Shown piece by piece: positions 1-64,000 of a stretch of 64,000 bases of DNA. The notes under the pieces were generated by a model. That model was not told the DNA's origin. It worked only from the letters and a program-made list of their open reading frames with translations, and did no database searches. Origin of the DNA: Rothia nasisuis (lineage in GTDB: Bacteria > Actinomycetota > Actinomycetes > Actinomycetales > Micrococcaceae); assembly GCF_928381405.1 (NCBI RefSeq), contig NZ_CAKMSB010000002.1:248001-312000 (forward strand). The letters are read 5' to 3'. Position 1 is the stretch's first letter. Each line of letters starts with the position of its first letter. The position numbers and the translations under genes were made by a program.

Positions 1-816
1 CGTGATGGCCAGATGCCTGCCCGCCAGTTCGTTGACCTTGTGCTCAACAATATTGGCTCTGAAACTAACTCTACCGCTGTGCGCACTCAGCTGCTCAACC
101 TCGAAACTACCCTGCGCGCCTACCTGAATCCCGCGCATGCAGCTGAAGTGCGTGAACAGGCTGCTGACCGTGTTTGGGAGCTGGCGCAGGATGCTGAAAC
201 CGGCTCAGATAGCCAGTTCCAGCTGGTTGGTACTTTTGCTCGTTTAGCCCATACCGATGCCCAGTTAGATGCTGTTGAGGCCCTACTGACCGGTGAGGTC
301 ACTCTGGGTGGCCTGACCATTGATACTGACTTACGCTGGGCCCTGCTCGGATCTCTGGCAGCTGGCGGCCGCCGCACTGCCGCAGACATCGACGAGGCCT
401 TGGCTGCTGACAACACTTCTAATGGTCAGCAGGCAGCAGCAACAGCTCAGGCAGCCATTCCTACTGCGGAAGCCAAGGCTGTCACCTGGTGTTCAATAGT
501 TGAGACAGGCGAACTCTCCAACATCATGCAGCGCTCAGCTATTCTCGGTTTTTACCGGGGTGCACCTGAGTTTTCTGAGCCCTACATCGACCGATACTTT
601 GAGTCGGTTGAGGGTGTATGGCGTGAACGCTCCCACGAAATTTCAAGCCAGATTATCGGCGGGTTGTTCCCGCGTTTCTACACTGCTGAGGTTCTAGAAA
701 AAGCTGAAGCCTTCCTTGCATCTTTGCCTGAGGACGCCGCTGCTCTCAAACGTCAGGTTGCCGAGGGCCGCGATGCGCTAGTTCGTGCACTGAAGGTTCA
801 GGAAGCTGATATCTAG
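1..816 (+). CDS. pepN: Aminopeptidase N, C-terminal part (5' end outside window)
   Basis: The reading frame is already open at base 1, so 271 residues of the C-terminal end of a larger protein are visible. The helical, charged sequence with the RDGxMxARxFVxLVLxNIGSETD-like opening resembles the ERAP1-like C-terminal domain of actinobacterial M1-family aminopeptidase N, a cytosolic zinc metallopeptidase that removes N-terminal residues from peptides. The catalytic domain with GAMEN and HExxH would lie upstream and cannot be checked here. The frame ends at a TAG stop 47 bp before the globin start. The family assignment rests on similarity of the C-terminal domain only; the domain organisation is known from the family, not seen. 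Confidence 0.85.
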   Translation, partial: RDGQMPARQFVDLVLNNIGSETNSTAVRTQLLNLETTLRAYLNPAHAAEVREQAADRVWELAQDAETGSDSQFQLVGTFARLAHTDAQLDAVEALLTGEVTLGGLTIDTDLRWALLGSLAAGGRRTAADIDEALAADNTSNGQQAAATAQAAIPTAEAKAVTWCSIVETGELSNIMQRSAILGFYRGAPEFSEPYIDRYFESVEGVWRERSHEISSQIIGGLFPRFYTAEVLEKAEAFLASLPEDAAALKRQVAEGRDALVRALKVQEADI

Positions 817-863
817 AGATGTGTGTGAGGCCTCCGATAGAGGGCGGGAGTAAACTGGTGGGT

Positions 864-1328
864 ATGAGTCAGCTACCTAACCCAGCCTTCCGTCCTCTGT
901 CTACGGCCGGTGAACTCAGCGGTCAGAAACCTAACACCGATGATTCGGTTGACGAGCGTTCCTTCTACTATCAGGTAGGCGGCCGCCCAGTTTTTGAGAA
1001 GCTGACCCGCGAGTTTTATGCGCGGGTAGCTGAAGACCCAGAGTTTCGCGCCCTGTACCCTGAAGAGGACTTAAGGCCCGCCGAGCGGCGCCTTTTCATG
1101 TTTTTGGAACAGTACTGGGGCGGGCCCAAAACCTATCAGGCTGAGCGCGGGCACCCTCGTTTGCGCATGCGTCACGTGCCTTTCTCTATCGGCCCCAAAC
1201 AGCGTGACACCTGGCTCAAGTATATGCGTGAGGCCCTAGACACCCTTGAGCTTCCACCTCTCTATGACGCTGAGATGTGGGCCTATTTTGACCGTGCAGC
1301 CCACGCCATGCAGAACCGGGCTGAATGA
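864..1328 (+). CDS. glbO: Group II truncated hemoglobin
   Basis: A 154-residue protein. The core matches group II truncated globins: an FYxxVGGxPVFEKLTxxFYxxVAxDPEFRxLYP opening, the YWGGPKTYQAERGHPRLRMRH segment holding the proximal histidine region, and a tryptophan (W in RDTWLKYM) at the position that lines the haem pocket in TrHbO. It is a cytosolic haem protein linked to oxygen/nitric oxide chemistry. I chose the ATG at 864 rather than the in-frame upstream start at 819, because the upstream residues do not resemble the family. A GGTGGG sequence lies just before it but is a weak ribosome-binding site. The gene follows pepN directly, a common actinobacterial arrangement. Haem binding is inferred. 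Confidence 0.9.
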   Translation: MSQLPNPAFRPLSTAGELSGQKPNTDDSVDERSFYYQVGGRPVFEKLTREFYARVAEDPEFRALYPEEDLRPAERRLFMFLEQYWGGPKTYQAERGHPRLRMRHVPFSIGPKQRDTWLKYMREALDTLELPPLYDAEMWAYFDRAAHAMQNRAE

Positions 1329-1379
1329 GAGTTTTGCGGGGCGGGCACTCTTCTCAGCCTGTGCGTATATGGGGCGGTT

Positions 1380-2075
1380 TTAGAGACCCGCTCCCCCGTT
1401 TCTTATCAGAACATGACCGGCACGAGCCGAGATGCGCGCCCAGCGGCCGGCTGTGAAAACCGGCATCGCCTCCGTTGAACGCGGCGGCAAAAAACCGAGC
1501 ACTTCGAGGGCAAAAGCTGCGCCTGTGGGCAACTGAGCAGTCGTATCGGGGGCGCTGAGGGGCGAAGACCAGATGCGGGAGCGTACCGTATTCACCACAG
1601 CAGGGCCGGGGTTGGCAGGTAAAGCCTTGTCCACGGCTAAGATACCTTCTTGGGCGGCAGTCCGAGCATGATCAGAGAGATAAAAACCGGTCTTTTCCCA
1701 ACCTGCGGTGGGTGGCGTGACTCCGGCCCAGGGAGCGGTTACGGAGACCGGCGGGAGGGCTAGGCGAAGGCCAGCGTCCTCAATGCGATTCAACCGGTCT
1801 AACAGCGCTTGGGCATCAACGGTGAGATTACAGGTTGCGGGCTGGGCAAGGTGCAGAGCCCGCAAACCCAGAACTGTAGGGGCTACATCGAGAAGGCCTT
1901 CTGGGGCCAGCACACACACGTAGATGCCCAGTACTGTTCCCCTGGTTTGCAGGCGTACCGCTGCAGAAGGGTCAACTGACCGAGCTCGGGTCAAGAAGGT
2001 TACGAAGTCCCGAGCCGTTGCAGCATCGGGCAGGTGCAAAAATTCGGTGGCGCCCGAGTGATGGGGGTCAGCCAT
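1380..2075 (-). CDS. Conserved protein of unknown function
   Basis: A 231-residue protein that I do not recognise by family name. It has no signal peptide or membrane segment, is rich in Ala, Leu and Pro, and contains a segment reading LxLPPxSVTAPWAGVTPPxxGW followed by HARTAAQEGI. Actinobacterial genomes carry similar hypothetical proteins near pepN and tesB, but I cannot state a role. The start was placed at the ATG at 2075 because AGGGAG lies about ten bases upstream; an alternative in-frame start at 2108 adds 11 residues without a better site. It converges with the globin gene (51 bp between stops) and is divergent from tesB, with 73 bp between starts. Confidence 0.6.
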   Translation of the reverse strand: MADPHHSGATEFLHLPDAATARDFVTFLTRARSVDPSAAVRLQTRGTVLGIYVCVLAPEGLLDVAPTVLGLRALHLAQPATCNLTVDAQALLDRLNRIEDAGLRLALPPVSVTAPWAGVTPPTAGWEKTGFYLSDHARTAAQEGILAVDKALPANPGPAVVNTVRSRIWSSPLSAPDTTAQLPTGAAFALEVLGFLPPRSTEAMPVFTAGRWARISARAGHVLIRNGGAGL

Positions 2076-2148
2076 GATGATTGTTCTCCCTACGTCTCTT
2101 CCATTCACTTACCCCACAACTGTAGCCCAAATATGAGAAAGTTGAACC

Positions 2149-3045
2149 ATGAGTCAAGCAGCATCACAGCAACTAACCCCCACAGGCAAACTCCTTGCCA
2201 TGCTCAACCTTAACCGTGCAGTTGCCTCGGCTCACGAGCATGTCTTTGAAGCAGTTACCTTGACTAAGGAATCCCCACGCATCTTCGGTGGGCAGGTTCT
2301 GGCTCAGGCAATCATGGCAGCCTACCAGACGGTTGAAGGTAAGAATCTCCACTCTTTACACGGCTACTTTCTACGACCCGGGGACGTAGACCGCGACCTC
2401 TCCTACGGGGTCGAGAGGCTGAACGATGCCCGCTCCTTCGCCACACGCAGGGTTCAAGCCTACCAGGGTGGGCAACCCATTTTTTCGTGTATTACCTCCT
2501 TTCAATCGGTTTCTGCAGGGCCCAGTCATTCTTCGACAATGCCCGAGAACCTGCCTGACCCGGAATCCCTGCCCGCAGCAGCTGATCTGCTTGGGCACCT
2601 ACAGGTTCCGGTTGCTCAGAAAGTGGCTTTTGGGCGGCCCTTCGATGTGCGCCACATCAGCGACCCGGTCTATATTGCTCCCGCTCCAGAACAGGTGCCA
2701 ACCAATATGGTGTGGTTTAAAACGTTCGATTCTCTGCCCGATAACCCCATAATTCATCAGGCGGCTCTAGCTTATGCCTCAGATTACACGCAGCTGGAGC
2801 CGGTTTTACGTCAGCATAGCAAGACCTGGTTGGAGCCTGATATGAAGGTAGCTTCGCTGGATCACGCCATGTGGTTTCATCGCCCGGCACGCGCTGATGA
2901 GTGGTTATTACTTGTGCAGGAGTCGCCTAGCGCGCAGGATGCCCGAGGCCTATCAGTCGGTAGGATTTTTACACGGGACGGCGTTCATGTGGCCACTGTA
3001 GCCCAAGAGGCTATGATTCGGCTCCCTGAGTACCGCGACCGGTAA
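2149..3045 (+). CDS. tesB: Acyl-CoA thioesterase II (TesB family)
   Basis: A 298-residue double-hotdog thioesterase that hydrolyses acyl-CoA to free fatty acid and CoA in the cytosol. Evidence is the FGGQVLAQAIMAAYQTV motif near residue 48, HSLHGYFLRPGD around residue 75, the RSFATRRVQAYQGGQPIFSC strand, and a C-terminal SLDHAMWFHRPxRADEWLLL segment carrying the HAMWFH signature. These are the conserved points of the TesB/Acot8 family, and the length is normal (about 280-300). An AGAAAG sequence lies about 8 bases before the ATG. It is transcribed alone and ends at a strong shared terminator. Substrate chain length cannot be read from sequence. Confidence 0.9.
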   Translation: MSQAASQQLTPTGKLLAMLNLNRAVASAHEHVFEAVTLTKESPRIFGGQVLAQAIMAAYQTVEGKNLHSLHGYFLRPGDVDRDLSYGVERLNDARSFATRRVQAYQGGQPIFSCITSFQSVSAGPSHSSTMPENLPDPESLPAAADLLGHLQVPVAQKVAFGRPFDVRHISDPVYIAPAPEQVPTNMVWFKTFDSLPDNPIIHQAALAYASDYTQLEPVLRQHSKTWLEPDMKVASLDHAMWFHRPARADEWLLLVQESPSAQDARGLSVGRIFTRDGVHVATVAQEAMIRLPEYRDR

Positions 3046-3056
3046 CCTTGGGTACA

Positions 3057-3100
3057 GCACGGGCCTCTCCCACACTTGAAATGGTGGGAGAGGCCCGTGC
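3057..3100. terminator. Bidirectional intrinsic terminator (tesB / ettA)
   Basis: A perfect 17-bp inverted repeat (arms 3057-3073 and 3084-3100, core GGGCCTCTCCCAC) with a 10-base loop lies between the convergent tesB and ettA stop codons. A/T-rich bases (TTTATTAAAA) follow on the plus side. It should end transcripts from both directions. Confidence 0.85.
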
Positions 3101-3113
3101 CGGTTTATTAAAA

Positions 3114-4793
3114 CTATCTGGTGAGTTTACGGTGAACGACGCGATGCGGCTTGGCGGCATCGGGGCCAAGACGCTCAACTTTGTTCTTCTCGTAAGACTC
3201 AAAGTTACCCTCAAACCAGTACCAGTTATCGGGTTCTTCTTCGGTGCCCTCCCATGCAAGGATGTGAGTGGCCACACGGTCGAGGAACCAGCGGTCGTGG
3301 GAGACCACGACGGCGCAGCCGGGGAATTCCAGTAGCGCGTTTTCCAGTGAAGTCAGGGTTTCGACGTCCAAATCGTTGGTCGGCTCGTCGAGTAGGAGCA
3401 GGTTGCCGCCCTGTTTCAGGGTTAGAGCAAGGTTCAGACGGTTCCGCTCACCGCCAGAGAGCACACCTGCCTTCTTCTGCTGGTCGGGGCCCTTGAAACC
3501 GAAGGCAGAAACATAGGCGCGGGAGGGCATTTCTACTTGCCCTACCTGGATGTAATCTAGCCCATCCGAGACAACTTCCCAGAGTGATTTCTCCGGGTCG
3601 ATGTTGGCCCGGTTCTGGTCAACGTAAGAAATTTTGACGGTTTCACCAATCTTCAGGGTACCGCCGTCCAAGGTTTCAAGGCCTACGATGGTCTTGAAAA
3701 GAGTCGACTTGCCCACGCCGTTAGGACCGATGACGCCGACGATACCGTTGCGAGGCAGCGAGAAAGAGAGGCCGCTGATGAGGGAGCGGCCGTCAAAGCC
3801 CTTCTGTAGGTTCTCAGCCTCAATAACGACGTTACCCAGACGCGGGCCCGGAGGAATTTGAATTTCTTCGAAGTCCAGCTTGCGGGTTTTCTCTGCCTCT
3901 GCTGCCATCTCTTCATAGCGGGCCAGACGAGCCTTTGACTTAGCCTGGCGTCCTTTAGCGTTGGAGCGCACCCATTCCAGTTCTTCTTCTAGACGCTTGG
4001 CGAGCTTGGCGTCCTTCTTGCCCTGGACTTCAAGGCGCGCACGCTTCTTGTCAAGGTAGGTGGAGTAGTTACCCTCATATGGGTAGAGGTTGCCTCGGTC
4101 GACCTCGGCGATCCACTGAGCTACGTGATCGAGGAAGTAGCGGTCGTGAGTAATTGCAATAACCGCGCCTTCATAGGACTGTAAATGCTGTTCAAGCCAG
4201 AGCACCGATTCCGCATCAAGATGGTTGGTAGGCTCGTCAAGTAGTAGAAGGTCGGGCTTTTGGAGCAAGAGCTTGCAGAGGGCCACGCGGCGACGTTCAC
4301 CACCGGAAAGATGGGTGACAGGTGAATCCCCCGGGGGGCACCGCAAAGCGTCCATGGCCTGCTCCAGCTGAGAATCGATGTCCCAGGCGTTGGCGGCGTC
4401 AATAGCCTCCTGCAGCTTACCCATCTCTTCCATCAGTGAGTCGAAGTCTGCCTCAGGATTCGCCATCTCTTCAGAGATTTCGTTGTAACGAACAATCTTT
4501 TCGTAGATTTCGCCGACGCCTTCTTGAACATTGCCAAGAACGGTCTTTTCTTCGTTCAGCGGGGGCTCCTGTAGCAGGATGCCTACGCTGTACCCTTCTG
4601 AAAGCCGGGCTTCACCGTTGGAGGGGGTGTCTAGCCCCGCCATGATTTTTAGAATGGTGGACTTACCGGCACCGTTGGGGCCAACCATACCGATTTTTGC
4701 GCCGGGGAAGAACGACATGGATACGTCGTTGAGAATGACCTTATCTCCCACAGTTTTGCGGGCTTTGGTCATGGTGTAGATAAATTCTGCCAT
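3114..4793 (-). CDS. ettA: Energy-dependent translational throttle protein EttA (ABC-F)
   Basis: A 559-residue soluble ABC-F ATPase with two nucleotide-binding domains: Walker A GPNGAGKST near residue 38 with signature LSGGERRRVALC, and Walker A GPNGVGKST near residue 360 with signature LSGGERNRLNLA. Between them lies the charged linker (KKRARLEVQGKKDAKLAKRLEEE). It has no membrane segments. EttA binds the ribosomal E site and gates the first steps of elongation according to ATP/ADP level. The frame stays open 78 codons upstream, but the family starts at MAEFIYTM, which fixes the ATG at 4793. That ATG is preceded directly by TTAAAGGC, giving almost no spacing for a normal ribosome-binding site. 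It lies downstream of ssb on the same strand. Confidence 0.93.
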   Translation of the reverse strand: MAEFIYTMTKARKTVGDKVILNDVSMSFFPGAKIGMVGPNGAGKSTILKIMAGLDTPSNGEARLSEGYSVGILLQEPPLNEEKTVLGNVQEGVGEIYEKIVRYNEISEEMANPEADFDSLMEEMGKLQEAIDAANAWDIDSQLEQAMDALRCPPGDSPVTHLSGGERRRVALCKLLLQKPDLLLLDEPTNHLDAESVLWLEQHLQSYEGAVIAITHDRYFLDHVAQWIAEVDRGNLYPYEGNYSTYLDKKRARLEVQGKKDAKLAKRLEEELEWVRSNAKGRQAKSKARLARYEEMAAEAEKTRKLDFEEIQIPPGPRLGNVVIEAENLQKGFDGRSLISGLSFSLPRNGIVGVIGPNGVGKSTLFKTIVGLETLDGGTLKIGETVKISYVDQNRANIDPEKSLWEVVSDGLDYIQVGQVEMPSRAYVSAFGFKGPDQQKKAGVLSGGERNRLNLALTLKQGGNLLLLDEPTNDLDVETLTSLENALLEFPGCAVVVSHDRWFLDRVATHILAWEGTEEEPDNWYWFEGNFESYEKNKVERLGPDAAKPHRVVHRKLTR

Positions 4794-4846
4794 GCCTTTA
4801 AGCCTACCGGTTGCTGTCAAGGTGACGATGACTCCCGGTAAAGTGC

Positions 4847-4906
4847 TGGGCAGATTTTTGTGTAATTTTGCCCAGCCCTCCCGGTACCTCCGGGGGCTGA
4901 GCCCCC
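4847..4906 (-). terminator. Stem-loops between ssb and ettA
   Basis: Two hairpins follow the ssb stop codon on the minus strand: GGGGGC-TGA-GCCCCC (4892-4906) and a wider repeat with 8-bp arms GCTGGGCA/TGCCCAGC (4847-4878) around an A/T-rich loop. They probably terminate ssb transcription. Any ettA promoter would then lie within 4794-4860, but I see no clear promoter hexamers there. Confidence 0.5.
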
Positions 4907-4929
4907 ATCGCAAATCCGTCACCGTCACC

Positions 4930-5553
4930 TTATGAGGTGAGGGCGGCCTCAACAGCGTGCTCTCCAGCCTCAACCAGCGGAGAATCACTAGCTTGTGTCT
5001 GTGTGCCCTGTTCTTTCGGTGCTTCATGAGCTAGCGGTAAATCCTGCCCCTGGTTCTCGTGTCTCGGTTCTCCCTGCTGCTTTACTGCCGGGAGGCTGGC
5101 ATACCCGTGATGAGCAAGCTGATCCTGCTGCTGTTTGCCCTGCATCTGCTCATGGAACTTACGGTCGGTCTCGTCCACCTCGGGTTTACAATCGGAGATA
5201 CGGGCAAAATTCGCCAGTCCAAAGTTGAGGTCATGGCCAACAGCGGTAGCATCAATTTCTATGCTGGTTCCCGGGGAACCATCGGCCCGCTCGAACTGTT
5301 TCACCCTTAACCGCCCGGTAATAAGGACGGGGTGCCCAACGTGCAGACTTCGGGCGCAGTTATAGGCAAGAGCTCTAAACGTATTGACGGTGTACCAGTT
5401 AGTTGCTCCCTCTTTCCAGCTCCCGGTAGCTGCATCAAACCATCTGGGAGTTGATGCGATACGAAAATTGGTTACCGGAATATTTCCATTCGGCAGGAAC
5501 CTCTGAGTGGGTGCTGTGGCAATAAAGCCTCGGATAGTGACGGTATCTGTCAT
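4930..5553 (-). CDS. ssb: Single-stranded DNA-binding protein
   Basis: A 207-residue protein with an N-terminal OB fold: TVTIRGFIATAPTQRFLPNG, VTNFRIASTPRWFD, the WYTVNTFRALAYNCARSLHVGHPVLITGRLRV strand set and a TSIEIDATAVGHDL end match bacterial SSB. The C-terminal half is low-complexity (Gln/Glu/His rich). It ends in AVEAALTS and lacks the acidic DDDIPF-type tail of the main replicative SSB, so this is more likely a second SSB paralogue. The ATG follows an excellent AAGGAGG site 5 bases upstream. It is divergent from the TagA-family gene across a 323-bp gap that holds two DnaA-box-like sites. Confidence 0.85.
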   Translation of the reverse strand: MTDTVTIRGFIATAPTQRFLPNGNIPVTNFRIASTPRWFDAATGSWKEGATNWYTVNTFRALAYNCARSLHVGHPVLITGRLRVKQFERADGSPGTSIEIDATAVGHDLNFGLANFARISDCKPEVDETDRKFHEQMQGKQQQDQLAHHGYASLPAVKQQGEPRHENQGQDLPLAHEAPKEQGTQTQASDSPLVEAGEHAVEAALTS

Positions 5554-5876
5554 GACTCCTCCTTGAGTGACTCGTTAACTACAACGGGTAGTTTCCAGGT
5601 TGCAGAGCATGCCGTCACAATGCCAGCAAAGTGCCGTTTGTGGATAACTTTTTATCAGTATTTCCCTGCCATTCCGGGGTAGCGCTTGCACAAGTGGTGC
5701 AGCCATTGCGAGAGTACGCGTCTTTATGACGGATTTTGTCCACATACCTGGTCCGAAACCAAGCGATGGTTTTAGTGTGTAGCTCAACGGAATAGAGCAC
5801 CGCTCGTGCAACAAAGAGCATAGCTTCGGCACTTTCAAATATCTCTAGCCCTGTCTCTGTGAAAGGAGGCCCCCAC
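5554..5876. promoter_or_regulatory. ssb / tag-like intergenic region with two DnaA-box-like sites
   Basis: 323 bp without a convincing gene; two short minus-strand frames here have no ribosome-binding site or recognisable product. TGTGGATAA at 5639-5647 is the complement of the classic DnaA box TTATCCACA. TTGTCCACA at 5736-5744 matches the preferred actinobacterial DnaA box in the opposite orientation. Promoters for the divergent ssb and TagA-family genes must lie here. Confidence 0.45.
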
Positions 5877-6419
5877 ATGGCTTCGTCTCAAGAACCCGAG
5901 TCAGCTCGACCTTACCCGCCCTGGGCCAAGGATTGCATTACCAGAGACTATCTTCAACAGGAGTGGCAGCAGGTGCCCAGAACTCAGCAAGCCCTGTTTG
6001 AGCACCTCTGCCTGTTCATTTTTCACTCGGGTCTAGGGTGGTCACTTGTACTTCGAAAACGCCAGGAGCTAGCTAATGCCCTTGATGGGTTTAACCAGAC
6101 CAGGCTAGCTAGGTGGGGTGAGCCTGAAATCGCTGCCTATCTGACAGGAAATCAGGGTATTCGTAACGAGTCAAAATTACGGGCCTGCCTCACTAACGCT
6201 TCAATATTTGACCAAACCGGGTTACAGCTAGCAGATCTTTTGAGTGAAGCTCTCCCCGAGCCCATCTGGGTAGAGTCAATCGAGAATCCTCCCAAAAGAT
6301 TAGAAGCAACCGATGAATTAGCGAAGAGTCTCACAGAGATGGGTTTTGTGCGGCTGGGCCCTGTGACCCTGTGCGCTCTCGCTCAGGCAACTGGCTACAT
6401 CAGATTTAGAAGCGGTTAA
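5877..6419 (+). CDS. TagA-family (3-methyladenine DNA glycosylase I) homologue, active site degenerate
   Basis: A 180-residue protein aligned to DNA-3-methyladenine glycosylase I by LFEHLCL-x4-SGLGWSLVLRKRQ, GFNQTRLARWGEPEIAAYL, GIRNESKLRACLTNA and LTEMGFVRLGPVTLCALAQATGYI. The tryptophan of the base pocket is kept. Compared with E. coli Tag, the N-terminal Cys and His zinc ligands are replaced (PPW and YLQQEW in the aligned positions). The C-terminal His/Cys ligands are missing because the protein ends at YIRFRSG, and the base-contacting glutamate of LEGQQAGLSW is Phe here. The ATG at 5877 has a perfect AAAGGAGG seven bases upstream. Its stop overlaps the stop of the convergent beta-lactamase-like gene. 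It may bind DNA or have altered specificity; function is uncertain. Confidence 0.75.
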   Translation: MASSQEPESARPYPPWAKDCITRDYLQQEWQQVPRTQQALFEHLCLFIFHSGLGWSLVLRKRQELANALDGFNQTRLARWGEPEIAAYLTGNQGIRNESKLRACLTNASIFDQTGLQLADLLSEALPEPIWVESIENPPKRLEATDELAKSLTEMGFVRLGPVTLCALAQATGYIRFRSG

Positions 6420-7348
6420 CCGACGTAGTCAAAGTAAGCCTGTACGGCTTGGCTGGCAACGTCGTAGCCCTCTGTCTGATCGGCAAAACCTTTCGAGAGA
6501 AGAGCTATAGAAAAAATCTCGCTCTCAGTGCGGGTTACACCAACGGAATTTATATGCCAAGCACCGGTGTCGTCCTGAATCCACCCGTTCTTGACGGATA
6601 CATCGCTCACCGGAGCCCCGAGCACAGTCTGCCCGTAAAGGGCGCCCACACCCCATGTCTGCGACCAGTCAAGTGGCACCATTTTTTCAAGAAGATACTG
6701 TGCATCAGGTGCGTTGACCCATTCAACTGTATCTACGATGGAACGCATAATCTGAACTTGGTCTTCAGCCCAGGTCTGATTATCTCCCCACGTTCCTGCT
6801 GAACGGGTCTGGGTAGCTCCCAAAAGTTCGTAGGTTTTATTGAGTGACTCTGCGGATGCCTCTAAGGTGCCATCACCGTTACCGAAACGGTTATAGATTT
6901 CGACCGTTGCACCGTTATCGGAATAGGTAATCGATGCTTCAATGAGAGCTTTTTCGTCTTCAGTGAGACTGCGCTGTTCAAAGGCAGCAAGGCGGAGTAA
7001 CGTAAGCGATATGGGAACCTTCACGATGGAGGCTTCATAAGACCACTGGTCTCCCCTATGCAGAAAAATCTTGTTAGTGCTGTGGTTATAAACTGCGAGG
7101 CTAATAGTGACACCGTGTGTGGTTTCCAGTTTGTTCAGGGCCACATTGATATCAACATCTTGGGGTTCGTTAGTGTGCTCCCCGCCGGTTGCGGTGGGCT
7201 GTATCTGTTCGTCGTCCGGTCCGCAGGCTGACATCATTGATATACCGGCTAAACCGAGACCGATGCATTGGAGTATCTGGCGACGATTTGTGGCGGGCAG
7301 GGGCACTTTTGCCTGTGATGGTGCGGTTGGGCGGCTATTCGAACGCAT
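6416..7348 (-). CDS. Class A beta-lactamase-like serine hydrolase lipoprotein
   Basis: A 310-residue exported protein. After a short N-terminal stretch come NRRQ (twin arginine, residues 22-23), a hydrophobic helix and a lipobox LAGISMMSAC with the lipidated Cys at 42. A Thr/Glu-rich linker leads into a penicillin-recognising domain: SxxK as SIVK (107-110), SDN (143-145) and KNG (253-255) in place of the usual KTG. The length suits class A beta-lactamases, but a recognisable ExxxN omega-loop is not clear, so beta-lactam hydrolysis is not certain; it may be a cell-wall-linked serine hydrolase. The start at 7348 was preferred over 7402 because it gives a normal signal peptide. A paired palindrome lies 63-104 bp upstream. 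Confidence 0.75.
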   Translation of the reverse strand: MRSNSRPTAPSQAKVPLPATNRRQILQCIGLGLAGISMMSACGPDDEQIQPTATGGEHTNEPQDVDINVALNKLETTHGVTISLAVYNHSTNKIFLHRGDQWSYEASIVKVPISLTLLRLAAFEQRSLTEDEKALIEASITYSDNGATVEIYNRFGNGDGTLEASAESLNKTYELLGATQTRSAGTWGDNQTWAEDQVQIMRSIVDTVEWVNAPDAQYLLEKMVPLDWSQTWGVGALYGQTVLGAPVSDVSVKNGWIQDDTGAWHINSVGVTRTESEIFSIALLSKGFADQTEGYDVASQAVQAYFDYVG

Positions 7349-7410
7349 GAGTTCATTGTATTGCATATGTTCTATCAAACCGTGGTCACCGGCCATCAGC
7401 ATTCAGAGCA

Positions 7411-7452
7411 AGGCGTCTCATGAGATTCTATGAAGCTCCTCATGAGACGCCT
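7411..7452. repeat. 14-bp inverted repeat built from TCTCATGAGA palindromes
   Basis: Arms AGGCGTCTCATGAG (7411-7424) and its exact reverse complement (7439-7452) are 14 bases apart, and each arm contains the self-complementary core CTCATGAG. It sits just after tRNA-Arg and upstream of the beta-lactamase-like gene. No T-run follows on either side, so it may be an operator as well as, or instead of, a tRNA terminator. Confidence 0.55.
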
Positions 7453-7460
7453 GCTGTGCG

Positions 7461-7533
7461 TGCCCCAGGAGGGAGTCGAACCCCCGACCAAGAGATTAGA
7501 AGGCTCCTGCTCTATCCACTGAGCTACTGAGGC
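7461..7533 (-). tRNA. tRNA-Arg (anticodon UCU)
   Basis: A 73-base cloverleaf on the minus strand reads AGA codons. The acceptor stem pairs GCCTCAG with CTGGGGC (one G-U), the D arm is GCTC-AGTGGATA-GAGC, the anticodon loop is CTTCTAA, and the T arm is GGGGG-TTCGACT-CCCTC. The discriminator is A, and CCA is not encoded. The anticodon stem (GGAGC/TCTCT) has a C-U mismatch at 31-39 next to the loop, which is unusual. Confidence 0.93.
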
Positions 7534-7587
7534 TGGCCCAGTCCATACTATCCACTGGAGCTCTAAAAGTCACTTTGAGGTGGATGG

Positions 7588-9162
7588 TTAGATGGTGATC
7601 TCGTAGAGGGAAGATCTCTGAGCTCGCCTGAGAACCCTACTTGTTGCAGGGTCGAAGAAAATGAGCCAGAAGGCATAAGCAACGCTAACAACGGCAGCAA
7701 TAAGACGGCCCATATTCTGATTAAAGTTCTCTAGGTAGGGTGACACCGCCAGCTGGTCTGAGACCGCGAACATCACAAAGAAGAGGGTAGTAATAAAGTA
7801 GAAATCAAGCTGCCAGTCAGTTCTGATACCTGCAACAACTAAAAGCGGAATAAACCAGAGTAGATACCATGACTGAATCATAGGCGAAAAGATAACAACC
7901 AGGGCTAAAGCAAGCCCGGTGCGGCGGATAAGATTTTCGTCCTTACCCACAAACATTGTTACAACAGCTAAGATCATACCCACCATTTTGCTCGCAGAGA
8001 AGAAAGTATCGCGGATAGAGTTAGCCAAGTCGTTGTCTGAAGTAATAGAGGCAACAATCTGGTTGAGTTGGATTCCGATGAACCCAATTGGCGTGAACCA
8101 GATAAACTGGCCGCCAGTAGTTGCAAGGGCCCCAATCCAGCCGAAACCAAGGTCAGTCACAAACCCGAGCAGTGCTAGTTCCGCTAGAGAAAGTGCAAGA
8201 GTCAAAGCCCAGTACATAAATTTTTGGGGCCAAGAGGCCCCTCTCCCCGCCCACATAAGCCCGATAAAGGGCAGGGCAACGAGGGCGATAGGCTTGATGG
8301 CTATCGCGGCACTCACAAGGGTCACCCCCACCAAGCCGCCTACGGCGTCCCTGCGGGAGGCCGCATGATAGATACCTGCCAAAATAAGACCTGTCATGAG
8401 CGCATCATTGTGAGAAGAAGTCACAAAAGCCGCAATAAAAAGAGGATTTGCTACAACCAGCCAGTTAGCCCGGATTCCGTTAATCCCGTGCAGTGCCGCT
8501 AGCTTGGGCACATAAAAGGCGATGAGACCCACTCCTACCAGTGCAACGGCACGAAAAAGATACAGGGCCAGGTCAACCGAATTCCCCGAAATTTGCGCAA
8601 CCCATTTTTCAATCATGAGAAAAAGTGGCCCGTAGGGAGGGGCAGATTCAGACCACAGCTGATCGGCGCCATACTGAAAAAAGTTGTTAACAGCCGATAC
8701 CCCGTAGTCGTAAGGGTTAAGGCCAGAGGCCATGACTCGCCCCTGAGCAAAATAGGAAAAGACGTCGCGGCTAAAGAGAGGGAAGGCGAAAAGCTGTGGG
8801 ATAATCCAGCAGATGGTTGCCGCCACAGCCCATTTTTGGGTGCGTAAGTCCCATACTCTAAGTTTCTGTACCATGCGAATCCATTCGCGGCAGAGCATCA
8901 TAGCTCCAACCGCCAGCAGGACGATGCAGACAACAATACCGCTGACCGTGTACCTCAGCGGAATAATCCACTCAACCCTGCGAAAGGGCGAAGCATCTGC
9001 GAGCCAGCCGACCCCAAAGGATGCAAACATCACCAGAAGGGAGCCAATGGTTCCAAAGACCAGGGTACGCAGAGGGCTTCCTGAGACATAGGCTGCTGTT
9101 TTCTGGTCGTATCGGTGCACAGGCCAGTCATCGGTGGGGGCCGCCGCAGTTCTTGGGCTCAT
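7588..9162 (-). CDS. Polyprenol-phosphomannose-dependent alpha-1,6-mannosyltransferase-like membrane protein (MptA/MptB-type)
   Basis: A 524-residue protein with about a dozen hydrophobic helices. The first loop region carries PLFSRDVFSYFAQGRVMASGLNPYD, in which the SRDVFSYxxQG motif matches the acidic catalytic loop of the actinobacterial MptA/MptB GT-C mannosyltransferases. These use a polyprenyl-phosphate-mannose donor at the membrane to build lipomannan-type chains. The WSESAPPYGPLFLMIEKWVAQ segment is also family-typical. The ATG at 9162 (MSPRTAAAP) with AGGAG just upstream was preferred to the longer frame beginning at 9228. It lies near a second GT-C enzyme of the same pathway class (9981-11258), separated by orn. 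Linkage specificity is inferred. Confidence 0.8.
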   Translation of the reverse strand: MSPRTAAAPTDDWPVHRYDQKTAAYVSGSPLRTLVFGTIGSLLVMFASFGVGWLADASPFRRVEWIIPLRYTVSGIVVCIVLLAVGAMMLCREWIRMVQKLRVWDLRTQKWAVAATICWIIPQLFAFPLFSRDVFSYFAQGRVMASGLNPYDYGVSAVNNFFQYGADQLWSESAPPYGPLFLMIEKWVAQISGNSVDLALYLFRAVALVGVGLIAFYVPKLAALHGINGIRANWLVVANPLFIAAFVTSSHNDALMTGLILAGIYHAASRRDAVGGLVGVTLVSAAIAIKPIALVALPFIGLMWAGRGASWPQKFMYWALTLALSLAELALLGFVTDLGFGWIGALATTGGQFIWFTPIGFIGIQLNQIVASITSDNDLANSIRDTFFSASKMVGMILAVVTMFVGKDENLIRRTGLALALVVIFSPMIQSWYLLWFIPLLVVAGIRTDWQLDFYFITTLFFVMFAVSDQLAVSPYLENFNQNMGRLIAAVVSVAYAFWLIFFDPATSRVLRRAQRSSLYEITI

Positions 9163-9312
9163 GGGTCTCCTGATTTCAGCCAAGTGATTACACCTGCATT
9201 TTACCTGCTGGTTCCTTGAGCCGGTCACAGGGGAACCCTCCCTGTTTTTTTCTGGGCGAAACGGCGGTTGGCACCGGGGCGCTCAGAAGCCCTGGGGAGG
9301 TAGATTAGAGAT

Positions 9313-9939
9313 GTGTCTACTTCTACTGAACGCATTGTATGGATTGATTGCGAGATGACCGGTCTCTCGCTTGAGACAGACGCCCTCATTGAGGTTGCGG
9401 CTCTTGTCACCGATTCTGAGCTGAACATTTTAGGTACCGGTGTTGATGTAGTGATTAGCCCTGAGCCTGAGGCTCTTGAGCAGATGGGGGATTTTGTGCG
9501 GTCAATGCACACCGCCTCTGGCCTACTTGATGACTTGGAGCAGGGAGTAACTCTAGCCGAGGCTCAGGCCCAGGTACTTGACTACGTTAAGCAGTGGGTC
9601 CCTGAACCAGGTAAGGCTGTTTTGGGCGGCAATTCGGTGGGAACCGATAAAACGTTCCTTATGAGAGATATGCCCGAGCTCGTTGGCTACCTTCATTATC
9701 GGGTCATTGATGTTTCGACCATTAAGGAACTGTCTAAGCGCTGGTTCGAGAAAGCCGCCTACAATTCACCCGAAAAAACGGGAAATCACCGCGCCCTCGG
9801 CGACATCCAGGATTCGATTGACGAGTTACGCTACTACCGTTCCACGGTGTTCGTGCCCTCCCCTGGGCCCGACAGCAAAACTGCGCAGGCAGTTGCCCAC
9901 CAGATAGTTGAGACCCGGCAGGTTATTAGTCCTCTTTAA
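9313..9939 (+). CDS. orn: Oligoribonuclease
   Basis: A 208-residue DEDDh 3'-5' exoribonuclease that finishes RNA decay by degrading two- to five-base fragments in the cytosol. Exo I is IVWIDCEMTGL (residues 8-18), exo II is contained in VLGGNSVGTDKTFLMRDMPEL, and exo III is NHRALGDIQDSIDELRYYR. All catalytic acidic residues and the His are present, and the length is normal. The start is a GTG at 9313 with a GGGGAGG sequence 13 bases upstream, rather distant; an ATG two bases earlier is out of frame. It ends at a strong two-way terminator shared with the convergent mannosyltransferase gene. Confidence 0.95.
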   Translation: MSTSTERIVWIDCEMTGLSLETDALIEVAALVTDSELNILGTGVDVVISPEPEALEQMGDFVRSMHTASGLLDDLEQGVTLAEAQAQVLDYVKQWVPEPGKAVLGGNSVGTDKTFLMRDMPELVGYLHYRVIDVSTIKELSKRWFEKAAYNSPEKTGNHRALGDIQDSIDELRYYRSTVFVPSPGPDSKTAQAVAHQIVETRQVISPL

Positions 9940-9941
9940 AT

Positions 9942-9982
9942 AAAAATCGGTGGCCACACAAACATGTGACCACCGATTTTTT
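9942..9982. terminator. Bidirectional terminator (orn / mannosyltransferase)
   Basis: A 17-bp inverted repeat with one mismatch has arms 9942-9958 and 9965-9981, each ending in a five-base A or T run (AAAAATCGGTGG ... CCACCGATTTTT). It is symmetrical, so it serves both convergent genes. Confidence 0.9.
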
Positions 9983-11258
9983 AGCTCTCAGAGGCTTGAT
10001 TCAGCTCAGGGTGAGGCAGAGTCTTGCGCCTCTGAAGGGCAACCGCTGCCCACATAATAATTACCAGGTAGAGACAAATAGCAGGTATGCCCGCAATGAG
10101 AATTGCGGTGAAGGTTGCATGGTCAAGATCATCGGAGCTACCGTTGATGGCCGATGCGATCCAGAGCGGTGAGATTAAGAGACCAACGATTGATACCCAA
10201 CTGAGCACCTTGGCAAGCTTTGTGACTGCCTTGCCGGGTTCAAAGAAGACACCGAAGGCGTCAACAGCCAGGGCCAGGACAATCAGCGGTAGCCATGTGT
10301 TGTGGTGAGACCATGAGATAGGTGACATCGACATCATTAAGAAGGCATTGACCGCGATTTCGCTGAGGACCATGCCGCGCCGGTGCAACAGGGGCAGCAG
10401 GGCTGCCGTTGCTGCAAGCAGAAGCAGGATGAGGGTGTACTGCAGAAGTTTAAGGACTGGCCCTTCAGGAACCCCTAGGTGCATGAGCCAGCCTAGAACT
10501 GAGATGTTATCGGGATAGTTGATGTTACCAACGCGTGAGGGGTCTGAAACAGCTGAGAACCAAAAGTCTTGGGCTTCCTTGGGCATCAGTATAAAGCCCA
10601 GAGCCACCGTACTTGCAAAGCTAATTCCTAGGGTGATAACTCCCTTGATATCCTTGCGCATGAGCAAGATCAAGCCGAAGGCAAGTGGAGTGAGTTTGAT
10701 GCCACCTGCAATGCCGATGAGGACGCCGCGAGGCACCTTGGTTGCCGGGCGGAGCATGTCAAGCATGACCAGTAGCATAATGAGCGGGTTGATCTGGACC
10801 AGGCCCAGCCCTCGCCTCCAAGGGCCTGAAAGGAGAATGAGGGCGGTCAAGAGTGCGATGGTGCCGGTCCGCCCTAGTTTTGATTGAAGGGGAAGAGAGT
10901 AACCCCGCTGGTTGGCGTAGTCATATATCAAGGTGGACATCCACCAGGCAACACTAAAGGAAAGCACCAGCATGAGGGTGACTCCTAGCCAGCTGGGCAT
11001 GAAGGCCAGGGGCACAAAAAGCATGGCCGCGAAGGGTGGGTAGGTGAAGGGTAGCCAGAAAGTGTCACTGAGCTTCATGAGATCAATCTGATAGAGATCT
11101 TTGGCGAAGCCTTCATTGTTGAAGATGGTCATGGCTCCGGCTCGGTAGACTGAGAAGTCTAGGCCGCCAATGGTGAGCGAGTAGATGCTATGGCCTACAA
11201 TCACGAGCGCGAGTATGGCGTAACCTACCCATGAGTGGGGGTTTTTTGGTGTCGTCAT
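9981..11258 (-). CDS. GT87-family (DUF2029) polyprenol-phosphate-mannose-dependent mannosyltransferase
   Basis: A 425-residue polytopic membrane protein with roughly ten hydrophobic segments. The early loop GGLDFSVYRAGAMTIFNNEG with D/Y/A residues, LPFTYPPFAAMLFVPLAFM, and SWSHHNTWLPLIVLA near the end are the conserved points of GT87 (DUF2029) enzymes. These transfer mannose from a polyprenyl-phosphate carrier on the outer face of the membrane. The ATG at 11258 is the first possible start. Its stop lies at the edge of the shared terminator with orn. Together with the MptA/B-like protein it suggests a membrane mannolipid pathway; the acceptor and linkage are unknown. Confidence 0.82.
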   Translation of the reverse strand: MTTPKNPHSWVGYAILALVIVGHSIYSLTIGGLDFSVYRAGAMTIFNNEGFAKDLYQIDLMKLSDTFWLPFTYPPFAAMLFVPLAFMPSWLGVTLMLVLSFSVAWWMSTLIYDYANQRGYSLPLQSKLGRTGTIALLTALILLSGPWRRGLGLVQINPLIMLLVMLDMLRPATKVPRGVLIGIAGGIKLTPLAFGLILLMRKDIKGVITLGISFASTVALGFILMPKEAQDFWFSAVSDPSRVGNINYPDNISVLGWLMHLGVPEGPVLKLLQYTLILLLLAATAALLPLLHRRGMVLSEIAVNAFLMMSMSPISWSHHNTWLPLIVLALAVDAFGVFFEPGKAVTKLAKVLSWVSIVGLLISPLWIASAINGSSDDLDHATFTAILIAGIPAICLYLVIIMWAAVALQRRKTLPHPELNQASES

Positions 11259-11524
11259 GGTGTTGTGGTAAGCCCCTGATGTGATTGGTATCCGCTGGCG
11301 AGTTAGTTTTCTGTAGTGCCGTAGCGGATGAATGTGAGTGAAAGTTTGCTTGTGTTTGCTAGTTTACCCCACCATTTTCCAGTCGATTGAGCTGTCAAAT
11401 CTCCTGCTCGTGAGTATAGCCACCCTGTTGGCGGCCCTCTGAGTTTGCGGGGATTAAAAGTAGCATGTAAGCTAATATCCGTTGCCAAAATAACCCGGTC
11501 GATTCGGTGAGATTTTGAAACATG

Positions 11525-11597
11525 GTGGTCGTAGCTCAGTTGGCAGAGCGCCTGGTTGTGGTCCAGGAGGTCGCGGGTTCAACCCCCGTCGATCACC
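11525..11597 (+). tRNA. tRNA-His (anticodon GUG)
   Basis: The acceptor stem pairs GTGGTCG with CGATCAC, the D arm is GCTC-AGTTGGCA-GAGC, and the anticodon stem CCTGG/CCAGG surrounds the loop TTGTGGT. The T arm is GCGGG-TTCAACC-CCCGT. Discriminator C73 can pair with a genomically encoded G at -1 (base 11524), the hallmark of tRNA-His. The gene is followed by a strong terminator, then def. Confidence 0.95.
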
Positions 11598-11604
11598 CTG
11601 AGTG

Positions 11605-11646
11605 AGAAGGGCCGCTACGGTAGTACCGTGGCGGCCCTTCTTTCTT
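11605..11646 (+). terminator. Intrinsic terminator after tRNA-His
   Basis: A near-perfect 18-bp stem (AGAAGGGCCGCTACGGTA and its complement with one G-U) around a very short loop is followed by TTTCTTTT. It separates tRNA-His from def. Confidence 0.88.
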
Positions 11647-11670
11647 TTCCCTGTTTTTGAGAGGTTGATT

Positions 11671-12282
11671 ATGTCTGTTCGTCCGATTGTTATTCACGGT
11701 AATCCTGTGTTACACCGACCAGCTGCCCCGGTCACCGAGTTCAACCATGAGTTACGCGCTCTCATCGATGATATGTATGAGACTCAGGAGGCCTCTCATG
11801 GTGTTGGTCTGGCGGCCCCTCAGGTGGGTGTGGGTCTACGCCTCTTTACTTATTCTTATGAGAATGAGGACGGCGTTCCTCCGGTTGGGGTGGTAGTTAA
11901 CCCGGTTCTGACTCTGGGCAAGATTGCGACCACTGATCCTGATCCTCATGAGGAGGTTGAAGGTTGCCTTTCTTTTCCTGGTTATTCCTTTCCGCTCAAG
12001 CGTGCTGACTGGGTGACTGTCAACGGTTTTGATGGGGACGGTAACCCACTCAGGTTTGAGGCAACAGGATGGTTTGCCCGTGTTATGCAGCATGAAACCG
12101 ATCATTTGGATGGCAAGCTCTATGTGAATCGTTTAAATGCCAGGTACACCAAGAAATATAAGAGGGTTGTGAAGGCTGAAGGCTGGACTGTGGACGGTAA
12201 TACCTGGCTTCCGGGTGTTGATCCTGATCCTTTCGGTCACTCGGTGAGCGAGGATTTTTCTCAGGAACAGGATGCCCGATAA
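11671..12282 (+). CDS. def: Peptide deformylase
   Basis: A 203-residue metalloenzyme that removes the N-formyl group from new proteins. All three motifs are present: GVGLAAPQVG (motif 1), EGCLSFPG (motif 2, Cys metal ligand) and QHETDHLDG (motif 3, the two His ligands and catalytic Glu). The frame is open from 11602, but the family start is MSVRPIVIHGNPVLHRPA, fixed by the ATG at 11671 with AGAGG about eight bases upstream. The C-terminal extension beyond the family core ends in EQDAR. The codons for this tail lie within a 21-bp sequence repeated at the 3' end of rnpB, which suggests that the gene end was remodelled by a duplication. Confidence 0.95.
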   Translation: MSVRPIVIHGNPVLHRPAAPVTEFNHELRALIDDMYETQEASHGVGLAAPQVGVGLRLFTYSYENEDGVPPVGVVVNPVLTLGKIATTDPDPHEEVEGCLSFPGYSFPLKRADWVTVNGFDGDGNPLRFEATGWFARVMQHETDHLDGKLYVNRLNARYTKKYKRVVKAEGWTVDGNTWLPGVDPDPFGHSVSEDFSQEQDAR

Positions 12283-12285
12283 GCC
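12265..12285 (+). repeat. Direct repeat of rnpB 3' end, copy 1 (over def stop)
   Basis: The sequence GAACAGGATGCCCGATAAGC plus one C is identical to 12399-12419, which covers the P1 helix and 3' terminus of RNase P RNA. This copy contains the last codons and TAA stop of def. Confidence 0.9.
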
Positions 12286-12294
12286 CGGGATGAA

Positions 12295-12333
12295 GCGCAT
12301 TTTTCCGAGCGCGCGAGGAAACAAAAAATGCGC
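12295..12333. repeat. Inverted repeat between def and rnpB
   Basis: Arms GCGCATTTTT (12295-12304) and AAAAATGCGC (12324-12333) bracket a GC-rich loop. It lies inside the segment bounded by the two 21-bp direct repeats and may end transcription of def and/or rnpB, though the T-runs are within the arms. Confidence 0.6.
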
Positions 12334-12397
12334 GGAATCGGTGAGCGTGAGCGAGCCGCAGAACCCGGCTACGGCCCCGAGTATAAAGACTGAAGTG

Positions 12398-12755
12398 TGA
12401 ACAGGATGCCCGATAAGCCGGGTTCTGTACCCACCAACGTGGGCGGCAACCATCCATCTAGGCCCGCAGTTGCCTGGGGGCTCAAGCAGCCTACCCGAGC
12501 GCTTCACCGCACTGATTACTGGCGCGCTCTGTTTGGCCTTGCTCCGGGTGGGGTTTACCGAGCTACCGCAGTCACCTGCGGCACTGGTGAGCTTTTACCT
12601 CACCTTTTCACCCTTACCCCTGTGTGGGGCGGTTTGTTTTCTGTGGCACTGGCCTGCAAGTTACCTTGAGTCGACGTTATCGACCACCCTGTGCTGTGGA
12701 GCCCGGACTTTCCTCGAGGCTGTTTAGCCGCGCGGTTGCCTGGGCATCCCGTTCT
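12398..12755 (-). ncRNA. rnpB: RNase P RNA (bacterial type A)
   Basis: On the minus strand the conserved 5' block GAGGAAAGTCCGGGCTCC, the central GGGTAAGGGTGAAAAGGTG region, the block GTAGGCTGCTTGAG, and the 3' AGAACCCGGCTTATC are all present in order and with normal spacing for the catalytic RNA that trims tRNA 5' ends. P1 can be drawn between 12742-12753 and 12400-12411 (GGATGCCC with GGGCATCC). Ends are therefore placed to within a few bases. It is divergent from yaaA, with only about 26 bp between the RNA start and the yaaA start codon, so promoter elements must overlap. Confidence 0.95.
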
Positions 12756-12781
12756 GGGTCTACTTTACTACACTGGTGGAT

Positions 12782-13549
12782 ATGTTGATTTTGTTTCCGC
12801 CGTCTGAGGGTAAATCTGCCGCGCTCGGGGGTGCGCCTGTTGAGTTGGGTGAGTTGTCGTTTCCGGCGTTGACGGGTGCCCGTGAGGCGGTGGTGGATGA
12901 GCTGGTTCGGGTTTCGAGAGGTGAGGGTGCCGCTGAGCAGTTAAAGGTGGGTAAGTCTCTTCTCGCTGAGGTGCAGCGCAATACCCGGTTGTGGGGAGAG
13001 CCTGCACAGGCGGCAGCGAAGGTGTATTCGGGGGTGCTGTATGAGGCGTTCGACTATGAGGGGTTGGACGTTGCCTCCCGAGTGCGCGCGGAAAGTTCTA
13101 CGGTGATTATCTCTGCTGTTTGGGGTGCTGTGCGCTTGAGAGATTGTATTCCGGCCTATCGCCTGTCGATGGGCACCAAGCTCGGTGAGATAGGGGATTT
13201 GGCGAAGTTTTGGAAGGGTGAGTTGGGGGAGGCCCTGGATGAGTATGCCGGGGAGCAGCTGGTGATTGATGGGCGCTCTTCTGCCTATCTGAGGGCCTGG
13301 TCCCCCTCTCCTGCCAGGCACCTGCTGGTGCGGGTGGAGCGAGTCACCGCGGGTGGTACTCGTCAGGTGGTCTCTCATATGGCTAAGCATTACCGGGGGC
13401 TGCTGGGCCGTTATCTGGTAGAGCACAATCTTACGGGTGTTGAGGAGCCGGGTGAGCTGGCTGTTGCTCTGGGGCAGGATTTTGAAGTGGAGTTGAGCTC
13501 CCCTACCGAGAAGAAACCGGGTACTCTGACCCTGGTGGTTCGCGCTTGA
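12782..13549 (+). CDS. yaaA: Peroxide stress protein YaaA (DUF328/UPF0246)
   Basis: A 255-residue cytosolic protein. MLILFPPSEGK at the N-terminus is the family signature, followed by VYSGVLYEAFDY, ISAVWGAVRLRDCIPAYRLSMG, and VSHMAKHYRGLLGRYL near the C-terminus, all matching YaaA/DUF328. E. coli YaaA limits free iron and DNA damage during peroxide stress. I place the start at the ATG at 12782 because the family begins with MLIL-PPSEGK; a GTG two codons earlier is possible. Actinobacterial members are slightly more divergent, so the role is inferred from the family. Confidence 0.9.
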   Translation: MLILFPPSEGKSAALGGAPVELGELSFPALTGAREAVVDELVRVSRGEGAAEQLKVGKSLLAEVQRNTRLWGEPAQAAAKVYSGVLYEAFDYEGLDVASRVRAESSTVIISAVWGAVRLRDCIPAYRLSMGTKLGEIGDLAKFWKGELGEALDEYAGEQLVIDGRSSAYLRAWSPSPARHLLVRVERVTAGGTRQVVSHMAKHYRGLLGRYLVEHNLTGVEEPGELAVALGQDFEVELSSPTEKKPGTLTLVVRA

Positions 13550-13560
13550 AGTGATGCGCC

Positions 13561-14460
13561 TTATCGGGCTGTTGAGGCTGATCCTTCTACCTGCCCGGTT
13601 GAGACGGTGAAGTCCCACGGGTCGGTGTTAAGGGTGGAGACGTAGGTGTCGACGCCGAATCCTTGCTCGGCCAGCTTATCGGTGAGTAAGCGGGCGGCAC
13701 CGTCCATCCAGAGCCATTCGCTGGCAAAGTGGGAGCAGTCGATTAGGGCGGGGGTACCGTTGGAGATAAGGGCTTGTTCACGGGCTTCTGAGGCGGGGTG
13801 GTGGCGGAGGTCGGCGGTAATGTAAACGTCTGCTCCTGACTTTCGTGCCTCAGCGAAGAGCGAATCTCCGGCACCGGTGCACAGGGCAACCGTTTCAACG
13901 GTTGTCTCAGGCGATCCTGCGATGCGTAGTCCGCCTGCGGTTGCGGGCAAGAAGTCGGCAATAGTCTCGGCTAGGTCGCGCAGGGTCCTGGGTGCGGGGA
14001 GCATACCTACGCGCCCAATGCCGACGGCGGCCTCCTCACCGTTAACCTGGGTGAGTTCTCCTCCTGAGAGTATCTTGCGGTCAGTCACACCGAGTAGATC
14101 CATGAAGACCTCATTGGTGCCGTGCGGGGCTGAATCCACGTTTGTGTGGGCACCTAGTAAGCCGCAGCCACCTTCGATGAGGGTGTGGACGATTTCGCCC
14201 TTGTAGTCGGTGTCAGGTAGAAAGGATGCCCCGCGTAGCAGAAGTGGGTGGTGTGTGACCAGTAGCCCCGCCCCTTTTTCTCTTGCCTCTCGTGCGGTGG
14301 CTACGGTGGCGTCCACGGCAAAGCCGACGGTGGTTACACGGGTCGATGTGCGCCCGACAATGAGCCCGCTCGCGTCCCACTTCTCTGCGAGTGCGGGCGG
14401 GAAGATCTGGTGGAAGGCGGTAACGACGTCGCCTAGGGTGGGGGTAGCAAGTTCAGTCAT
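13561..14460 (-). CDS. NIF3-like dinuclear metal-centre hexameric protein
   Basis: A 299-residue NIF3/YbgI-family protein. Metal-site segments are VTHHPLLLRG (near residue 70), GAHTNVDSAPHGTNE (near 100) and the C-terminal DCSHFASEWLWM. The N-terminal AEKWDASGLIVGR opening is typical. Structures of the family show toroidal hexamers with two metal ions per subunit. The biochemical role is not settled, although some members are annotated as GTP cyclohydrolase 1 type 2. It is convergent with yaaA (11 bp between stops) and divergent from msrA with 68 bp between starts. Confidence 0.9.
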   Translation of the reverse strand: MTELATPTLGDVVTAFHQIFPPALAEKWDASGLIVGRTSTRVTTVGFAVDATVATAREAREKGAGLLVTHHPLLLRGASFLPDTDYKGEIVHTLIEGGCGLLGAHTNVDSAPHGTNEVFMDLLGVTDRKILSGGELTQVNGEEAAVGIGRVGMLPAPRTLRDLAETIADFLPATAGGLRIAGSPETTVETVALCTGAGDSLFAEARKSGADVYITADLRHHPASEAREQALISNGTPALIDCSHFASEWLWMDGAARLLTDKLAEQGFGVDTYVSTLNTDPWDFTVSTGQVEGSASTAR

Positions 14461-14528
14461 AGGTTTTATTTTGTCATGGGTGAACTTCTCACGGGAATAA
14501 AAGGTACTGGCTCAACCTTGAGGTTGGT

Positions 14529-15053
14529 ATGCAATCTTTTGTTTTTGGCGGTGGGTGCTTCTGGTGCATTGACGCCGTATACCGTCAGTTTGATGGAATT
14601 ACAGCGAGTGTTAGCGGCTACACCGGCGGCCACACTGAGAATCCAACCTACCGGGAGGTCTGTTCAGGGCTCACCGGGCACGTTGAGGTGGTCAAGGTCG
14701 AGTTTGATGAAGCCGTCATTCCGGCTGAAACTGTGCTCGATATTTTCTTTACCTCGCACGACCCCACGAGCTGGGATCGTCAGGGCGCGGACGTCGGTAG
14801 CCAGTACCGTTCAGCCCTCTACTATTCTGATGAGCAACAGAAGCAGCTCTTTGAGTCGGCTATTACCCGGGCGCAGAAACTCTGGGAGCGCCCCATCGTC
14901 ACTGTAGTTGAACCTCTGGGTGCCTTTTACGAGGCCGAGAGCTACCACCAGAACTACTACGCGCTCAACCCATACCAGGGCTACTGCATGGCCGTGATTA
15001 ATCCCAAGCTGAGTAAGGCCCGCCAACGTTACGCCAAGTTTCTTAAGGCGTAG
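14529..15053 (+). CDS. msrA: Peptide-methionine (S)-S-oxide reductase
   Basis: A 174-residue enzyme that repairs methionine-S-sulfoxide in proteins, using a catalytic cysteine recycled by thioredoxin. The catalytic motif GGGCFWC is at residues 7-13, with GYTGGHTENPTYREVCSGLTGHVEVVKVEFD following and YHQNYYALNPYQGYC near the C-terminus providing a possible resolving Cys. Length and motif order are normal for MsrA; no MsrB domain is fused. The ATG at 14529 has GAGG seven bases upstream. Confidence 0.95.
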   Translation: MQSFVFGGGCFWCIDAVYRQFDGITASVSGYTGGHTENPTYREVCSGLTGHVEVVKVEFDEAVIPAETVLDIFFTSHDPTSWDRQGADVGSQYRSALYYSDEQQKQLFESAITRAQKLWERPIVTVVEPLGAFYEAESYHQNYYALNPYQGYCMAVINPKLSKARQRYAKFLKA

Positions 15054-15125
15054 TTGATTCGCCTAACTTTCGTACACTAGAGAACGAACATCAATCACAC
15101 CTCTAATACGGTAAGGATGAAACCC

Positions 15126-16061
15126 ATGACTGCCCTGTACAACAACATCACCGAGGTTGTTGGCCGCACCCCTATCGTGCGCCTGAACCGCCTGGACGCT
15201 GACCTACCCGGCAATGTCGCCGTCAAGCTGGAGTTCTATAACCCCGCCAACTCCGTCAAGGATCGAATTGGCGTTGCTATTATTGACGCGGCTGAAAAGT
15301 CGGGTGCTCTCAAGCCCGGTGGAACCATCGTTGAGGGCACCTCAGGTAATACCGGTATCGCTCTGGCCATGGTGGGCGCTGCCCGCGGCTACAAGGTTAT
15401 TCTGACTATGCCCGAGACCATGAGCAACGAGCGCCGCGTCATGTTGCGCGCCTACGGTGCTGAAATCGTGCTGACCCCCGGCTCTGAGGGCATGCGCGGC
15501 GCTGTTGAGAAGGCCAAGGAGATTGTTGCTTCAACCGACAACGCAATCTTAGCTTCACAGTTCTCTAACGAGGCCAACCCTGCAATCCATTACAACACCA
15601 CTGGCCCTGAGGTCTGGGAGGCTACCGAAGGTAAGGTAGATATTTTTGTTGCTGGTGTGGGCACCGGGGGTACTGTCTCAGGTGCAGGTAAGTACCTGAA
15701 AGAAAAGAACCCCAACATTAGAGTTGTTGCGGTCGAGCCCAAGGACTCCCCCCTGCTGACCGAGGGTAAGGCTGGCCCCCACAAGATTCAGGGCCTGGGT
15801 GCTAATTTTGTGCCCGAAATCCTTGACCGCGATATCTACGATGCCGTCACTGACGTCTCTATTGATGATGCCGTCACTACAGCCCGCAAGCTTGGCACTG
15901 ACGAAGGCATTCTCGGCGGCATCTCCTCGGGTGCGGCGGTCTGGGCCGCGCTCGAAGAAGCGAAAAAGAGCGAGAATACTGGCAAACTGATTGTTGCCGT
16001 TGTGCCTGATTTCGGTGAACGCTACATCTCCACGCTCCTCTACGAAGACATCCGAGGCTAA
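15126..16061 (+). CDS. cysK: Cysteine synthase A (O-acetylserine sulfhydrylase)
   Basis: A 311-residue PLP enzyme making cysteine from O-acetylserine and sulfide. The PLP lysine is in NPANSVKDRIG, the substrate loop is EGTSGNTGIALA, and the phosphate-binding glycine loop is GVGTGGTVSGAGKYL; GISSGAAVWAA closes the active site. The ATG at 15126 has AAGGA eight bases upstream. An ATG at 15117 lies within that ribosome-binding site and is rejected. cysE follows in the same direction after a terminator, so the two steps of cysteine synthesis are adjacent but separately transcribed. Confidence 0.96.
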   Translation: MTALYNNITEVVGRTPIVRLNRLDADLPGNVAVKLEFYNPANSVKDRIGVAIIDAAEKSGALKPGGTIVEGTSGNTGIALAMVGAARGYKVILTMPETMSNERRVMLRAYGAEIVLTPGSEGMRGAVEKAKEIVASTDNAILASQFSNEANPAIHYNTTGPEVWEATEGKVDIFVAGVGTGGTVSGAGKYLKEKNPNIRVVAVEPKDSPLLTEGKAGPHKIQGLGANFVPEILDRDIYDAVTDVSIDDAVTTARKLGTDEGILGGISSGAAVWAALEEAKKSENTGKLIVAVVPDFGERYISTLLYEDIRG

Positions 16062-16086
16062 AACCCGGCACAGCAGAACCTTCTTG

Positions 16087-16122
16087 AAAGCACCCCGTTG
16101 AGACTAGAAACGGGGTGCTTTT
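16087..16122 (+). terminator. Intrinsic terminator after cysK
   Basis: The stem AAGCACCCCGTT/AACGGGGTGCTT with a short loop is followed by TTTT. It separates cysK from cysE. Confidence 0.88.
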
Positions 16123-16291
16123 GAGCTATAGACCGGACGGCTTGGTCGCAGCTACCCCAGCCGGGTAGGATTTTATGGTTTTGCACGGCGGAATGGAAAT
16201 AGCGGGAAGGCATTAGCTGTTATACAGTTGCGCAAGGGAGACTTGTCGCCATCAGACTGCCCAGGCGATACAACAAAGAGACGAGGAGCCG

Positions 16292-16876
16292 ATGAGTTTT
16301 AGAGCACGACTGCGTGAGGATCTTGAGACAGTTAAATCACATGATCCCGCTGCCCGCGGTGACCTTGAAATTATGATTAATTACTCAGGAATGCATGCCA
16401 TTTGGGGGCATCGACTGGCGCATCACCTTTGGCAGAACAAAGCAACCAAGACCCTGGCACGTACGCTAAGCCAGTTCATCAGGTTTATGACCGGTGTAGA
16501 AATTCACCCCGGGGCAACAATTGGCCGTCGTTTCTTCATTGACCACGGTATGGGCGTGGTGATTGGTGAGACCGCTGAAATCGGTGATGATGTGATGCTT
16601 TATCACGGCGTCACCCTGGGCGGGCGGTCGCTTGAGAAAGGTAAACGCCACCCCACCATAGGTGACCGGGTTACTATTGGTGCCGGTGCCAAGGTACTTG
16701 GCCCGGTTCTCATTGGAGCGGACTCCGCAGTAGGTGGAAACTCAGTAGTGGTTCACGACCACCCCGCCGACTCCATCATTACCGGCATTCCTGCCCGATC
16801 GCGTCCGCGTACCCCCGATGCAAAGAAACCCCTGGTCGATGCAGTAGAGTACGTTGACCCCACCATGTGGATCTAA
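16292..16876 (+). CDS. cysE: Serine O-acetyltransferase
   Basis: A 194-residue left-handed beta-helix acetyltransferase that makes O-acetylserine for CysK. The hexapeptide region begins at [30 protein letters not shown], with the catalytic His-Asp pair in FIDHG and the [13 protein letters not shown] loop typical of SAT. It is the short form (about 190 residues), like Bacillus CysE and many actinobacterial enzymes, lacking the long N-terminal domain of E. coli. It ends in PTMWI; a C-terminal Ile is the residue used by SATs to dock in the CysK active site, which supports complex formation. GAGGAG lies before the ATG. Confidence 0.95.
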
Positions 16877-16892
16877 CCACTCACCCACGACT

Positions 16893-16922
16893 AAGGGCCG
16901 GCCGCAATCGCGGCCGGCCCTT
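16893..16922. terminator. Terminator between cysE and gnd
   Basis: A perfect 13-bp stem AAGGGCCGGCCGC with a four-base loop AATC lies between convergent cysE and gnd. Short A and T ends allow use from both sides. Confidence 0.82.
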
Positions 16923-16952
16923 GACTAAATCTAGCGGTTAGATTTTCTAGAG

Positions 16953-18431
16953 TTAGTGGGTGTGGGAATCCTCAGCGTTGATTTCGCTCCGATCGCCACT
17001 CCACTCAGTGTGCCACATGCCCTCAGAATCAATACGACCGTAGGTGTGAGCCCCAAAGAAGTCACGCTGGCCCTGAATCAGGGCTGCGGGCAGACGCTTG
17101 CGACGCAGTCCATCGTAGTAGCTCAAGGATGAGGCGAATACAGGGACGGGCACGCCCTCGGCGGTTGCCTTAGCAACCACACGACGCCAAGAAGGAACCA
17201 GCTCTTCCATCAGCTTCTTGAAGCCGGGGGCCAGGAGCATGTTAGCCGGAGTTTCGTTCTTGTAGGCTTCCATGATTTCGCCCAGCAGTTCGGCGCGAAT
17301 GATGCAGCCAGCTCGCCACAGGCCTGCGATGACGTCAAGTTTGAGATCCCAACCGTATTCGTCGCCAGCCTTAGCTAACATGTCAAGGCCCTGGGCGTAA
17401 GAAACCAGCTTGGACGCGAAGAGAGCTCTGCGGACGTCCTCGATGAATTCTTCATCACCGTTAGCAACAGCGGTGGTGGCGATGAGGCCAGCTGGGAGCT
17501 GTTCTTGGGCCTGGCGGCGGGCCTCGCTGTTGGATGATGAAAGGGCACGGGCGAATACTGATTCTGCAATACCGGATACAGGCGCACCCAGGTCAAGGGC
17601 GGCCTGAACAGTCCAGCGGCCGGTCCCCTTCTGGCCAGCCTCATCAACAATGACATCGATGAGGGGCTTGCCTGTCTTGGCATCGACCTGGGCCAGCACC
17701 TCAGCAGTGATTTCGATGAGGTAGGAGTTCAGGTCGGTAGTGTTCCACTGCTTGAAAATTTCAGCCTGCTCAGCGGGTTCAATACCGGCAACGGTGCGTA
17801 GCAGGTCGTAGGCTTCACCGATGACCTGCATATCGGCGTATTCGATACCATTGTGCACCATCTTAACGAAGTGGCCTGCGCCATCGGTTGAAATCCATGC
17901 GCAGCAGGGGTCGCCGTTGGGAGCCTTCGCGGAAATTTTTTCGAGCAGGGGTCCGAGAGATTCGTAGGATTTGGCCGATCCACCGGGCATGATGGAGGGG
18001 CCGTTGAGTGCACCTTCTTCGCCGCCGGAGACGCCGATACCGACGAAGTGCAGGCCCTTCTCAGCCAGATCACGCTCGCGGCGGATGGTGTCGGGAAAAT
18101 GCGAGTTGCCGCCGTCGATAACGACGTCGTCTTCATCGAGCAGGGGCACAAGCTGATCAATGACGGCATCAACCGGAGCTCCCGCCTTGACCATAATCAG
18201 AATACGGCGAGGGGCCTCTAGAGAGTCCACGAGTTCCTGCAGGGTCTCGGTGCGGATGAAGTCACCTTCATCGCCGTGTGCTGCCAGGAGGGCATCTGTT
18301 TTTTCAACAGAGCGGTTGTGCAGTGCTACGGTGTAGCCGTTACGGGCCAGGTTACGAGCCAGGTTGGCCCCCATAACCGCTAGGCCGGTTACGCCAATTT
18401 GTGCCTTACGCGCAGAGTTATTTTCAGTCAT
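16953..18431 (-). CDS. gnd: 6-phosphogluconate dehydrogenase (decarboxylating)
   Basis: A 492-residue enzyme of the oxidative pentose phosphate pathway converting 6-phosphogluconate to ribulose-5-phosphate, CO2 and reduced cofactor. The Rossmann motif is GLAVMGANLARNLA and the cofactor loop includes HNRSVEKTD (Arg after Asn suggests NADP). The catalytic region has GGNSHFPDTIRR, IGVSGGEEGALNGPSIMPGG and the Lys/Glu motif HFVKMVHNGIEYADMQ, with GTGRWTVQAALDLG further on. The ATG at 18431 was preferred over the longer frame from 18527 since homologues begin just before IGVTGLAVMG. As in ettA, TTAAAGGC abuts the ATG. Confidence 0.95.
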   Translation of the reverse strand: MTENNSARKAQIGVTGLAVMGANLARNLARNGYTVALHNRSVEKTDALLAAHGDEGDFIRTETLQELVDSLEAPRRILIMVKAGAPVDAVIDQLVPLLDEDDVVIDGGNSHFPDTIRRERDLAEKGLHFVGIGVSGGEEGALNGPSIMPGGSAKSYESLGPLLEKISAKAPNGDPCCAWISTDGAGHFVKMVHNGIEYADMQVIGEAYDLLRTVAGIEPAEQAEIFKQWNTTDLNSYLIEITAEVLAQVDAKTGKPLIDVIVDEAGQKGTGRWTVQAALDLGAPVSGIAESVFARALSSSNSEARRQAQEQLPAGLIATTAVANGDEEFIEDVRRALFASKLVSYAQGLDMLAKAGDEYGWDLKLDVIAGLWRAGCIIRAELLGEIMEAYKNETPANMLLAPGFKKLMEELVPSWRRVVAKATAEGVPVPVFASSLSYYDGLRRKRLPAALIQGQRDFFGAHTYGRIDSEGMWHTEWSGDRSEINAEDSHTH

Positions 18432-18551
18432 GCCTTTAAGACTACGCTGGTTCGGCACTGTTGAGCGCCTTGGAGTGCTGAGAGCAACAAAACTCTCATA
18501 TTTTGGGCGGGCGGCAGGGGCGCCCACGTGCCGCTCCCCTACTCCCTCCTG

Positions 18552-18740
18552 CTAGTCGGCGTCGTAGGTATCGGTGAAAAGCACCCAGACGGCGGCAGCA
18601 CCGATGAGAAGGGCAACAAGCGCGAAAATCGACCAAAGCGTGACCAGGGTCCCCTGTGTTATGAAGAAGAGAGAAATAAGTAGCCAGGTCACCGACAAAA
18701 AAACCGCGGTGGTATGACGAGGTTTAAAGTTGCGACTCAA
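18552..18740 (-). CDS. Small membrane protein, two predicted transmembrane helices
   Basis: A 62-residue protein with a short basic N-terminus (SRNFKPRH) and two hydrophobic stretches, about residues 11-29 and 34-53, ending in an acidic tail DTYDAD. The start is TTG with GGGAGA five or six bases upstream, which supports translation. No family recognised. It lies between gnd and the Tat-exported protein gene on the same strand, with about 120 bp to gnd. Small proteins of this shape are common in actinobacteria, and I cannot infer a role. Confidence 0.6.
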   Translation of the reverse strand: MSRNFKPRHTTAVFLSVTWLLISLFFITQGTLVTLWSIFALVALLIGAAAVWVLFTDTYDAD

Positions 18741-18824
18741 AGTCTTCTCCCATCAACAATTGTTTTCTGCTTTCCAGACCTAAGTGTATATCTGAGCCCA
18801 AAAGCAAGTCGCATAAAAACAAAC

Positions 18825-18865
18825 GTAGAGGAGGGGAAGGCCTCGTGAGCCTTCCCCTCCTCTAC
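18825..18865 (-). terminator. Strong intrinsic terminator after the Tat-exported protein gene
   Basis: A perfect 17-bp stem (GTAGAGGAGGGGAAGGC and complement) with a seven-base loop is followed on the minus strand by GTTTGTTTTTA. It ends the 18885-19559 transcript. Confidence 0.9.
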
Positions 18866-18884
18866 ACCAACCTTTGAATACAGG

Positions 18885-19559
18885 CTAGGCAGCCTTGGTT
18901 GCGGCGGTGACGGTTGATGAGGTGGTTGAGACACCACCGCTGACCACGTAGTTAGCTACGTACCCGGTCAGTACACCGTTAATACCTGATGCCTGCACAG
19001 GGCCGTCGGGCGAGGTGAATGCACCGGCGATATCGGTGGCCACAGTGGTTGACTTCACCGTAGTCGAAGCGTCTTGTGACGCGGCAGTGGTCTCTACAGG
19101 GACTGCATTGTAGACTGAACTGAAAATGTAGTAATCAGCGGCTGAGGCTACGTTGCCGTTGGCGAGGGTAACGGTTCCTTCGGCGGCAGGCTGTATCGTA
19201 TCCCAGGTGGTCGCCGCGACTCCGTAATTGGTGCTAACAGAATCAATGGTGTAGTCGGCACTACGGGGGATGAGCAGGTAGTAGGTCAGCCCGGTCAGTG
19301 TCACGGTTGCCTGGCTACCGTCTGTGGTGTAGAAACCAAAACCGCTGGAACCGTTCGCGAACGACTGCTGACGGACTCTACCGGTGAACTTAGTTGGGTT
19401 AGTGGAATCAGAGTTCTGAAAATTAAAGGTTTCAGGTGATCCCTGAACGAAAACGCTAGTAGATGATGACGCAGCGTATGCAGGAATGGTAGCGGTTGCA
19501 AGGACGGCAGGAGCAGCCCAAGCGGCGCCCTGAAGGACGGTGCGACGTGAAGTGGTCAA
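18885..19559 (-). CDS. Tat-exported protein of unknown function
   Basis: A 224-residue protein starting TTSRRTVLQGAAWAAP, a clear twin-arginine signal followed by a hydrophobic helix and a likely signal peptidase site after AYA (about residue 29). The mature part is rich in Ser, Thr, Ala and Val, with few charged residues and no Cys. It has beta-strand-like runs (ATVTLTGLTYYLLIPRS), reminiscent of secreted beta-sandwich surface proteins. I do not recognise a family. The start codon is TTG, with AAAGGGG ten or so bases upstream. It is monocistronic, with its own strong terminator and an inverted repeat about 100 bp upstream. Confidence 0.7.
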   Translation of the reverse strand: MTTSRRTVLQGAAWAAPAVLATATIPAYAASSSTSVFVQGSPETFNFQNSDSTNPTKFTGRVRQQSFANGSSGFGFYTTDGSQATVTLTGLTYYLLIPRSADYTIDSVSTNYGVAATTWDTIQPAAEGTVTLANGNVASAADYYIFSSVYNAVPVETTAASQDASTTVKSTTVATDIAGAFTSPDGPVQASGINGVLTGYVANYVVSGGVSTTSSTVTAATKAA

Positions 19560-19654
19560 GAGTGTATTCCCCTTTTATTCATTTGTATATAGGTGCGATG
19601 CTGTAACAACAGAGATTTTTAGTTTACCCGCGGCACCAAGGCACCCACTTCAGA

Positions 19655-19678
19655 ATGTGGGCCCAAAAGTGCCCACAT
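19655..19678. promoter_or_regulatory. Candidate operator upstream of the Tat-exported protein gene
   Basis: ATGTGGGC and GCCCACAT arms lie eight bases apart, 96-119 bp upstream of the 19559 start. Symmetry and position suit a repressor or activator site; the protein that binds it is unknown. Confidence 0.4.
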
Positions 19679-19837
19679 ATAGGCCTACATTTTCGCCAAT
19701 TCGCCCACTAAGATCAGTGGCACTAGGAAGGTTTTTCTGCAAAAGATCTCGGGCGAACAGTGCAGGGCTTTTCGAATGGGCAGTGACAAACTCCAACCGA
19801 GCCACAGACGTCGCCTTACCCCCCCCCTTATGGGCCA

Positions 19838-19885
19838 CTAGGTTCTCATGTTGCGGGTTAGTTTACCCACAACATGAGAACCTAG
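19838..19885. repeat. Long inverted repeat without terminator T-run
   Basis: Arms of 21 bases (CTAGGTTCTCATGTTGCGGG and T, 19838-19858; complement 19865-19885) pair with a single mismatch around TAGTTT. Weaker pairing extends outward to about 19829 and 19894. No open frame and no U-tract accompany it. Confidence 0.8.
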
Positions 19886-19955
19886 CGATCCATAGGTGAT
19901 TTCATTCCAGCAGCTGAGGCTTGAACCGGCTATTCGGGGTATAGGGGATTATAGG

Positions 19956-19998
19956 ACAAAAAGGGCGGCGAACTGACTCACTGAGCCCTTCGCCGCCC
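19956..19998 (-). terminator. Intrinsic terminator after tRNA-Val
   Basis: Arms GGGCGGCGAA (19963-19972) and TTCGCCGCCC (19989-19998) pair, followed on the minus strand by TTTTTGTCC. Confidence 0.88.
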
Positions 19999-20008
19999 TC
20001 ATACGGGG

Positions 20009-20081
20009 TGGGTCCTACCGGGATCGAACCGATGACATCCACGGTGTAAACGTGGCGCTCTACCAGCTGAGCTAAAGACCC
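20009..20081 (-). tRNA. tRNA-Val (anticodon UAC)
   Basis: The acceptor stem pairs GGGTCTT with AGGACCC, the D arm is GCTC-AGCTGGTA-GAGC, the anticodon stem CCACG/CGTGG surrounds TTTACAC, and the T arm is ATCGG-TTCGATC-CCGGT. The discriminator is A; no encoded CCA. Confidence 0.95.
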
Positions 20082-20120
20082 ATAAGGCCATTCGCGCTCT
20101 CTCGCGCGACGACATGTAAT

Positions 20121-20149
20121 ACTCTACGCAGATTGAAACTGACGCGCAA
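20121..20149 (-). promoter_or_regulatory. Candidate tRNA-Val promoter
   Basis: On the minus strand TTGCGC (20149-20144) and TAGAGT (20126-20121) are 17 bases apart, about 40 bp before the tRNA 5' end. This is a reasonable housekeeping sigma-type promoter, not experimentally shown. Confidence 0.4.
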
Positions 20150-20339
20150 ATCAACACCGCTCATGAAGCCGCCAAACGCCCCTGTTTTCCACCTGTTTAG
20201 CATCCACAGAACTCACCTAAAAAGCATCTGACCAGGTATTTTATTGCTGTAAAAAAATTTTCACATTTTTTCGAACCCCTGAGGCATCAGCCATCAGAAG
20301 CAGTACAACCCCGCACAGCGCCCTACTCGGTAGAGCAAA

Positions 20340-20756
20340 CTATCCACCCTGTTTCATCACAAGACGAGCTGCAGCCCACTCGCGAGAGAGCGGTTCGGAA
20401 GTGGTGACGTGCAACCCAGCCAGTGGGGCCGCCTCCTCAACCTCAACCGGAGGAACGTGACCCTCACGTCCGGACTTTGGGGTTAGCAACCACACCACAC
20501 CACCCTCATCAAGAGTCGCTAAAACATCCATCAAGCCGTCAACCAGGTCGCCGTCCTCAGCACGCCACCACAGCAGCACCCCATCAACAACGTCCTGGTC
20601 ATCTTCGTCAAGGAGCTCAGACCCAATGAAGTCTTCGAGCGCATCGCGTAAATCAAAATCTACGTCCTCATCGTAACCAAACTCCTGAACCAGGCTTCCC
20701 TGCGGCAAGCCCATCTTTGCAACAGCTAGCTCCTGTGCAGCACCGGTGGCGCTCAC
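20340..20756 (-). CDS. DUF3052 domain protein
   Basis: A 138-residue acidic cytosolic protein. VAKMGLPQGSLVQEFGYDEDVDFDLRDALED, VDGVLLWWRAEDGDLVDGLMDVLATL and WLLTPKSGREGHVPPVEVEEAAPLAGL match the actinobacterial DUF3052 family, whose function is unknown. The start is placed at the GTG at 20756, six bases after GGAGG. An ATG at 20762 overlaps that site and is less likely. It is divergent from aceE, a neighbourhood that is conserved in actinobacteria and suggests a link to pyruvate or acyl metabolism, but only by association. Confidence 0.88.
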   Translation of the reverse strand: MSATGAAQELAVAKMGLPQGSLVQEFGYDEDVDFDLRDALEDFIGSELLDEDDQDVVDGVLLWWRAEDGDLVDGLMDVLATLDEGGVVWLLTPKSGREGHVPPVEVEEAAPLAGLHVTTSEPLSREWAAARLVMKQGG

Positions 20757-21113
20757 GTGCATCCTCCATCATCATGTGTGAAACAAAATAGGCCCTCATA
20801 GCCCAGTGACGCGCTGGCCTATGTAGGCAGGCATCGTCACTACCTACTGAACACCCTCACAGCCTTCAAATCAACAGAACACGGTCAAAACAGCCTACTG
20901 AATTTCACCTACAGAAAAAGAGGGTTCAAGTGACGGCTAATTCACACTCACAAACCCAAGACAGCGGAGCCCTAAAACCGCCGCAATGTGACAACATAGA
21001 AAGGAAGTTGTCTGAAGTAGCTTGTTCGCCGCTCCTGACACACGCCCGGTTACCCCGGCTATGTAAAGAGCCGGGCACTGACACACTCCCCAACAACAAA
21101 GAGAGGTTGACTA
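20757..21113. promoter_or_regulatory. DUF3052 / aceE divergent intergenic region
   Basis: 357 bp holding the promoters of both genes. A compact hairpin CCCGGCT-ATGTAAAG-AGCCGGG lies at 21054-21075, ending 38 bases before the aceE start, and could be part of its leader or an operator. A small plus-strand frame beginning at 20930 overlaps aceE out of frame and does not look like a gene. Confidence 0.45.
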
Positions 21114-23855
21114 GTGGGACCCTCAGAAACGAACGATCACGTTTTGAGTGCACTGACCAACAGCTTCACCGACATCGACCCCGAAGAGACCAGCGAATGG
21201 CTTGAGTCTTTCGACGAACTCGTTGAAGCCCACGGCACAGAACGTGCGCAGTTCATTGTGCGCTCACTCATGCAGCGTGCAGGCCAGAAGTCAATCACCG
21301 TGCCCATGGTGACAACCACTGACTACGTCAACACTATCCCCGTCGATCAGGAGCCCGAATACCCCGGCGACGAGCAAATTGAACGCCGTTACCGTGCCTT
21401 CCTGCGCTGGAATGCAGCCATGATGGTTCAGCGCGCCCAGAAAGCAACCATCGGTGTAGGCGGCCATATTTCTTCCTACGCAGGTGTAGCTACCCTCTAC
21501 GAGGTAGGCTTCAACCATTTCTTCCGCGGCCGCAACCACCCCGGCGGCGGTGACCAAATCTTCTTCCAGGGTCACTCATCCCCCGGTAACTACGCCCGCG
21601 CCTTCCTTGAGGGCCGCATCACCGAAGAGCAGCTGGATGGTTTCCGCCAGGAGAAGACCAAGGCCGGCACCCACCTGCCCTCCTACCCCCACCCCCGCAA
21701 CCTGCCCGACTTCTGGCAGTTCCCCACCGTGTCTATGGGCCTTGGGCCCCTCAACGCAATCCACCAAGCACAGTTCAACAAGTACCTGCACAACCGCGGT
21801 ATCAAGGACACTTCACAGCAGCATGTCTGGGCCTTTTTGGGCGATGGCGAGATGGACGAGCCCGAGTCACGTGGCGCCCTGCAGTTAGCTGCCAACGACA
21901 AGCTCGATAACCTGACCTTTGTGGTCAATTGCAACTTGCAACGCTTGGACGGCCCTGTTCGCGGTAACGGCAAGATTGTTCAGGAACTCGAAGCCTTCTT
22001 CCGCGGGGCGGGCTGGAACGTCATTAAGGTTCTCTGGGGCCGTGAGTGGGACTCACTGCTCGAGAAGGACAAGACCGGCGAGCTCGTCCGTATTATGAAT
22101 GAGACCCGTGACGGCGACTACCAGACCTATAAGGCTGAGTCCGGTGGCTTCATCCGCGAACACTTCTTCGGCCAGACCCCTGAGACCAAAGAACTGGTTG
22201 CAGATATGACCGACGACGAAATCTGGGCCATGAAGCGCGGTGCCCACGACTACCACAAGGTGTACTCAGCTTTTAAGGCAGCCGTTGAGCACAAAGGCCA
22301 GCCCACCGTGGTTCTGGCACAGTCTGTTAAGGGGTACGGCCTGGGTGCCTCATTCGAGGCTCGCAACGCAACCCACCAGATGAAGAAGCTGTCGATGGAG
22401 GACCTGAAGCAGTTCCGCGATCACCTGCGCATCCCTATCTCTGACGAAGAGCTAGAGAAGGATCTCTACAACCCGCCCTATTACCACCCCGGTAAAGACT
22501 CCGAGGAATACAAGTACCTCATGGCTCGCCGTGAGGAGCTGGGTGGCTTCGTTCCCGCACGCAAGAACATTCAGCCCAAGATTACCCTGCCTTCTGACAA
22601 GGCCTACAAGGGTGCCTTCAAGGGCACCGGTAAGCAGATGGCCGCTACCACCATGACCTTTGTGCGTCTGCTTAAAGACCTGATGAGAGAGAAGGACTTC
22701 GGCCACCGTATCGTGCCCATCATCCCCGATGAGGCCCGTACTTTTGGCATGGATTCCTACTTCCCCACCGCTAAGATTTACAACCCCAACGGACAGAACT
22801 ACCTGGCTGTTGACCGTGAGCTCATGCTGGCCTACAAGGAATCCCCCGAGGGCAAGATTATTCACGTGGGCATCAACGAGGCTGGCGGTACTGCCGCCTT
22901 CACTGCCGTAGGTTCCTCCTACGACACCCACGGCGAGCCCATGATTCCGGTTTACATCTTCTACTCCATGTTTGGTTTCCAGCGCACCGGTGACTCCTTC
23001 TGGGCAGCCGCTGACCAGCTGACTCGCGGCTTCATCATGGGTGCAACCGCTGGTCGCACCACCCTGACCGGTGAAGGCCTGCAGCACGCTGACGGCCACT
23101 CACCGATTCTGGCTGGCACCAATCCCGCAGTGATTCACTACGATCCTGCTTACGGTTACGAAATCGGCCACATCGTCAAGCGCGGTATCGAGCACATGTA
23201 CGGTGACAAGGACGAAGACCACAACGTCATGTACTACATCACCGTCTACAACGAGCCCATTCAGCACCCCGCTGAACCCGAAAACCTCGACGTTGACGGC
23301 CTGCTCCGCGGAATCTACCGCCTGCACGAGGCAAAGAATGACGGCCCTCGCGCCCAGCTTCTGGCCTCAGGTGTTGCGGTCCCCTGGGCTGAAAAGGCTC
23401 AACAGATTCTAGCCGAGGACTGGGGCGTCTCAGCAGACGTCTGGTCAGTGACCTCCTGGACCAACCTGCGACGCGACGGCCTGGCTGCAGAACGCGAGCT
23501 CATGACCAATCCTTCAGCCGCCCCCCGCACCCCCTTTGTTGCCCGACAGCTAGAGGGTGCTACCGGCCCTATCGTAGCTGTGTCTGACTACCAGACCGAC
23601 CTGATGGACGGTATCCGCCAGTTCGTTCCCAACGAATTCGCCACCCTGGGTGCTGACGGCTTCGGCTTCTCAGATACCCGCGCCGGCGCCCGCCGCTTCT
23701 TCAAGATTGACGCTGAGTCCATCGTCGTCCGTACCCTGCAGATGCTGGCCAAGCGTGGCGAGGTCCCGGCAGAGGCTCCTGCCAAGGCTTTTGAGATGTA
23801 CGACCTCAACAACATCAAGGCCGGCACATCAGGCACCGCAGGTGGCGACGCCTAA
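21114..23855 (+). CDS. aceE: Pyruvate dehydrogenase E1 component, homodimeric type
   Basis: A 913-residue thiamine-diphosphate enzyme that decarboxylates pyruvate and passes the acetyl group to the E2 lipoyl domain. The ThDP motif is [32 protein letters not shown] (GDG...N about residue 244), with [12 protein letters not shown] and the second-half [21 protein letters not shown] and [16 protein letters not shown] conserved as in E. coli AceE. The start is a GTG at 21114 with AGAGG eight bases upstream. E2 and E3 genes are not in the window, as is usual in this group, where aceE stands alone. A terminator follows. The fatty-acid genes downstream use the acetyl-CoA it helps to supply. Confidence 0.96.
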
Positions 23856-23877
23856 CAGGTAATACTTCGCTGGCACG

Positions 23878-23911
23878 GGGTGGCACTCGGTTTACCGGGT
23901 GCCACCCTTTG
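23878..23911 (+). terminator. Intrinsic terminator after aceE
   Basis: Arms GGGTGGCACTCGG (23878-23890) and CCGGGTGCCACCC (23895-23907) pair with one G-U, followed by TTTG. It insulates aceE from the fab cluster. Confidence 0.85.
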
Positions 23912-24008
23912 TTGTATCTATTGCAGCAGGTGTAGGATGGTTATTTGAAATATTTGCCAGGAAGTTTCAACATCTGGCGTTCTTTAGTAATGTGAGGCGG
24001 TTAAACGC

Positions 24009-24920
24009 GTGATTGCACTGCTGTGCCCCGGGCAGGGTTCTCAGAAGCCAGGTTTCCTTTCAGAATGGCTTGGCGAAGAGGGCGTGAAGGAACACCTGGA
24101 GCGCCTCTCAGATGCTGCCCAGCTCGATTTGGTTCACTATGGCACCCAAGCTGATGAGCAAACGATTAAAGATACCGCTATCGCCCAGCCGCTCATTGTT
24201 GCGGCTGGGCTTGTAACAGGACGCCTCACCCAGCAGGTTCTCGAGGGCCGCTCCTCAGTGTTTGCGGGGCACTCTGTAGGTGAGATTACTGCCTCAGCTT
24301 TGGCGGGCGTCCTCACTGAGGAAGAAGCTATGCGCTTTATTAAGGTACGGGCCACCGGTATGGCGCAGGCAGCGGCCACTCACCCCACAGGCATGTCTGC
24401 CGTGCTGGGCGGGGTTGAGGCTGATGTGCGTGAGGCGATTGAGGCAGCTGGTCTCACCGCAGCCAACTCCAACGGTGCTGGTCAAATCGTCGCAGCCGGG
24501 TCGCTCGACAATCTAGCCGCTTTTGCCGAGGCTCCTCCCGCAAGGACCCGCGTGATTCCGCTCAAGGTAGCGGGAGCCTTCCACACCGAATACATGGCAG
24601 AAGCTCAAGGGCCCCTAGCCGAGTTTGCCACGACACTCTCTGCCGGTGAACCCACCGCTCCCCTGCTGTCGAATTTTGACGGCAGGCAGGTAGCTGACGG
24701 CCAGGCCGCCCTGAACTCGCTTGTTGCCCAGGTTACCCGCCCTGTCCGCTGGGATCTGTGCATGTTCACCTTGGCTGACATGGGCGTACAGCATCTGGTT
24801 GAGGTGTCACCCGCTGGCACTCTCACAGGCCTCGCTAAGCGCGGCCTACGAGGCACCCCTGCTTCTGCTATCAACTCCCCCGCCGACATCGTAGCGCTAG
24901 CCGATACACTGACTGCCTAA
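24009..24920 (+). CDS. fabD: Malonyl-CoA:ACP transacylase
   Basis: A 303-residue enzyme that loads malonyl groups onto acyl carrier protein for type II fatty-acid synthesis. The nucleophile motif is FAGHSVGE (Ser about residue 90), preceded by the oxyanion segment LCPGQGSQKPGF. The catalytic His region is VAGAFHTEYMAEA, and VSPAGTLTGLAKR ends the fold. The start is a GTG at 24009. It is the first gene of a fabD-fabH-acpP-fabF cluster, with only 19 bp to fabH, so the two are cotranscribed. Confidence 0.95.
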   Translation: MIALLCPGQGSQKPGFLSEWLGEEGVKEHLERLSDAAQLDLVHYGTQADEQTIKDTAIAQPLIVAAGLVTGRLTQQVLEGRSSVFAGHSVGEITASALAGVLTEEEAMRFIKVRATGMAQAAATHPTGMSAVLGGVEADVREAIEAAGLTAANSNGAGQIVAAGSLDNLAAFAEAPPARTRVIPLKVAGAFHTEYMAEAQGPLAEFATTLSAGEPTAPLLSNFDGRQVADGQAALNSLVAQVTRPVRWDLCMFTLADMGVQHLVEVSPAGTLTGLAKRGLRGTPASAINSPADIVALADTLTA

Positions 24921-24939
24921 CTCCTTGAAAGGACCTTCT

Positions 24940-25965
24940 ATGCCCTCTCTGAAGCAGGTTGATATCAACCGCTACTCCCGCATCCTGGGGTATGGCGCTT
25001 CGCGCTCCGACCTCGTGGTCACCAATGACGATATCGCTGGGCCTATCGATTCTTCCGACGAGTGGATTGTTCAGCGTACCGGCATTAAGACCCGTCAACG
25101 AGCGTCAGAGAAGATTTCTGTTGCCGATTTAGCCATTGGTGCGGCCAAAGACGCGCTGGCTGCCTCACGCGTCAGCGGCGAGGAACTTGACGGCATCATC
25201 GTTGCCACAGTCACCCACCCCTACGCCACACCTTCTTTAGCTGCGCTTGTTGCCGAAGCTGTTGGTTCTAAGGCACCGGCTTACGACATTTCTGCTGCCT
25301 GCGCGGGGTTCTGCTATGGCATCGCCCAGGCTGATGCCTTGGTACGTTCAGGCACGGCTCAGAAAGTACTGGTCATTGGCGTTGAGAAGCTCTCAGACTT
25401 TATCGACAACACCGAGCGCACCATCTCTTTCCTGCTCGGTGACGGCGCTGGTGCCGCAGTTGTGGGTGTTTCAGATGAACCCGGTATCGGCCCCACGGTC
25501 TGGGGATCTGACGGAGCCCGATGGGATGCAATAGGCATGACCCACTCCCTGCTCGAAATTCGTCATCGCGACTTTCTGGCAAATCCGGTGCAGGAGGGAG
25601 AGAAGCTGTGGCCTACCCTACGTCAGGATGGCCAGACCGTTTTCCGATGGGCTGTATGGGAAATGGCTAAGGTAGCCCAACAAGCACTGGATGCCGCCGG
25701 GGTCACTGCCAAAGATTTGGGCGCTCTCGTCGCCCACCAGGCCAACATGCGAATTATCGACCAGATGGTCAAGACCCTCAAACTGCCAGAGACGGTAGCG
25801 GTTGCCCGCAATATTGAATGCACCGGCAACACCTCCGCCGCCTCTGTGCCTCTTGCAGTTCACCAGCTTTTGGAGGATAACCCAGAGCTGTCGGGTCAGT
25901 TAGCCCTACAGATTGGCTTCGGTGCCGGACTGGTCTACGCTGCACAGGTCGTACGTCTTCCCTGA
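24940..25965 (+). CDS. fabH: 3-oxoacyl-ACP synthase III
   Basis: A 341-residue condensing enzyme that starts fatty-acid synthesis by joining an acyl-CoA primer to malonyl-ACP. The catalytic triad is visible as Cys in ISAACAGFCYG, His in LVAHQANMRIID and Asn in ECTGNTSAASVPLA. The ATG at 24940 has AAAGGA six bases upstream; the frame begins five codons earlier at a TTG inside that site. In branched-chain actinobacteria FabH uses isobutyryl, isovaleryl and anteiso primers; primer choice here cannot be read from sequence. It follows fabD directly. Confidence 0.95.
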   Translation: MPSLKQVDINRYSRILGYGASRSDLVVTNDDIAGPIDSSDEWIVQRTGIKTRQRASEKISVADLAIGAAKDALAASRVSGEELDGIIVATVTHPYATPSLAALVAEAVGSKAPAYDISAACAGFCYGIAQADALVRSGTAQKVLVIGVEKLSDFIDNTERTISFLLGDGAGAAVVGVSDEPGIGPTVWGSDGARWDAIGMTHSLLEIRHRDFLANPVQEGEKLWPTLRQDGQTVFRWAVWEMAKVAQQALDAAGVTAKDLGALVAHQANMRIIDQMVKTLKLPETVAVARNIECTGNTSAASVPLAVHQLLEDNPELSGQLALQIGFGAGLVYAAQVVRLP

Positions 25966-26232
25966 CCCTCTGCACACCGGCCCTCGCCGCGGTCATGCGC
26001 TCACTGTAGCTGGCTAGGAGGGCCCCACCATATTTTGAAAATTGTTAGATTTATTTCAAAAATTCGGGGGAGTCTTAGTCTTCTTTTACGCGGGCTAGGG
26101 GCTACACTCATGTGAGGAGGCTACTGAAGTGGGCACGGCCCCATCAAGCCCTCGCCGCCCCTATTGTTGCGGTGAGACCGAATCAGGCGGCGTCCGCCGC
26201 GCAAATCAGATGAACCAGATGAAGGAGCCATC

Positions 26233-26472
26233 ATGGCAGACCAGAACGAAATCCTTGCAGGCCTTGCGGAAATCGTCAACGAAGAAACCGGCGTAGAGGT
26301 TGAAGACGTACAGCTCGATAAGTCCTTCACCGAGGACCTCGACATTGACTCCATTTCAATGATGACCATCGTTGTCAATGCTGAAGAGAAGTTTGGCGTC
26401 ACCATTCCCGACGAAGAGGTCAAGAACCTCAAGACCGTTGGCGATGCAGTTAACTTCATCGCAAACGCCTAA
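26233..26472 (+). CDS. acpP: Acyl carrier protein
   Basis: A 79-residue acidic four-helix protein with the phosphopantetheine attachment serine in EDLDIDSISMMTIV. The ATG at 26233 follows GAAGGAGC about six bases upstream. It lies 267 bp after fabH; that gap includes a weak 7-bp stem (GGCCCTC at 25979, GAGGGCC at 26018) and is long enough for a separate promoter. A strong terminator directly after the gene would keep most transcripts short, in line with the large demand for ACP. Confidence 0.96.
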   Translation: MADQNEILAGLAEIVNEETGVEVEDVQLDKSFTEDLDIDSISMMTIVVNAEEKFGVTIPDEEVKNLKTVGDAVNFIANA

Positions 26473-26483
26473 GCTTGAGCGCT

Positions 26484-26523
26484 AAGGGTTGGGCACGGGA
26501 ACTCCGTGCCCAACCCGCTTTTT
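26484..26523 (+). terminator. Terminator between acpP and fabF
   Basis: A perfect 13-bp stem GGGTTGGGCACGG (26486-26498; complement 26504-26516) with a five-base loop is followed by GCTTTTT. It sits inside the fab cluster, only 12 bases after the acpP stop. Confidence 0.9.
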
Positions 26524-26561
26524 ATCATTCAACCCACATTTCAGTTCAAAGGAAAACCTTC

Positions 26562-27833
26562 ATGACTCGTAAAGTTGTGGTGACCGGCCTCGGCGCTACC
26601 ACCCCCATTGGCGGGGATGTTCAAACCACCTGGAAGAACGCCATCGCCGGTGTTTCAGGAATTAGCACCATTGATGAGCCCTGGGTTGAAGAATATGATT
26701 TGCCGGTCTCAATTGCCGGTCGAGTCGCTCTCGACCCGGTTGATTCAGGCAGAATCACCAAGGTCGAGGCTAAGCGCCTTGATCCATCAGGGCAGCTGGC
26801 GCTGGCTGCTGCCCGTGAGGCCTGGGAGGATGCCGGTTTTTCGGGGCCTGATGCAGAAGCAGCAGAGGAATGCGACCCCCTGCGCACCGCTGTTGCTTTC
26901 GGCACTGGCATTGGTGGGGTGTGGACCCTGCTGGGTGCCTGGGATACCCTGCGCGACAAAGGCCCACGACGGATGCTTCCGATGACTGTGCCCATGCTTA
27001 TGCCCAACTCCAACGCCGCCGCCATATCAATGAACCTCAAGGCTCGCGGTGCGGCACAGACTGTTGTTTCTGCCTGCGCTTCGTCAACTGAAGCTCTTGA
27101 ACTGGGCCTTATGCTCATTCGTTTGGGCAAGGCTGATGTGGTAATTGCTGGCGGTTCTGAAGCTGCCGTCCACCCCATGACCATTGGAGCTTTCGCCAAA
27201 ATGCAGGCCCTTTCAACCCGTAACGACGACCCTGAGGGTGCCTCGCGCCCCTATGACACTGACCGTGACGGTTTCGTGATGGGTGAAGGCGGTGCCGCTC
27301 TGATCCTTGAGTCTGAAGAGCACGCTCGCGCTCGGGGCGCCCGCATCTACGCTGAACTGGCTGGCACCGGTGTTTCAGCAGACGCCTTCCACATCACTGC
27401 ACCGGATCCAACTGCGCTTGGCGCCACCCGTGCCCTACGTGAGGCGCTGGCCGACGGCGGAATATCCCCAAACCAGGTTGTACACGTCAATGCCCACGCA
27501 ACCTCAACCCCGGTCGGTGATATTCCCGAGTCATTAGCTCTGAGGGAGGTCTTTGGCGATCATACTGAGCAGGTAGCTGTGTCGGCAACCAAATCTATGA
27601 CCGGTCATTTACTCGGTGGTGCTGGGGCGCTTGAAGCTGTGCTCACGGTTCTCGCTGTCTACCACCGCCAGGCCCCCTGCACTATTAACCTAGTCACCAA
27701 GGACCCAGAAATTCATCTAGATGTGGTCACCGAAGCCCGCGATTTGCCCTCCGGTGAAATTGTTGCCGTATCTAACTCGTTTGGCTTTGGTGGTCACAAC
27801 GCTGTAGTTGCTTTCCGTAGCGTTGAAGCCTAA
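26562..27833 (+). CDS. fabF: 3-oxoacyl-ACP synthase II
   Basis: A 423-residue condensing enzyme that elongates acyl-ACP. The catalytic Cys is in VVSACASSTEAL, the two His are in VNAHATSTPVGD and KSMTGHLLGGAGA, and the glycine-rich NSFGFGGHNAVVAF ends the fold. The ATG at 26562 has AAAGGA eight bases upstream; the frame is open from 26475 but the earlier residues are translated terminator sequence. It is the last gene of the fab cluster, followed by its own terminator. It must be read through the acpP terminator or from a promoter in the 89-bp gap. Confidence 0.95.
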   Translation: MTRKVVVTGLGATTPIGGDVQTTWKNAIAGVSGISTIDEPWVEEYDLPVSIAGRVALDPVDSGRITKVEAKRLDPSGQLALAAAREAWEDAGFSGPDAEAAEECDPLRTAVAFGTGIGGVWTLLGAWDTLRDKGPRRMLPMTVPMLMPNSNAAAISMNLKARGAAQTVVSACASSTEALELGLMLIRLGKADVVIAGGSEAAVHPMTIGAFAKMQALSTRNDDPEGASRPYDTDRDGFVMGEGGAALILESEEHARARGARIYAELAGTGVSADAFHITAPDPTALGATRALREALADGGISPNQVVHVNAHATSTPVGDIPESLALREVFGDHTEQVAVSATKSMTGHLLGGAGALEAVLTVLAVYHRQAPCTINLVTKDPEIHLDVVTEARDLPSGEIVAVSNSFGFGGHNAVVAFRSVEA

Positions 27834-27858
27834 TCTGAGTCACCCCTGATTGAGGCCT

Positions 27859-27899
27859 TTGCGGGGTTTCCTCCTGATGGAAACCCCGCAACTTATTTT
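27859..27899 (+). terminator. Terminator after fabF
   Basis: A perfect 13-bp stem TTGCGGGGTTTCC with a seven-base loop (TCCTGAT) is followed by CTTATTTT. Confidence 0.88.
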
Positions 27900-27946
27900 C
27901 TTGTAAAGCTCAATAGCGTCTGCGAAGGCTGCTCATGCCACCCACT

Positions 27947-28531
27947 CTACATACCGCCCTGATCCGCATCGATGTTTCGTGTAGCTGGGTGAAGAACGGC
28001 ACCGGGCCGCAAAGGCTCAAGTTGATCATCCCAAGGTTGCCCGAGGGCCAAAGCCAGATGGTCGTATAAAGTATTGAAATCCCCGGCCGCCTGCTCGAGG
28101 GCGTAACGGATTCGGTCTTCGGTGACCGTAAAGTTACCGTGCGCATCTACTGGGACGCTACAGATACCCAAATCAGGTACATGCATGATACGCAGACCAC
28201 TGGTGGTCTGCGTAGGGCGCTCGGTCACCTCATAAAAACTACCGGTGTAGGGTCTCAGGGCGGAAGCAAGCTGTGCAGCTGTACCTGCTGGCCCATTCCA
28301 GCTCAGCTCTGTTCGTTGGTGCGCTACTACATGTGGTTGAGGTTCCCACCGCAACTGTACTGTGGTACCCAATATATTTTCTAATGACCAGCGTACATGG
28401 CTCGTTAGATGGGCGGGCACCGCATGGAGCAGAATCAATCCACCGGTGGAGGTGACTAAGCTACCGCCGTGTGGGTGGCGCTGGCTACCAGCGTTCTTGG
28501 GCACAGGGAGTGCTTCTGGTGTCGAAAACAT
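27947..28531 (-). CDS. DUF3145 domain protein
   Basis: A 194-residue cytosolic protein. GGLILLHAVPAHLTSHVRWSLENILG, QRTELSWNGPAGTAAQLASALRPY, VPDLGICSVPVDAHGNFTVTEDRIR and LGQPWDDQLEPLRPGAVLHPATRN match the actinobacterial DUF3145 family, which has no established function. The ATG at 28531 has GGAAG six bases upstream; four codons earlier another ATG at 28543 is possible. The N-terminal 25 residues are low-complexity and absent from shorter family members. It is convergent with fabF, a neighbourhood seen often for DUF3145, and lies 29 bp after xerC on the same strand. Confidence 0.88.
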   Translation of the reverse strand: MFSTPEALPVPKNAGSQRHPHGGSLVTSTGGLILLHAVPAHLTSHVRWSLENILGTTVQLRWEPQPHVVAHQRTELSWNGPAGTAAQLASALRPYTGSFYEVTERPTQTTSGLRIMHVPDLGICSVPVDAHGNFTVTEDRIRYALEQAAGDFNTLYDHLALALGQPWDDQLEPLRPGAVLHPATRNIDADQGGM

Positions 28532-28560
28532 AATTGCTTCCATCCTATACCCTCGTGACG

Positions 28561-29568
28561 CTAGGCTCGGGGGTGGGCTCCCAGATAGGCTGAAGCTAGC
28601 CTATCTACTGAAACATGTGTGTAGATTTGGGTGGTCGCTAGAGAGCTGTGCCCCAGTAGTTCTTGTACCGCTCTGATGTCTGCTCCCCCGTCAACCAGAT
28701 GGGTGGCAGCCGTGTGCCTAAAGATGTGGGCTCCGCTGGCGGTGGTGTCATCTAGGGTGCCCAGCAAGGTGGTCAGGTCTGCTCGGATCTGCCGGGGGTT
28801 AGCTCTTCCTCCTCGCGGCCCGAGGAACAGAGCGGGTTGGGGTGAGCTAACGGCGGGTTGGGCGTTGTTTTTCGCGGGAAGCCATATCGGGCGCCCGCGA
28901 GTGACCCACCGGTTGAGAGCTACCAGAGCGGGAGAACCGAAAGGTACAATACGTTCTTTATTGCCTTTACCAAGGACCCGCACGGTACGGTTGGCGCGGT
29001 CAACAGAGTCGAGGTCAAGGCCGGTGAGCTCAGAGATTCTAATGCCTGTGGAATAGAGTAGCTCAACCACTGCGTGCAAACGGAGTAGCCTGGGGTCGAG
29101 AGGGTCAGCTTCAAGCGCCGTTACCAAGGTCTGGGTGACGGTTTGCATGTGTTCCTCGGTTAGGACCGGTGGCAGGTGCTGAGTTTTCTTCGGTGTGCTC
29201 AGCTTGAGAGCCGGATTGGTCTGCATAAGTTCCTCTTCCTCAGCCCAGGAGAAAAAAGTACGCAGGGTAGAGGTACGCCGTGCCATGGAGCTTCTGGCTG
29301 ACCGCCGATGGTGATGCGTGGCCAGCCAGCTACGAAGCATGTCGAGAGTGATGTCAGTCAGGTGAGTGACTCCGTGGCGGGCGGCGTAGGCGAAGAAATC
29401 TGACATATCAGAGCGGTAGGCACGTACCGTTGCCGGTGACCGGTGTAGTTCATACGTCAGATACCGCTCAAAAGCTTCGCTGGCCCTGGTGAACTCTCGG
29501 TCTTCGTTCACCGTGGGAGCACCAATTTTGAGAGTAACAGGTAGCTGACTCGAGTTCTCTGCACTCAC
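28561..29568 (-). CDS. xerC: Tyrosine recombinase XerC
   Basis: A 335-residue site-specific recombinase. It has an N-terminal SAM-like DNA-binding domain (AFERYLTYELHRSPATVRAYRSD) and a C-terminal catalytic domain with Arg in STGIRISELTGL, Lys in GKGNKERIVPFG, HxxR in HIFRHTAATHL, the second His in LLGHSSLATTQIYTHV and the nucleophile Tyr in the same motif. It is chromosomal XerC, not a phage integrase, because it closes the yraN-comM-dprA-xerC set and resolves chromosome dimers with XerD at dif. The start is GTG with AGGGA seven bases upstream. An insertion around residues 228-245 (NNAQPAVSSPQP) is longer than usual. Confidence 0.93.
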   Translation of the reverse strand: MSAENSSQLPVTLKIGAPTVNEDREFTRASEAFERYLTYELHRSPATVRAYRSDMSDFFAYAARHGVTHLTDITLDMLRSWLATHHHRRSARSSMARRTSTLRTFFSWAEEEELMQTNPALKLSTPKKTQHLPPVLTEEHMQTVTQTLVTALEADPLDPRLLRLHAVVELLYSTGIRISELTGLDLDSVDRANRTVRVLGKGNKERIVPFGSPALVALNRWVTRGRPIWLPAKNNAQPAVSSPQPALFLGPRGGRANPRQIRADLTTLLGTLDDTTASGAHIFRHTAATHLVDGGADIRAVQELLGHSSLATTQIYTHVSVDRLASAYLGAHPRA

Positions 29569-29610
29569 CGTGAGTCCCTCCCCTCAATTTTGGCGCCTTT
29601 CGAAACTAGT

Positions 29611-30900
29611 TTATCGCCCCACCGCAGGGTTGTCTGCTGGCATACGTGTTTTGGCCCACCCGCCTCGGTTGGTTGTCGCCAGACCTAGCGACGCTAGCTG
29701 GCTTAGGGTCAGCATGACGGTTCTACCGGGCAACCCTACTTGAGCAACTAGGGTGTCGGCACCCACCGGTGTGCGCACAGGTAGCAAATCCCAAACTCGC
29801 GCCTGAGCCTCGGTCAGTGAGTCAATCAGTAGCTGATGAGTATCTGGCTGGCTTAGTAGACTCTGTTCGTTCTGGTTTCCCAGAGGGGCACTGTCTTCAA
29901 TAATGTGCCGGGCATCCGTAGTCAGCTGAGCTAATCCGTCACGTATCAGCCGGTGGCACCCCTCTGAGGTGGGTGAAAAAATAGGGCCGGGTACGGCATA
30001 AACCGACCTGCCGAGGGCAAGTGCATGGTTGGCAGTGTTGAGTGCGCCGCTACGCCACCTGGCCTCTACCACCACAGTGCTATCGGATAGAGCCGCTATT
30101 AACCTGTTGCGTTGAAGAAAGCGAAAGCGGGTAGGGTTTTGCCCCAGGGGTATTTCACTCAGCACCAGCCCCTGCTCAATGATGCTGTGTAAGAGTTGCT
30201 CGTTATGCTTGGGGTATAGCCTGTCGAGTCCGCCAGCCATAAGCGCTACCGTTGATAGGTCACCAACGCCTGTGGCAAGTGCTGCCCGGTGGGCTGTGGC
30301 ATCAACGCCAAAGGCTCCCCCTGAAATAACAGTGTAACCGGCCGCCGCTAAATCACCGGCGAGGTGGCTGGTAGCAGAGTTGCCATAGGAGGTCACATCC
30401 CGTGAACCGACCACGGCCACGGTAAGGGCTCTGTTGAGTTGTGCCAGCCGAGCGCGGTCGCCCCTACCCCAGATGCCTACAGGTCCAGCGGTGTCAAGAT
30501 CATTGAGGGAGCTGGGCCAGTCATCATCTTCTGGTATACAGAACCAAGCATCACAGGCCCGAGCCAGCTGAGCGTCCTGCTCTGCGGTGATGTGGCCGCG
30601 ACGGGTCACCCACCGTTGATTGCGCTCAGATACAGTAGTAGAAAGGGCCTGGGCTCCAGCGAGATCTTGAACGCCACGTTCTTCAAGGTGCTCAGCCAGG
30701 ACTCTGGAGGTTAGTTGCGCCCGCCCGGTGAGGTAGTCAGCAGCCAGCACCGGCCCCACAAGCTGAATCAGCGCTGATGTAGGGGCGTCTTCGGGGTCGG
30801 TAATGCGCAGAATCTCGGTACGTGCCCGTCGGATGTCTTCGAGGTCTGCTGTCGAACTGGATTGAATCTGCACACTTGTAGCGTTGACTGAGCCTGTCAT
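29611..30900 (-). CDS. dprA: DNA-processing protein DprA
   Basis: A 429-residue protein that binds incoming single-stranded DNA and loads RecA during transformation. The Rossmann domain shows VAVVGSRDVTSYG, VISGGAFGVDATAHRAAL, MAGGLDRLYPKHNEQLL and FLQRNRLIAALSDSTVVVEARWRSGALNTA, all DprA/Smf landmarks. A C-terminal winged-helix (DLLPVRTPVGADTLVAQVGLPGRTVMLTLSQL) follows. The N-terminus is about 100 residues longer than the minimal enzyme, as in other actinobacteria. Its ATG overlaps the comM stop by four bases (ATGA), so translation is coupled. Confidence 0.94.
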   Translation of the reverse strand: MTGSVNATSVQIQSSSTADLEDIRRARTEILRITDPEDAPTSALIQLVGPVLAADYLTGRAQLTSRVLAEHLEERGVQDLAGAQALSTTVSERNQRWVTRRGHITAEQDAQLARACDAWFCIPEDDDWPSSLNDLDTAGPVGIWGRGDRARLAQLNRALTVAVVGSRDVTSYGNSATSHLAGDLAAAGYTVISGGAFGVDATAHRAALATGVGDLSTVALMAGGLDRLYPKHNEQLLHSIIEQGLVLSEIPLGQNPTRFRFLQRNRLIAALSDSTVVVEARWRSGALNTANHALALGRSVYAVPGPIFSPTSEGCHRLIRDGLAQLTTDARHIIEDSAPLGNQNEQSLLSQPDTHQLLIDSLTEAQARVWDLLPVRTPVGADTLVAQVGLPGRTVMLTLSQLASLGLATTNRGGWAKTRMPADNPAVGR

Positions 30901-32447
30901 GCTCCTACCCTTTCGCTATTGAGGTTTCTAAAATAGAGGGCCAGGTCTATGTGCTCACGTGTGGGGCCGGTAGCACCGTCTAAATCAGCCAGAGTCCATG
31001 CGGTGCGCAGGACCCGGTCAAACCCCCGGGCCGTTAAACTCCCCCGGTCAAGTGCCTGCGAAAGCCCAGAGGTGAGCTGAGAAGAAATTTTGAGGGGTCC
31101 TCGTAGAATCTGACCATTAGTCTCAGCATTGGTGGTCAGGCCTAAGGGGGCGAGGCGTTCAGCCTGGGTGGCCCTGGCCTGTTCAACTCGTGCTCTGATG
31201 TGTGCCGATGACTCACCCTTTCCAGTGGCGGCAAGATCGGTAGCGGTAACCTTGGGCACAGCCACCTGAAGGTCAATCCGGTCAAGTAAGGGGCCCGAAA
31301 GCCTGCCGAAGTACGATCTACGTTCGCGACTGGTACAGGTACACTCTAGGCCGCGCCCAACGTTGTTTCCGCAGGGGCAGGGATTAGCCGCCAACACGAG
31401 TTGAAAGCGGGCAGGGTACCGGGCTGAGGCTGCCGAACGGTCAATGATAATTTCACCGTTCTCTAAGGGCTGACGGAGCGAATCAAGAACCGTTCGTTTG
31501 AACTCCGGGGCCTCGTCGAGAAAGAGCACACCTCGGTGGGCCCTTGATACACAGCCAGGTCGAGGTAGTCCGGCTCCACCACCAAGGATGGCTGGCGAAC
31601 TGGCGGAATGGTGGGGAGATTCAAAGGGCGGTCTGCTGATGAGTTCCTGAAGTGGAGCACCGGCCATGCAGAGTGAATGAATGGCAGTAACCTCCATGGC
31701 ATCCTCTGTGCTCAGAGGCGGCAGAATACCGGTAAGCCTCTCAGCCAGCATGGTTTTACCCGAGCCAGGTGGCCCAGTGAAAAGCAGGTGGTGGCCGCCA
31801 GCGGCTGCGATTTCAAGGGCTAGACGCCCCTCGGCTTGCCCAGCAACGTCTGCCATATCTGGCTCCAGCCGAAGAGCTGATGCGGTGGTAGTCTGTGGTA
31901 CCGGACGCTCTTGGGCGGGTCGTTTGAGTTGATCTGGGTTTTTTGCCCCCAGGGCCACAAATACCTCTGCCAAGCAGGTGACTCCCTGCACTTGGGCACC
32001 ACTCACGAGGGCTGCTTCGCGTGCGTTACCTGCCGGTACGAGAACCTGTGAGTAACCGGCGTCCACGGCCGCTTTAACTGCCGGCAGGATTCCTGGGATT
32101 TCACGCACTGATCCGTCAAGCCCAACCTCCCCGAGAAAAACGGTCTGCCCCGATGGCTGTAGTTCGCCATCGGCTTGCAGAGCCGCCACAAGCATAGCTA
32201 AATCAAACATTGAGCCTCGTTTAGGCAAGGTCGCAGGCGTCAAATTGATAGTGAGTTTCTGAGCGGGTAGCGGTAGCCCTGAGTTCTTGGCCGCCGACCT
32301 GATTCGGTCGCGAGCTTCGTTGAGTGAACTATCGGGTAGACCCAGTAGCACAAAACTGGGTAGAGCCGCTGATATATCGGCTTCAACCTCCACGATATGC
32401 CCTGTAACTCCCACCAGAGCTACAGAAAAGGTACGTGCGAAAGCCAC
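30897..32447 (-). CDS. comM: ComM/YifB-family Mg-chelatase-like AAA+ ATPase
   Basis: A 516-residue AAA+ protein. The N-terminal Lon-like fold (VALVGVTGHIVEVEADISAALPSFVLLGLPDSSLNEARDRIRSA) is followed by Walker A GPPGSGKTMLAERL, Walker B GVLFLDEAPEF, a sensor region LVLAANPCPCGN and a Cys-rich CTCTSRERRSYFGRLSGPLLDRIDL. In Vibrio ComM is a helicase that extends heteroduplex during transformation. The start is a GTG at 32447, two bases after the yraN stop, and the stop overlaps dprA. The set therefore makes one operon for DNA processing. Confidence 0.93.
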   Translation of the reverse strand: MAFARTFSVALVGVTGHIVEVEADISAALPSFVLLGLPDSSLNEARDRIRSAAKNSGLPLPAQKLTINLTPATLPKRGSMFDLAMLVAALQADGELQPSGQTVFLGEVGLDGSVREIPGILPAVKAAVDAGYSQVLVPAGNAREAALVSGAQVQGVTCLAEVFVALGAKNPDQLKRPAQERPVPQTTTASALRLEPDMADVAGQAEGRLALEIAAAGGHHLLFTGPPGSGKTMLAERLTGILPPLSTEDAMEVTAIHSLCMAGAPLQELISRPPFESPHHSASSPAILGGGAGLPRPGCVSRAHRGVLFLDEAPEFKRTVLDSLRQPLENGEIIIDRSAASARYPARFQLVLAANPCPCGNNVGRGLECTCTSRERRSYFGRLSGPLLDRIDLQVAVPKVTATDLAATGKGESSAHIRARVEQARATQAERLAPLGLTTNAETNGQILRGPLKISSQLTSGLSQALDRGSLTARGFDRVLRTAWTLADLDGATGPTREHIDLALYFRNLNSERVGA

Positions 32448-32449
32448 GG

Positions 32450-32854
32450 CTACACCACCGCCTGCCGGTGTTCAAAGTCAAAGCGGGCGGGGTTTCCGCA
32501 GATAGCCACAGCATCTACCCTGAGTCCCCTGAAATCACCGGGGTGTAGCTGAGCCCAAGTATAGGCTAGTTGCCGTAATCTACCTGCTTTTTCACCGGTG
32601 ATGGCTTCGAACGGGTGCCCAAACCCCTCACCCGACCGTGTTTTCACCTCAATCACAACCAGGACGCAGTCCGGATCAACCATCACTAAATCAAGCTCCC
32701 CGGTGGGCCGTTCTTTGCCCAGCTCAGCTGGTGCCCTCCAATTCTTTGCCAGGCACGTATACCCGGCTTGCTCCAGCACCACCCGGGCCACGCTCTCACC
32801 CCATTGCCCCACCCGTGCAGGGTTATTTCGTAAAATGATTGCGTTACGAGTCAT
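32450..32854 (-). CDS. yraN: YraN-family protein (UPF0102, nuclease-like fold)
   Basis: A 134-residue small protein. VGQWGESVARVVLEQAGYTCLAKNWR, GELDLVMVDPDCVLVVIEVKTR and the C-terminal RVDAVAI hold the E-x-D-x-E-V-K core shared with Holliday-junction-resolvase-like nucleases. The activity of YraN itself is not established. The ATG at 32854 has AAAGGA eight bases upstream; the frame opens 17 codons earlier without such a site. It begins the yraN-comM-dprA-xerC operon. Upstream, 290 bp to the next gene carry two DnaA-box-like sites and a terminator. Confidence 0.9.
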   Translation of the reverse strand: MTRNAIILRNNPARVGQWGESVARVVLEQAGYTCLAKNWRAPAELGKERPTGELDLVMVDPDCVLVVIEVKTRSGEGFGHPFEAITGEKAGRLRQLAYTWAQLHPGDFRGLRVDAVAICGNPARFDFEHRQAVV

Positions 32855-32946
32855 GGGGCCGTCCTTTCTCTTGGGCTTGCCATAAGCTCCTTTATTGGGC
32901 CCCATTCTGCTGGTCGGTCTACCTCAGCGTCCAGCCCAGTGCTGCC

Positions 32947-33073
32947 TGTGGATAAAAGTGCAAGCTCCCACCCCTGGCTTTACAGGCTCGGTGTTTTCAA
33001 CAGCTCGGGCATTGGTGCAGTCATGACGCTGATATGACGCGCTGGTCTCTTGCCCGGCACCGTCTGTGGATAA
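32947..33073. promoter_or_regulatory. Two DnaA-box-like sites before yraN
   Basis: TGTGGATAA occurs at 32947-32955 and 33065-33073 in the same orientation, each the exact complement of TTATCCACA. They flank the likely yraN-operon promoter region. Binding is not shown. Confidence 0.4.
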
Positions 33074-33084
33074 CCTGCTCTCCA

Positions 33085-33120
33085 TAAAAAGCCCCCGCCA
33101 GGGCTAACCTAACGGGGGGC
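33085..33120 (-). terminator. Terminator after the DUF2469 gene (hairpin family copy 1)
   Basis: On the minus strand GCCCCCCG ... CGGGGGC forms a stem with an inner TTAGGTTAGCCCTGG loop, followed by TTTTTATGG. The plus-strand reading CCCCCGCCAGG-n3-AACCTAACGGGGG is nearly the same as at 41154-41184. Confidence 0.85.
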
Positions 33121-33144
33121 GATGAAAGAGGTGTGGAGAAAAAA

Positions 33145-33480
33145 TTAGCTTGCGCTCGGGTCGAAGCCAGTCACTGTGGGGACGACGAAATCTTCAGTAG
33201 CTGCACGCTCTTCCACGTTGACATCACGCACTGAATATACTTTCACATTCTTGACGAACCGGGAGGAACGGAAGACATCCCACACCCACACGTCCTGCAT
33301 CTCCACTTCAAAAAATACCGCGCCATCAGTAGCCCTGGGGGTGATCTTGACCTGGTTAGCCAGGTAGAAGCGACGCTCAGTTTCTACAATGTAGGTGAAG
33401 AGTTCTGCCACATTTTTGTACTCTTCATACAGGGCAAGCTGGGCTCCTGACTCGTAGCTTTCAAGATCCTCATTACTCAC
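33145..33480 (-). CDS. DUF2469 family protein
   Basis: A 111-residue cytosolic protein. It opens with SNEDLESYESGAQLALYEEYKNV, continues LFTYIVETERRFYLAN, and has VFFEVEMQDVWVWDVFRSSRFVKNVKVYSVRDVNVE, matching the DUF2469 family (function unknown) found throughout actinobacteria beside rnhB. The start is GTG, five bases after AAGGAGG. This GTG overlaps the rnhB stop (GTGA), so the two are translationally coupled. A T-tailed terminator lies 25-60 bp past its stop. Confidence 0.92.
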   Translation of the reverse strand: MSNEDLESYESGAQLALYEEYKNVAELFTYIVETERRFYLANQVKITPRATDGAVFFEVEMQDVWVWDVFRSSRFVKNVKVYSVRDVNVEERAATEDFVVPTVTGFDPSAS

Positions 33481-34268
33481 AGTTCCTCCTTCTCACGCTT
33501 CATCATTGCTTTTCTCACCTGTTCGGGGCTAGCTGGGAGAGCCCAGGTGAGCCGGTGTTCTGGGGTAGGCCCCACTTGCTCTATATAAGTGCGATGTGAT
33601 GCTGACCCATAGCCCTTGTTTTTGGCCCAACCGTAACCGGGGTAGCGGGCGTCCAAATCTCCCATGAGAGAGTCTCGCTCCACCTTGGCCAGCACCGAGG
33701 CTGCCGCTATTGACGCACACCGCAGGTCTCCTTTGACCTCCATCTGCACCGGCCCGAACCAGCCTGCATGGGCCTGTCCAGTTACATCTCCCTCTGCCCA
33801 CGCCTGCCCCACTAAGTGAGAATACAGAGCTGTGGTTGAGTCAAGTTCAGCAGTAAACAGGTCAGTCTGAGGCGGGGTCAGCCAGTTGTGTTTGCCATCG
33901 AGTAGAACCGCATCCGGGTAAGCGCCAGCGGCCGCTACCCGAGCCAGGGCCCGCTGACCCGCGAGGCGAAGGGCCACAATAATTCCGAGGGCATCAATCT
34001 CAGCTGGGCTAGCGTGCCCCACCGCTGTGACTGCCCACTGCCGCACCAGCGGAACCATTGCTACCCGCTTCTTCTCTGTCAGCTTCTTAGAATCAACCAG
34101 GCCATCTATGCTCAGCTGAGCATTCCTACCGATGACGGCTACGCCCACCGTCACCGGCCCGGCAAGTGGACCGCGGCCCACCTCATCCATACCAGCGAGC
34201 AGTGTTATACCCCGAGCAAAGAGCTCGCGTTCCACCGTCAGATCAGCAACAGTACCGCCTTCCGCCAT
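33477..34268 (-). CDS. rnhB: Ribonuclease HII
   Basis: A 263-residue RNase H fold enzyme that cuts RNA in RNA-DNA hybrids and removes misinserted ribonucleotides. GMDEVGRGPLAGPVTVG holds the DEDD Asp/Glu, LDGKHN the next Asp, and DLRCASIAAASVLAKVERDSLM the conserved helix; YGSASHRTYIEQVGPTPEHR follows. The start is the ATG at 34268 (MAEGG), with AGGGTG just upstream. The longer frame from 34310 would overlap lepB. It is seven bases after the lepB stop, in the rplS-lepB-lepB-rnhB-DUF2469 operon. Confidence 0.94.
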   Translation of the reverse strand: MAEGGTVADLTVERELFARGITLLAGMDEVGRGPLAGPVTVGVAVIGRNAQLSIDGLVDSKKLTEKKRVAMVPLVRQWAVTAVGHASPAEIDALGIIVALRLAGQRALARVAAAGAYPDAVLLDGKHNWLTPPQTDLFTAELDSTTALYSHLVGQAWAEGDVTGQAHAGWFGPVQMEVKGDLRCASIAAASVLAKVERDSLMGDLDARYPGYGWAKNKGYGSASHRTYIEQVGPTPEHRLTWALPASPEQVRKAMMKREKEEL

Positions 34269-34275
34269 AGGCACC

Positions 34276-35007
34276 CTATTCAGAAGCAGGCACGTCAGCG
34301 AAGACCTCATCTGCCCCGTTCACAAAAGTGAAGTTAGACAGGGGCCAGGCCACTACAAAGACCTCGCCTACCACATCCGCGTCATTGATGAACTCTGTTC
34401 CTGCCGGTATGTGGTAGCGTGAATCAGCGGAATTTGAGCGATTATCGCCCATCACAAAATATGAGTTTTGTGGAACGATTACATCAAACGGTATGTCAGT
34501 GGGGCTCACACCGGGCTTGAGGTAAGTCTCGTCAATCTCTACCCCGTTTACGGTGATGCGGCCGTCAGCCGTACCCACAACATGGTCGCCACCCACACCA
34601 ATGACACGCTTGACCAAATAGTTCGAAGAGCTCTCAGGCATGACACCCACAAACGCCAGAACCGAACGTACCGGATTGGGGTTCGATACAGCGGGCATCC
34701 AGCCCTGAGTATCTTTAAACACCACGATATCGCCGCGTTCAGCCTCGGTAAAGAGTCCTCCAGCTACGTTGACGAACACGCGGTCATTAACTTGAAGAGT
34801 ATCTTCCATCGAGCTTGATGGAATATAAAATCCTCGCACAATAAAAGTCTTCAGCAGAAAAGCGATGAGTACCGCATAGAGGATAATAAGCGCGTACTCT
34901 TTAATCACGCTCTTTTCGCGCCGGCGTTTACCGCCACGCGGCTGATTTTTGGTGTCGGTGACGGCCTGACTTGCAGCTTCATCGACCTTATCTTGGTTTT
35001 GCTCCAT
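34276..35007 (-). CDS. lepB: Signal peptidase I (second of two tandem copies)
   Basis: A 243-residue type I signal peptidase that cleaves exported preproteins at the outer face of the membrane. The N-terminal tail is polar (Gln/Lys/Arg rich) and followed by one transmembrane helix (YALIILYAVLIAFLLKTFI). The catalytic Ser is in FYIPSSSMEDTLQ, the general-base Lys in YLVKRVIGVGGDHV, and box E is VMGDNRSNSADSR. The start at 35007 is preferred to 35013, which would leave three bases after AAAGG. It lies 39 bp after the other lepB gene. The two share the catalytic core but differ in the beta-domain, so substrates may differ. Confidence 0.93.
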   Translation of the reverse strand: MEQNQDKVDEAASQAVTDTKNQPRGGKRRREKSVIKEYALIILYAVLIAFLLKTFIVRGFYIPSSSMEDTLQVNDRVFVNVAGGLFTEAERGDIVVFKDTQGWMPAVSNPNPVRSVLAFVGVMPESSSNYLVKRVIGVGGDHVVGTADGRITVNGVEIDETYLKPGVSPTDIPFDVIVPQNSYFVMGDNRSNSADSRYHIPAGTEFINDADVVGEVFVVAWPLSNFTFVNGADEVFADVPASE

Positions 35008-35046
35008 AAGCATGCGCCTTTCTGCTGTGAACGTCTGCGAGTAAAT

Positions 35047-35727
35047 TTAATCTGTAGGAGAAAGTGTAGCGCTGTGCGGCACCTGGCCAAATCTCCCTGC
35101 TGGCCAGGCCAAAAAGATTGGCTTACCAATGACGGTTTCAGTGCGAATCATGCCGCCACCTGGAGCGCCCAGTAGTGCCCGTGAGTCAGCTGACGCTGAG
35201 CGGTGATCACCCATAACCCACATACGCCCAGCGGGTACCTGAACACTGAATTCAACGTCGCTAGGTGCATCTCCCGGGAATAAGTAGGGCTCATCGGCGC
35301 GCTCACCGTTCACCAGTACATAGCCCTCAGAATCGCAACAGACCACAGTATCACCTTCAATGCCAATCACACGTTTGATATACACCGTATCTGAGCCCAC
35401 CAGTCCCAGCCACTGCCCAGCCGTCCCTATGGGGTCACGCACCCAGGGGCTACCTGAGACATAGGGCGCAAATGAGCCAGAACCATCAAACACCACCACA
35501 TCACCGCGCGCTGGGTGCCGATCGTATTTAGCCACCACAATACGATCACCCGGCTCATAGGTTGGCTCCATGGAACTTGACGGTATATAAAACACATCAA
35601 ACACAAACGTCCTCATGAGCAAGAGCAAGGCAAATGCCAAGGCGGTGGCAACAGCAATAAGGCGCCAGCCCCGCGCAAAGGGCTGGCGCCTTATCTCAGT
35701 GGATTCGGCGGAATCGCCAGTTACCAT
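35047..35727 (-). CDS. Signal peptidase I (first of two tandem copies)
   Basis: A 226-residue type I signal peptidase. It has a transmembrane helix LIAVATALAFALLLLMRTFV, catalytic Ser in FYIPSSSMEPTY, Lys in YIKRVIGIEGDTV and box E VMGDHRSASADSR. The N-terminal tail is much shorter than in the second copy, and an inserted VCCDSEGYV loop carries a Cys pair. The codons for residues 12-24 form a perfect 15-bp hairpin (35657-35694). It follows rplS by 26 bp and precedes the second lepB. Tandem signal peptidases occur elsewhere in actinobacteria; both copies look active. Confidence 0.92.
   Translation of the reverse strand: MVTGDSAESTEIRRQPFARGWRLIAVATALAFALLLLMRTFVFDVFYIPSSSMEPTYEPGDRIVVAKYDRHPARGDVVVFDGSGSFAPYVSGSPWVRDPIGTAGQWLGLVGSDTVYIKRVIGIEGDTVVCCDSEGYVLVNGERADEPYLFPGDAPSDVEFSVQVPAGRMWVMGDHRSASADSRALLGAPGGGMIRTETVIGKPIFLAWPAGRFGQVPHSATLSPTD
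35657..35694 (-). repeat. 15-bp perfect hairpin inside the start of the first signal peptidase gene
   Basis: Arms ATAAGGCGCCAGCCC (35657-35671) and their exact complement (35680-35694) surround an eight-base loop, lying within codons 12-24. On the mRNA it would form a very stable stem just after the start codon, 60 bases after the end of rplS. Confidence 0.85.
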
Positions 35728-35753
35728 TGATACAGCTAAAACCTGGTCGCGGT

Positions 35754-36101
35754 TTAGGATTCGCGCTTCTCGCGGATACGAGCGGCTTTACCGTGACGGT
35801 CACGCATGTAGTACAGTTTCGCACGACGAACGTCACCGCGGCTCACAACCTCAATCTTATCGATGACAGGAGAGTGAACGGGGAATGTACGCTCAACACC
35901 AACGCCGAAGGAAACCTTACGGACGGTGAAGGTCTCGCGGACGCCGCCACCCTGACGGCCTACCACAAAGCCCTTGAAAACCTGAACACGGCTACGGCTA
36001 CCTTCAACAATGTTAACGTGAACGTTGAGGGTATCTCCGGGGCCAAATTCGGGTATATCGGTGCGAAGTGACTTGTTGTCAATGAAGTCAAGAGTCTGCA
36101 T
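35754..36101 (-). CDS. rplS: 50S ribosomal protein L19
   Basis: A 115-residue ribosomal protein at the 30S-50S interface. [75 protein letters not shown] and [21 protein letters not shown] match L19 along its full length. The ATG at 36101 has GGAGA about seven bases upstream; the frame is open further up through the leader but this is not coding. A promoter and a structured leader of about 210 bases precede it. It begins the rplS-lepB-lepB-rnhB operon. Confidence 0.96.
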
Positions 36102-36494
36102 TGAGTTTCTCCGTGAATATCTCTGCCGCAGGTCAAACATATTCGAGTTTCGCGCAGGCAGTGTCTGAGGGCTACCGCTATCTGGCGGCACCAGACCGAT
36201 GCTGTCTGCGAGTACACTGTTCTCACCGGTACCCGCCGTTGGGGCACCGGTAGCTCGTGTTGTTGGTGGTCGCTCTTCCCCCTGCGGCAGGGGCGTGCCC
36301 AACACGAACACAAAGAAAAATTATCCCACAGAAAAGCCACCTTCGCCAGATGAATGGAGGCGGGCGCAGCGGAGGAATTCTGTGAGTTTGGTTGCAGGTT
36401 CCGAGTAGGGGCAGCTGACCTCTACCGTCTCCGGTGTCTCACTACCCTGCTTGCGGCAGAGCCAGCCTTTAAGGGCAGGTAAAACGCGCGGTGG
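36102..36494 (-). promoter_or_regulatory. rplS leader and trmD-rplS intergenic region
   Basis: 393 bp without a gene. The part next to rplS can fold: outer arms TCGTGTTG/CAACACGA (36255-36262 and 36300-36307) enclose a tight CCCCTG-CGG-CAGGGG hairpin (36279-36293), and ACCGGT repeats lie between this and the gene. This may be a ribosomal-protein autoregulatory leader. The trmD side (36350-36494) shows only weak pairing and no clear terminator. Confidence 0.45.
36320..36348 (-). promoter_or_regulatory. Candidate rplS promoter
   Basis: GATAAT (36325-36320 on the minus strand) preceded by TGG forms an extended -10; TGGCGA 17 bases further upstream is a poor -35. Transcripts from here would have a leader of about 210 bases. 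Confidence 0.4.
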
Positions 36495-37283
36495 TTAGCT
36501 CCCGCCCTCTTTCTTGGCAGAATACAGTTCTTGCAGGAGCTTGCGGTCTTTTTTATCCCAGCCCTCTGCCGGGTAGGCCTTGACCATGTCGGGGCGGCGG
36601 GCGAAGGTGCGCTTTATTTGCTCGTCGCGGCGCCAGCGGGCAATGGCCCCGTGGTTACCTGAGAGCAGGACGGGCGGCACCTCCTGCTCCCGCCAGGTGG
36701 CAGGTTTGGTGTACACCGGGTACTCCAGTAGGCCCCCGGTATGAGATTCTTCTTCCAGTGATTCAGGGTTGCCCATAGCACCGGGAATCAGGCGGGTGAC
36801 TGCCTCAATCATGACCATGACCGCTACCTCACCACCATAGAGCACGTAGTCGCCGATAGAGACCGGCCTGACCCTGAAATGGCCCTGAGCCCAGTCAAGT
36901 ACACGCTCGTCAATTCCCTCGTACCGGGCAGGAGCAAAGACAATATGCTCTTCAGCTGCCAGTTCATAGGCCATCTGCTGGGTGAACACGGCCCCGGCGG
37001 GAGACGGCACAATGAGCAGGGGCTTCTCGCCCTGTTCCGTGAGGGGCACTGGGGTGGCGGCAAGCGCCTGGTCAAGGGCTAGGCCCCAGGGCTCGGGCTT
37101 CATGACCATACCCGCTCCCCCACCGTAAGGGGTGTCATCCACTGTTTTGTGGCGATCGAAAGCGAAATCACGCAGGTCGGTCACGTGCAAATCAACCCTG
37201 CCGGAGTTGCATGCTTTACCCATGAGAGAAAGCCGGAGCGGGGCCAGGTATTCGGGGAAGATGGTGATGACATCAAAGCGCAT
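36495..37283 (-). CDS. trmD: tRNA (guanine-N1)-methyltransferase TrmD
   Basis: A 262-residue SPOUT methyltransferase forming m1G37 in tRNAs, which prevents frameshifting. [13 protein letters not shown] starts the protein. [34 protein letters not shown] and the knot region [42 protein letters not shown]-type segment are all present. It follows rimM by five bases on the same strand, in the conserved rpsP-khpA-rimM-trmD order. Confidence 0.96.
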
Positions 37284-37288
37284 GGGGT

Positions 37289-37903
37289 TTAGCTGTGCTC
37301 ACTCTCGGTGTCTACTTCGTCGTCTTCATCGCTGTTGAGTTCGAGCAAGCCGGCAGGCGGGTTGATGATGACGTATCCTTCTTCGGTGTCAATGGCAGGC
37401 ACAAGTTCTTCGACGAAGGGAATCATGACCTCTTCACCATCTGCGGTGTTTTCAAGGATGAGCAGGTCCTGGGTGGGCATGGTCTGCAGCCCGGTGACGA
37501 TGGCGACGGGCTCCTCTGGCAGGTAGCCGTCCTTGATGTCGGCGGCCAAGTAGACGGGTAGGTCAAGCAGTTCGTGCTCATAGTAGCCTTCATCGTCACC
37601 GTCGGTTTCTGCTTCGCTAGCAGAGTCAAAGGTGAGGCGGGTGTCCCGCAGGTCTTCAGCCTGGTTTCGGTTTTTTACTTCGTCAAAGCCGACGACCAAG
37701 ATTTTCTTGTTCCAGCGGGAAGATTTGACGGTGAGGGTGCCGGCGGGGGCGATGCGCCCCGCTGCGGACGTCGGGTCAAAGTTGTCAATCTTGAGTACGG
37801 AACCGGGGGCAAAGCGTTCTTCAGGAGCATCCGTAAAGAGCTGAACGGTGACTTCGCCCCGAATGCCATGGGGTTTGCCGATGCGGGCAACCAGAACCTG
37901 CAT
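37289..37903 (-). CDS. rimM: Ribosome maturation factor RimM
   Basis: A 204-residue 16S rRNA processing factor that binds S19 and assists 30S head assembly. The N-terminal domain opens [29 protein letters not shown], and the PRC-barrel part holds [13 protein letters not shown] and the C-terminal [32 protein letters not shown] Glu/Asp-rich tail ([15 protein letters not shown]) extends it slightly. The ATG follows AAGGAGA. khpA lies 217 bp upstream, separated by a hairpin, so rimM-trmD may have partial independence from rpsP-khpA. Confidence 0.95.
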
Positions 37904-38065
37904 GGGTTCTCCTTGAGGTGGTGTGTGGGTTTTGTACTAACTTTACCGGGTTTTGGCTCTTCTACGCCGTTTCATTGTTACGGGGCTGGTGACCGTAAGC
38001 AGGAGCGAAAGGACCTAGCCCAGCAGGTGGTCTGCCAAAGGCGCGGACGCCAGGGGGCAGATGCA

Positions 38066-38110
38066 AGAAGGCCCCTACCGCTTGGTGTGAAACGGTAGGG
38101 GCCTCTTTTT
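38066..38110. terminator. Hairpin between khpA and rimM
   Basis: An 11-bp stem GGCCCCTACCG/CGGTAGGGGCC (38070-38080, 38093-38103) follows khpA. The strong T-run (CTCTTTTTA) is on the plus side, and on the minus side only TTCTTG follows, so on the coding strand it may be a partial terminator or attenuator. Confidence 0.65.
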
Positions 38111-38120
38111 ATGTATTTAG

Positions 38121-38363
38121 TTAGCGTCTCTTGTCGGTGTCAATCACATCTACCCGCACGTGGTCGCCGTCGTTGATGGCGTTGACTACGGTGCGGATGG
38201 ACTGGGCGGTACGGCCGGAGCGGCCAATCACACGGCCCAAATCATCAGGGTTGACACGAACCTCCAGAGTTTCACCGCGACGGCCGTCCTTAGAACGAAC
38301 TTTCACGTCCTCCGGGTGATCAACAATACCCCGAACGAGGTGTTCGAGAGCGTCAGCCAACAT
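38121..38363 (-). CDS. khpA: KH-domain RNA-binding protein KhpA
   Basis: An 80-residue single KH domain. LADALEHLVRGIVDHPEDVKV begins the fold, and GRVIGRSGRTAQSIRTVV has the GxxG nucleic-acid loop of KH proteins. In Gram-positives KhpA pairs with KhpB/Jag and binds many RNAs, affecting cell division and envelope growth. It is two bases after the rpsP stop, so the two are certainly cotranscribed. Assignment is firm by size, motif and position. Confidence 0.94.
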   Translation of the reverse strand: MLADALEHLVRGIVDHPEDVKVRSKDGRRGETLEVRVNPDDLGRVIGRSGRTAQSIRTVVNAINDGDHVRVDVIDTDKRR

Positions 38364-38365
38364 GA

Positions 38366-38806
38366 TTACTCAGCTGCTTCCTCAGAAGCTGCTTCGTCAG
38401 CAGCCTCTTCTGCGGGAGCTTCTTCAGCTACCTCTTCAGCCTTGTCCTCGCCCTTGGGGGTGATTGCCTCAGGGAGGATGACCGAACCCTTTTCGGGAAC
38501 AACGAACTCGGGCTTGGCGTCAACGGGCTTTACGGTTGACTCAGCCTTTTCGCCCTTGGCAGCAGCCAGGTCGCCGGTCAGCTTCAGCAGAGCAGCTACC
38601 TGCTCGGTGGGCTGGGCGCCAACGGACAGCCAGTACTGGGCACGCTCCGAGTTAATCTCGATGCGCGAGGGGTTCTCGGTCGGGTGGTAAATGCCGATTT
38701 CCTCGATAGCCTTACCGTCACGCTTGGTGCGTGAGTCAGCTACTACAACACGGTAGCGGGGATCGCGGATTTTACCGAAACGCTTGAGACGAATTTTAAC
38801 AGCCAC
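38366..38806 (-). CDS. rpsP: 30S ribosomal protein S16
   Basis: A 146-residue protein. [68 protein letters not shown] is classic S16, and covers residues 2-70. The remaining half is an Ala/Glu-rich acidic tail ([24 protein letters not shown]), as in many actinobacterial S16 proteins. It starts the rpsP-khpA-rimM-trmD group. The 206-bp upstream gap holds its promoter, but I cannot name clear hexamers. Confidence 0.96.
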
Positions 38807-39012
38807 TGTAGTGGTTTCTCCTGTTTTCTATAACTGTTCGAGGTCAGGCTTCAGCTCGTGGGGCGGGCTTCTTCAAGACCTCTGCGGACACAACCTCACC
38901 CGGATGAGAGGGGCCGAGTGAAATCGAGTACCCGTCAAGTATGCCAGCTCAGCCTGCCTTAAGCTAGAGTTTGACGGCTTACCCAGGCGTGTTGTGAGCA
39001 AGCTGACCGACT

Positions 39013-40179
39013 TTATTTTTTCAGGGCCTGCTTCCAGCTCACAGAGGTGCCGCCGCGCATGATGTTGGCCCGGTAAATGCGAGCGCCCACACGGGTCAGC
39101 AGAGCTGCTGTAGCCAGTGTAATCACAAGGGCAAGCGCAGGTTCCCATAAGGCCACGTCCTCAGTCAGCAGGCGGCGAGGCATCGCGATGGATGAAAGCA
39201 CCGGCACAAAGGAGACTACTCTAAGCCAGAAGTCTGATAGATAGATACCGGCGAAGAGGGCCGCGATGAGCACCATCATGAGGGGGATTGAGAGGTTGGT
39301 GACGTCCTCAGCCCGAGCGGACATAGCGCCAACAGCAGCCCAGATGGTTGCAACGGCTGCGAAGCCCGCAATGTAGAAGAGAGCGAACCAGCCAGCTGAG
39401 GGCAGAATCCAGCCAAACTCGGTGGCTGAGCCTGTTATCTGCATGGCTACAAGGGCGGTGGCCCCGTAGACTACGACTTGCAAGATGGCCAAGATAATGT
39501 TGCCAATGATCTTCCCAGTCAACAGTTGCCCCAGCGGTATAGCGGTGGCAATGATTTCAACGATACGATTCTGTTTCTCTTCGACCACTGAATTAGCAAT
39601 TGCCACGCCAAAGAGAATCGTTGACATGTAAAAAATCATGGCGAAAGCTAGGGAAACTATCATAGCCAACCCAGCGTTATTCTTACCGTTGATGGTCTGG
39701 GTTGTGACGGTGGTGCCCGAGTTAAGGGCGCTCAAATCGATACCGGCGGCAGTAGCGTTTTCGGCGGTCACCGTTGCAGAGATGGCAGAACTTAGGTCAG
39801 TGATAATAGTGTTATCGGGAGAGGAGTCGAAGACGAGTTCCCAGCCGTCTTCAGCCGGCGCCAGGTAGACGTCTGCCTCGCCGTCAACGACCAAGGCGCG
39901 AGCCGCGTCCGCATTCTCCACCTGGGTGGCGGTGTAGCTAGCTTCGTCGCCGATAGCAGAGTCAGTTGCTGCAATCAGGGCAGAGGCCCTGTCGTCACTG
40001 GTGGCTACGGTGTAGCTTGATGAGCCCGAGTTGAGAAAGTAGGGAATCAAAATAGAGGCCAGAAGAATGACCAGGGTAAGGAGGGTACTTCCAATAAAAG
40101 ATTTGTCGCGCAGCTTGACCATGACCTCTCGGGTTGCCACAATCTGCCAGGCGTTTTTCGGTGCTGCATGGGTCGTCAT
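39013..40179 (-). CDS. ABC exporter permease (NatB / ABC-2 type)
   Basis: A 388-residue membrane protein with one N-terminal helix (SFIGSTLLTLVILLASILIPYFL), an extracytoplasmic loop of about 130 residues rich in Asp, Thr and Ala, and then five or six helices, starting near GLAMIVSLAFAMIFYMSTILFGVAIANSVVEEKQNRIVEIIATA. The EEKQNRxxEIIxT motif is characteristic of NatB/ABC-2 permeases. It is coupled to the ATPase gene by a four-base ATGA overlap. A role in export of sodium, a peptide or a drug is possible; the substrate is unknown. Confidence 0.88.
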   Translation of the reverse strand: MTTHAAPKNAWQIVATREVMVKLRDKSFIGSTLLTLVILLASILIPYFLNSGSSSYTVATSDDRASALIAATDSAIGDEASYTATQVENADAARALVVDGEADVYLAPAEDGWELVFDSSPDNTIITDLSSAISATVTAENATAAGIDLSALNSGTTVTTQTINGKNNAGLAMIVSLAFAMIFYMSTILFGVAIANSVVEEKQNRIVEIIATAIPLGQLLTGKIIGNIILAILQVVVYGATALVAMQITGSATEFGWILPSAGWFALFYIAGFAAVATIWAAVGAMSARAEDVTNLSIPLMMVLIAALFAGIYLSDFWLRVVSFVPVLSSIAMPRRLLTEDVALWEPALALVITLATAALLTRVGARIYRANIMRGGTSVSWKQALKK

Positions 40180-41096
40180 TGTCCTGTAACCTTTCGGTAA
40201 ATTTCGCCGAGGGTAGGTAGCTGGCGAGAAAATTCGTGCATGTCGCGGCTGAGACCTTCGCGCAGAATCTGTGCGCGTAACTCGTGCATCTGCGTGCCGG
40301 GAGCAAATTCTAAAGTGGCTTCAGTGCCGTTGACATCAAGGACGGTAATGCCCGGTATGTCTCGTAGCCAGGCGGCATCGACCCCGCCCCGGTAGAGGTA
40401 GCGGGGGGTGCCCGATTCCCGGAGTTCGGTGGCTGCCCCCTGGGCCCTCACGGTGCCCCTGTGCAGGATAACCACACGGTCACAGAGACGGTCTACGAGG
40501 TCGAGCTGGTGGGATGAGAAGAGAATGGGGACGCCGGTGCGCATGAGTTCTCGCATCATGGAGACCAAGGTGTCCACGGCCTTGGGGTCAAGCCCTGAGA
40601 AGGGCTCATCGAGAATCAGGGCTGTGGGCTGGTGCAGAATGGAGGCAACAATCTGCACTCGCTGTTGGTTGCCTAACGAGAGGGATTCGAGCTTGTCGTT
40701 CAGGCGCTCCCCCAGCCCCAGTTCTGTCAGATGCTCGGTGGCGACCGTGCGGGCGGCTACGGCGCTCATGCCGCGTAGCTGCCCCAGGTAGATGAGTTGC
40801 GACAGGATGGGCTGTTTGGGGTAGAGCCCACGTTCTTCGGGCATGTAGCCAAATCCGGCTCGGTCAGCGGCGGTGATAGGGCGGTCGCGGTACAGCACCT
40901 GCCCGGCGGTGGGTTCGAGCAGGCCCATCATCATGCGCATGCTCGTGGTTTTGCCCGCGCCGTTGGCCCCGAGAAAACCGGTCATTAATCCCGGCTCAAC
41001 GGTGAAGCTCGCGTCCTCCACCACGGTTTTAGCGTCGGTGCCGGTACCGAAGACCTTGGTCAGGCCCCGCACCTCAATTCTGTTGTGATCAGTCAT
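40176..41096 (-). CDS. ABC exporter ATP-binding protein (NatA type)
   Basis: A 306-residue ATPase. Walker A GANGAGKTTSMRMMMGLL, signature LSLGNQQRVQIVASIL (SLGNQQ in place of SGGQ, as is common in this subfamily), Walker B ALILDEPFSGLDP and the H-loop LFSSHQLDLVD are visible. A C-terminal DUF4162-like domain follows. The ATG has an ideal GGAGG site six bases upstream. It is the first gene of the two-gene exporter operon, and lies downstream of a two-component system. That arrangement recalls natKR-natAB of Bacillus, where the sensor pair controls the exporter. Confidence 0.92.
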   Translation of the reverse strand: MTDHNRIEVRGLTKVFGTGTDAKTVVEDASFTVEPGLMTGFLGANGAGKTTSMRMMMGLLEPTAGQVLYRDRPITAADRAGFGYMPEERGLYPKQPILSQLIYLGQLRGMSAVAARTVATEHLTELGLGERLNDKLESLSLGNQQRVQIVASILHQPTALILDEPFSGLDPKAVDTLVSMMRELMRTGVPILFSSHQLDLVDRLCDRVVILHRGTVRAQGAATELRESGTPRYLYRGGVDAAWLRDIPGITVLDVNGTEATLEFAPGTQMHELRAQILREGLSRDMHEFSRQLPTLGEIYRKVTGQ

Positions 41097-41153
41097 GATT
41101 ACCTCCTAGGGTGTGGTATTACACTCAGTTTAGGAGGGGGGCTACTAGAGCGG

Positions 41154-41184
41154 CTCCCCCGCCAGGTGGAACCTAACGGGGGAG
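41154..41184 (-). repeat. Hairpin family copy 2, between response regulator and exporter genes
   Basis: Plus-strand CTCCCCCG-CC-AGGT-GGA-ACCT-AA-CGGGGGAG pairs with a symmetric two-base internal loop. It is nearly identical, loop included, to the terminator at 33085-33120, but no T-run follows, so termination is uncertain. Confidence 0.7.
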
Positions 41185-41230
41185 ATTTCAGAGCGGACGG
41201 TGTGGGCCTGGTTGAGAGAGCACCGCTGGT

Positions 41231-41938
41231 TTAGTGCATTAGGCCGACCCGGTGCGCGAAGATGACCGCTCCTACCCGGTCACGGCTGTGGGTTTTAGCC
41301 AAAATATTAGAAACGTGGGTTTTCACCGTGGCCGCCCCCAGAAAGAGCCGCTCAGCAATTTCAGCGTTGGTCAGCCCCTGTGCGAGCAGTTCAAGGGTTT
41401 CCTTTTCGCGCGGGGTCAAGGTAGCCAAGGCGAAGGCATCTTCAGCGCTGAGCTCCTGCCTGCCCTCACCTTGCTGTGCCCCACCGGAGGCTACAAGGGC
41501 CTCCCGATTCCCCGCTTGCTCTACAAAGCGGGCAATCAGAGGAACAGTCATCTCAGGTGAGAGAAGAGCCAGGCCGCCGGCTACCTTACGGATAGCATCG
41601 ACTAGCTCGTCAGCCTCAGAGGTTTTGAGCATGAATCCGCTGGCCCCTGCCTGCAGGGCAGCAAAAAGGTAGTCTTCGCGATCAAAGGTAGTAAGAATGA
41701 GGACGCTGACCGCCGGTAGGCTTGCGGTGATGCTGGCGGTAGCGGCAATTCCGTCCATCACGGGCATTTGAACGTCCATCAGTACCACGTCGGGCTGTAA
41801 GGCGGTAGCGAGTTCCAGGGCCTCAGCTCCGTTACGGGCCTGCCCAACAACCTCTATGTCGTCCTCCATCGAGAGAATTAGAGCGAAACCCGAACGGACC
41901 ATGTCTTGGTCATCGGCAAGAAGTACTTTAAGCGTCAT
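41231..41938 (-). CDS. NarL/FixJ-family response regulator
   Basis: A 235-residue two-component regulator. The receiver domain has the acidic pocket LLADDQDMVRSG, phospho-acceptor Asp in PDVVLMDVQMPVMDG, and switch residues in SVLILTTFDREDYLFAALQAGASGFMLK. The C-terminal LuxR-type helix-turn-helix is TLTPREKETLELLAQGLTNAEIAERLFLGAATVKTHVSNIL. An extra linker (VEQAGNREALVASGGAQQGEGRQELS) joins the two. It follows its kinase gene by six bases. Its probable target is the adjacent exporter operon, by analogy with similar layouts. Confidence 0.94.
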   Translation of the reverse strand: MTLKVLLADDQDMVRSGFALILSMEDDIEVVGQARNGAEALELATALQPDVVLMDVQMPVMDGIAATASITASLPAVSVLILTTFDREDYLFAALQAGASGFMLKTSEADELVDAIRKVAGGLALLSPEMTVPLIARFVEQAGNREALVASGGAQQGEGRQELSAEDAFALATLTPREKETLELLAQGLTNAEIAERLFLGAATVKTHVSNILAKTHSRDRVGAVIFAHRVGLMH

Positions 41939-41944
41939 AGCGTC

Positions 41945-43309
41945 CTAAGAATGTGTATCGAAAGTTGCGGGGAACCGCACCTGCACTCGCCAGCCCTCCG
42001 TGCCCTCACGGCGGCCCACGCAGGAGGTGCCCCCAAGGGCTGCTGCCCGTTCACGGATTCCCTGAACGCCGTAGCCCTGGTGGGTAGATGTGGGAGCAAG
42101 GGAGCCTTCCCTCTTACTGTTAGAGCCTACACCCGGCCCATCATCGGTCACTTCAAGTTCGGCCCAGCCCTCATGGGTGGAGCCACCGGTGCGTAAGGCG
42201 ATGACCACCCTCTGGGCAGCTGAGTGCTTGCGGGCGTTGGTAAGCGCCTCTTGCACCATACGGTACATCGAGAGTTGCGTTCCCTGCTGTAGGGTGCTGA
42301 GCATCGTAAGGTCCTCCGAACTCACCTGCACCGTGACCGACAGGTTACCGGTAACAGTCGGGGAAGCCAGAGACAGGATGTCTACAACCTGCGGCTCCTT
42401 AGAGGTTCCAGAAGAGTGCTCGTCCTCTCCAGATGCACGCAGTACACGAATGAGGTTTTTCATCTCTGTGACTGACGAGCGTGCCAACTTCTCGATGTTA
42501 GCCAGCGGCTCAGCTGCCAGCTCGGGTTTCTTCTCCAGGGCCCTGCGGGCAGCTGCCGCCTGAACCCCCATGGACGACACGTGATGGCCCACCGAATCAT
42601 GTAGCTCCCGGGCTATGCGCAGGCGATCACGGGTCACAGCGTCCTCGGCCATCTGCGCGCTCTGAGCTTCGAGCTGTTGAGCCTGAGCTGACAGAATTGT
42701 GCGCTGGTAGGCCTGGCTCCAGGCGGTGCGGCCCATGATCGCCGCGCACCCGAAATAGAACACGTTGGTAAAAATAACCATCACATAGCTAGCGGTGGGC
42801 TTGATGAACAGCCCACCCTGGTAGTCCTCAATCCCGATGATTTGGTACCCAGCATCGGTCACTACCCATCCCATCACAAACCAGAGTAAAACAATGAGGC
42901 AGATTAGGGCATAAACAATCCAGGTCATGGCCCGATTCTTACCCCAGGCCAAACCTGCATAGAGCACCGCGAAGTAAGACAGCTGGTAGCTTAGGGTCGC
43001 AGAGGCTATGACGGAAAAATAGCTCAGGACGAAGAAGAGCAGGGTCGCTACAAGCATCATGGTCAACGGGAAGCGTCTGCGTGCAGCCAGGGGCAGGGTC
43101 ATACCCGCCGCTGCCCAGTAGGAATTTCGGATTTGCTCGCTATCATCTCCCAAAAGACCTGCTGAGTGGTAGGCCGCATTCAGTAGCAGGGTAACCACTA
43201 AAACCACCAGCCAGATGAGAACATCTTTACGTAGGGACGCCGGTGATGGAGCTGGGCGCTCCCAGTCTGGGTCAATCTGTGAGAAAGAAAAACGAGTGGA
43301 ACTAGTCAC
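41945..43309 (-). CDS. Sensor histidine kinase (HisKA_3 type)
   Basis: A 454-residue membrane kinase. Five or six hydrophobic helices fill residues 28-200 with little extracellular sequence, suggesting that it senses within the membrane or through a partner. The dimerisation/phosphoacceptor box is RDRLRIARELHDSVGHHVSSMGVQAAAARRAL, and the ATPase part has LEVTDDGPG and GYGVQGIRERAAALGG. An N box is less clear (MVQEALTNARKH supplies it). The start is a GTG at 43309. It precedes the response regulator, six bases apart. Confidence 0.92.
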   Translation of the reverse strand: MTSSTRFSFSQIDPDWERPAPSPASLRKDVLIWLVVLVVTLLLNAAYHSAGLLGDDSEQIRNSYWAAAGMTLPLAARRRFPLTMMLVATLLFFVLSYFSVIASATLSYQLSYFAVLYAGLAWGKNRAMTWIVYALICLIVLLWFVMGWVVTDAGYQIIGIEDYQGGLFIKPTASYVMVIFTNVFYFGCAAIMGRTAWSQAYQRTILSAQAQQLEAQSAQMAEDAVTRDRLRIARELHDSVGHHVSSMGVQAAAARRALEKKPELAAEPLANIEKLARSSVTEMKNLIRVLRASGEDEHSSGTSKEPQVVDILSLASPTVTGNLSVTVQVSSEDLTMLSTLQQGTQLSMYRMVQEALTNARKHSAAQRVVIALRTGGSTHEGWAELEVTDDGPGVGSNSKREGSLAPTSTHQGYGVQGIRERAAALGGTSCVGRREGTEGWRVQVRFPATFDTHS

Positions 43310-43378
43310 CTGCCCACTCTATCAAGCCCGGTCATGCCGTTACCTCCCCCCGCAGACGGAGGTAACGGCACTATCGAC

Positions 43379-45262
43379 CTACTCAGCTAAACCAAAGAAG
43401 CGGCCAAGTTTAACTCGAGTCTGCTCCCCCGCCTGAGCACCAAGCTTCTTGGCGTTGCGCAGAAACTTTGGCACGGTGGGCTCTTCAGCTCTCCTGGCTG
43501 AAACCGCGTGCTGGGCTCTCAACTCTTCCGTCAGCGACAGCGGGCGGGCGGTAAGATTCTGCACCGGCATCTGTTGCTGGTCGCTCAGCTTTTCATGTGC
43601 TCTCGCAATGACCAGCTCTGTGGCTCCTAGGGCACCCAGGGTAGCCGCAGCCACCAGCGCGGCCCTGCCCGAGCGGCCCTGTGATGCCCGGCGAGCTCCC
43701 CACAGCGCCAGCGCGCCCGATGCACCGAGCTGCGCGGCGGCATCTGCTTTCACCAGCCAGGGCCGCTGCAAAAGTTCACGCGAGACAGAACTGACCGGGT
43801 CGGTACCGTTGGGGTAGGCGGTGACGGCCTGCTTGAGACGGCCCAGCCCCGTCATATCGGGGGCGAACTCGCGGTAGCCCACGAACTCATCGAGGGTCAC
43901 AGCCCCGGTCAGCACCTTCAGTAGCTCATCAGGCAGTTCGAGGGCGTGTAGTGTTGACTCGAGACCATCGGTACTACCGTAATCGAGCACGTAGTTAGCC
44001 AGCCTGTTGGCGGTCCGTTCATCAAGCCCATAGAACCAGGTGAGCTGCTCTAGATTCTCGCGGGCTGCGAGCTCCTGGTAGGGGTCGGGTAAACGACCCG
44101 GCATATGCCAGACCAGGTTGCCGACGTCGGTGTTTGGCTGAGAGGAGTCAGACAGTATCTTCTTGACGGGCGACCAGGAAAAGGTCAGTACCGTGCCCAT
44201 CAGTGGAGTATCGGGGGTACCCATAACTTTACTCGCCCAGTCTGCTACGCTCCCCTTCACAGGCTCAGTCGAGTCGGCGGGCAACACAAAAGCCAGATTC
44301 TGCGCGAAGAAGGTGTGCTCGGCAATAATTGCGGGAACGTTGAGCGCCTGCAAAAGTGCAGCTAGGGTGCGTGAATCTGCTGTTACCAAGGACCAGCCCC
44401 TATCTGCCGGTGCCGCCTGAACGGTACCAGAAAATACAGTGGGTTTCATGTGCGCTGCCAGATCAGCCATAGATGCCTCAACTAGCGCTGCACTAATCCC
44501 CTGCGGGTCGAGGCCAACCGCGTCGGTTCCCAGAGAAAAGTTCGCCAGGTGCAGGTAGTCAATTTCTAGACCGCCCGTTTGCCCTTCGAGCCCGGGAAAT
44601 GCTTCGCACAGCTCTCGATAGACAACTTCGAGGGGTCTGCCAGCCTTGAGTCTGCCGTCAGAATGCGCCAGCACCGTGCGCGGCAGGGGCGCCTCCGGAA
44701 CGTTCTCACACAGAAAATAAACCTGGGCGCGCCCCTGCGCGGTCTCAACCGCTGTTACTTCGGGTAGGGCTTGAAGGTAGGCAAGGACGTCGGGATTCAG
44801 CTCCCAGTGTCCAGGCCCATCACCCTCAGTGCCGTTAGAGGCGGGGTCTGATTCGTTTGCACCGGTGGTCTGGAGCAGGTGATGCTCTTCGGTCGTCTCA
44901 GTGCCCATAATTTGCTCAATCAGGCTATCAAACTTGGCCGAATCTTGGGCTAGCTCGTCAACGCTCCGTAGCTCTTCGTCAGTGTACTCATGACTCGGAA
45001 CATTCTGCTGATTCCGGAGAGCTTCAATGATGGTCTCCAGCTGTTCCCGCACCTGCATTTCATAGCTAGCCGGCGTCTTGGTGTTCCCCGGCTCAACAGG
45101 GGCGGTGTCTATCTCACCTCTGTAGAAAGCGGGTAGCTGCGCCCGCCAGGGCTGGGGGTTCTTGCCCACGTCAATGCGCACCCGGGCCCAGAACACCTGC
45201 GAACCTACCGCACCGGCGGCAGGGTAGGCTGCATCTGCGGTTTCACGGTGTGATTCTGTCAT
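43379..45262 (-). CDS. Large protein of unknown function (627 residues)
   Basis: I do not recognise this protein. The N-terminal half is acidic and contains GSQVFWARVRIDVGKNPQPWRAQLPAFYRGEID and a low-complexity linker (residues about 125-150, Glu/Ser/Asn/Thr rich). The central part has alternating hydrophobic strands, such as RAQVYFLCENVPEAPLP and GSVADWASKVMGTPDTPLMGTVLTFSW, and no nucleotide-binding or catalytic motif I know. About residues 510-555 there are two hydrophobic stretches separated by a basic ARRASQGRSGR segment, and the C-terminus is basic. There is no signal peptide. It is monocistronic between the sensor kinase and a Nudix gene. Codon use looks like its neighbours, so recent transfer is not indicated. 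Confidence 0.55.
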   Translation of the reverse strand: MTESHRETADAAYPAAGAVGSQVFWARVRIDVGKNPQPWRAQLPAFYRGEIDTAPVEPGNTKTPASYEMQVREQLETIIEALRNQQNVPSHEYTDEELRSVDELAQDSAKFDSLIEQIMGTETTEEHHLLQTTGANESDPASNGTEGDGPGHWELNPDVLAYLQALPEVTAVETAQGRAQVYFLCENVPEAPLPRTVLAHSDGRLKAGRPLEVVYRELCEAFPGLEGQTGGLEIDYLHLANFSLGTDAVGLDPQGISAALVEASMADLAAHMKPTVFSGTVQAAPADRGWSLVTADSRTLAALLQALNVPAIIAEHTFFAQNLAFVLPADSTEPVKGSVADWASKVMGTPDTPLMGTVLTFSWSPVKKILSDSSQPNTDVGNLVWHMPGRLPDPYQELAARENLEQLTWFYGLDERTANRLANYVLDYGSTDGLESTLHALELPDELLKVLTGAVTLDEFVGYREFAPDMTGLGRLKQAVTAYPNGTDPVSSVSRELLQRPWLVKADAAAQLGASGALALWGARRASQGRSGRAALVAAATLGALGATELVIARAHEKLSDQQQMPVQNLTARPLSLTEELRAQHAVSARRAEEPTVPKFLRNAKKLGAQAGEQTRVKLGRFFGLAE

Positions 45263-45338
45263 GACCTCAAATCCTCACGAAGATAACGAATAGTATGCCT
45301 GCCTTCACCCCACCAGCTGAGCTCAAAGCACGCCATAT

Positions 45339-45827
45339 CTAGGAGCCACTGCTGGAGAACTCATAGACTTCACCGGTCTGAAGCGCTCGAAAGGCTTGGC
45401 GGAGACGGTGGGCATGACTGGGGCCGAAATAGGCATCGAGGAGCTCGGGAGCAACCCACTCATAGCCGGTCAGTTCTTCTTCTTGTAAGGTAATCTGAGC
45501 CCCTTCAGGGAGCACACCCGCATCGTAGATGTAGTAGGTTGAGTCGCCCCAAATTCCCAAGGCTAGCCCGTGAAAAATCACCAGCAGGCGGCCCGGCTCT
45601 AGGTTAAGGCCCACCTCCTCAGCGACCTCACGAAAGCAGCCGGTCTGCGGGGCTTCACCGGCCTCCACCGTACCGCCGGGAATCGTCCAGCCGTCCTTAT
45701 AATTGGGCTTAACCACCAGCATCTGCCCCGCCCCATTACGAATCAGAGCACCTGCTGCCAAACGGCGTGTAGGTAGAGTCGCAATAAAGGCCTTGAGCTC
45801 ATCTTCAGGCAGGTAAGAATCGACCAT
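45339..45827 (-). CDS. Nudix hydrolase
   Basis: A 162-residue cytosolic protein with a complete Nudix box, GGTVEAGEAPQTGCFREVAEEVGL (Gx5Ex7REVxEEVG), at about residues 49-72. AAGALIRNGAGQMLVVKPNYKDGWTIPGG leads into it. The family hydrolyses nucleoside diphosphates linked to another moiety; substrate is not predictable from the sequence. GWTIPGG fits the general NTP/ADP-ribose class. The start ATG at 45827 has AAGGAG upstream. It is 76 bp upstream of the unknown 627-residue protein gene on the same strand and may be cotranscribed with it. Confidence 0.9.
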   Translation of the reverse strand: MVDSYLPEDELKAFIATLPTRRLAAGALIRNGAGQMLVVKPNYKDGWTIPGGTVEAGEAPQTGCFREVAEEVGLNLEPGRLLVIFHGLALGIWGDSTYYIYDAGVLPEGAQITLQEEELTGYEWVAPELLDAYFGPSHAHRLRQAFRALQTGEVYEFSSSGS

Positions 45828-46179
45828 TGAACTACTCCTTGACAGCGGGTGGACACTACACCCTAATGTACCGTGCAGCCAGAGCCCACAAAAGATAAAA
45901 AGGGGGTTGAACTCTGATAGCAGAATACAGGGGCCTACCTCGCAGGTCTGCCCCTGTCATCTTTTTATAGGCGCTCCCCCGCACAGCCCACACCTGTCAA
46001 ACTAGAAGCATAAGTAACCGGCTAACCCCGGCATGGCTCAATGCCCCAGACTCACATTTACTACGGGTCCGAGCCCCCCCGACCAGACGTGAATAGGCCT
46101 CTCGTAGGAGTGGGCACGGCTACGCGCTCTCAGTGATAGGCGGGGGCGGGCCGCGCACTCGCTCGCCTATCGCAGAGAG
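45828..46179. other. 352-bp gap between Nudix gene and ffh, with two hairpins
   Basis: No gene found. A hairpin ACAGGGGC...GCCCCTGT (45927-45957) with an inner ACCT-CGC-AGGT stem is followed on the plus strand by CTTTTTATAGG, although no plus-strand gene precedes it. A second stem (46126-46180) ends at the ffh stop codon. I looked for an SRP RNA-like core (GGAAGCAGC-type) here and did not find one. Confidence 0.5.
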
Positions 46180-46180
46180 C
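46126..46180 (-). terminator. Stem-loop at the ffh stop codon
   Basis: Seventeen-base arms (46126-46142, GCTCTCAGTGATAGGCG; 46164-46180) pair with two mismatches around a GC-rich loop. The stem starts at the first base of the ffh stop codon. It has no T-run and may stabilise or end the mRNA. Confidence 0.55.
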
Positions 46181-47760
46181 TACTTGAGGAACTTCTCGAA
46201 GCCCTTGGGTAGATTCAAATCCTCGGGCTTGACGTCCTGGTTCTGCTGGCCGAAGGCCGAACCGAGAGCTGCCTGTTGCTTGGCGGCGGCCGCCTGCTCC
46301 TGCGCCGCGCGCTTAGCCGGATTGCCGGAGCGGGCCTTGCCTTTGGCTTTGCTCTTACCCTTACCCTTGTTCTTGCGGGCAGCGCCACCGGCGGCAGCCA
46401 TACCGGGCATCTGCATACCGCCAGGCATACCGGCCATGTTGCCAGAGGCCATCTTCTTCATCATTTTCTGGGCCTGCGCGAAACGCTCCATGAGCATGTT
46501 GACCTCAGAGACGGTCACACCGGCGCCCTTGGCAATACGGGCGCGACGGGAACCGTTAATAATTTTGGGGGCTACCCGCTCATGAGGGGTCATGGAGCGA
46601 ACAATCGCTTCGACGCGGTCTATTTCCTTCTCGTCAAAGTTGTCAAGCTGCTGACGAATCTGGGCGGCACCCGGCATCATCATGAGCAGCTTTTTCATGG
46701 AGCCCATCTTGCGAATCTGCTGCATCTGGGCCAAGAAATCATCGAAGGTGAAGTCCTCCTGGTCAACGAACTTCTTGGCCATACGGTCAGCTTCGGCCTT
46801 GTCCCAGGTCTGCTCGGCCTGCTCGATAAGAGTGAGAACGTCACCCATATCAAGGATTCGGGAGGCCATACGATCTGGGTGGAACTGCTCAAAGTCGGTG
46901 ACGTTTTCACCGGTTGAAGCGAACATGATGGGCTTGCCGGTCACCGACGCAACCGATAGGGCGGCACCGCCGCGGGCATCGCCGTCAAGCTTTGAGAGCA
47001 CAACGCCGGTGAAATCAACGCCCTCGTTAAAGGCGTTGGCGGTGTTGACGGCGTCCTGGCCAATCATGGCATCGATGACGAAGAGGACCTCATTGGGCTC
47101 AATTGCGTCTCGGATATTTCGGGCCTGAGCCATCAGCTCGGCATCAACACCTAGACGGCCTGCGGTATCAACAATCACAAGGTCGTGTAGCTTGGCTCGG
47201 GCCTCGGCTACGCCGTCACGGGCCACCTGCACGGGATCACCGGTAGGCACATCGAACTCGCTGGTGACACCGGGGTGGGGGGCGTAGACGGGCACACCCG
47301 CGCGTTCACCGACGACCTTGAGCTGGTTGACGGCGTTGGGGCGCTGCAAATCGGAGGCGACCAGCATGGGGGTGTGCCCCTGCTTCTTGAGCCAGTGGGC
47401 CAGCTTACCGGCCAGGGTTGTTTTACCGGCACCCTGCAGACCGGCCAGCATGATGATGGTGGGCCCTGTCTTGGCCATATTGATACGGCGGGTCTGACCG
47501 CCCAGTATATTGACCAGTTCTTCGTTAACAATCTTGACGATCTGCTGGGAGGGGTTGAGCGCTTCAGAAACCTCAGAGCCCAGGGCCCGTTCCTTGATGT
47601 GCGCGGTGAATTCGCGCACGACGGGCACAGCGACGTCAGCATCCAGCAGGGCGCGGCGAATTTCGCGGACTGTTGCGTCAATATCAGCCTCGGTCAGCCT
47701 GCCTTTGCCGCGCAGGTTTTTGAAGGTTGCTGTCAACCGGTCTGAGAGTGAGTTGAACAC
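46180..47760 (-). CDS. ffh: Signal recognition particle protein Ffh
   Basis: A 526-residue SRP GTPase that binds signal sequences and SRP RNA and targets ribosomes to FtsY at the membrane. Helical N domain, then the G domain with MLAGLQGAGKTTLAGKLA, DTAGRLGVD, VVLSKLDGDARGG and the insertion box. The methionine-rich M domain spans about 300-450 and includes GSRRARIAKGAGVTVSEVNMLMERF (RNA contact). A Lys/Ala-rich tail (KNKGKGKSKAKGKARSG) is lengthened relative to most Ffh. The start is GTG at 47760. In many actinobacteria ffh follows glnD; here an importer cluster and xthA separate it from amtB-glnB. Confidence 0.96.
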   Translation of the reverse strand: MFNSLSDRLTATFKNLRGKGRLTEADIDATVREIRRALLDADVAVPVVREFTAHIKERALGSEVSEALNPSQQIVKIVNEELVNILGGQTRRINMAKTGPTIIMLAGLQGAGKTTLAGKLAHWLKKQGHTPMLVASDLQRPNAVNQLKVVGERAGVPVYAPHPGVTSEFDVPTGDPVQVARDGVAEARAKLHDLVIVDTAGRLGVDAELMAQARNIRDAIEPNEVLFVIDAMIGQDAVNTANAFNEGVDFTGVVLSKLDGDARGGAALSVASVTGKPIMFASTGENVTDFEQFHPDRMASRILDMGDVLTLIEQAEQTWDKAEADRMAKKFVDQEDFTFDDFLAQMQQIRKMGSMKKLLMMMPGAAQIRQQLDNFDEKEIDRVEAIVRSMTPHERVAPKIINGSRRARIAKGAGVTVSEVNMLMERFAQAQKMMKKMASGNMAGMPGGMQMPGMAAAGGAARKNKGKGKSKAKGKARSGNPAKRAAQEQAAAAKQQAALGSAFGQQNQDVKPEDLNLPKGFEKFLK

Positions 47761-47910
47761 GGGCTGTGCACTTCTTTCGTGGCTGGGTTAGGGTCGCGGG
47801 CCTCAACAGCCCGCTAACAAATTTTAAGAATCAGCTATTAAGAATAACGTATGAAGGCAAGGAGCCGCCGGGTTTGCGCGATTGAGACTCAGAATCCCTA
47901 TTTCGACGCT

Positions 47911-47951
47911 TTCGCCGGTTTTCGACGGTTTAACCGTCGAAAACCGGCGAA
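47911..47951. repeat. 41-bp near-perfect palindrome
   Basis: Twenty-base arms (TTCGCCGGTTTTCGACGGTT, 47911-47930, and complement 47932-47951) flank a single central T. It lies between the end of the second substrate-binding protein gene and ffh. There is no T-run on either strand. Confidence 0.85.
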
Positions 47952-47984
47952 GGAATCGAATGTATGCACCGTAGGGTTGAGGTT

Positions 47985-49703
47985 CTACTCCTTGACCCAG
48001 CCCGCGTTGATGTAGGCGGACGGGTTGGCGTAGGGGCGGGCAAAGAGGAAGGAGCCGTAGTTGGCCAGACCGGTCTTACAGAAGACAATCTCGGGGCCGT
48101 TCATAATCGGAATCATGGTGGCAACCTCGGCCATGTGCTTCTTCTCAATCTCGTTCGAAAGAGCGTTGCGTTCAGTTTTGTCTTGAATGGTACGCAGGCG
48201 ATCGCACATCTCATCGAGCTCGGGGGTGCCCACTCCATTGTAGGTCGATGAGTGGTAGAAATACTCAGCTGTGCTCGATGCGTCGTCACCCAGCACACCA
48301 TAACCTGAGTAGGTCACATCGTATTCCTTGTTGCCGATGACGGTGGAGTAGTTGCTATCGGGTTGTTTGTCGATGGTGCATTCAATACCGGCTGCCTTCA
48401 TCTGCTGCACGACGGTCTGAGCGGTGGCATCTGCGATAGGGTCGTCACCAAAGGTGGTAATCGCGAACTTGGCGTTGGCCCCGTCCTTGGCCATGTAGTC
48501 ACCGCTCTGGCTGTAACCGGCGTCGGTCAAAATCTTCTGGGCAACTTCTGTGCCGACCTCTGTTGGGTAGTTGTCCTGGTAGTCATCGGCAAAGGGCATG
48601 AGCATCATAGACCCGGGTACTGTTTCGGTCCAGTTCAGACCGTTGAAACGCAGAGTCGCAAGAGCCTGGCGGTCAACAGCAGCAAAGATGGCGCGGCGCA
48701 GGGCGGTATCGGTGAGACGTTCGGGGTTAATCATCAGGCCACCGGCGTAGAGGTTCTGACCGCGGCGGGGCTCGGTGCCGCTGGTGCTTTCTACGTCCTT
48801 GTAGGCGGTCAGGGTGCTTGCTCCAACGGCATCGATTTCACCGTTGCGGAAGGCTGCACGGGCAGCTGAGGCTTCCATTTGGCGGAAGGTGATGCGTTCG
48901 AGCAGAGGCTTCTCACCCCACCAGTTTTCGTTGGGGACGACGGTGAGCACCTTCTGCGCTGAATCCCAACTATCAACCTTGTAGGGCCCTGAGAGGTAGT
49001 CATTGTTAATCGTGTCGAGCAGGCCGTCATTGAAGATTGCCGGGTCTTCCATGGCGGGGTGAACCAGACCGGTACCAAACAGATTCTCGATGGGGTAATA
49101 GGGTTCGGTCATGGTGACCTTGACGGAGAAAGCGTCGCCGTCTTCTTCGATGGAGGCAATGTGGGCGTAGACGCCGGGGTCTACGATGTTGTAGCCCTCT
49201 TCGGTAAGGGTCTTGTGGGTAACCTGCAGGGCCTTGATATCGATGGGGGTACCGTCGTTGAACTTAGCCTCGGGATTCAGCTTAATGGCGATGGTTTGTA
49301 CACCGTCGGTTTCGGTGGATTCGTAGGAGAGGCAGTAGTCAGTGTTGATGCTGTATTCGCCGGTGGCGTTGGACTTCCAGAGGCCACTGACGGTGGCGGT
49401 GTTTACCGCTGCCATGACGTTGAGGTTGGAGGTGGTGTAGCCAGTTTGGGTGGCTACGTTAAAGTTAGGGCCTAGATCCAATGCGGCCAGGGCGAGGGTA
49501 CCCCCGGCCTGGAGCTCTGAGCGGTCACGTTCGTTAATGGATATCAGCTGCGAAATGTCGTCGCCGGCGCCAAGGGCCGCACCGGTTTCTGCGCTGGTTG
49601 TGTTGCCTGAGCCGCCACCACAGGCTGCCAGCAGGCCGGTCACACCGGCTAAACCTGAGACGACAAAGAAGGACCTGCGGTTGAGGTTAATACGTGCAGT
49701 CAT
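47985..49703 (-). CDS. Substrate-binding lipoprotein of the peptide-type ABC importer, copy 2 (family 5)
   Basis: A 572-residue extracellular solute-binding lipoprotein. A Tat-like basic N-terminus (NLNRRSFFVV), hydrophobic helix and lipobox LAGVTGLLAACGG mark membrane anchoring. The SBP_bac_5 fold is seen in FNDGTPIDIKALQVTHKTL, WWGEKPLLERITFRQMEASAARAAFRNGEIDAV and LRRAIFAAVDRQALA. The start at 49703 has AAGGA seven bases upstream. It is a paralogue of the 50047-51762 gene, likely by tandem duplication, with identical stretches such as ERITFRQMEASAARAAFRNG. It is separated from copy 1 by a terminator and a candidate operator, so it may be independently expressed. Confidence 0.92.
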   Translation of the reverse strand: MTARINLNRRSFFVVSGLAGVTGLLAACGGGSGNTTSAETGAALGAGDDISQLISINERDRSELQAGGTLALAALDLGPNFNVATQTGYTTSNLNVMAAVNTATVSGLWKSNATGEYSINTDYCLSYESTETDGVQTIAIKLNPEAKFNDGTPIDIKALQVTHKTLTEEGYNIVDPGVYAHIASIEEDGDAFSVKVTMTEPYYPIENLFGTGLVHPAMEDPAIFNDGLLDTINNDYLSGPYKVDSWDSAQKVLTVVPNENWWGEKPLLERITFRQMEASAARAAFRNGEIDAVGASTLTAYKDVESTSGTEPRRGQNLYAGGLMINPERLTDTALRRAIFAAVDRQALATLRFNGLNWTETVPGSMMLMPFADDYQDNYPTEVGTEVAQKILTDAGYSQSGDYMAKDGANAKFAITTFGDDPIADATAQTVVQQMKAAGIECTIDKQPDSNYSTVIGNKEYDVTYSGYGVLGDDASSTAEYFYHSSTYNGVGTPELDEMCDRLRTIQDKTERNALSNEIEKKHMAEVATMIPIMNGPEIVFCKTGLANYGSFLFARPYANPSAYINAGWVKE

Positions 49704-49853
49704 GATGCAATCCTTAGATAAGCAGAACTTAATGTTCGCCACACTTTTTGTGTGATTGAGACTACCCTAGCAGGTAATTCACGGCATATTAATATCTTTT
49801 CAACCCATATTTCACATTATGGCCCCGTAAGAGCTGAATATTTCTGAAAAAAA

Positions 49854-49869
49854 TAGATTAGCTTATCTA
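49854..49869. promoter_or_regulatory. Candidate operator before substrate-binding protein copy 2
   Basis: TAGAT-TAGCTT-ATCTA is symmetric except for one base pair around AGCT. Size and location fit a dimeric repressor site. Confidence 0.35.
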
Positions 49870-49941
49870 AACTTTTCTCCTATCCTCAGGTATCACAGAG
49901 CACTTTTCGGTTTTTACATAGCACCTGAATCGCATCGTCTT

Positions 49942-49985
49942 CAAAAATACTCTTGCCCCACCACCCAAGAAAGTGGTGGGACAAG
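49942..49985 (-). terminator. Terminator after substrate-binding protein copy 1
   Basis: On the minus strand CTTGTCCCACCAC ... GTGGTGGGGCAAG form a 13-bp stem with one wobble, followed by AGTATTTTTG. Confidence 0.85.
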
Positions 49986-50046
49986 ATGTATGGGCTAGAC
50001 CGGGGATTCTCTCTCTCCCCCCCCCTCGAGATAAATCGAGAAAAGG

Positions 50047-51762
50047 TTAGCCATTCATCCAGCCAACACGTGACCAAGAGTTGGGGTTGTAACGGGGACT
50101 ACCAAACATAGAGGCACCGTAGTTAGCTAGGGCAGTCTTGCAGTAGAAGATGTCGGGGCCATTGAAGACGGTACCAAGAGTTGCAAACTCGGCCATGAAT
50201 TTCTTTTCAATTTCGTTGCACTTAGCGTTACGCTCAGCGTCATCCTCAATCTTTTCCATCTCAGCGATCATGGCATCGATTTCCTCGGATCCGGCAACAC
50301 CATCAAGGTTAGATGAGTGGTAGTACTGGCGGGTTGCGATGGTTGCATCAGGGCCGACAGTGAAACCAGAGAAGGTCATATCGTATTCCTTGTTACCGAC
50401 CACCGCGGCGAAGTTAGCGTCGGGCTGCTGGTCTATAGAGCACTCAATGCCGATGGTCTTCATCTGCTCAACCATGGTCTGGGCCAGAGCAGCAGAGCCG
50501 GGGTCGTCACCGAAGTTGGTGACACGGAAGCTAGCGTTTGTGCCGTCCTTGGCATAGTAGTCGCCGTTCTTGGTGTAGCCGGCATCTTCCAGAATCTTCT
50601 GAGCTGCCTCAACACCGTGCTCTTCGGGGAAGTTGTCCTGGTAGTGCTCAGAGACAGGTAGCAGAAGCATGGAACCGGGGGTCTCCTCAGTCCAGTTCAG
50701 CCCCTGGAAACGAATGTCCGAGAGGTCCTTACGGTCAGCGCCAGCAAAGATAGCACGGCGCAGAGCGACATCCTGGATGCGAGCGGGGTTGAGGTCCAAT
50801 CCACCGGAGAAGAGACGCAGGGAACGACGGGGCTCCGCATTAGCGGTACCCTCAACGTCCTTATAGGCAGCCAAAGTTCGAGCTTCCACTGCATCAATTT
50901 CGCCATTGCGGAAGGCAGCACGGGCTGCGGAGGCCTCCATCTGGCGGAAGGTGATACGCTCCAGCAGGGGCTGATCCCCCAGCCAGTTCTCGTTGGGAAC
51001 AACGGAGAACCGCTTTTCGGAAGAGTTCCACTCTTCCAGCTTGAAGGGGCCAATACCATAGTCGGGGTTGGGGTTATCGGTCCAGCCATTGTTGAAGACC
51101 TCAGGGTCGGCCATGGCCGGGTGCAGGACGCTACCAAAGAGGCTAGTTGCCGGGTAGTAGGGCTCACTCATGGTAACGATAACGTTGAAGGCATCGCCAT
51201 CTTCTTCGATAGACTCGATGAACTCATACATACCCGAGGTCACGATATTGTAATCGCCTTCAGTGGACTTAAAAACGTTCCACGAGGTGCGTAGCGCCTC
51301 AATATCGATGGGGGTGCCATCGTTGAACTTAGCATCGGGGTTGAGCTTGATGCGGATGGTCTGAACTCCGTCTACGGTTTCTGCTTCATAGCTCTCGCAG
51401 AAGACGGGGTTGACTTCTTCCTGCCCATCAAAACCACTGAGCCACAGGCCGGTAGCCATATTGACGTGGGTGGTAGACAGAACGAGGGCGTTATCAGCTG
51501 AGTTGCCGTTCTGAGAGGTGATGTTGAAGTCGGGGCCAATTGAGCTGGCCGGAAGAGTAAAGGTGCCTCCGTTCTGTAGATTAGCAAGGTCCTGCTCATT
51601 GATTTCTACCTTAACTTCATCACCAGCTGCTGCCATGCTGGCGCTAGCAGCACTTGTGGTGTTGCCATCTGAGCCACCACAGGCTGCCAGCAGGCCGGTG
51701 GTACCCAGAATGCCGGTACCCCAGAGCAGGGTACGGCGATTAAGAACTAGATTCTTGTTCAT
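50047..51762 (-). CDS. Substrate-binding lipoprotein of the peptide-type ABC importer, copy 1 (family 5)
   Basis: A 571-residue exported solute-binding lipoprotein with LNRRTLLWGTGILGTTGLLAACGG as signal and lipobox. The family 5 fold is clear from FNDGTPIDIEALRTSWNVF, LLERITFRQMEASAARAAFRNGEIDAVEARTL and DVALRRAIFAGADRKDLS. The start at 51762 has AAAGGAG eight bases upstream; the longer frame from 51819 runs into the intergenic repeat. It follows the fused ATPase gene by 77 bp on the same strand, so it completes the importer transcript. The ligand, probably a peptide, nickel-type chelate or similar, cannot be assigned. Confidence 0.92.
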   Translation of the reverse strand: MNKNLVLNRRTLLWGTGILGTTGLLAACGGSDGNTTSAASASMAAAGDEVKVEINEQDLANLQNGGTFTLPASSIGPDFNITSQNGNSADNALVLSTTHVNMATGLWLSGFDGQEEVNPVFCESYEAETVDGVQTIRIKLNPDAKFNDGTPIDIEALRTSWNVFKSTEGDYNIVTSGMYEFIESIEEDGDAFNVIVTMSEPYYPATSLFGSVLHPAMADPEVFNNGWTDNPNPDYGIGPFKLEEWNSSEKRFSVVPNENWLGDQPLLERITFRQMEASAARAAFRNGEIDAVEARTLAAYKDVEGTANAEPRRSLRLFSGGLDLNPARIQDVALRRAIFAGADRKDLSDIRFQGLNWTEETPGSMLLLPVSEHYQDNFPEEHGVEAAQKILEDAGYTKNGDYYAKDGTNASFRVTNFGDDPGSAALAQTMVEQMKTIGIECSIDQQPDANFAAVVGNKEYDMTFSGFTVGPDATIATRQYYHSSNLDGVAGSEEIDAMIAEMEKIEDDAERNAKCNEIEKKFMAEFATLGTVFNGPDIFYCKTALANYGASMFGSPRYNPNSWSRVGWMNG

Positions 51763-51817
51763 TCTCTCTTCTCCTTTGTAAAGAGGATGGGTCAGACATA
51801 AAAATAGAAGTGACGTC

Positions 51818-51840
51818 AATTACATGCTATATATGTAATT
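51818..51840. repeat. AATTACAT inverted repeat between importer ATPase and binding protein genes
   Basis: Arms AATTACAT and ATGTAATT lie seven bases apart, next to a TGACGTCA-like palindrome. The final base overlaps the ATPase stop. Possible operator, processing site, or weak hairpin. Confidence 0.45.
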
Positions 51841-53915
51841 CATCTCATAGCGACTTCGTGTTCGGGATAATGACAGGCGTACTTATGATCCTCGCTTGCC
51901 AGGCTCAGTGCGGGGACGTTATCGGTACAGTTCTTCTGCTTATCATCGGGAAGTAGCTTAAAGATGGGGCAGCGAGTAGCGAAAGCACAACCCTCCGGTG
52001 CGTTGACGGGGGTGGGTAGGTCGCCTTCCAGCACAATACGCCGGCGATTAGCCTCCACCTCGGGATCGGGCACAGGGATGGCAGAGAGCAGAGCTCTGGT
52101 ATAGGGGTGCACGGGACTATCAAAGACCTCGTCCACATCTCCAATCTCAACCACACGCCCCAGGTACATCACAGCTACTCGGTCAGAGGCATGACGTACC
52201 ACAGCCAGGTCGTGTGCCACCATCAGATAGCTCAGACCCAGCTCCACCCGCAGCTGCTCCAGCAGGTTAATCACACCGGCCTGAACCGATACGTCAAGAG
52301 CCGAGACGGGCTCATCAAGAGCCACCAGCTTGGGGTTAACAGCGAGAGCACGGGCAATACCGATACGCTGGCGCTGGCCGCCTGAGAACTGGTTGGGGAA
52401 GCGGTTAACATGGTCGGGCTGTAGGCCAACGGTCTTCATCAGTTCAAGCACACGCTTCTTGATGTCTTTGACTGCCCAACCCTGGTTTTGCAAGGGTTCG
52501 GCCAGAATTTCGTAGACGGTGAAGCGGGGGTCGAGTGCACCCGTTGGATCCTGGAAAACCATCTGCTGGTTCTTACGGAGGGCATTGAGCTCTGAACCGC
52601 GCAGACCCTGCTTATTGGAGACACCAGCGATGACAATTTCGCCGTCGATGTCTTTGGAGAACTCCATGATTTCGAGCAGAGTGGTGGTTTTACCGCAACC
52701 TGACTCACCCACGATCGAGAAGCACTCGCCCTCACGGATATCGAAGCTAACGCCATTGACCGCTTTGACGGTGCCCACGCGGCGCTTGATGAGAGCGCCC
52801 TTTGTGAGGGGGAAGAACTTTCTAACGTCCTTGACCTCAAGCACGTTCGCACGTTCTTCGCGGGGTACACCGTCGAGTGCGGAGGTCGGGATAGCGGGAA
52901 CAGGGAACATCTGTTCAGGACGTTCATTGACAAACTTCTCTGCGTACAGGCAAGCTGAGCGGTGGTTCTCGCCGGTACCTGCAATCAACTTGAGCTCCGG
53001 CTCCTCGGTCAGGCAGGCGTCCGTAGCTACAGGGCAGCGGGCTGCGAAGGAGCAACCGACCACGGGCTTGAGCAAGTTGGGCGGGGTGCCCTCAATCGGT
53101 ACCAGCGAGGTTTTTTCCTTGCGGTCCACGCGGGGCACGGCACCCAGCAGACCGATGGTGTAGGGCATGGAGGGCTTTTTGTAGAGGTCGGCAGCTGCAG
53201 CATGCTCTACTGCCTTGCCTGCGTACATCACCATAATTTCATCGGCCATGCCAGCGACGATACCCAGGTCGTGGGTAATCATGATGGTAGCTGCCCCGGT
53301 TTCTTCCTGGGCCTTCTGCATAACCTCAAGCACCTGGGCCTGAATGGTCACATCAAGCGCGGTCGTCGGTTCATCTGCAATCAGCACACGGGGGTCATTT
53401 GCAATGGCCATAGCAATCATGACACGCTGACGCATACCACCCGAGAACTCGTGGGGGAAGGACTTGAGACGGCTCTCGGGGGAAGGAATGCCTACCAAAC
53501 GCAAAAGTTCGATAGAGCGAGCCTGAATAGCCTTATCGCTCATGCCCTTATTATGGACCTTGAGCACCTCAGCTAGCTGGTGGCCGATAGTAAAAACCGG
53601 AGTCAGCGACGACAACGGATCCTGGAAAACCATGGAAATCTCTTTGCCACGGTAGTCACACATCTGCTTATCGCTCATATCCAGCAGCTCGGTGCCGTTG
53701 TACTTGATTGAGCCGGTGATGTCTGCGGTGGTAGGGTGCAGGCCCATAATGGCCATAGAGGCAACCGACTTACCGGAGCCAGATTCGCCTACGATGCCCA
53801 GCGTCTTGCCCGCATATAGGTCGAAGTCAATGCCGCGCACCGCGTGCACAATACCGTTTTCGGTATTGAACTTTACGTTGAGGTCTCTAACGCTCAGTAC
53901 TGGTGTAGTGCTCAT
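51840..53915 (-). CDS. Peptide-type ABC importer, fused DppD-DppF ATPase
   Basis: A 691-residue protein with two complete ATPase modules in one chain. Module 1: Walker A GESGSGKSVASMAIMG, signature FSGGMRQRVMIAMA, then a C-terminal oligopeptide motif with Cys residues (CSFAARCPVATDAC). Module 2: Walker A GESGCGKTTTLLEI, signature FSGGQRQRIGIARAL, and CAFATRCPIFKLL...C. These Cys-bearing tails are known in Dpp/Opp ATPases. Fused ATPases are common in actinobacteria. The start ATG follows the permease stop with no gap, so the genes are cotranscribed. Confidence 0.94.
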   Translation of the reverse strand: MSTTPVLSVRDLNVKFNTENGIVHAVRGIDFDLYAGKTLGIVGESGSGKSVASMAIMGLHPTTADITGSIKYNGTELLDMSDKQMCDYRGKEISMVFQDPLSSLTPVFTIGHQLAEVLKVHNKGMSDKAIQARSIELLRLVGIPSPESRLKSFPHEFSGGMRQRVMIAMAIANDPRVLIADEPTTALDVTIQAQVLEVMQKAQEETGAATIMITHDLGIVAGMADEIMVMYAGKAVEHAAAADLYKKPSMPYTIGLLGAVPRVDRKEKTSLVPIEGTPPNLLKPVVGCSFAARCPVATDACLTEEPELKLIAGTGENHRSACLYAEKFVNERPEQMFPVPAIPTSALDGVPREERANVLEVKDVRKFFPLTKGALIKRRVGTVKAVNGVSFDIREGECFSIVGESGCGKTTTLLEIMEFSKDIDGEIVIAGVSNKQGLRGSELNALRKNQQMVFQDPTGALDPRFTVYEILAEPLQNQGWAVKDIKKRVLELMKTVGLQPDHVNRFPNQFSGGQRQRIGIARALAVNPKLVALDEPVSALDVSVQAGVINLLEQLRVELGLSYLMVAHDLAVVRHASDRVAVMYLGRVVEIGDVDEVFDSPVHPYTRALLSAIPVPDPEVEANRRRIVLEGDLPTPVNAPEGCAFATRCPIFKLLPDDKQKNCTDNVPALSLASEDHKYACHYPEHEVAMR

Positions 53916-54890
53916 TTACTTCTTCTTTTTCTTAACTTTGCCAACGGACAGGGAGGTAGGATCGAAGGCGTCACGCAAGCCGTCGTTCATCAGGGCCAGG
54001 GGGCCAACCAGCAGGAAGAAGAACAGCAGCGGAATCCAGAACATCCAGGGCAGGGTATTAATCTGACTTGAGGCCTGGGCGATGAGTGACCCCAGTGAGA
54101 AGTTGGGGTACTTCACGCCGATACCAATGAAGGTGTAAGACACCTCAGCTAGAATCGCTGCGGTGATGCCGCGGGTAAATTCAAGCACCATCAGGGAGCC
54201 GATGTTGGGTACCAGGTGACGCCAGACAATCTTGAAGGGGTGCACGCCCATGTAGCGGGCAGCCTTCACATAGTCACGCGAAATCAACGACATGGCCATA
54301 GCTCGAATCACACGGGCGGTGTACATCCAGCTGAAGATCAGAAGCACGATGGTCAGAATGAGCCAACCGGGTAGATTATCGCGAATAGCCTGGCCGCCAG
54401 CACCGTTGATTACGATAGCTACAACCAGCAGGCTGGGTGCCATAATCAGGGTTTCGAGGACGAACAGCATGGTCTTATCGATCTTGCCGCCGAAGTAGGC
54501 CATGAGGCAACCGTAGATAGCTGCAAAAACTACCGAGATAGCACCTACGATAAGGCCGATGAAAACCGAGGTGCGCACCGCTTCGACCATCTGAGCGTAC
54601 AGGTCTGTGCCTGCGCTGGTGGTTCCAAACCAGTGTTCAGCGCTGGGACCGGTGGAAATATAGAAGGGGTCAATGGTGGTGGTATCCCATTTCGAGAGGT
54701 AGCCGCCAAAAAGCCCAAAAGCTATGACCAGCAGCAGAACCACAAGGCCAAAAACCGCGGTCTTATTCCGCATGAAACGACGGAAGATAATTTTCTTTTT
54801 GCTGATAATCTCGAAGTCAGCCTTGGCCTGATCAACCTTGGTGATAATACCGGTGAGGTTGTTGTAATCGGTGGAGGGTGAATTACTCAT
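53916..54890 (-). CDS. Peptide-type ABC importer permease (DppC type)
   Basis: A 324-residue inner-membrane permease. After a cytoplasmic N-terminus and first helix (AVFGLVVLLLVIAFGLFGGYL), the BPD_transp_1 domain contains HWFGTTSAGTDLYAQMVEAVRTSVFIGLIVGAIS and the EAA-loop RDYVKAARYMGVHPFKIVWRHLVPN. The C-terminus has a Lys-rich end (KVKKKKK). Its ATG overlaps the DppB-type stop by four bases. It forms the channel heterodimer with the 54887-55870 product. Confidence 0.93.
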   Translation of the reverse strand: MSNSPSTDYNNLTGIITKVDQAKADFEIISKKKIIFRRFMRNKTAVFGLVVLLLVIAFGLFGGYLSKWDTTTIDPFYISTGPSAEHWFGTTSAGTDLYAQMVEAVRTSVFIGLIVGAISVVFAAIYGCLMAYFGGKIDKTMLFVLETLIMAPSLLVVAIVINGAGGQAIRDNLPGWLILTIVLLIFSWMYTARVIRAMAMSLISRDYVKAARYMGVHPFKIVWRHLVPNIGSLMVLEFTRGITAAILAEVSYTFIGIGVKYPNFSLGSLIAQASSQINTLPWMFWIPLLFFFLLVGPLALMNDGLRDAFDPTSLSVGKVKKKKK

Positions 54891-55870
54891 GAGATCCTCA
54901 CTCGGGGATCGACGACGGTGGTGGCTATATCAGCGATGATTGCACCAACTGCAAAGATGAAGGAGCCATAGGCCAGGGTCGCGACCGCGGCATTGACGTC
55001 CTGGGCGCCGATAGCCTGAACCGACCAAAGACCAATACCGGGCCAGGCAAAAATTGCTTCGGCGAAGAAGCCGCCGGTAAAGATGGCTGGGACTGTATAG
55101 GCGATGGACTGAGCCACCGGAATGAAGGAGACACGCAGAGCGTGACGTCGAATGGCCTGGTTGCGGGTCAGGCCCTTAGCGCGGGCGGTTCGCACGAAGT
55201 CGGCGTTAACGCTATCGAGCAGGTACTGGCGCTGGGCAATCTGGTAACCGCCCCAGCTCATAATCGTGATACAGAAAGTTGGGACGATGTAGTGGGCGGC
55301 TAGGTCAAGTATGTAGGGTATACCCGGTTCAACCCCTGGTGAAGAAATGCCGGTGACGAAGAAGATGCGCTCCCCCGACATGTTGTTGATTGCCACGGCA
55401 CCCAGCTGGACCAGGAAGTAGGCGATAGGAGCTGGCAGGATATACACCAGGTAGGAGTAGCCGGTAATCACACGGTCTGAGAACTTGTACTGGCGGGCAG
55501 CTGAGTAGACACCGAGGGCCACACCGATGACGAGGGAGAGCAGGACAGCAATCAGGTAGAGGCGCGTCGATACCCAAACACGCTGGCCAAACTCAGCGTT
55601 GATGAAGGCACCGTTCGGGCTGCGGCCCCAATCCCAGTGAAGAACTATATTGGTTAGCCACTGCGTGTAGCGTTCCCAGGAGCTCATGGACGGGTCAAGG
55701 TTCAAGGCGGAGAAGTTGCTCTGAATCTGCTCGGGAGTGGGGCGAGGGACGCGTTCCTGCTCTAGCAGCGCTGGGTTCAAAGAGTTAACGGCGAGAAAGT
55801 AGCCACCGGAAGTCGTCAAAAAAATCATGATGGCATAAGTCGCGGCCCGCCTGAGCAGGTACTTAATCAT
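54887..55870 (-). CDS. Peptide-type ABC importer permease (DppB type)
   Basis: A 327-residue permease, the first gene of the importer operon. It opens MIKYLLRRAATYAIMIFLTTSGGYFL, has a large first external loop (including FSALNLDPSMSSWERYTQW), and an EAA-loop NADFVRTARAKGLTRNQAIRRHALR. The start at 55870 was chosen over a longer frame reaching 55981, because the permease family begins with the basic MIKYLLRR segment. Upstream sequence includes a nested inverted repeat (55942-55972), the probable control region. Confidence 0.93.
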   Translation of the reverse strand: MIKYLLRRAATYAIMIFLTTSGGYFLAVNSLNPALLEQERVPRPTPEQIQSNFSALNLDPSMSSWERYTQWLTNIVLHWDWGRSPNGAFINAEFGQRVWVSTRLYLIAVLLSLVIGVALGVYSAARQYKFSDRVITGYSYLVYILPAPIAYFLVQLGAVAINNMSGERIFFVTGISSPGVEPGIPYILDLAAHYIVPTFCITIMSWGGYQIAQRQYLLDSVNADFVRTARAKGLTRNQAIRRHALRVSFIPVAQSIAYTVPAIFTGGFFAEAIFAWPGIGLWSVQAIGAQDVNAAVATLAYGSFIFAVGAIIADIATTVVDPRVRIS

Positions 55871-55941
55871 GAGACGAACTCTTTCGTGGAGTCGAACATT
55901 GTGTGTGCCTTTACAAATACTGCCGAAGTTATGATACCCGG

Positions 55942-55972
55942 CATATACTGACGTATTGTCAACGAGTATATG
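55942..55972 (-). promoter_or_regulatory. Nested inverted repeat at the importer promoter
   Basis: CATATACT...AGTATATG (55942-55949, 55965-55972) enclose TGAC-GTATT-GTCA (55949-55961). On the coding strand TTGACA (55963-55958) falls within the repeat, resembling a -35, but the best -10-like TATCAT is about 21 bases away, so the promoter reading is tentative. A dimeric regulator could bind. Confidence 0.45.
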
Positions 55973-56240
55973 TAGTAGCACCCATCACATCAAGCGTCGA
56001 GGCTCCCCTGGGTTACCGCTGAGTACCTCTACCTGTTTACAGGCCGTTTACATACTCAAAACCTTGGCCCCAACTCCCCCGAAAATTCGGGCTTTAAGCG
56101 GTAGATGGATCGTCTTTAAAAGACCCTTAAAACAGTTTATCTGCGCAATATGGTTAAAAAATCTTTAATAATTCATGTCAGATTTTGAATCAAAACTAGG
56201 GCAACTTCGGCTGAGGAGTTACCCCTCCCGCCCAGCATGA

Positions 56241-56269
56241 AGGGCGCTCCGCTATCTGCAGAGCGCCCT
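56241..56269 (-). terminator. Terminator after xthA
   Basis: A nine-bp stem AGGGCGCTC/GAGCGCCCT with an 11-base loop lies 26-54 bases past the xthA stop. The T-tract is weak. Confidence 0.6.
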
Positions 56270-56294
56270 CACCGTCACATGAAAACAAGAAACC

Positions 56295-57122
56295 TTACAG
56301 GTCAATCTCTAGAAGAATTGGCGTATGATCCTGGCGGGGGCCAGAGTCAACCATCTCAGAAGACTGCACCTTCTCAGCTACCCGGTCAGAGACCAGCCAG
56401 TAGTCGATACGCCACCCTGTGTTATTGATTTTAGAGGTGCGGGACCGCTGAGCCCACCACGTGTAGGCTCCCGTCACGTCCCCGTGCACCTGGCGGAACG
56501 TATCACTGAAACCACGGGACAAAATGTGGGTAAACCCCTCACGTTCCTCGTCGGTAAAGCCCGGTGAGCGGCGGTTAGACTTTGGATTCGCCAGGTCAAT
56601 CTCGGTATGAGCCACGTTGAAGTCGCCGGTTGCCAGTACAGGTTTTGAGGCATCAAGGGTCGCCAGATAGTCGGCGTAGAGGCGATCCCAAACCTGGCGG
56701 TCAGCCAGGCGGCGTAGGCCTTCAGACGCATTGGGGGTGTACACCTGGGTGACGTAAAAGTCATCAAACTCCAGGGTAATCATACGCCCCTCCGAGTCCA
56801 TGGTTGTGGGCGCTGTGAGACGCGGGTACGTCACGACCGGTTCCAGCTCCTGGCGGTAGAGGAACATAGTACCTGCATAGCCCTTGCGTGCAGGCGCATC
56901 CGAAGACGCCCACACTATCGTGTAGTCAGGGAAGTAGGCCTGTAGGGCCTCCACGTGCTTCTTGGTTGGGCCCTGAGGCGACAGTTTAGTTTCCTGTAGC
57001 GCCACAACGTCCGGGGCCAGCGCTGCAATTGATGCAAATACATCGCGTGAGAGCAAGGCACGCGCAGACTCACCGGTGAGGGCAGCATTTAAGGAGTCAA
57101 CATTCCACGAGACAAGTTTCAT
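56295..57122 (-). CDS. xthA: Exodeoxyribonuclease III (AP endonuclease)
   Basis: A 275-residue Mg-dependent nuclease of base-excision repair that cuts at abasic sites. MKLVSWNVDSLNA begins the fold, and motifs VVALQETKLS (Glu), YTPNA, ATGDFNVAHTEIDLANP (Asp/Asn), WRIDYWLVSD and SGPRQDHTPILLEI (final catalytic His) are all present. The ATG at 57122 is the family start; the open frame extends 55 codons further without homology-like sequence. It lies between the importer operon and glnB on the same strand, separated from glnB by 112 bp. Confidence 0.95.
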   Translation of the reverse strand: MKLVSWNVDSLNAALTGESARALLSRDVFASIAALAPDVVALQETKLSPQGPTKKHVEALQAYFPDYTIVWASSDAPARKGYAGTMFLYRQELEPVVTYPRLTAPTTMDSEGRMITLEFDDFYVTQVYTPNASEGLRRLADRQVWDRLYADYLATLDASKPVLATGDFNVAHTEIDLANPKSNRRSPGFTDEEREGFTHILSRGFSDTFRQVHGDVTGAYTWWAQRSRTSKINNTGWRIDYWLVSDRVAEKVQSSEMVDSGPRQDHTPILLEIDL

Positions 57123-57234
57123 GCCCACCAGTCTACCGTCACCAGGGCACCCACCTGTGAACGCCCCGCACCCCACGTGTGCCAAGGGCCGGGGTGTTCT
57201 CATGTACTCCCCGGCCCTCACTCGGTGACGACGA

Positions 57235-57573
57235 CTATATTGCTGAGACGCCGCGTTCGCCCGTGCGAACACGTACCACCTCATCAACGGTACTCACCCA
57301 GATTTTTCCATCACCGGCGCTACCGGTGTTGGCCGTTGCGATGATCAGATCAATGATGTCTTCGGCTCGATCAGCCGCTGCCAGAATCTCTAGGCGAACC
57401 TTGGGGATGAGGCGGATATCGTACTCTTTTCCCCGGTAAACCTCCACATGCCCATGCTGGCGGCCGTAGCCCTGAGTCTCCGAAACCGTCATACCGTCAA
57501 CACCGAAGTTTTCGAGTGCCTCACGGATTTCATCATATTTTTCTGGTTGGATCAAAGCTGTAATCAGTTTCAT
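57235..57573 (-). CDS. glnB: Nitrogen regulatory protein PII
   Basis: A 112-residue PII trimeric sensor that binds ATP/ADP and 2-oxoglutarate and blocks AmtB. MKLITALIQPEKYDEIREAL starts the fold, the T-loop is VEVYRGKEYDIRLIPK with Tyr at position 51 (the site that GlnD modifies in actinobacteria), and the PROSITE-type C-terminal motif is TGSAGDGKIWVSTVDEVVRVRTGERG. The ATG at 57573 gives the standard length. It follows amtB by ten bases. glnD is not adjacent although the modifiable Tyr is retained. Confidence 0.96.
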   Translation of the reverse strand: MKLITALIQPEKYDEIREALENFGVDGMTVSETQGYGRQHGHVEVYRGKEYDIRLIPKVRLEILAAADRAEDIIDLIIATANTGSAGDGKIWVSTVDEVVRVRTGERGVSAI

Positions 57574-57583
57574 AGCTCTACCC

Positions 57584-58840
57584 TTAGTTCTTAGAGAAGG
57601 CACCGGAGGCACCCGTTGACATGGCGTAGGCGGTCTCTGCGTGCTGAGCTAGGTCAATGCCCTGAATTTCTTGCTTTTCAGTCACGCGGAAGCCGATAGC
57701 ACGGTGGACAGGAACGACGATTATAAGAGTGACGACTGCGCAGTAAAGCATGGAGATTATCGTAGCTACCGACTGAGTGACCAGTAGACCGAAGCCGCCG
57801 CCATAGAAGAGACCCGCAGTGCCGGTTTCGGGTGTTGCGATAAAGCCCAGCGCCAGGGTTCCGAGGATACCCGAGACCAGATGCACGCCAACAACATCGA
57901 GTGAGTCATCATAGCCAAAGCGATACTTGAGACCAACAGCCCAGCCCGATGCGACGCCGGAGACAAAACCCAGGGCCAGGGCACCAACCGGGCTGACATT
58001 GGCGCAGGCAGGGGTGATAGCCACCAGGCCAGAGACCAGGCCGGATGCTGCGCCCAGGGAGGTCACGTGCCCGTCACGAATACGCTCGAGCAGGGACCAG
58101 CCCAGCATGGCAGCTGCCGGAGCAGCTAGGGTATTGACCCAAATCAGACCAGCCTGAGCACTGTCTGAGGCGGCACCCACGTTGAAACCGAACCAACCGA
58201 ACCAGAGAATTGCAGCACCCAGCATGACCAGGGGCAGGGAGTGGGGGCGCTGATTGGGATCTTCGCCAAACCCCTTGCGGGCACCGAGTACAAGGGCCAG
58301 AATCAGGCCCGCAACACCGGCATTGATGTGGATGACCAGACCACCGGCAAAGTCAATCGCTTCACCAAAGATAGACCCGATGAAGCCCTCTTCACCAAAG
58401 AGACCTCCGCCCCAGACCATAAAGGCCAGCGGGCAGTAGACCAGGGTCAACCACAGGGGCACAAAGATGCACCAGGCACCAAAGCGGGCCCGGTCGGCAA
58501 TTGAGCCGGAGATAATAGCTACCGCGATAATTGCAAAGGTTGAGCTAAAGGCAACAGCCAGCAGGTCTGTTCCCCCAGCTGCCAGAGTGGCTGCCAGCCC
58601 AAGGTCATTGACGGGGGAACCCACAATGTCTGGGATCAGGGCATCTCCCCCGCTCATGCTATAGCCCCACAAGACCCAGCAGACCCCTACCAGTCCCATG
58701 GAAATAATGGACATCATCATCATATTGAGAGCCGACTTGGCTCGGGTCATACCGCTGTAGAAGAGCGCCAAGCCCGGCGTCATGAAGAGCACCAGAGCCG
58801 CGGCGACCACGGTCCACACATCGCTGGCAGTCAGTTCCAT
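57584..58840 (-). CDS. amtB: Ammonium transporter AmtB
   Basis: A 418-residue membrane channel with eleven hydrophobic helices. Both pore His regions are kept (GGLVIHINAGVAGLILAL and DVVGVHLVSGILGTLALG), and ALFYSGMTRAKSALNMM is the conserved first signature. It forms a trimer conducting ammonia or ammonium and is closed by PII. No cleavable signal is visible. The C-terminal tail after the last helix has the conserved RVTEKQEIQGIDLAQHAETAY that PII binds. Upstream repeats resemble GlnR sites, so nitrogen control is likely. Confidence 0.96.
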   Translation of the reverse strand: MELTASDVWTVVAAALVLFMTPGLALFYSGMTRAKSALNMMMMSIISMGLVGVCWVLWGYSMSGGDALIPDIVGSPVNDLGLAATLAAGGTDLLAVAFSSTFAIIAVAIISGSIADRARFGAWCIFVPLWLTLVYCPLAFMVWGGGLFGEEGFIGSIFGEAIDFAGGLVIHINAGVAGLILALVLGARKGFGEDPNQRPHSLPLVMLGAAILWFGWFGFNVGAASDSAQAGLIWVNTLAAPAAAMLGWSLLERIRDGHVTSLGAASGLVSGLVAITPACANVSPVGALALGFVSGVASGWAVGLKYRFGYDDSLDVVGVHLVSGILGTLALGFIATPETGTAGLFYGGGFGLLVTQSVATIISMLYCAVVTLIIVVPVHRAIGFRVTEKQEIQGIDLAQHAETAYAMSTGASGAFSKN

Positions 58841-59142
58841 GACTGTAACCCCTTTTCTTTACCCGTCAGGTTGCCTGTTTCTTAATCTGCTACGAAGCTG
58901 GCCGTGCCAGGCTCCGCCTTGCATGTTTGACAGGTTCTATTCTTCGCCAGGTGTGTTTCACCCAATGTTGGCAAGGGTTACTGGTGAGTTACAGTGGACC
59001 TCTGAGTGTTGCGAGAATGAAAACAGCGGTTACAGGAAGGTTTCACGGGGTAACACCGATGTTTAAAGAAGAAGACCATCTACACCGAAAGACCCGCCTG
59101 GGTTTCCCGATATAGATGGTATTGAGTGGCAGAGGCAATAAG
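58841..59142 (-). promoter_or_regulatory. amtB upstream region with GlnR-like repeats
   Basis: 302 bp between ftsY and amtB. GTTTC (58955), GTTAC (58977) and GTTAC (58988) on the plus strand are set at multiples of 11 bp. A second cluster has GTTAC (59029), GTTTC (59040) and GTAAC (59050). Such five-base elements with six-base spacers resemble the GTnAC-n6-GAAAC sites bound by actinobacterial GlnR. A stem (59075-59120) near the ftsY end may be its terminator. Confidence 0.45.
59075..59120 (-). terminator. Stem-loop after ftsY
   Basis: ACCATCTA (59075-59082) pairs with TAGATGGT (59113-59120), enclosing a second hairpin GAAAgACCC-GCCT-GGGTTTC. No T-run on the minus strand. A two-tier structure that may end ftsY or belong to the amtB leader side. 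Confidence 0.5.
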
Positions 59143-60240
59143 TTAGTCAAGCAGTGCGTCAACAAAGGCACCGGGCTCGAAGGGAGCCAGGTCATCGGGG
59201 CCCTCCCCTAAGCCAATAAGTTTGACCGGCACACCGAGCTCCTCCTGAATTGCCACGACGATACCGCCCTTGGCCGAGCCGTCAAGCTTAGTTAGCACGA
59301 TACCGGTAATCTGTACAACTTCTGAGAATACCTTGGCCTGGATCATGCCGTTCTGGCCGGTCGTTGCATCAATCACTAGGAGCACCTCGGTAACCGGTGC
59401 CTCTTTTTCAACCACGCGCTTAATCTTGCCCAGCTGGTCCATCAGACCGGCCTTGTTCTGCAGGCGGCCCGCAGTATCAATCATGACGGTATCCACCCCA
59501 CGGGCCTTGCCCTCACGAATCGCCTCGAAAGCAACAGAAGCCGGGTCGGCACCGTCCTTATCTGACCGCACCGTATCGACACCCACCCGGTCACCCCAGG
59601 TCTGTAGCTGATCAGCTGCCGCAGCACGGAAGGTATCAGCCGCCCCCAGCAGTAGACTCTTCTCTTCAGCCACCATAACGCGGGCCAGCTTACCCACGGT
59701 GGTTGTCTTACCCACGCCGTTAACACCAACCACCAGCACCACGCCGGGGTTCTCGCCCTCACCGTCCATAGTGAGGGAGCGGTCGGTGTCTTCGCCAACA
59801 ATAGCGAGTAGCTCCTCACGCAACATCTGCTTCACGTGCTCCGGATTCTCGGTACCCTCAACACGCACCCGCTGTTTCAGAGCTTCAACCAGTCGGGTAG
59901 CAGGTTCAGCGCCTACATCAGCAAGAAGCAGGGTCTCCTCAACTTCATCCCAAACGTCCTGATCAATCCTGTCGCGTGAGAGCAGAGCCAACAGGCCCTG
60001 ACCCAGCGCAGTGTTGGAGCGAGAGAGACGGGCCCGCAAACGCACCAGACGGCCCTGGGCGGATGCCGGGCGCTCAATAGTAGTAACAGGCTCACCGGCC
60101 GGTTGCAGATCATCGTCCTCGTGGGTAGTCTCGTAGCCGCCCTTGGGTGCCTTGGGGCCGCGCAGTAGAACTAAAAGCACGCCGCTCAAAATCAGCACAC
60201 CGAGCAGTATGTACACAATCAAAGTCAGAGAATCATTCAC
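59143..60240 (-). CDS. ftsY: SRP receptor FtsY
   Basis: A 365-residue SRP receptor GTPase. An N-terminal hydrophobic helix (LIVYILLGVLILSGVLLVLL) anchors it, as in actinobacterial FtsY, followed by a short acidic linker. The NG domain shows VVGVNGVGKTTTVGKLA, DTAGRLQNKAGLMDQLGKI, VLTKLDGSAKGG and LIGLGEGPDDLAPF. The frame extends to a TTG at 60258, but the GTG at 60240 (VNDSLTL) matches the usual beginning. AAGG abuts it, so the start is not certain. It follows smc (beyond the convergent MFS gene) and precedes amtB, the usual order. Confidence 0.94.
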   Translation of the reverse strand: MNDSLTLIVYILLGVLILSGVLLVLLRGPKAPKGGYETTHEDDDLQPAGEPVTTIERPASAQGRLVRLRARLSRSNTALGQGLLALLSRDRIDQDVWDEVEETLLLADVGAEPATRLVEALKQRVRVEGTENPEHVKQMLREELLAIVGEDTDRSLTMDGEGENPGVVLVVGVNGVGKTTTVGKLARVMVAEEKSLLLGAADTFRAAAADQLQTWGDRVGVDTVRSDKDGADPASVAFEAIREGKARGVDTVMIDTAGRLQNKAGLMDQLGKIKRVVEKEAPVTEVLLVIDATTGQNGMIQAKVFSEVVQITGIVLTKLDGSAKGGIVVAIQEELGVPVKLIGLGEGPDDLAPFEPGAFVDALLD

Positions 60241-60389
60241 CCTTCTAGCTTGCCACAAACAGCCCTGTGTTACAGCCTCCGTAGCAGAGATTAGAACGCA
60301 CTTCTGAGCGCATCACCCCGCACCGGGCAGACGTGAGCTAAGATACTGCTAGCACCGTAACCGCCCACACAGAAACCACGACTTCCTGA

Positions 60390-61751
60390 ATGTCTCATCG
60401 CCTGCCTAACCCCTCCCCCGAAACCGGCGCGCACCCCGTCATTCCACCCGTTACCGCTGACTTACAGGCCCAGCCTGCTCAGGCCGAACATACACCGTCG
60501 ATCAAAATTCCCTCACAGATTAAGGTGCTCATCGCCGCGTCCTTTCTCATTGCGCTTGGCTACGGCCTGGTTGCACCGGTGCTACCTGGCTTTGCCCGTA
60601 GCTTTGACGTAGGTGCCCTGGCAGCAACCTTTGTGGTCTCAGCGTTCGCGCTCTCACGGTTAGCTTTCGCACCGGCCTCCGGCCACCTCATCACCCGCTT
60701 TGGTGAACGCCGTATCTACTCAGCTGGCCTTATCATCGTGGGCATTGGCTCTATCGGTGCGGGTCTTTCTGTCAACTACCCTATGCTGATTGGCGCGCGC
60801 ATTATCGGGGGCACCGGCTCGGTTATGTTTACTGTAGCGGCCATGGGCATTCTTGTACGCAACTCGCCGCCCACCATTAGGGGCAGGGTCTCGGGCTATT
60901 TTGCAACATCTTTTCTGTTGGGCAATATTCTGGGCCCGGTGCTCGGTGCGGCCGCCTCCTCGCTCGGTATGCGAGTGCCTTTTTTCGTCTACGCAGCCAT
61001 GCTTCTCTGCGCCTCGCTGGTGGTGCTGACTCAACTCAAAGACCAGCCCCACGAGGTACACCTGAACACCCAGGGTATTGAAGTACCCAAGCCCGAACTT
61101 AAGTTCAGCGATGCCCTAGGCTTCACCAACTACAAGGCGGCCCTCTTCACCAATTTCACCGTAGGCTGGGCCATTTTCGGTCTGCAATCAACAGTGCTAC
61201 CGCTGGCAGCTGTAGCGCTACTTACCACCCTGCACACGGGTGAAAGCGGCTACGACCCCGCCTTAGAAGGCGCCCGCCTGGCCGGTTTTACGCTCGCTTC
61301 TTTTGCAGCGGGTAACGCCCTCATGCAGATATACTCAGGCAAGATGGGCGACAGGGTGGGCCGCCGCCCCATGGTCTTCTCAGGGCTAATCCTAGCGGGC
61401 ACTATCACCATCGTCTTTGGAACCATCACACTGCCCCTGCTCTTTGTATGTGCAGCTGTGCTACTCGGTATCTCAGCGGCCCTGGTAGGGCCCTCACTCC
61501 AGGCTGCCGTGTCTGATGTGGTGGGCAACAAACGCTCCGGCGGCCAGCCCCTGGCCTACTACCAGATGGCCTCAGATATCGGCATGATTGCAGGGCCGCT
61601 CATCGCTGGCTTCATCATTGACAGCTCAGGTTACTTCCCCGCTTTCGCGCTAGCTGGTGCTCTTCTGCTGGTTGCAGCAGCAGGCTGGTTCCCCGGCTAC
61701 GCCCCCAAGTACCCGCAAGACGTTGCCGACCCGGGCTATACCGGCACATAG
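60390..61751 (+). CDS. Major facilitator superfamily transporter
   Basis: A 453-residue membrane protein with twelve hydrophobic helices. A Pro/Ala-rich cytoplasmic N-terminus of about 45 residues precedes helix 1 (VLIAASFLIALGYGLVAPVLPGF). Motif A-like GHLITRFGERRIY lies between helices 2 and 3, and GKMGDRVGRRPMVFSG in the second half; GNILGPVLGAAAS resembles motif C of drug/proton antiporters. Efflux is therefore likelier than uptake; substrate unknown. It is convergent with smc, with only four bases between stops, and divergent from ftsY. Confidence 0.9.
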   Translation: MSHRLPNPSPETGAHPVIPPVTADLQAQPAQAEHTPSIKIPSQIKVLIAASFLIALGYGLVAPVLPGFARSFDVGALAATFVVSAFALSRLAFAPASGHLITRFGERRIYSAGLIIVGIGSIGAGLSVNYPMLIGARIIGGTGSVMFTVAAMGILVRNSPPTIRGRVSGYFATSFLLGNILGPVLGAAASSLGMRVPFFVYAAMLLCASLVVLTQLKDQPHEVHLNTQGIEVPKPELKFSDALGFTNYKAALFTNFTVGWAIFGLQSTVLPLAAVALLTTLHTGESGYDPALEGARLAGFTLASFAAGNALMQIYSGKMGDRVGRRPMVFSGLILAGTITIVFGTITLPLLFVCAAVLLGISAALVGPSLQAAVSDVVGNKRSGGQPLAYYQMASDIGMIAGPLIAGFIIDSSGYFPAFALAGALLLVAAAGWFPGYAPKYPQDVADPGYTGT

Positions 61752-61755
61752 GTCG

Positions 61756-64000
61756 CTAGGCGGGGTCACTCATTCGGTGCGATAGCACAGTCGATACACC
61801 GTCACGCATCGAAATACCATAGAGAGTGTCGGCCTGCGCCATAGTGCGCTGGTGATGGGTAATCAGCATGAGCTGGGACTTCTCTCGTAGCTGCTCCAGC
61901 ACCTGTAGCAGGCGGCCCAGGTTACGGTCATCTAGGGCGGCATCAACCTCGTCAAGCACATAGAAGGGCGCCGGACGAGCCATAAAAGTAGCCAGTAGCA
62001 AGGCTAGTGACGCCAGAGTGCGCTCACCACCCGAGAGCAACGAAAGTCGAGTCACTTTTTTACCCGCCGGTTTCACCTGGATATCAAGCCCGCTACGCCC
62101 GGGGTCATGCGGGTCAGCCAGAATAAGCTGCCCCTCACCCCCGGGAAAAAGCAGAGCAAAAATACGGCTGAACTCTGCCTGAACATCCGCCAGGGCCGCG
62201 GTGAAGGCGGCGTCAATATGTTCAGTGACATCTTTCATCACTGCACGTACGTCAGCGCGGCTGGCTCTCACGTCGTGAATTTGCTGGCGCAGATAGTCAT
62301 GACGCTGCTGTAAGGCCTCGTATTCCTCAAGAGCTAACGGATTGGTCACACCCAAACGCGCCAGCTCGGCCCGGGCTCGACCCAGTTCAGCCTCTACCTG
62401 CTGACGATCCACCTCATGTACATCACGGCCAGCCACTAGTTGGGCCGGGCTCAGGCTCAGCTCCTCAGCTGCCCTCGTCTCAAGGGCCTCCCAGCGGGCC
62501 TCAAGGCGAGCGCGGGTTGCAGCGGCTTCGGCGTGGAGGGTGAGAGCGTCCGCAAGTGAACGCTGAGCTGATTCCTGCTCTGCGCGTAGCTTCGCGAGAG
62601 TCTGCTCGGTCTGCGCCTGGCTGCGACGGGCGGCCGAAAGTTCGGCGTCCGCTGCCGTTAGGAGGGCGTGAATGGACCGGCGGAGTACTACCGCTTTAGC
62701 GGTGACTCCCTCAGCACGGGTACGGTTGGCTATCGCTTGGGTGCGGCACTCTTGAGAGGTCTTGTACGAGGTGGTCACCGCAGCGAGAGCACTTTCAGCT
62801 TGAGCCAGGCGGGCTTGGGCCGTCTGCTGGCTGGATTCGGCGCTGGCAGCTTCTGCCTGAGCCTGAGCTAGTTTGGACTGTATCTCGGTCAGCCGGTCGG
62901 TAGCGGCCAGCACGGCCTTATCCAGAGCTGCCCGGTCTGAAGGGGCTTGGGGAGGGAGTTGATCGAGAGCCTTGGTTGCGCTTGTGAGGTGCTTCTGGGC
63001 GATACGGTAGGACGCTGTAGCTCGCTTGACAGCGTCGTTGAGGCGAGTAGCCTCGGCGGTTTCATGTGACTGTGTGGCCTTGAGGGCAACCAGCTGGCTG
63101 TCAGCCTGAGTGAGCTTGCTCTGGGCTTGCCCGGCCGCGTGTGCTGCTGCTTTCTCGGCTGCCTGCGCATCGGTGAGTGCCTGCTGGGCCTGCTCATGCT
63201 TGCTCTGTGCCTGCTCAAGAGCGGCCACGCTGAGTTGCAGATTCTTACGAGAGCTCTGTAGCTGCCCGAAGAGTTCTAGAGAGCCGCGCGCGGCACCCGG
63301 TAGCAGCAGCGAGGTTGCTGTGAGTAGGGTTCCGTCGATTACGGCGGCCGTGGCATCGGGGCAATGTGCTATCGCCCGGCGGGCAGTTTCAAGAGAGTCG
63401 CACAGATAGACTGTGCCCCACAGCTGGCTAAGGGCTCTCTTGAGGTAGTCAGAAGCTGAGATAGCCTGCCAGAGCTCGTCAACGCCATCGATATCAGGCG
63501 AAGCTTCAGAGAGTGGGGAGCTCTCTACTGCTGGTTGGCTGGCAGGGGGTGCGAACACTTGGCTGACCTTGCCCTCAATGCCGGTTCCGTCAGTGTTTAC
63601 CAAAGCGGTAGCGTAGGCTCCGAGCAAGGATGAAACAGCGGTCTGCCAGGGCTCCGCAACATCAAGTAAAGATAGAATTTCCTGGGCCCCACCTGCCTGA
63701 GCTTCCTCCCGGGCAACCGCGTCACCAGAAGCTGACTGTTCGTTAGCCCAGGCAGCTTCTAGCGCCTGGCACCGGGATTGCAAAGACTCAACCTCAAGTT
63801 CTGCTTCATGTGCGCGGGTACGTGCTGAGTCGACTTTGGCTACCGCTCTCACTCGGCGCGTACGAGCTACCTTCTCTTTCTGCTGCGCTTCCACTACCGC
63901 GTCGGCAGCTTCGGCTCGCTCTCGGTGGGCACTCTCTAACCTGCCGGTGGCCTCACCTTGGTGACGGCTAAACTCATCCTGCTCCTGACGGCGGCGGGCC
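61756..64000 (-). CDS. smc: Chromosome segregation protein SMC (5' end outside window)
   Basis: About 748 residues of the C-terminal part of SMC; the frame is open to the right edge of the window, so the N-terminal Walker A head is not seen. From the right: coiled coil (Glu/Ala/Arg-rich), a hinge domain (LLDVAEPWQTAVSSLLGAYATALV ... AAVIDGTLLTATSLLLPGAARGS), a second long coiled coil rich in Gln and Ala, and the C-terminal head with LSLLSGGERTLASLALLLATF and Walker B FYVLDEVDAALDDRNLGRLLQVL. It compacts and segregates chromosomes with ScpA/B. The coding strand is followed by convergent MFS transporter. Confidence 0.96.
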   Translation of the reverse strand, partial: ARRRQEQDEFSRHQGEATGRLESAHRERAEAADAVVEAQQKEKVARTRRVRAVAKVDSARTRAHEAELEVESLQSRCQALEAAWANEQSASGDAVAREEAQAGGAQEILSLLDVAEPWQTAVSSLLGAYATALVNTDGTGIEGKVSQVFAPPASQPAVESSPLSEASPDIDGVDELWQAISASDYLKRALSQLWGTVYLCDSLETARRAIAHCPDATAAVIDGTLLTATSLLLPGAARGSLELFGQLQSSRKNLQLSVAALEQAQSKHEQAQQALTDAQAAEKAAAHAAGQAQSKLTQADSQLVALKATQSHETAEATRLNDAVKRATASYRIAQKHLTSATKALDQLPPQAPSDRAALDKAVLAATDRLTEIQSKLAQAQAEAASAESSQQTAQARLAQAESALAAVTTSYKTSQECRTQAIANRTRAEGVTAKAVVLRRSIHALLTAADAELSAARRSQAQTEQTLAKLRAEQESAQRSLADALTLHAEAAATRARLEARWEALETRAAEELSLSPAQLVAGRDVHEVDRQQVEAELGRARAELARLGVTNPLALEEYEALQQRHDYLRQQIHDVRASRADVRAVMKDVTEHIDAAFTAALADVQAEFSRIFALLFPGGEGQLILADPHDPGRSGLDIQVKPAGKKVTRLSLLSGGERTLASLALLLATFMARPAPFYVLDEVDAALDDRNLGRLLQVLEQLREKSQLMLITHHQRTMAQADTLYGISMRDGVSTVLSHRMSDPA

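Follow-up and report, generated by a model that had tools for sequence, protein, structure and literature searches.

A predicted GlnR operator upstream of the amtB-glnB operon in Rothia nasisuis

The DNA analyzed here, termed the window, is a 64,000 nt stretch of Rothia nasisuis (contig C2, positions 248001-312000; the assembly is 2.72 Mb in 76 contigs). It carries an operon on the minus strand consisting of amtB (57584..58840), which encodes an ammonium transporter of 418 aa (TIGR00836, 400.1 bits, cut-off 343.3), and, as second gene, glnB/glnK (57235..57573), which encodes a PII signalling protein of 112 aa (best E-value to P-II models = 2.7e-36, with both model matches under their curated cut-offs). 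Upstream is ftsY (59143-60258, minus strand; TIGR00064, 336.2 bits), and the intergenic region between ftsY and amtB is 302 bp. An earlier note, made from the sequence of the window, pointed to GlnR-like repeats with 11-bp phasing in this region. The question is whether these repeats form an operator and, if so, which regulator occupies it.

The 100-bp stretch that holds the repeats is, on the evidence of its sequence, very probably a GlnR operator of the amtB-glnB operon. The support on hand consists of the sites, their excess over chance, their conservation, a GlnR gene, an operator at glnA and the lack of an AmtR-like protein. From studied relatives we infer that GlnR binds here, that it activates the operon when nitrogen is limiting, and where the core promoter lies.

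Read on the plus strand, the six words are GTTTC at 58955, GTTAC at 58977, 58988 and 59029, GTTTC at 59040, and GTAAC at 59050. Five of these are the GTTTC/GTTAC elements given in the earlier note; the sixth, at 59050, is the reverse complement of GTTAC and had been misread as one of them. On the amtB strand the words form two groups. The upstream group is GTTAC (59050..59054), GAAAC (59040..59044) and GTAAC (59029..59033), at 214, 204 and 193 bp before the ATG. The first of these is 10 bp before the next and is found in the same register in close relatives; the other two are supported by word position and a 12-row alignment of Rothia promoters. The proximal group is GTAAC (58988..58992), GTAAC (58977..58981) and GAAAC (58955..58959), at 152, 141 and 119 bp before the ATG. 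The outer two members of this group are supported by word position, register profile and the 12-row alignment, and the middle one is GAAAC in 10 of the 12 aligned rows. The positions, 119-214 bp before the ATG, agree with the 115-215 bp proposed earlier.

Steps between the six words, beginning at the far end, are 10, 11, 41, 11 and 22 bp. Within the groups the words are thus 10, 11 or 22 bp apart; between them, the 41-bp step is about four helical turns but no multiple of 11. The six words of the earlier note are real, but the note had also missed two sites on the same strand. One is GCAAC (59008..59012), at register -53 from the last half-site, which divides the 41-bp step into 21 + 20 bp and is conserved in the 12 close Rothia rows. 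The other, assigned by word position, is a degenerate third register of the proximal box, CAACA (58966..58970). The window site therefore totals six canonical half-sites and one GCAAC.

A GlnR operator is marked by direct repeats of GTnAC/GAAAC about 11 bp apart; the steps of 10 and 11 bp in the upstream group and of 11 and 22 bp in the proximal group are of this kind, and the words lie before a nitrogen operon, on its coding strand. The window site is not a classical unbroken a-b-a-b tetrad (four good half-sites with 6-bp spacers), since CAACA takes the place of the third half-site and one of the spacers has only 5 bp. This tetrad is the classical form of a GlnR operator and not a requirement: the amtB operator of Streptomyces coelicolor, which is proven by experiment, likewise deviates from it, at a2 (PMC5826061). 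Some features speak against a GlnR operator: a GTAAC occupies the b site of the proximal box, for which the consensus is GAAAC; the third half-site of this box is poor; and the upstream group begins with a pair spaced by 10 bp, not 11. The consensus given in PMC10704036 is gTnAc-n6-GaAAc-n6-GtnAC-n6-GAAAc. The same source describes GlnR boxes as frequently located on the coding strand; with this, and with the layout of S. coelicolor amtB described below, the worry of the earlier note about strand and order largely falls away.

A hairpin situated between ftsY and the repeats (59075..59120, minus strand; -28.3 kcal/mol, z = -5.69) is followed by CUUCUUCUUU, a U-rich run. This is probably the terminator of ftsY, and the repeats (59054-58955) therefore most likely belong to the amtB promoter. 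A possible -10 element, AATAGA (58936..58941, minus strand), was picked out by eye 18 nt downstream of where the last half-site begins. An AATAG block is common to 11 of the 12 aligned Rothia rows; the remaining row (L032) displays AATGAG.

Six words in 100 bp is the maximum found on either strand of the window, which has 163 such words on the minus strand and 142 on the plus strand; the next best separate place has four. None of 20,000 dinucleotide shuffles of the 302-bp region reaches the observed counts: 9 words, where the shuffles average 1.2, 3 pairs spaced by 10/11 bp (average 0.009), 7 pairs spaced by one to three turns (0.025) and 6 words in 100 bp (1.0). Of the two tests, the comparison across the window is the fairer one, because the shuffled region was selected with its repeats already in view. 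The six words before amtB are not due to chance. The next best place, at 60357-60450 on the plus strand, is the second densest separate cluster of the window and consists of four GTAAC/GAAAC/GTTAC words around the start of a transporter-like open reading frame (60390-61751); it has no pairs at 10 or 11 bp.

Within the genus, amtB matches are found in 24 of 35 genomes (22 near full length and two shortened). There is no match at 1e-60 in the other 11, one of which (G023) is only 72% complete. The 12 closest of the 24 Rothia promoters were aligned, which excludes L041 (without the upstream group) and L042-L052. Invariant columns make up 29 of 35 half-site positions and 18 of 107 other positions (Fisher p = 2e-12, a value that is too small because the compared sequences are close relatives). 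Across all 24 promoters, GNNAC is found at -33 in 16 rows and at -34 in 7, at -22 in 14 and at -23 in 7, and at -74, -85 and -95 in 12, 10 and 9. The proximal box is more general than the upstream group, which is not genus-wide. The maximum of canonical half-sites in 116 bp varies from 3 to 7, and a long array is therefore not general in Rothia. In seven promoters (L033-L037, L053 and L054), seven canonical words and the GCAAC are arranged in the same way, except that one step of L054 is 2 bp longer; L043 likewise has seven words in 116 bp.

L053 (genome G004) and L054 (G028) are the two loci with shortened amtB frames, 311 and 287 aa, and their glnB is broken or nearly lost. Both keep the upstream half-sites, but G028 has acquired 2 bp within the 11-bp step of its proximal box. 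They may represent a natural case of operator decay after gene loss.

A search with the window glnB sequence (1e-20) gave PII matches in 17 of the 35 genomes, one of them partial. For GlnD (TIGR01693), no protein of the 35 genomes is above the cut-off and there are partial matches only; because just 2 of 14 control genomes pass this cut-off, the result no more than suggests that a PII-modifying enzyme is lacking. A glnD gene beside amtB-glnB was not seen in two Micrococcaceae loci (L123 and L130).

The earlier reading depended on a GlnR gene in the genome, and one is encoded at C11:32039-32737. Its product matches Pfam GlnR_1st (113.7 bits, cut-off 27) and also Trans_reg_C. With phmmer, the best PDB match is 8hig (E-value = 1e-67), and 4o1h, entitled "Transcription regulator GlnR", has an E-value of 1.4e-18. 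NCBIfam gave no GlnR model among the best 25 of 38 matches, and other OmpR-type models are under cut-off only; the identity of the protein is thus settled by the Pfam and PDB matches. The gene that follows encodes a GNAT acetyltransferase and is presumably mshD, the usual neighbour of glnR. All 35 genomes of the genus have a glnR match (1e-20 or better), the best in each being at least 48% identical. In five genomes this best match had an internal stop. The stretches fetched from these five align from residue 1, 2 or 6 to residue 229 of 233, and the aligned GlnR protein is intact in each; the stop in L221 is situated before a likely start. Concerning autoregulation, the 520 bp ending just past the likely glnR start has no half-site on the coding strand, one on the other strand and no array.

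There are eight OmpR-type places in the genome, of which C11:32489-32713 is within the GlnR protein. A further OmpR-type protein, of ~257 aa (L009; C7:58239-58463), has a DNA-binding part that resembles that of 8hml, which the GlnR of this genome also matches. This protein was considered as a second GlnR; it has a single PDB match at 1e-15 or better (E-value = 9.8e-16, residues 154-243) and no match at 1e-15 outside these residues.

A second target in the same genome is the glnA promoter, which the earlier note had proposed to scan. It displays GTTAC-n6-GAAAC-n6-GACAC-n6-GCAAA, beginning 128 bp before the ATG, and thus carries the same motif. glnA matches are present in all 35 genomes, and 30 loci were fetched. 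An exact GT(T/A)AC-n6-GAAAC precedes glnA by no more than 250 bp in 27 of these loci; none of the 30 has it on the antisense strand. The exact pair is missing from three loci: L120 and L121 have a variant first site and L119 (G033) has none. Ten of the 11 genomes without an amtB match are among the 27 with the exact glnA pair.

Patterns were also scanned against the whole genome. The bare GTnAC-n6-GAAAC pair is not enriched (9 places, and 13 for a reversed-pattern control), so that one lone pair would prove nothing, and a simple consensus scan was rejected as proof; the amtB box is not among the 9 exact places. A three-half-site pattern derived from the window was also set aside, its sole exact place being the window site itself, which is circular. 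With one mismatch it gives 16 further places, one of them in the glnA promoter, versus 18 control places in all. A four-site pattern derived from glnA, with up to 2 mismatches, gives 16 places versus 8 in the control (glnA is exact and the other 15 have 2 mismatches); it does not recover the amtB box, and by a crude open reading frame test 12 of its places are inside open reading frames and 4 outside. No wider GlnR regulon is therefore established from these scans.

The spacing of the half-sites was compared with amtB loci of public genomes, using the best 80 loci among the matches listed, one of which is from Rothia santali. Sense-strand half-sites recur at spacings of 11 bp (33 pairs), 22 (36), 31 (29), 33 (23), 42 (32) and 53 (37), and any other spacing from 5 to 60 has no more than 5 pairs. 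In total the sense strand has 256 half-sites, the antisense strand 113 (a count inflated because GTTAC and GTAAC are reverse complements) and a coding control 10. At least three half-sites are present in 64, 7 and 0 of the 80 loci, respectively. Six loci (L131, L137, L157, L197, L199 and L200) have none, and the one locus named Corynebacterium (L169) has one.

For a register profile, rows were anchored by hits at -22, -33, -53, -75 and -86, and counts at these registers are biased upward because the anchors were chosen by them; -95 and -106 were not used. Rows that could be anchored are 24/24 in Rothia, 14/14 in Streptomyces, 13/13 in Micrococcaceae, 6/8 in the Microbacterium group and 9/41 in other actinobacteria; four of the 80 loci (L131, L145, L169 and L174) were placed in no group. 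The 14 Streptomyces loci all show coding-strand GNNAC at 0, -22 and -33, and 13 show it at -53, where most have GTAAC. In the 13 Micrococcaceae loci, registers 0 and -33 are occupied in all and -75 and -86 in 12. The window carries both register sets within one bp, plus -95.

The closest known system is the amtB promoter of Streptomyces coelicolor. PMC5826061 describes three GlnR boxes there, a3-b3, a1-b1 and a2-b2, in which a2 is atypical and dispensable while activity suffers when any of the other five sites is mutated; the three boxes lead to prompter activation, and six GlnR sites were termed "so far the largest number" in one promoter in 2018. The window shares with this promoter the gene, a poor third register before the last site and an extra upstream box. 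Its proximal sequence GTAAC-n6-GTAAC-n17-GAAAC fits a1-b1-(a2)-b2, with 58992 a1-like, 58981 b1-like, 58970 a2-like and 58959 b2-like; an order that the earlier note had taken as a departure from the consensus is thus a known layout (PMC5826061). Unlike S. coelicolor, the window adds canonical half-sites at -74, -85 and -95, and a step of 41 bp, about four turns, separates its upstream group from the proximal box. Registers 0, -22, -33 and -53 are shared with the 14 other Streptomyces loci, but the -53 site is GCAAC in the window. With Arthrobacter and other Micrococcaceae the window shares 0, -33, -74 and -85. It differs from them in having GTAAC at -22, where 11 of 13 rows lack GAAAC, GTAAC and GTTAC, and also in its GCAAC at -53 and its additional half-site at -95.

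A second comparison is the nas operon of Amycolatopsis mediterranei, where a1-b1-b2 is sufficient and a2 is not needed (PMC10704036). This operator resembles the window in having two sites 11 bp apart, a dispensable register and a last site; the gene is a different one, and the b1-b2 spacer is 16 bp there and 17 bp in the window. Expression in a family relative is in line with activation when ammonium is short: in Arthrobacter sp. M7-15, nitrate gave higher amtB and glnB/glnK than ammonium did, and GlnR is the regulator that the authors propose (PMC12010642).

A working model can be based on these systems. The GlnR activation complex as outlined in PMC10704036 has four DNA-binding domains arranged head to tail. 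In the window, GlnR subunits would sit head to tail, one on each GTnAC/GAAAC half-site and along one face of the helix. The proximal set (58992, 58981, the degenerate 58970, and 58959) would end beside the core promoter and, under nitrogen shortage, would recruit RNA polymerase. Higher occupancy and a faster response would come from the upstream group (59054, 59044 and 59033, with 59012 as a weak link), a role modelled on the extra box of S. coelicolor amtB.

Among other regulators, the OmpR-type protein MtrA has the strongest case. It may be the main or a competing occupant that represses amtB in rich medium, at an operator shared with GlnR; this is possible, though GlnR is favoured. An mtrA gene is encoded (C9:71056-71283; phmmer E-value = 4.4e-85 to 2gwr). 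In PMC9045223, MtrA is reported to bind the amtB, glnA and glnR promoters, to repress nitrogen genes and to compete with GlnR for such sites; this evidence is from Streptomyces, and the motif common to glnA and amtB fits known GlnR targets. Two near-matches of GTCACG type elsewhere in the genome suggest, weakly, that MtrA sites may look different. They are 11-bp repeats outside open reading frames (L209 and L220, each at ~1501-1537; C3:36215 and C18:3706), precede two genes for LGFP-repeat proteins, of which one has a CAP domain, and possibly are MtrA-type sites. Since binding by MtrA does not exclude GlnR, the likelihoods of the two are not exclusive. Joint control is quite possible because MtrA is encoded and competition is reported in Streptomyces (PMC9045223).

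It is improbable that the 11-nt direct repeats serve a phosphate regulator of the PhoP/RegX3 type with nitrogen control secondary. A RegX3-type gene is present (C20:22907-23137; E-value = 6.8e-108 to 2oqr), and in the S. coelicolor amtB promoter the a3-b3 box is one for which PhoP and GlnR compete (PMC5826061). The core of the PhoP site, however, is GTTCA; the amtB words are GTTAC, GTAAC and GAAAC, and GTTCA is absent from both strands of the 302-bp region.

Control by AmtR, a TetR-type repressor of nitrogen genes in Corynebacterium that is found beside GlnR in a few other actinobacteria (PMC10704036), is highly improbable, and this objection in the earlier note is answered. The best of 21 TetR-like places in the genome matches AmtR with 32.5 bits (residues 9-108 of 222), whereas a divergent AmtR (5e57, "Transcription regulator AmtR") gives 126.5 bits. 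We take 5e57 to be the AmtR of M. smegmatis. None of the 21 places scores like AmtR, NCBIfam shows no AmtR model for the 5 of these proteins searched, and the best match to the AmtR core in the intergenic region has 2 of 8 letters wrong. Least credible is that the short words came together between the two genes by chance: a single pair is no commoner than its reversed control, but no shuffle reaches the counts, the spacings recur in other actinobacteria, and conservation of the half-sites in position and letters in close Rothia refutes it.

The reading as a GlnR operator, which the GlnR gene and the glnA motif support together with the sites, almost certainly represents ordinary actinobacterial biology in a little-studied genus, though the sites are rather numerous for one row. 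Literature on GlnR with Rothia, on GlnR with Arthrobacter, on GlnR regulons and on Micrococcaceae amtB boxes gave nothing on this promoter; an earlier prediction may exist, since most subscription papers and regulon databases were outside the scope of the search. New would be, at most, the genus and, in one clade, an array of seven to eight half-sites. That the amtB operator of this clade has grown into a single array, with seven to eight GlnR half-sites in helical phase, at registers 0, -22, -33, -53, -74, -85 and -95, plus -106 in relatives, is a tentative and rather unlikely proposal. If it is true and GlnR polymerises along the whole array, the result would be an unusually steep or fast switch for ammonium uptake. 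Members of the genus that have lost amtB but retain glnR provide a natural experiment on the order in which sites decay. More generally, the findings place nitrogen control of Rothia among the GlnR systems and give a compact comparative picture of the amtB operator, with spacings of 11, 22, 31, 33, 42 and 53 bp recurring in actinobacteria.
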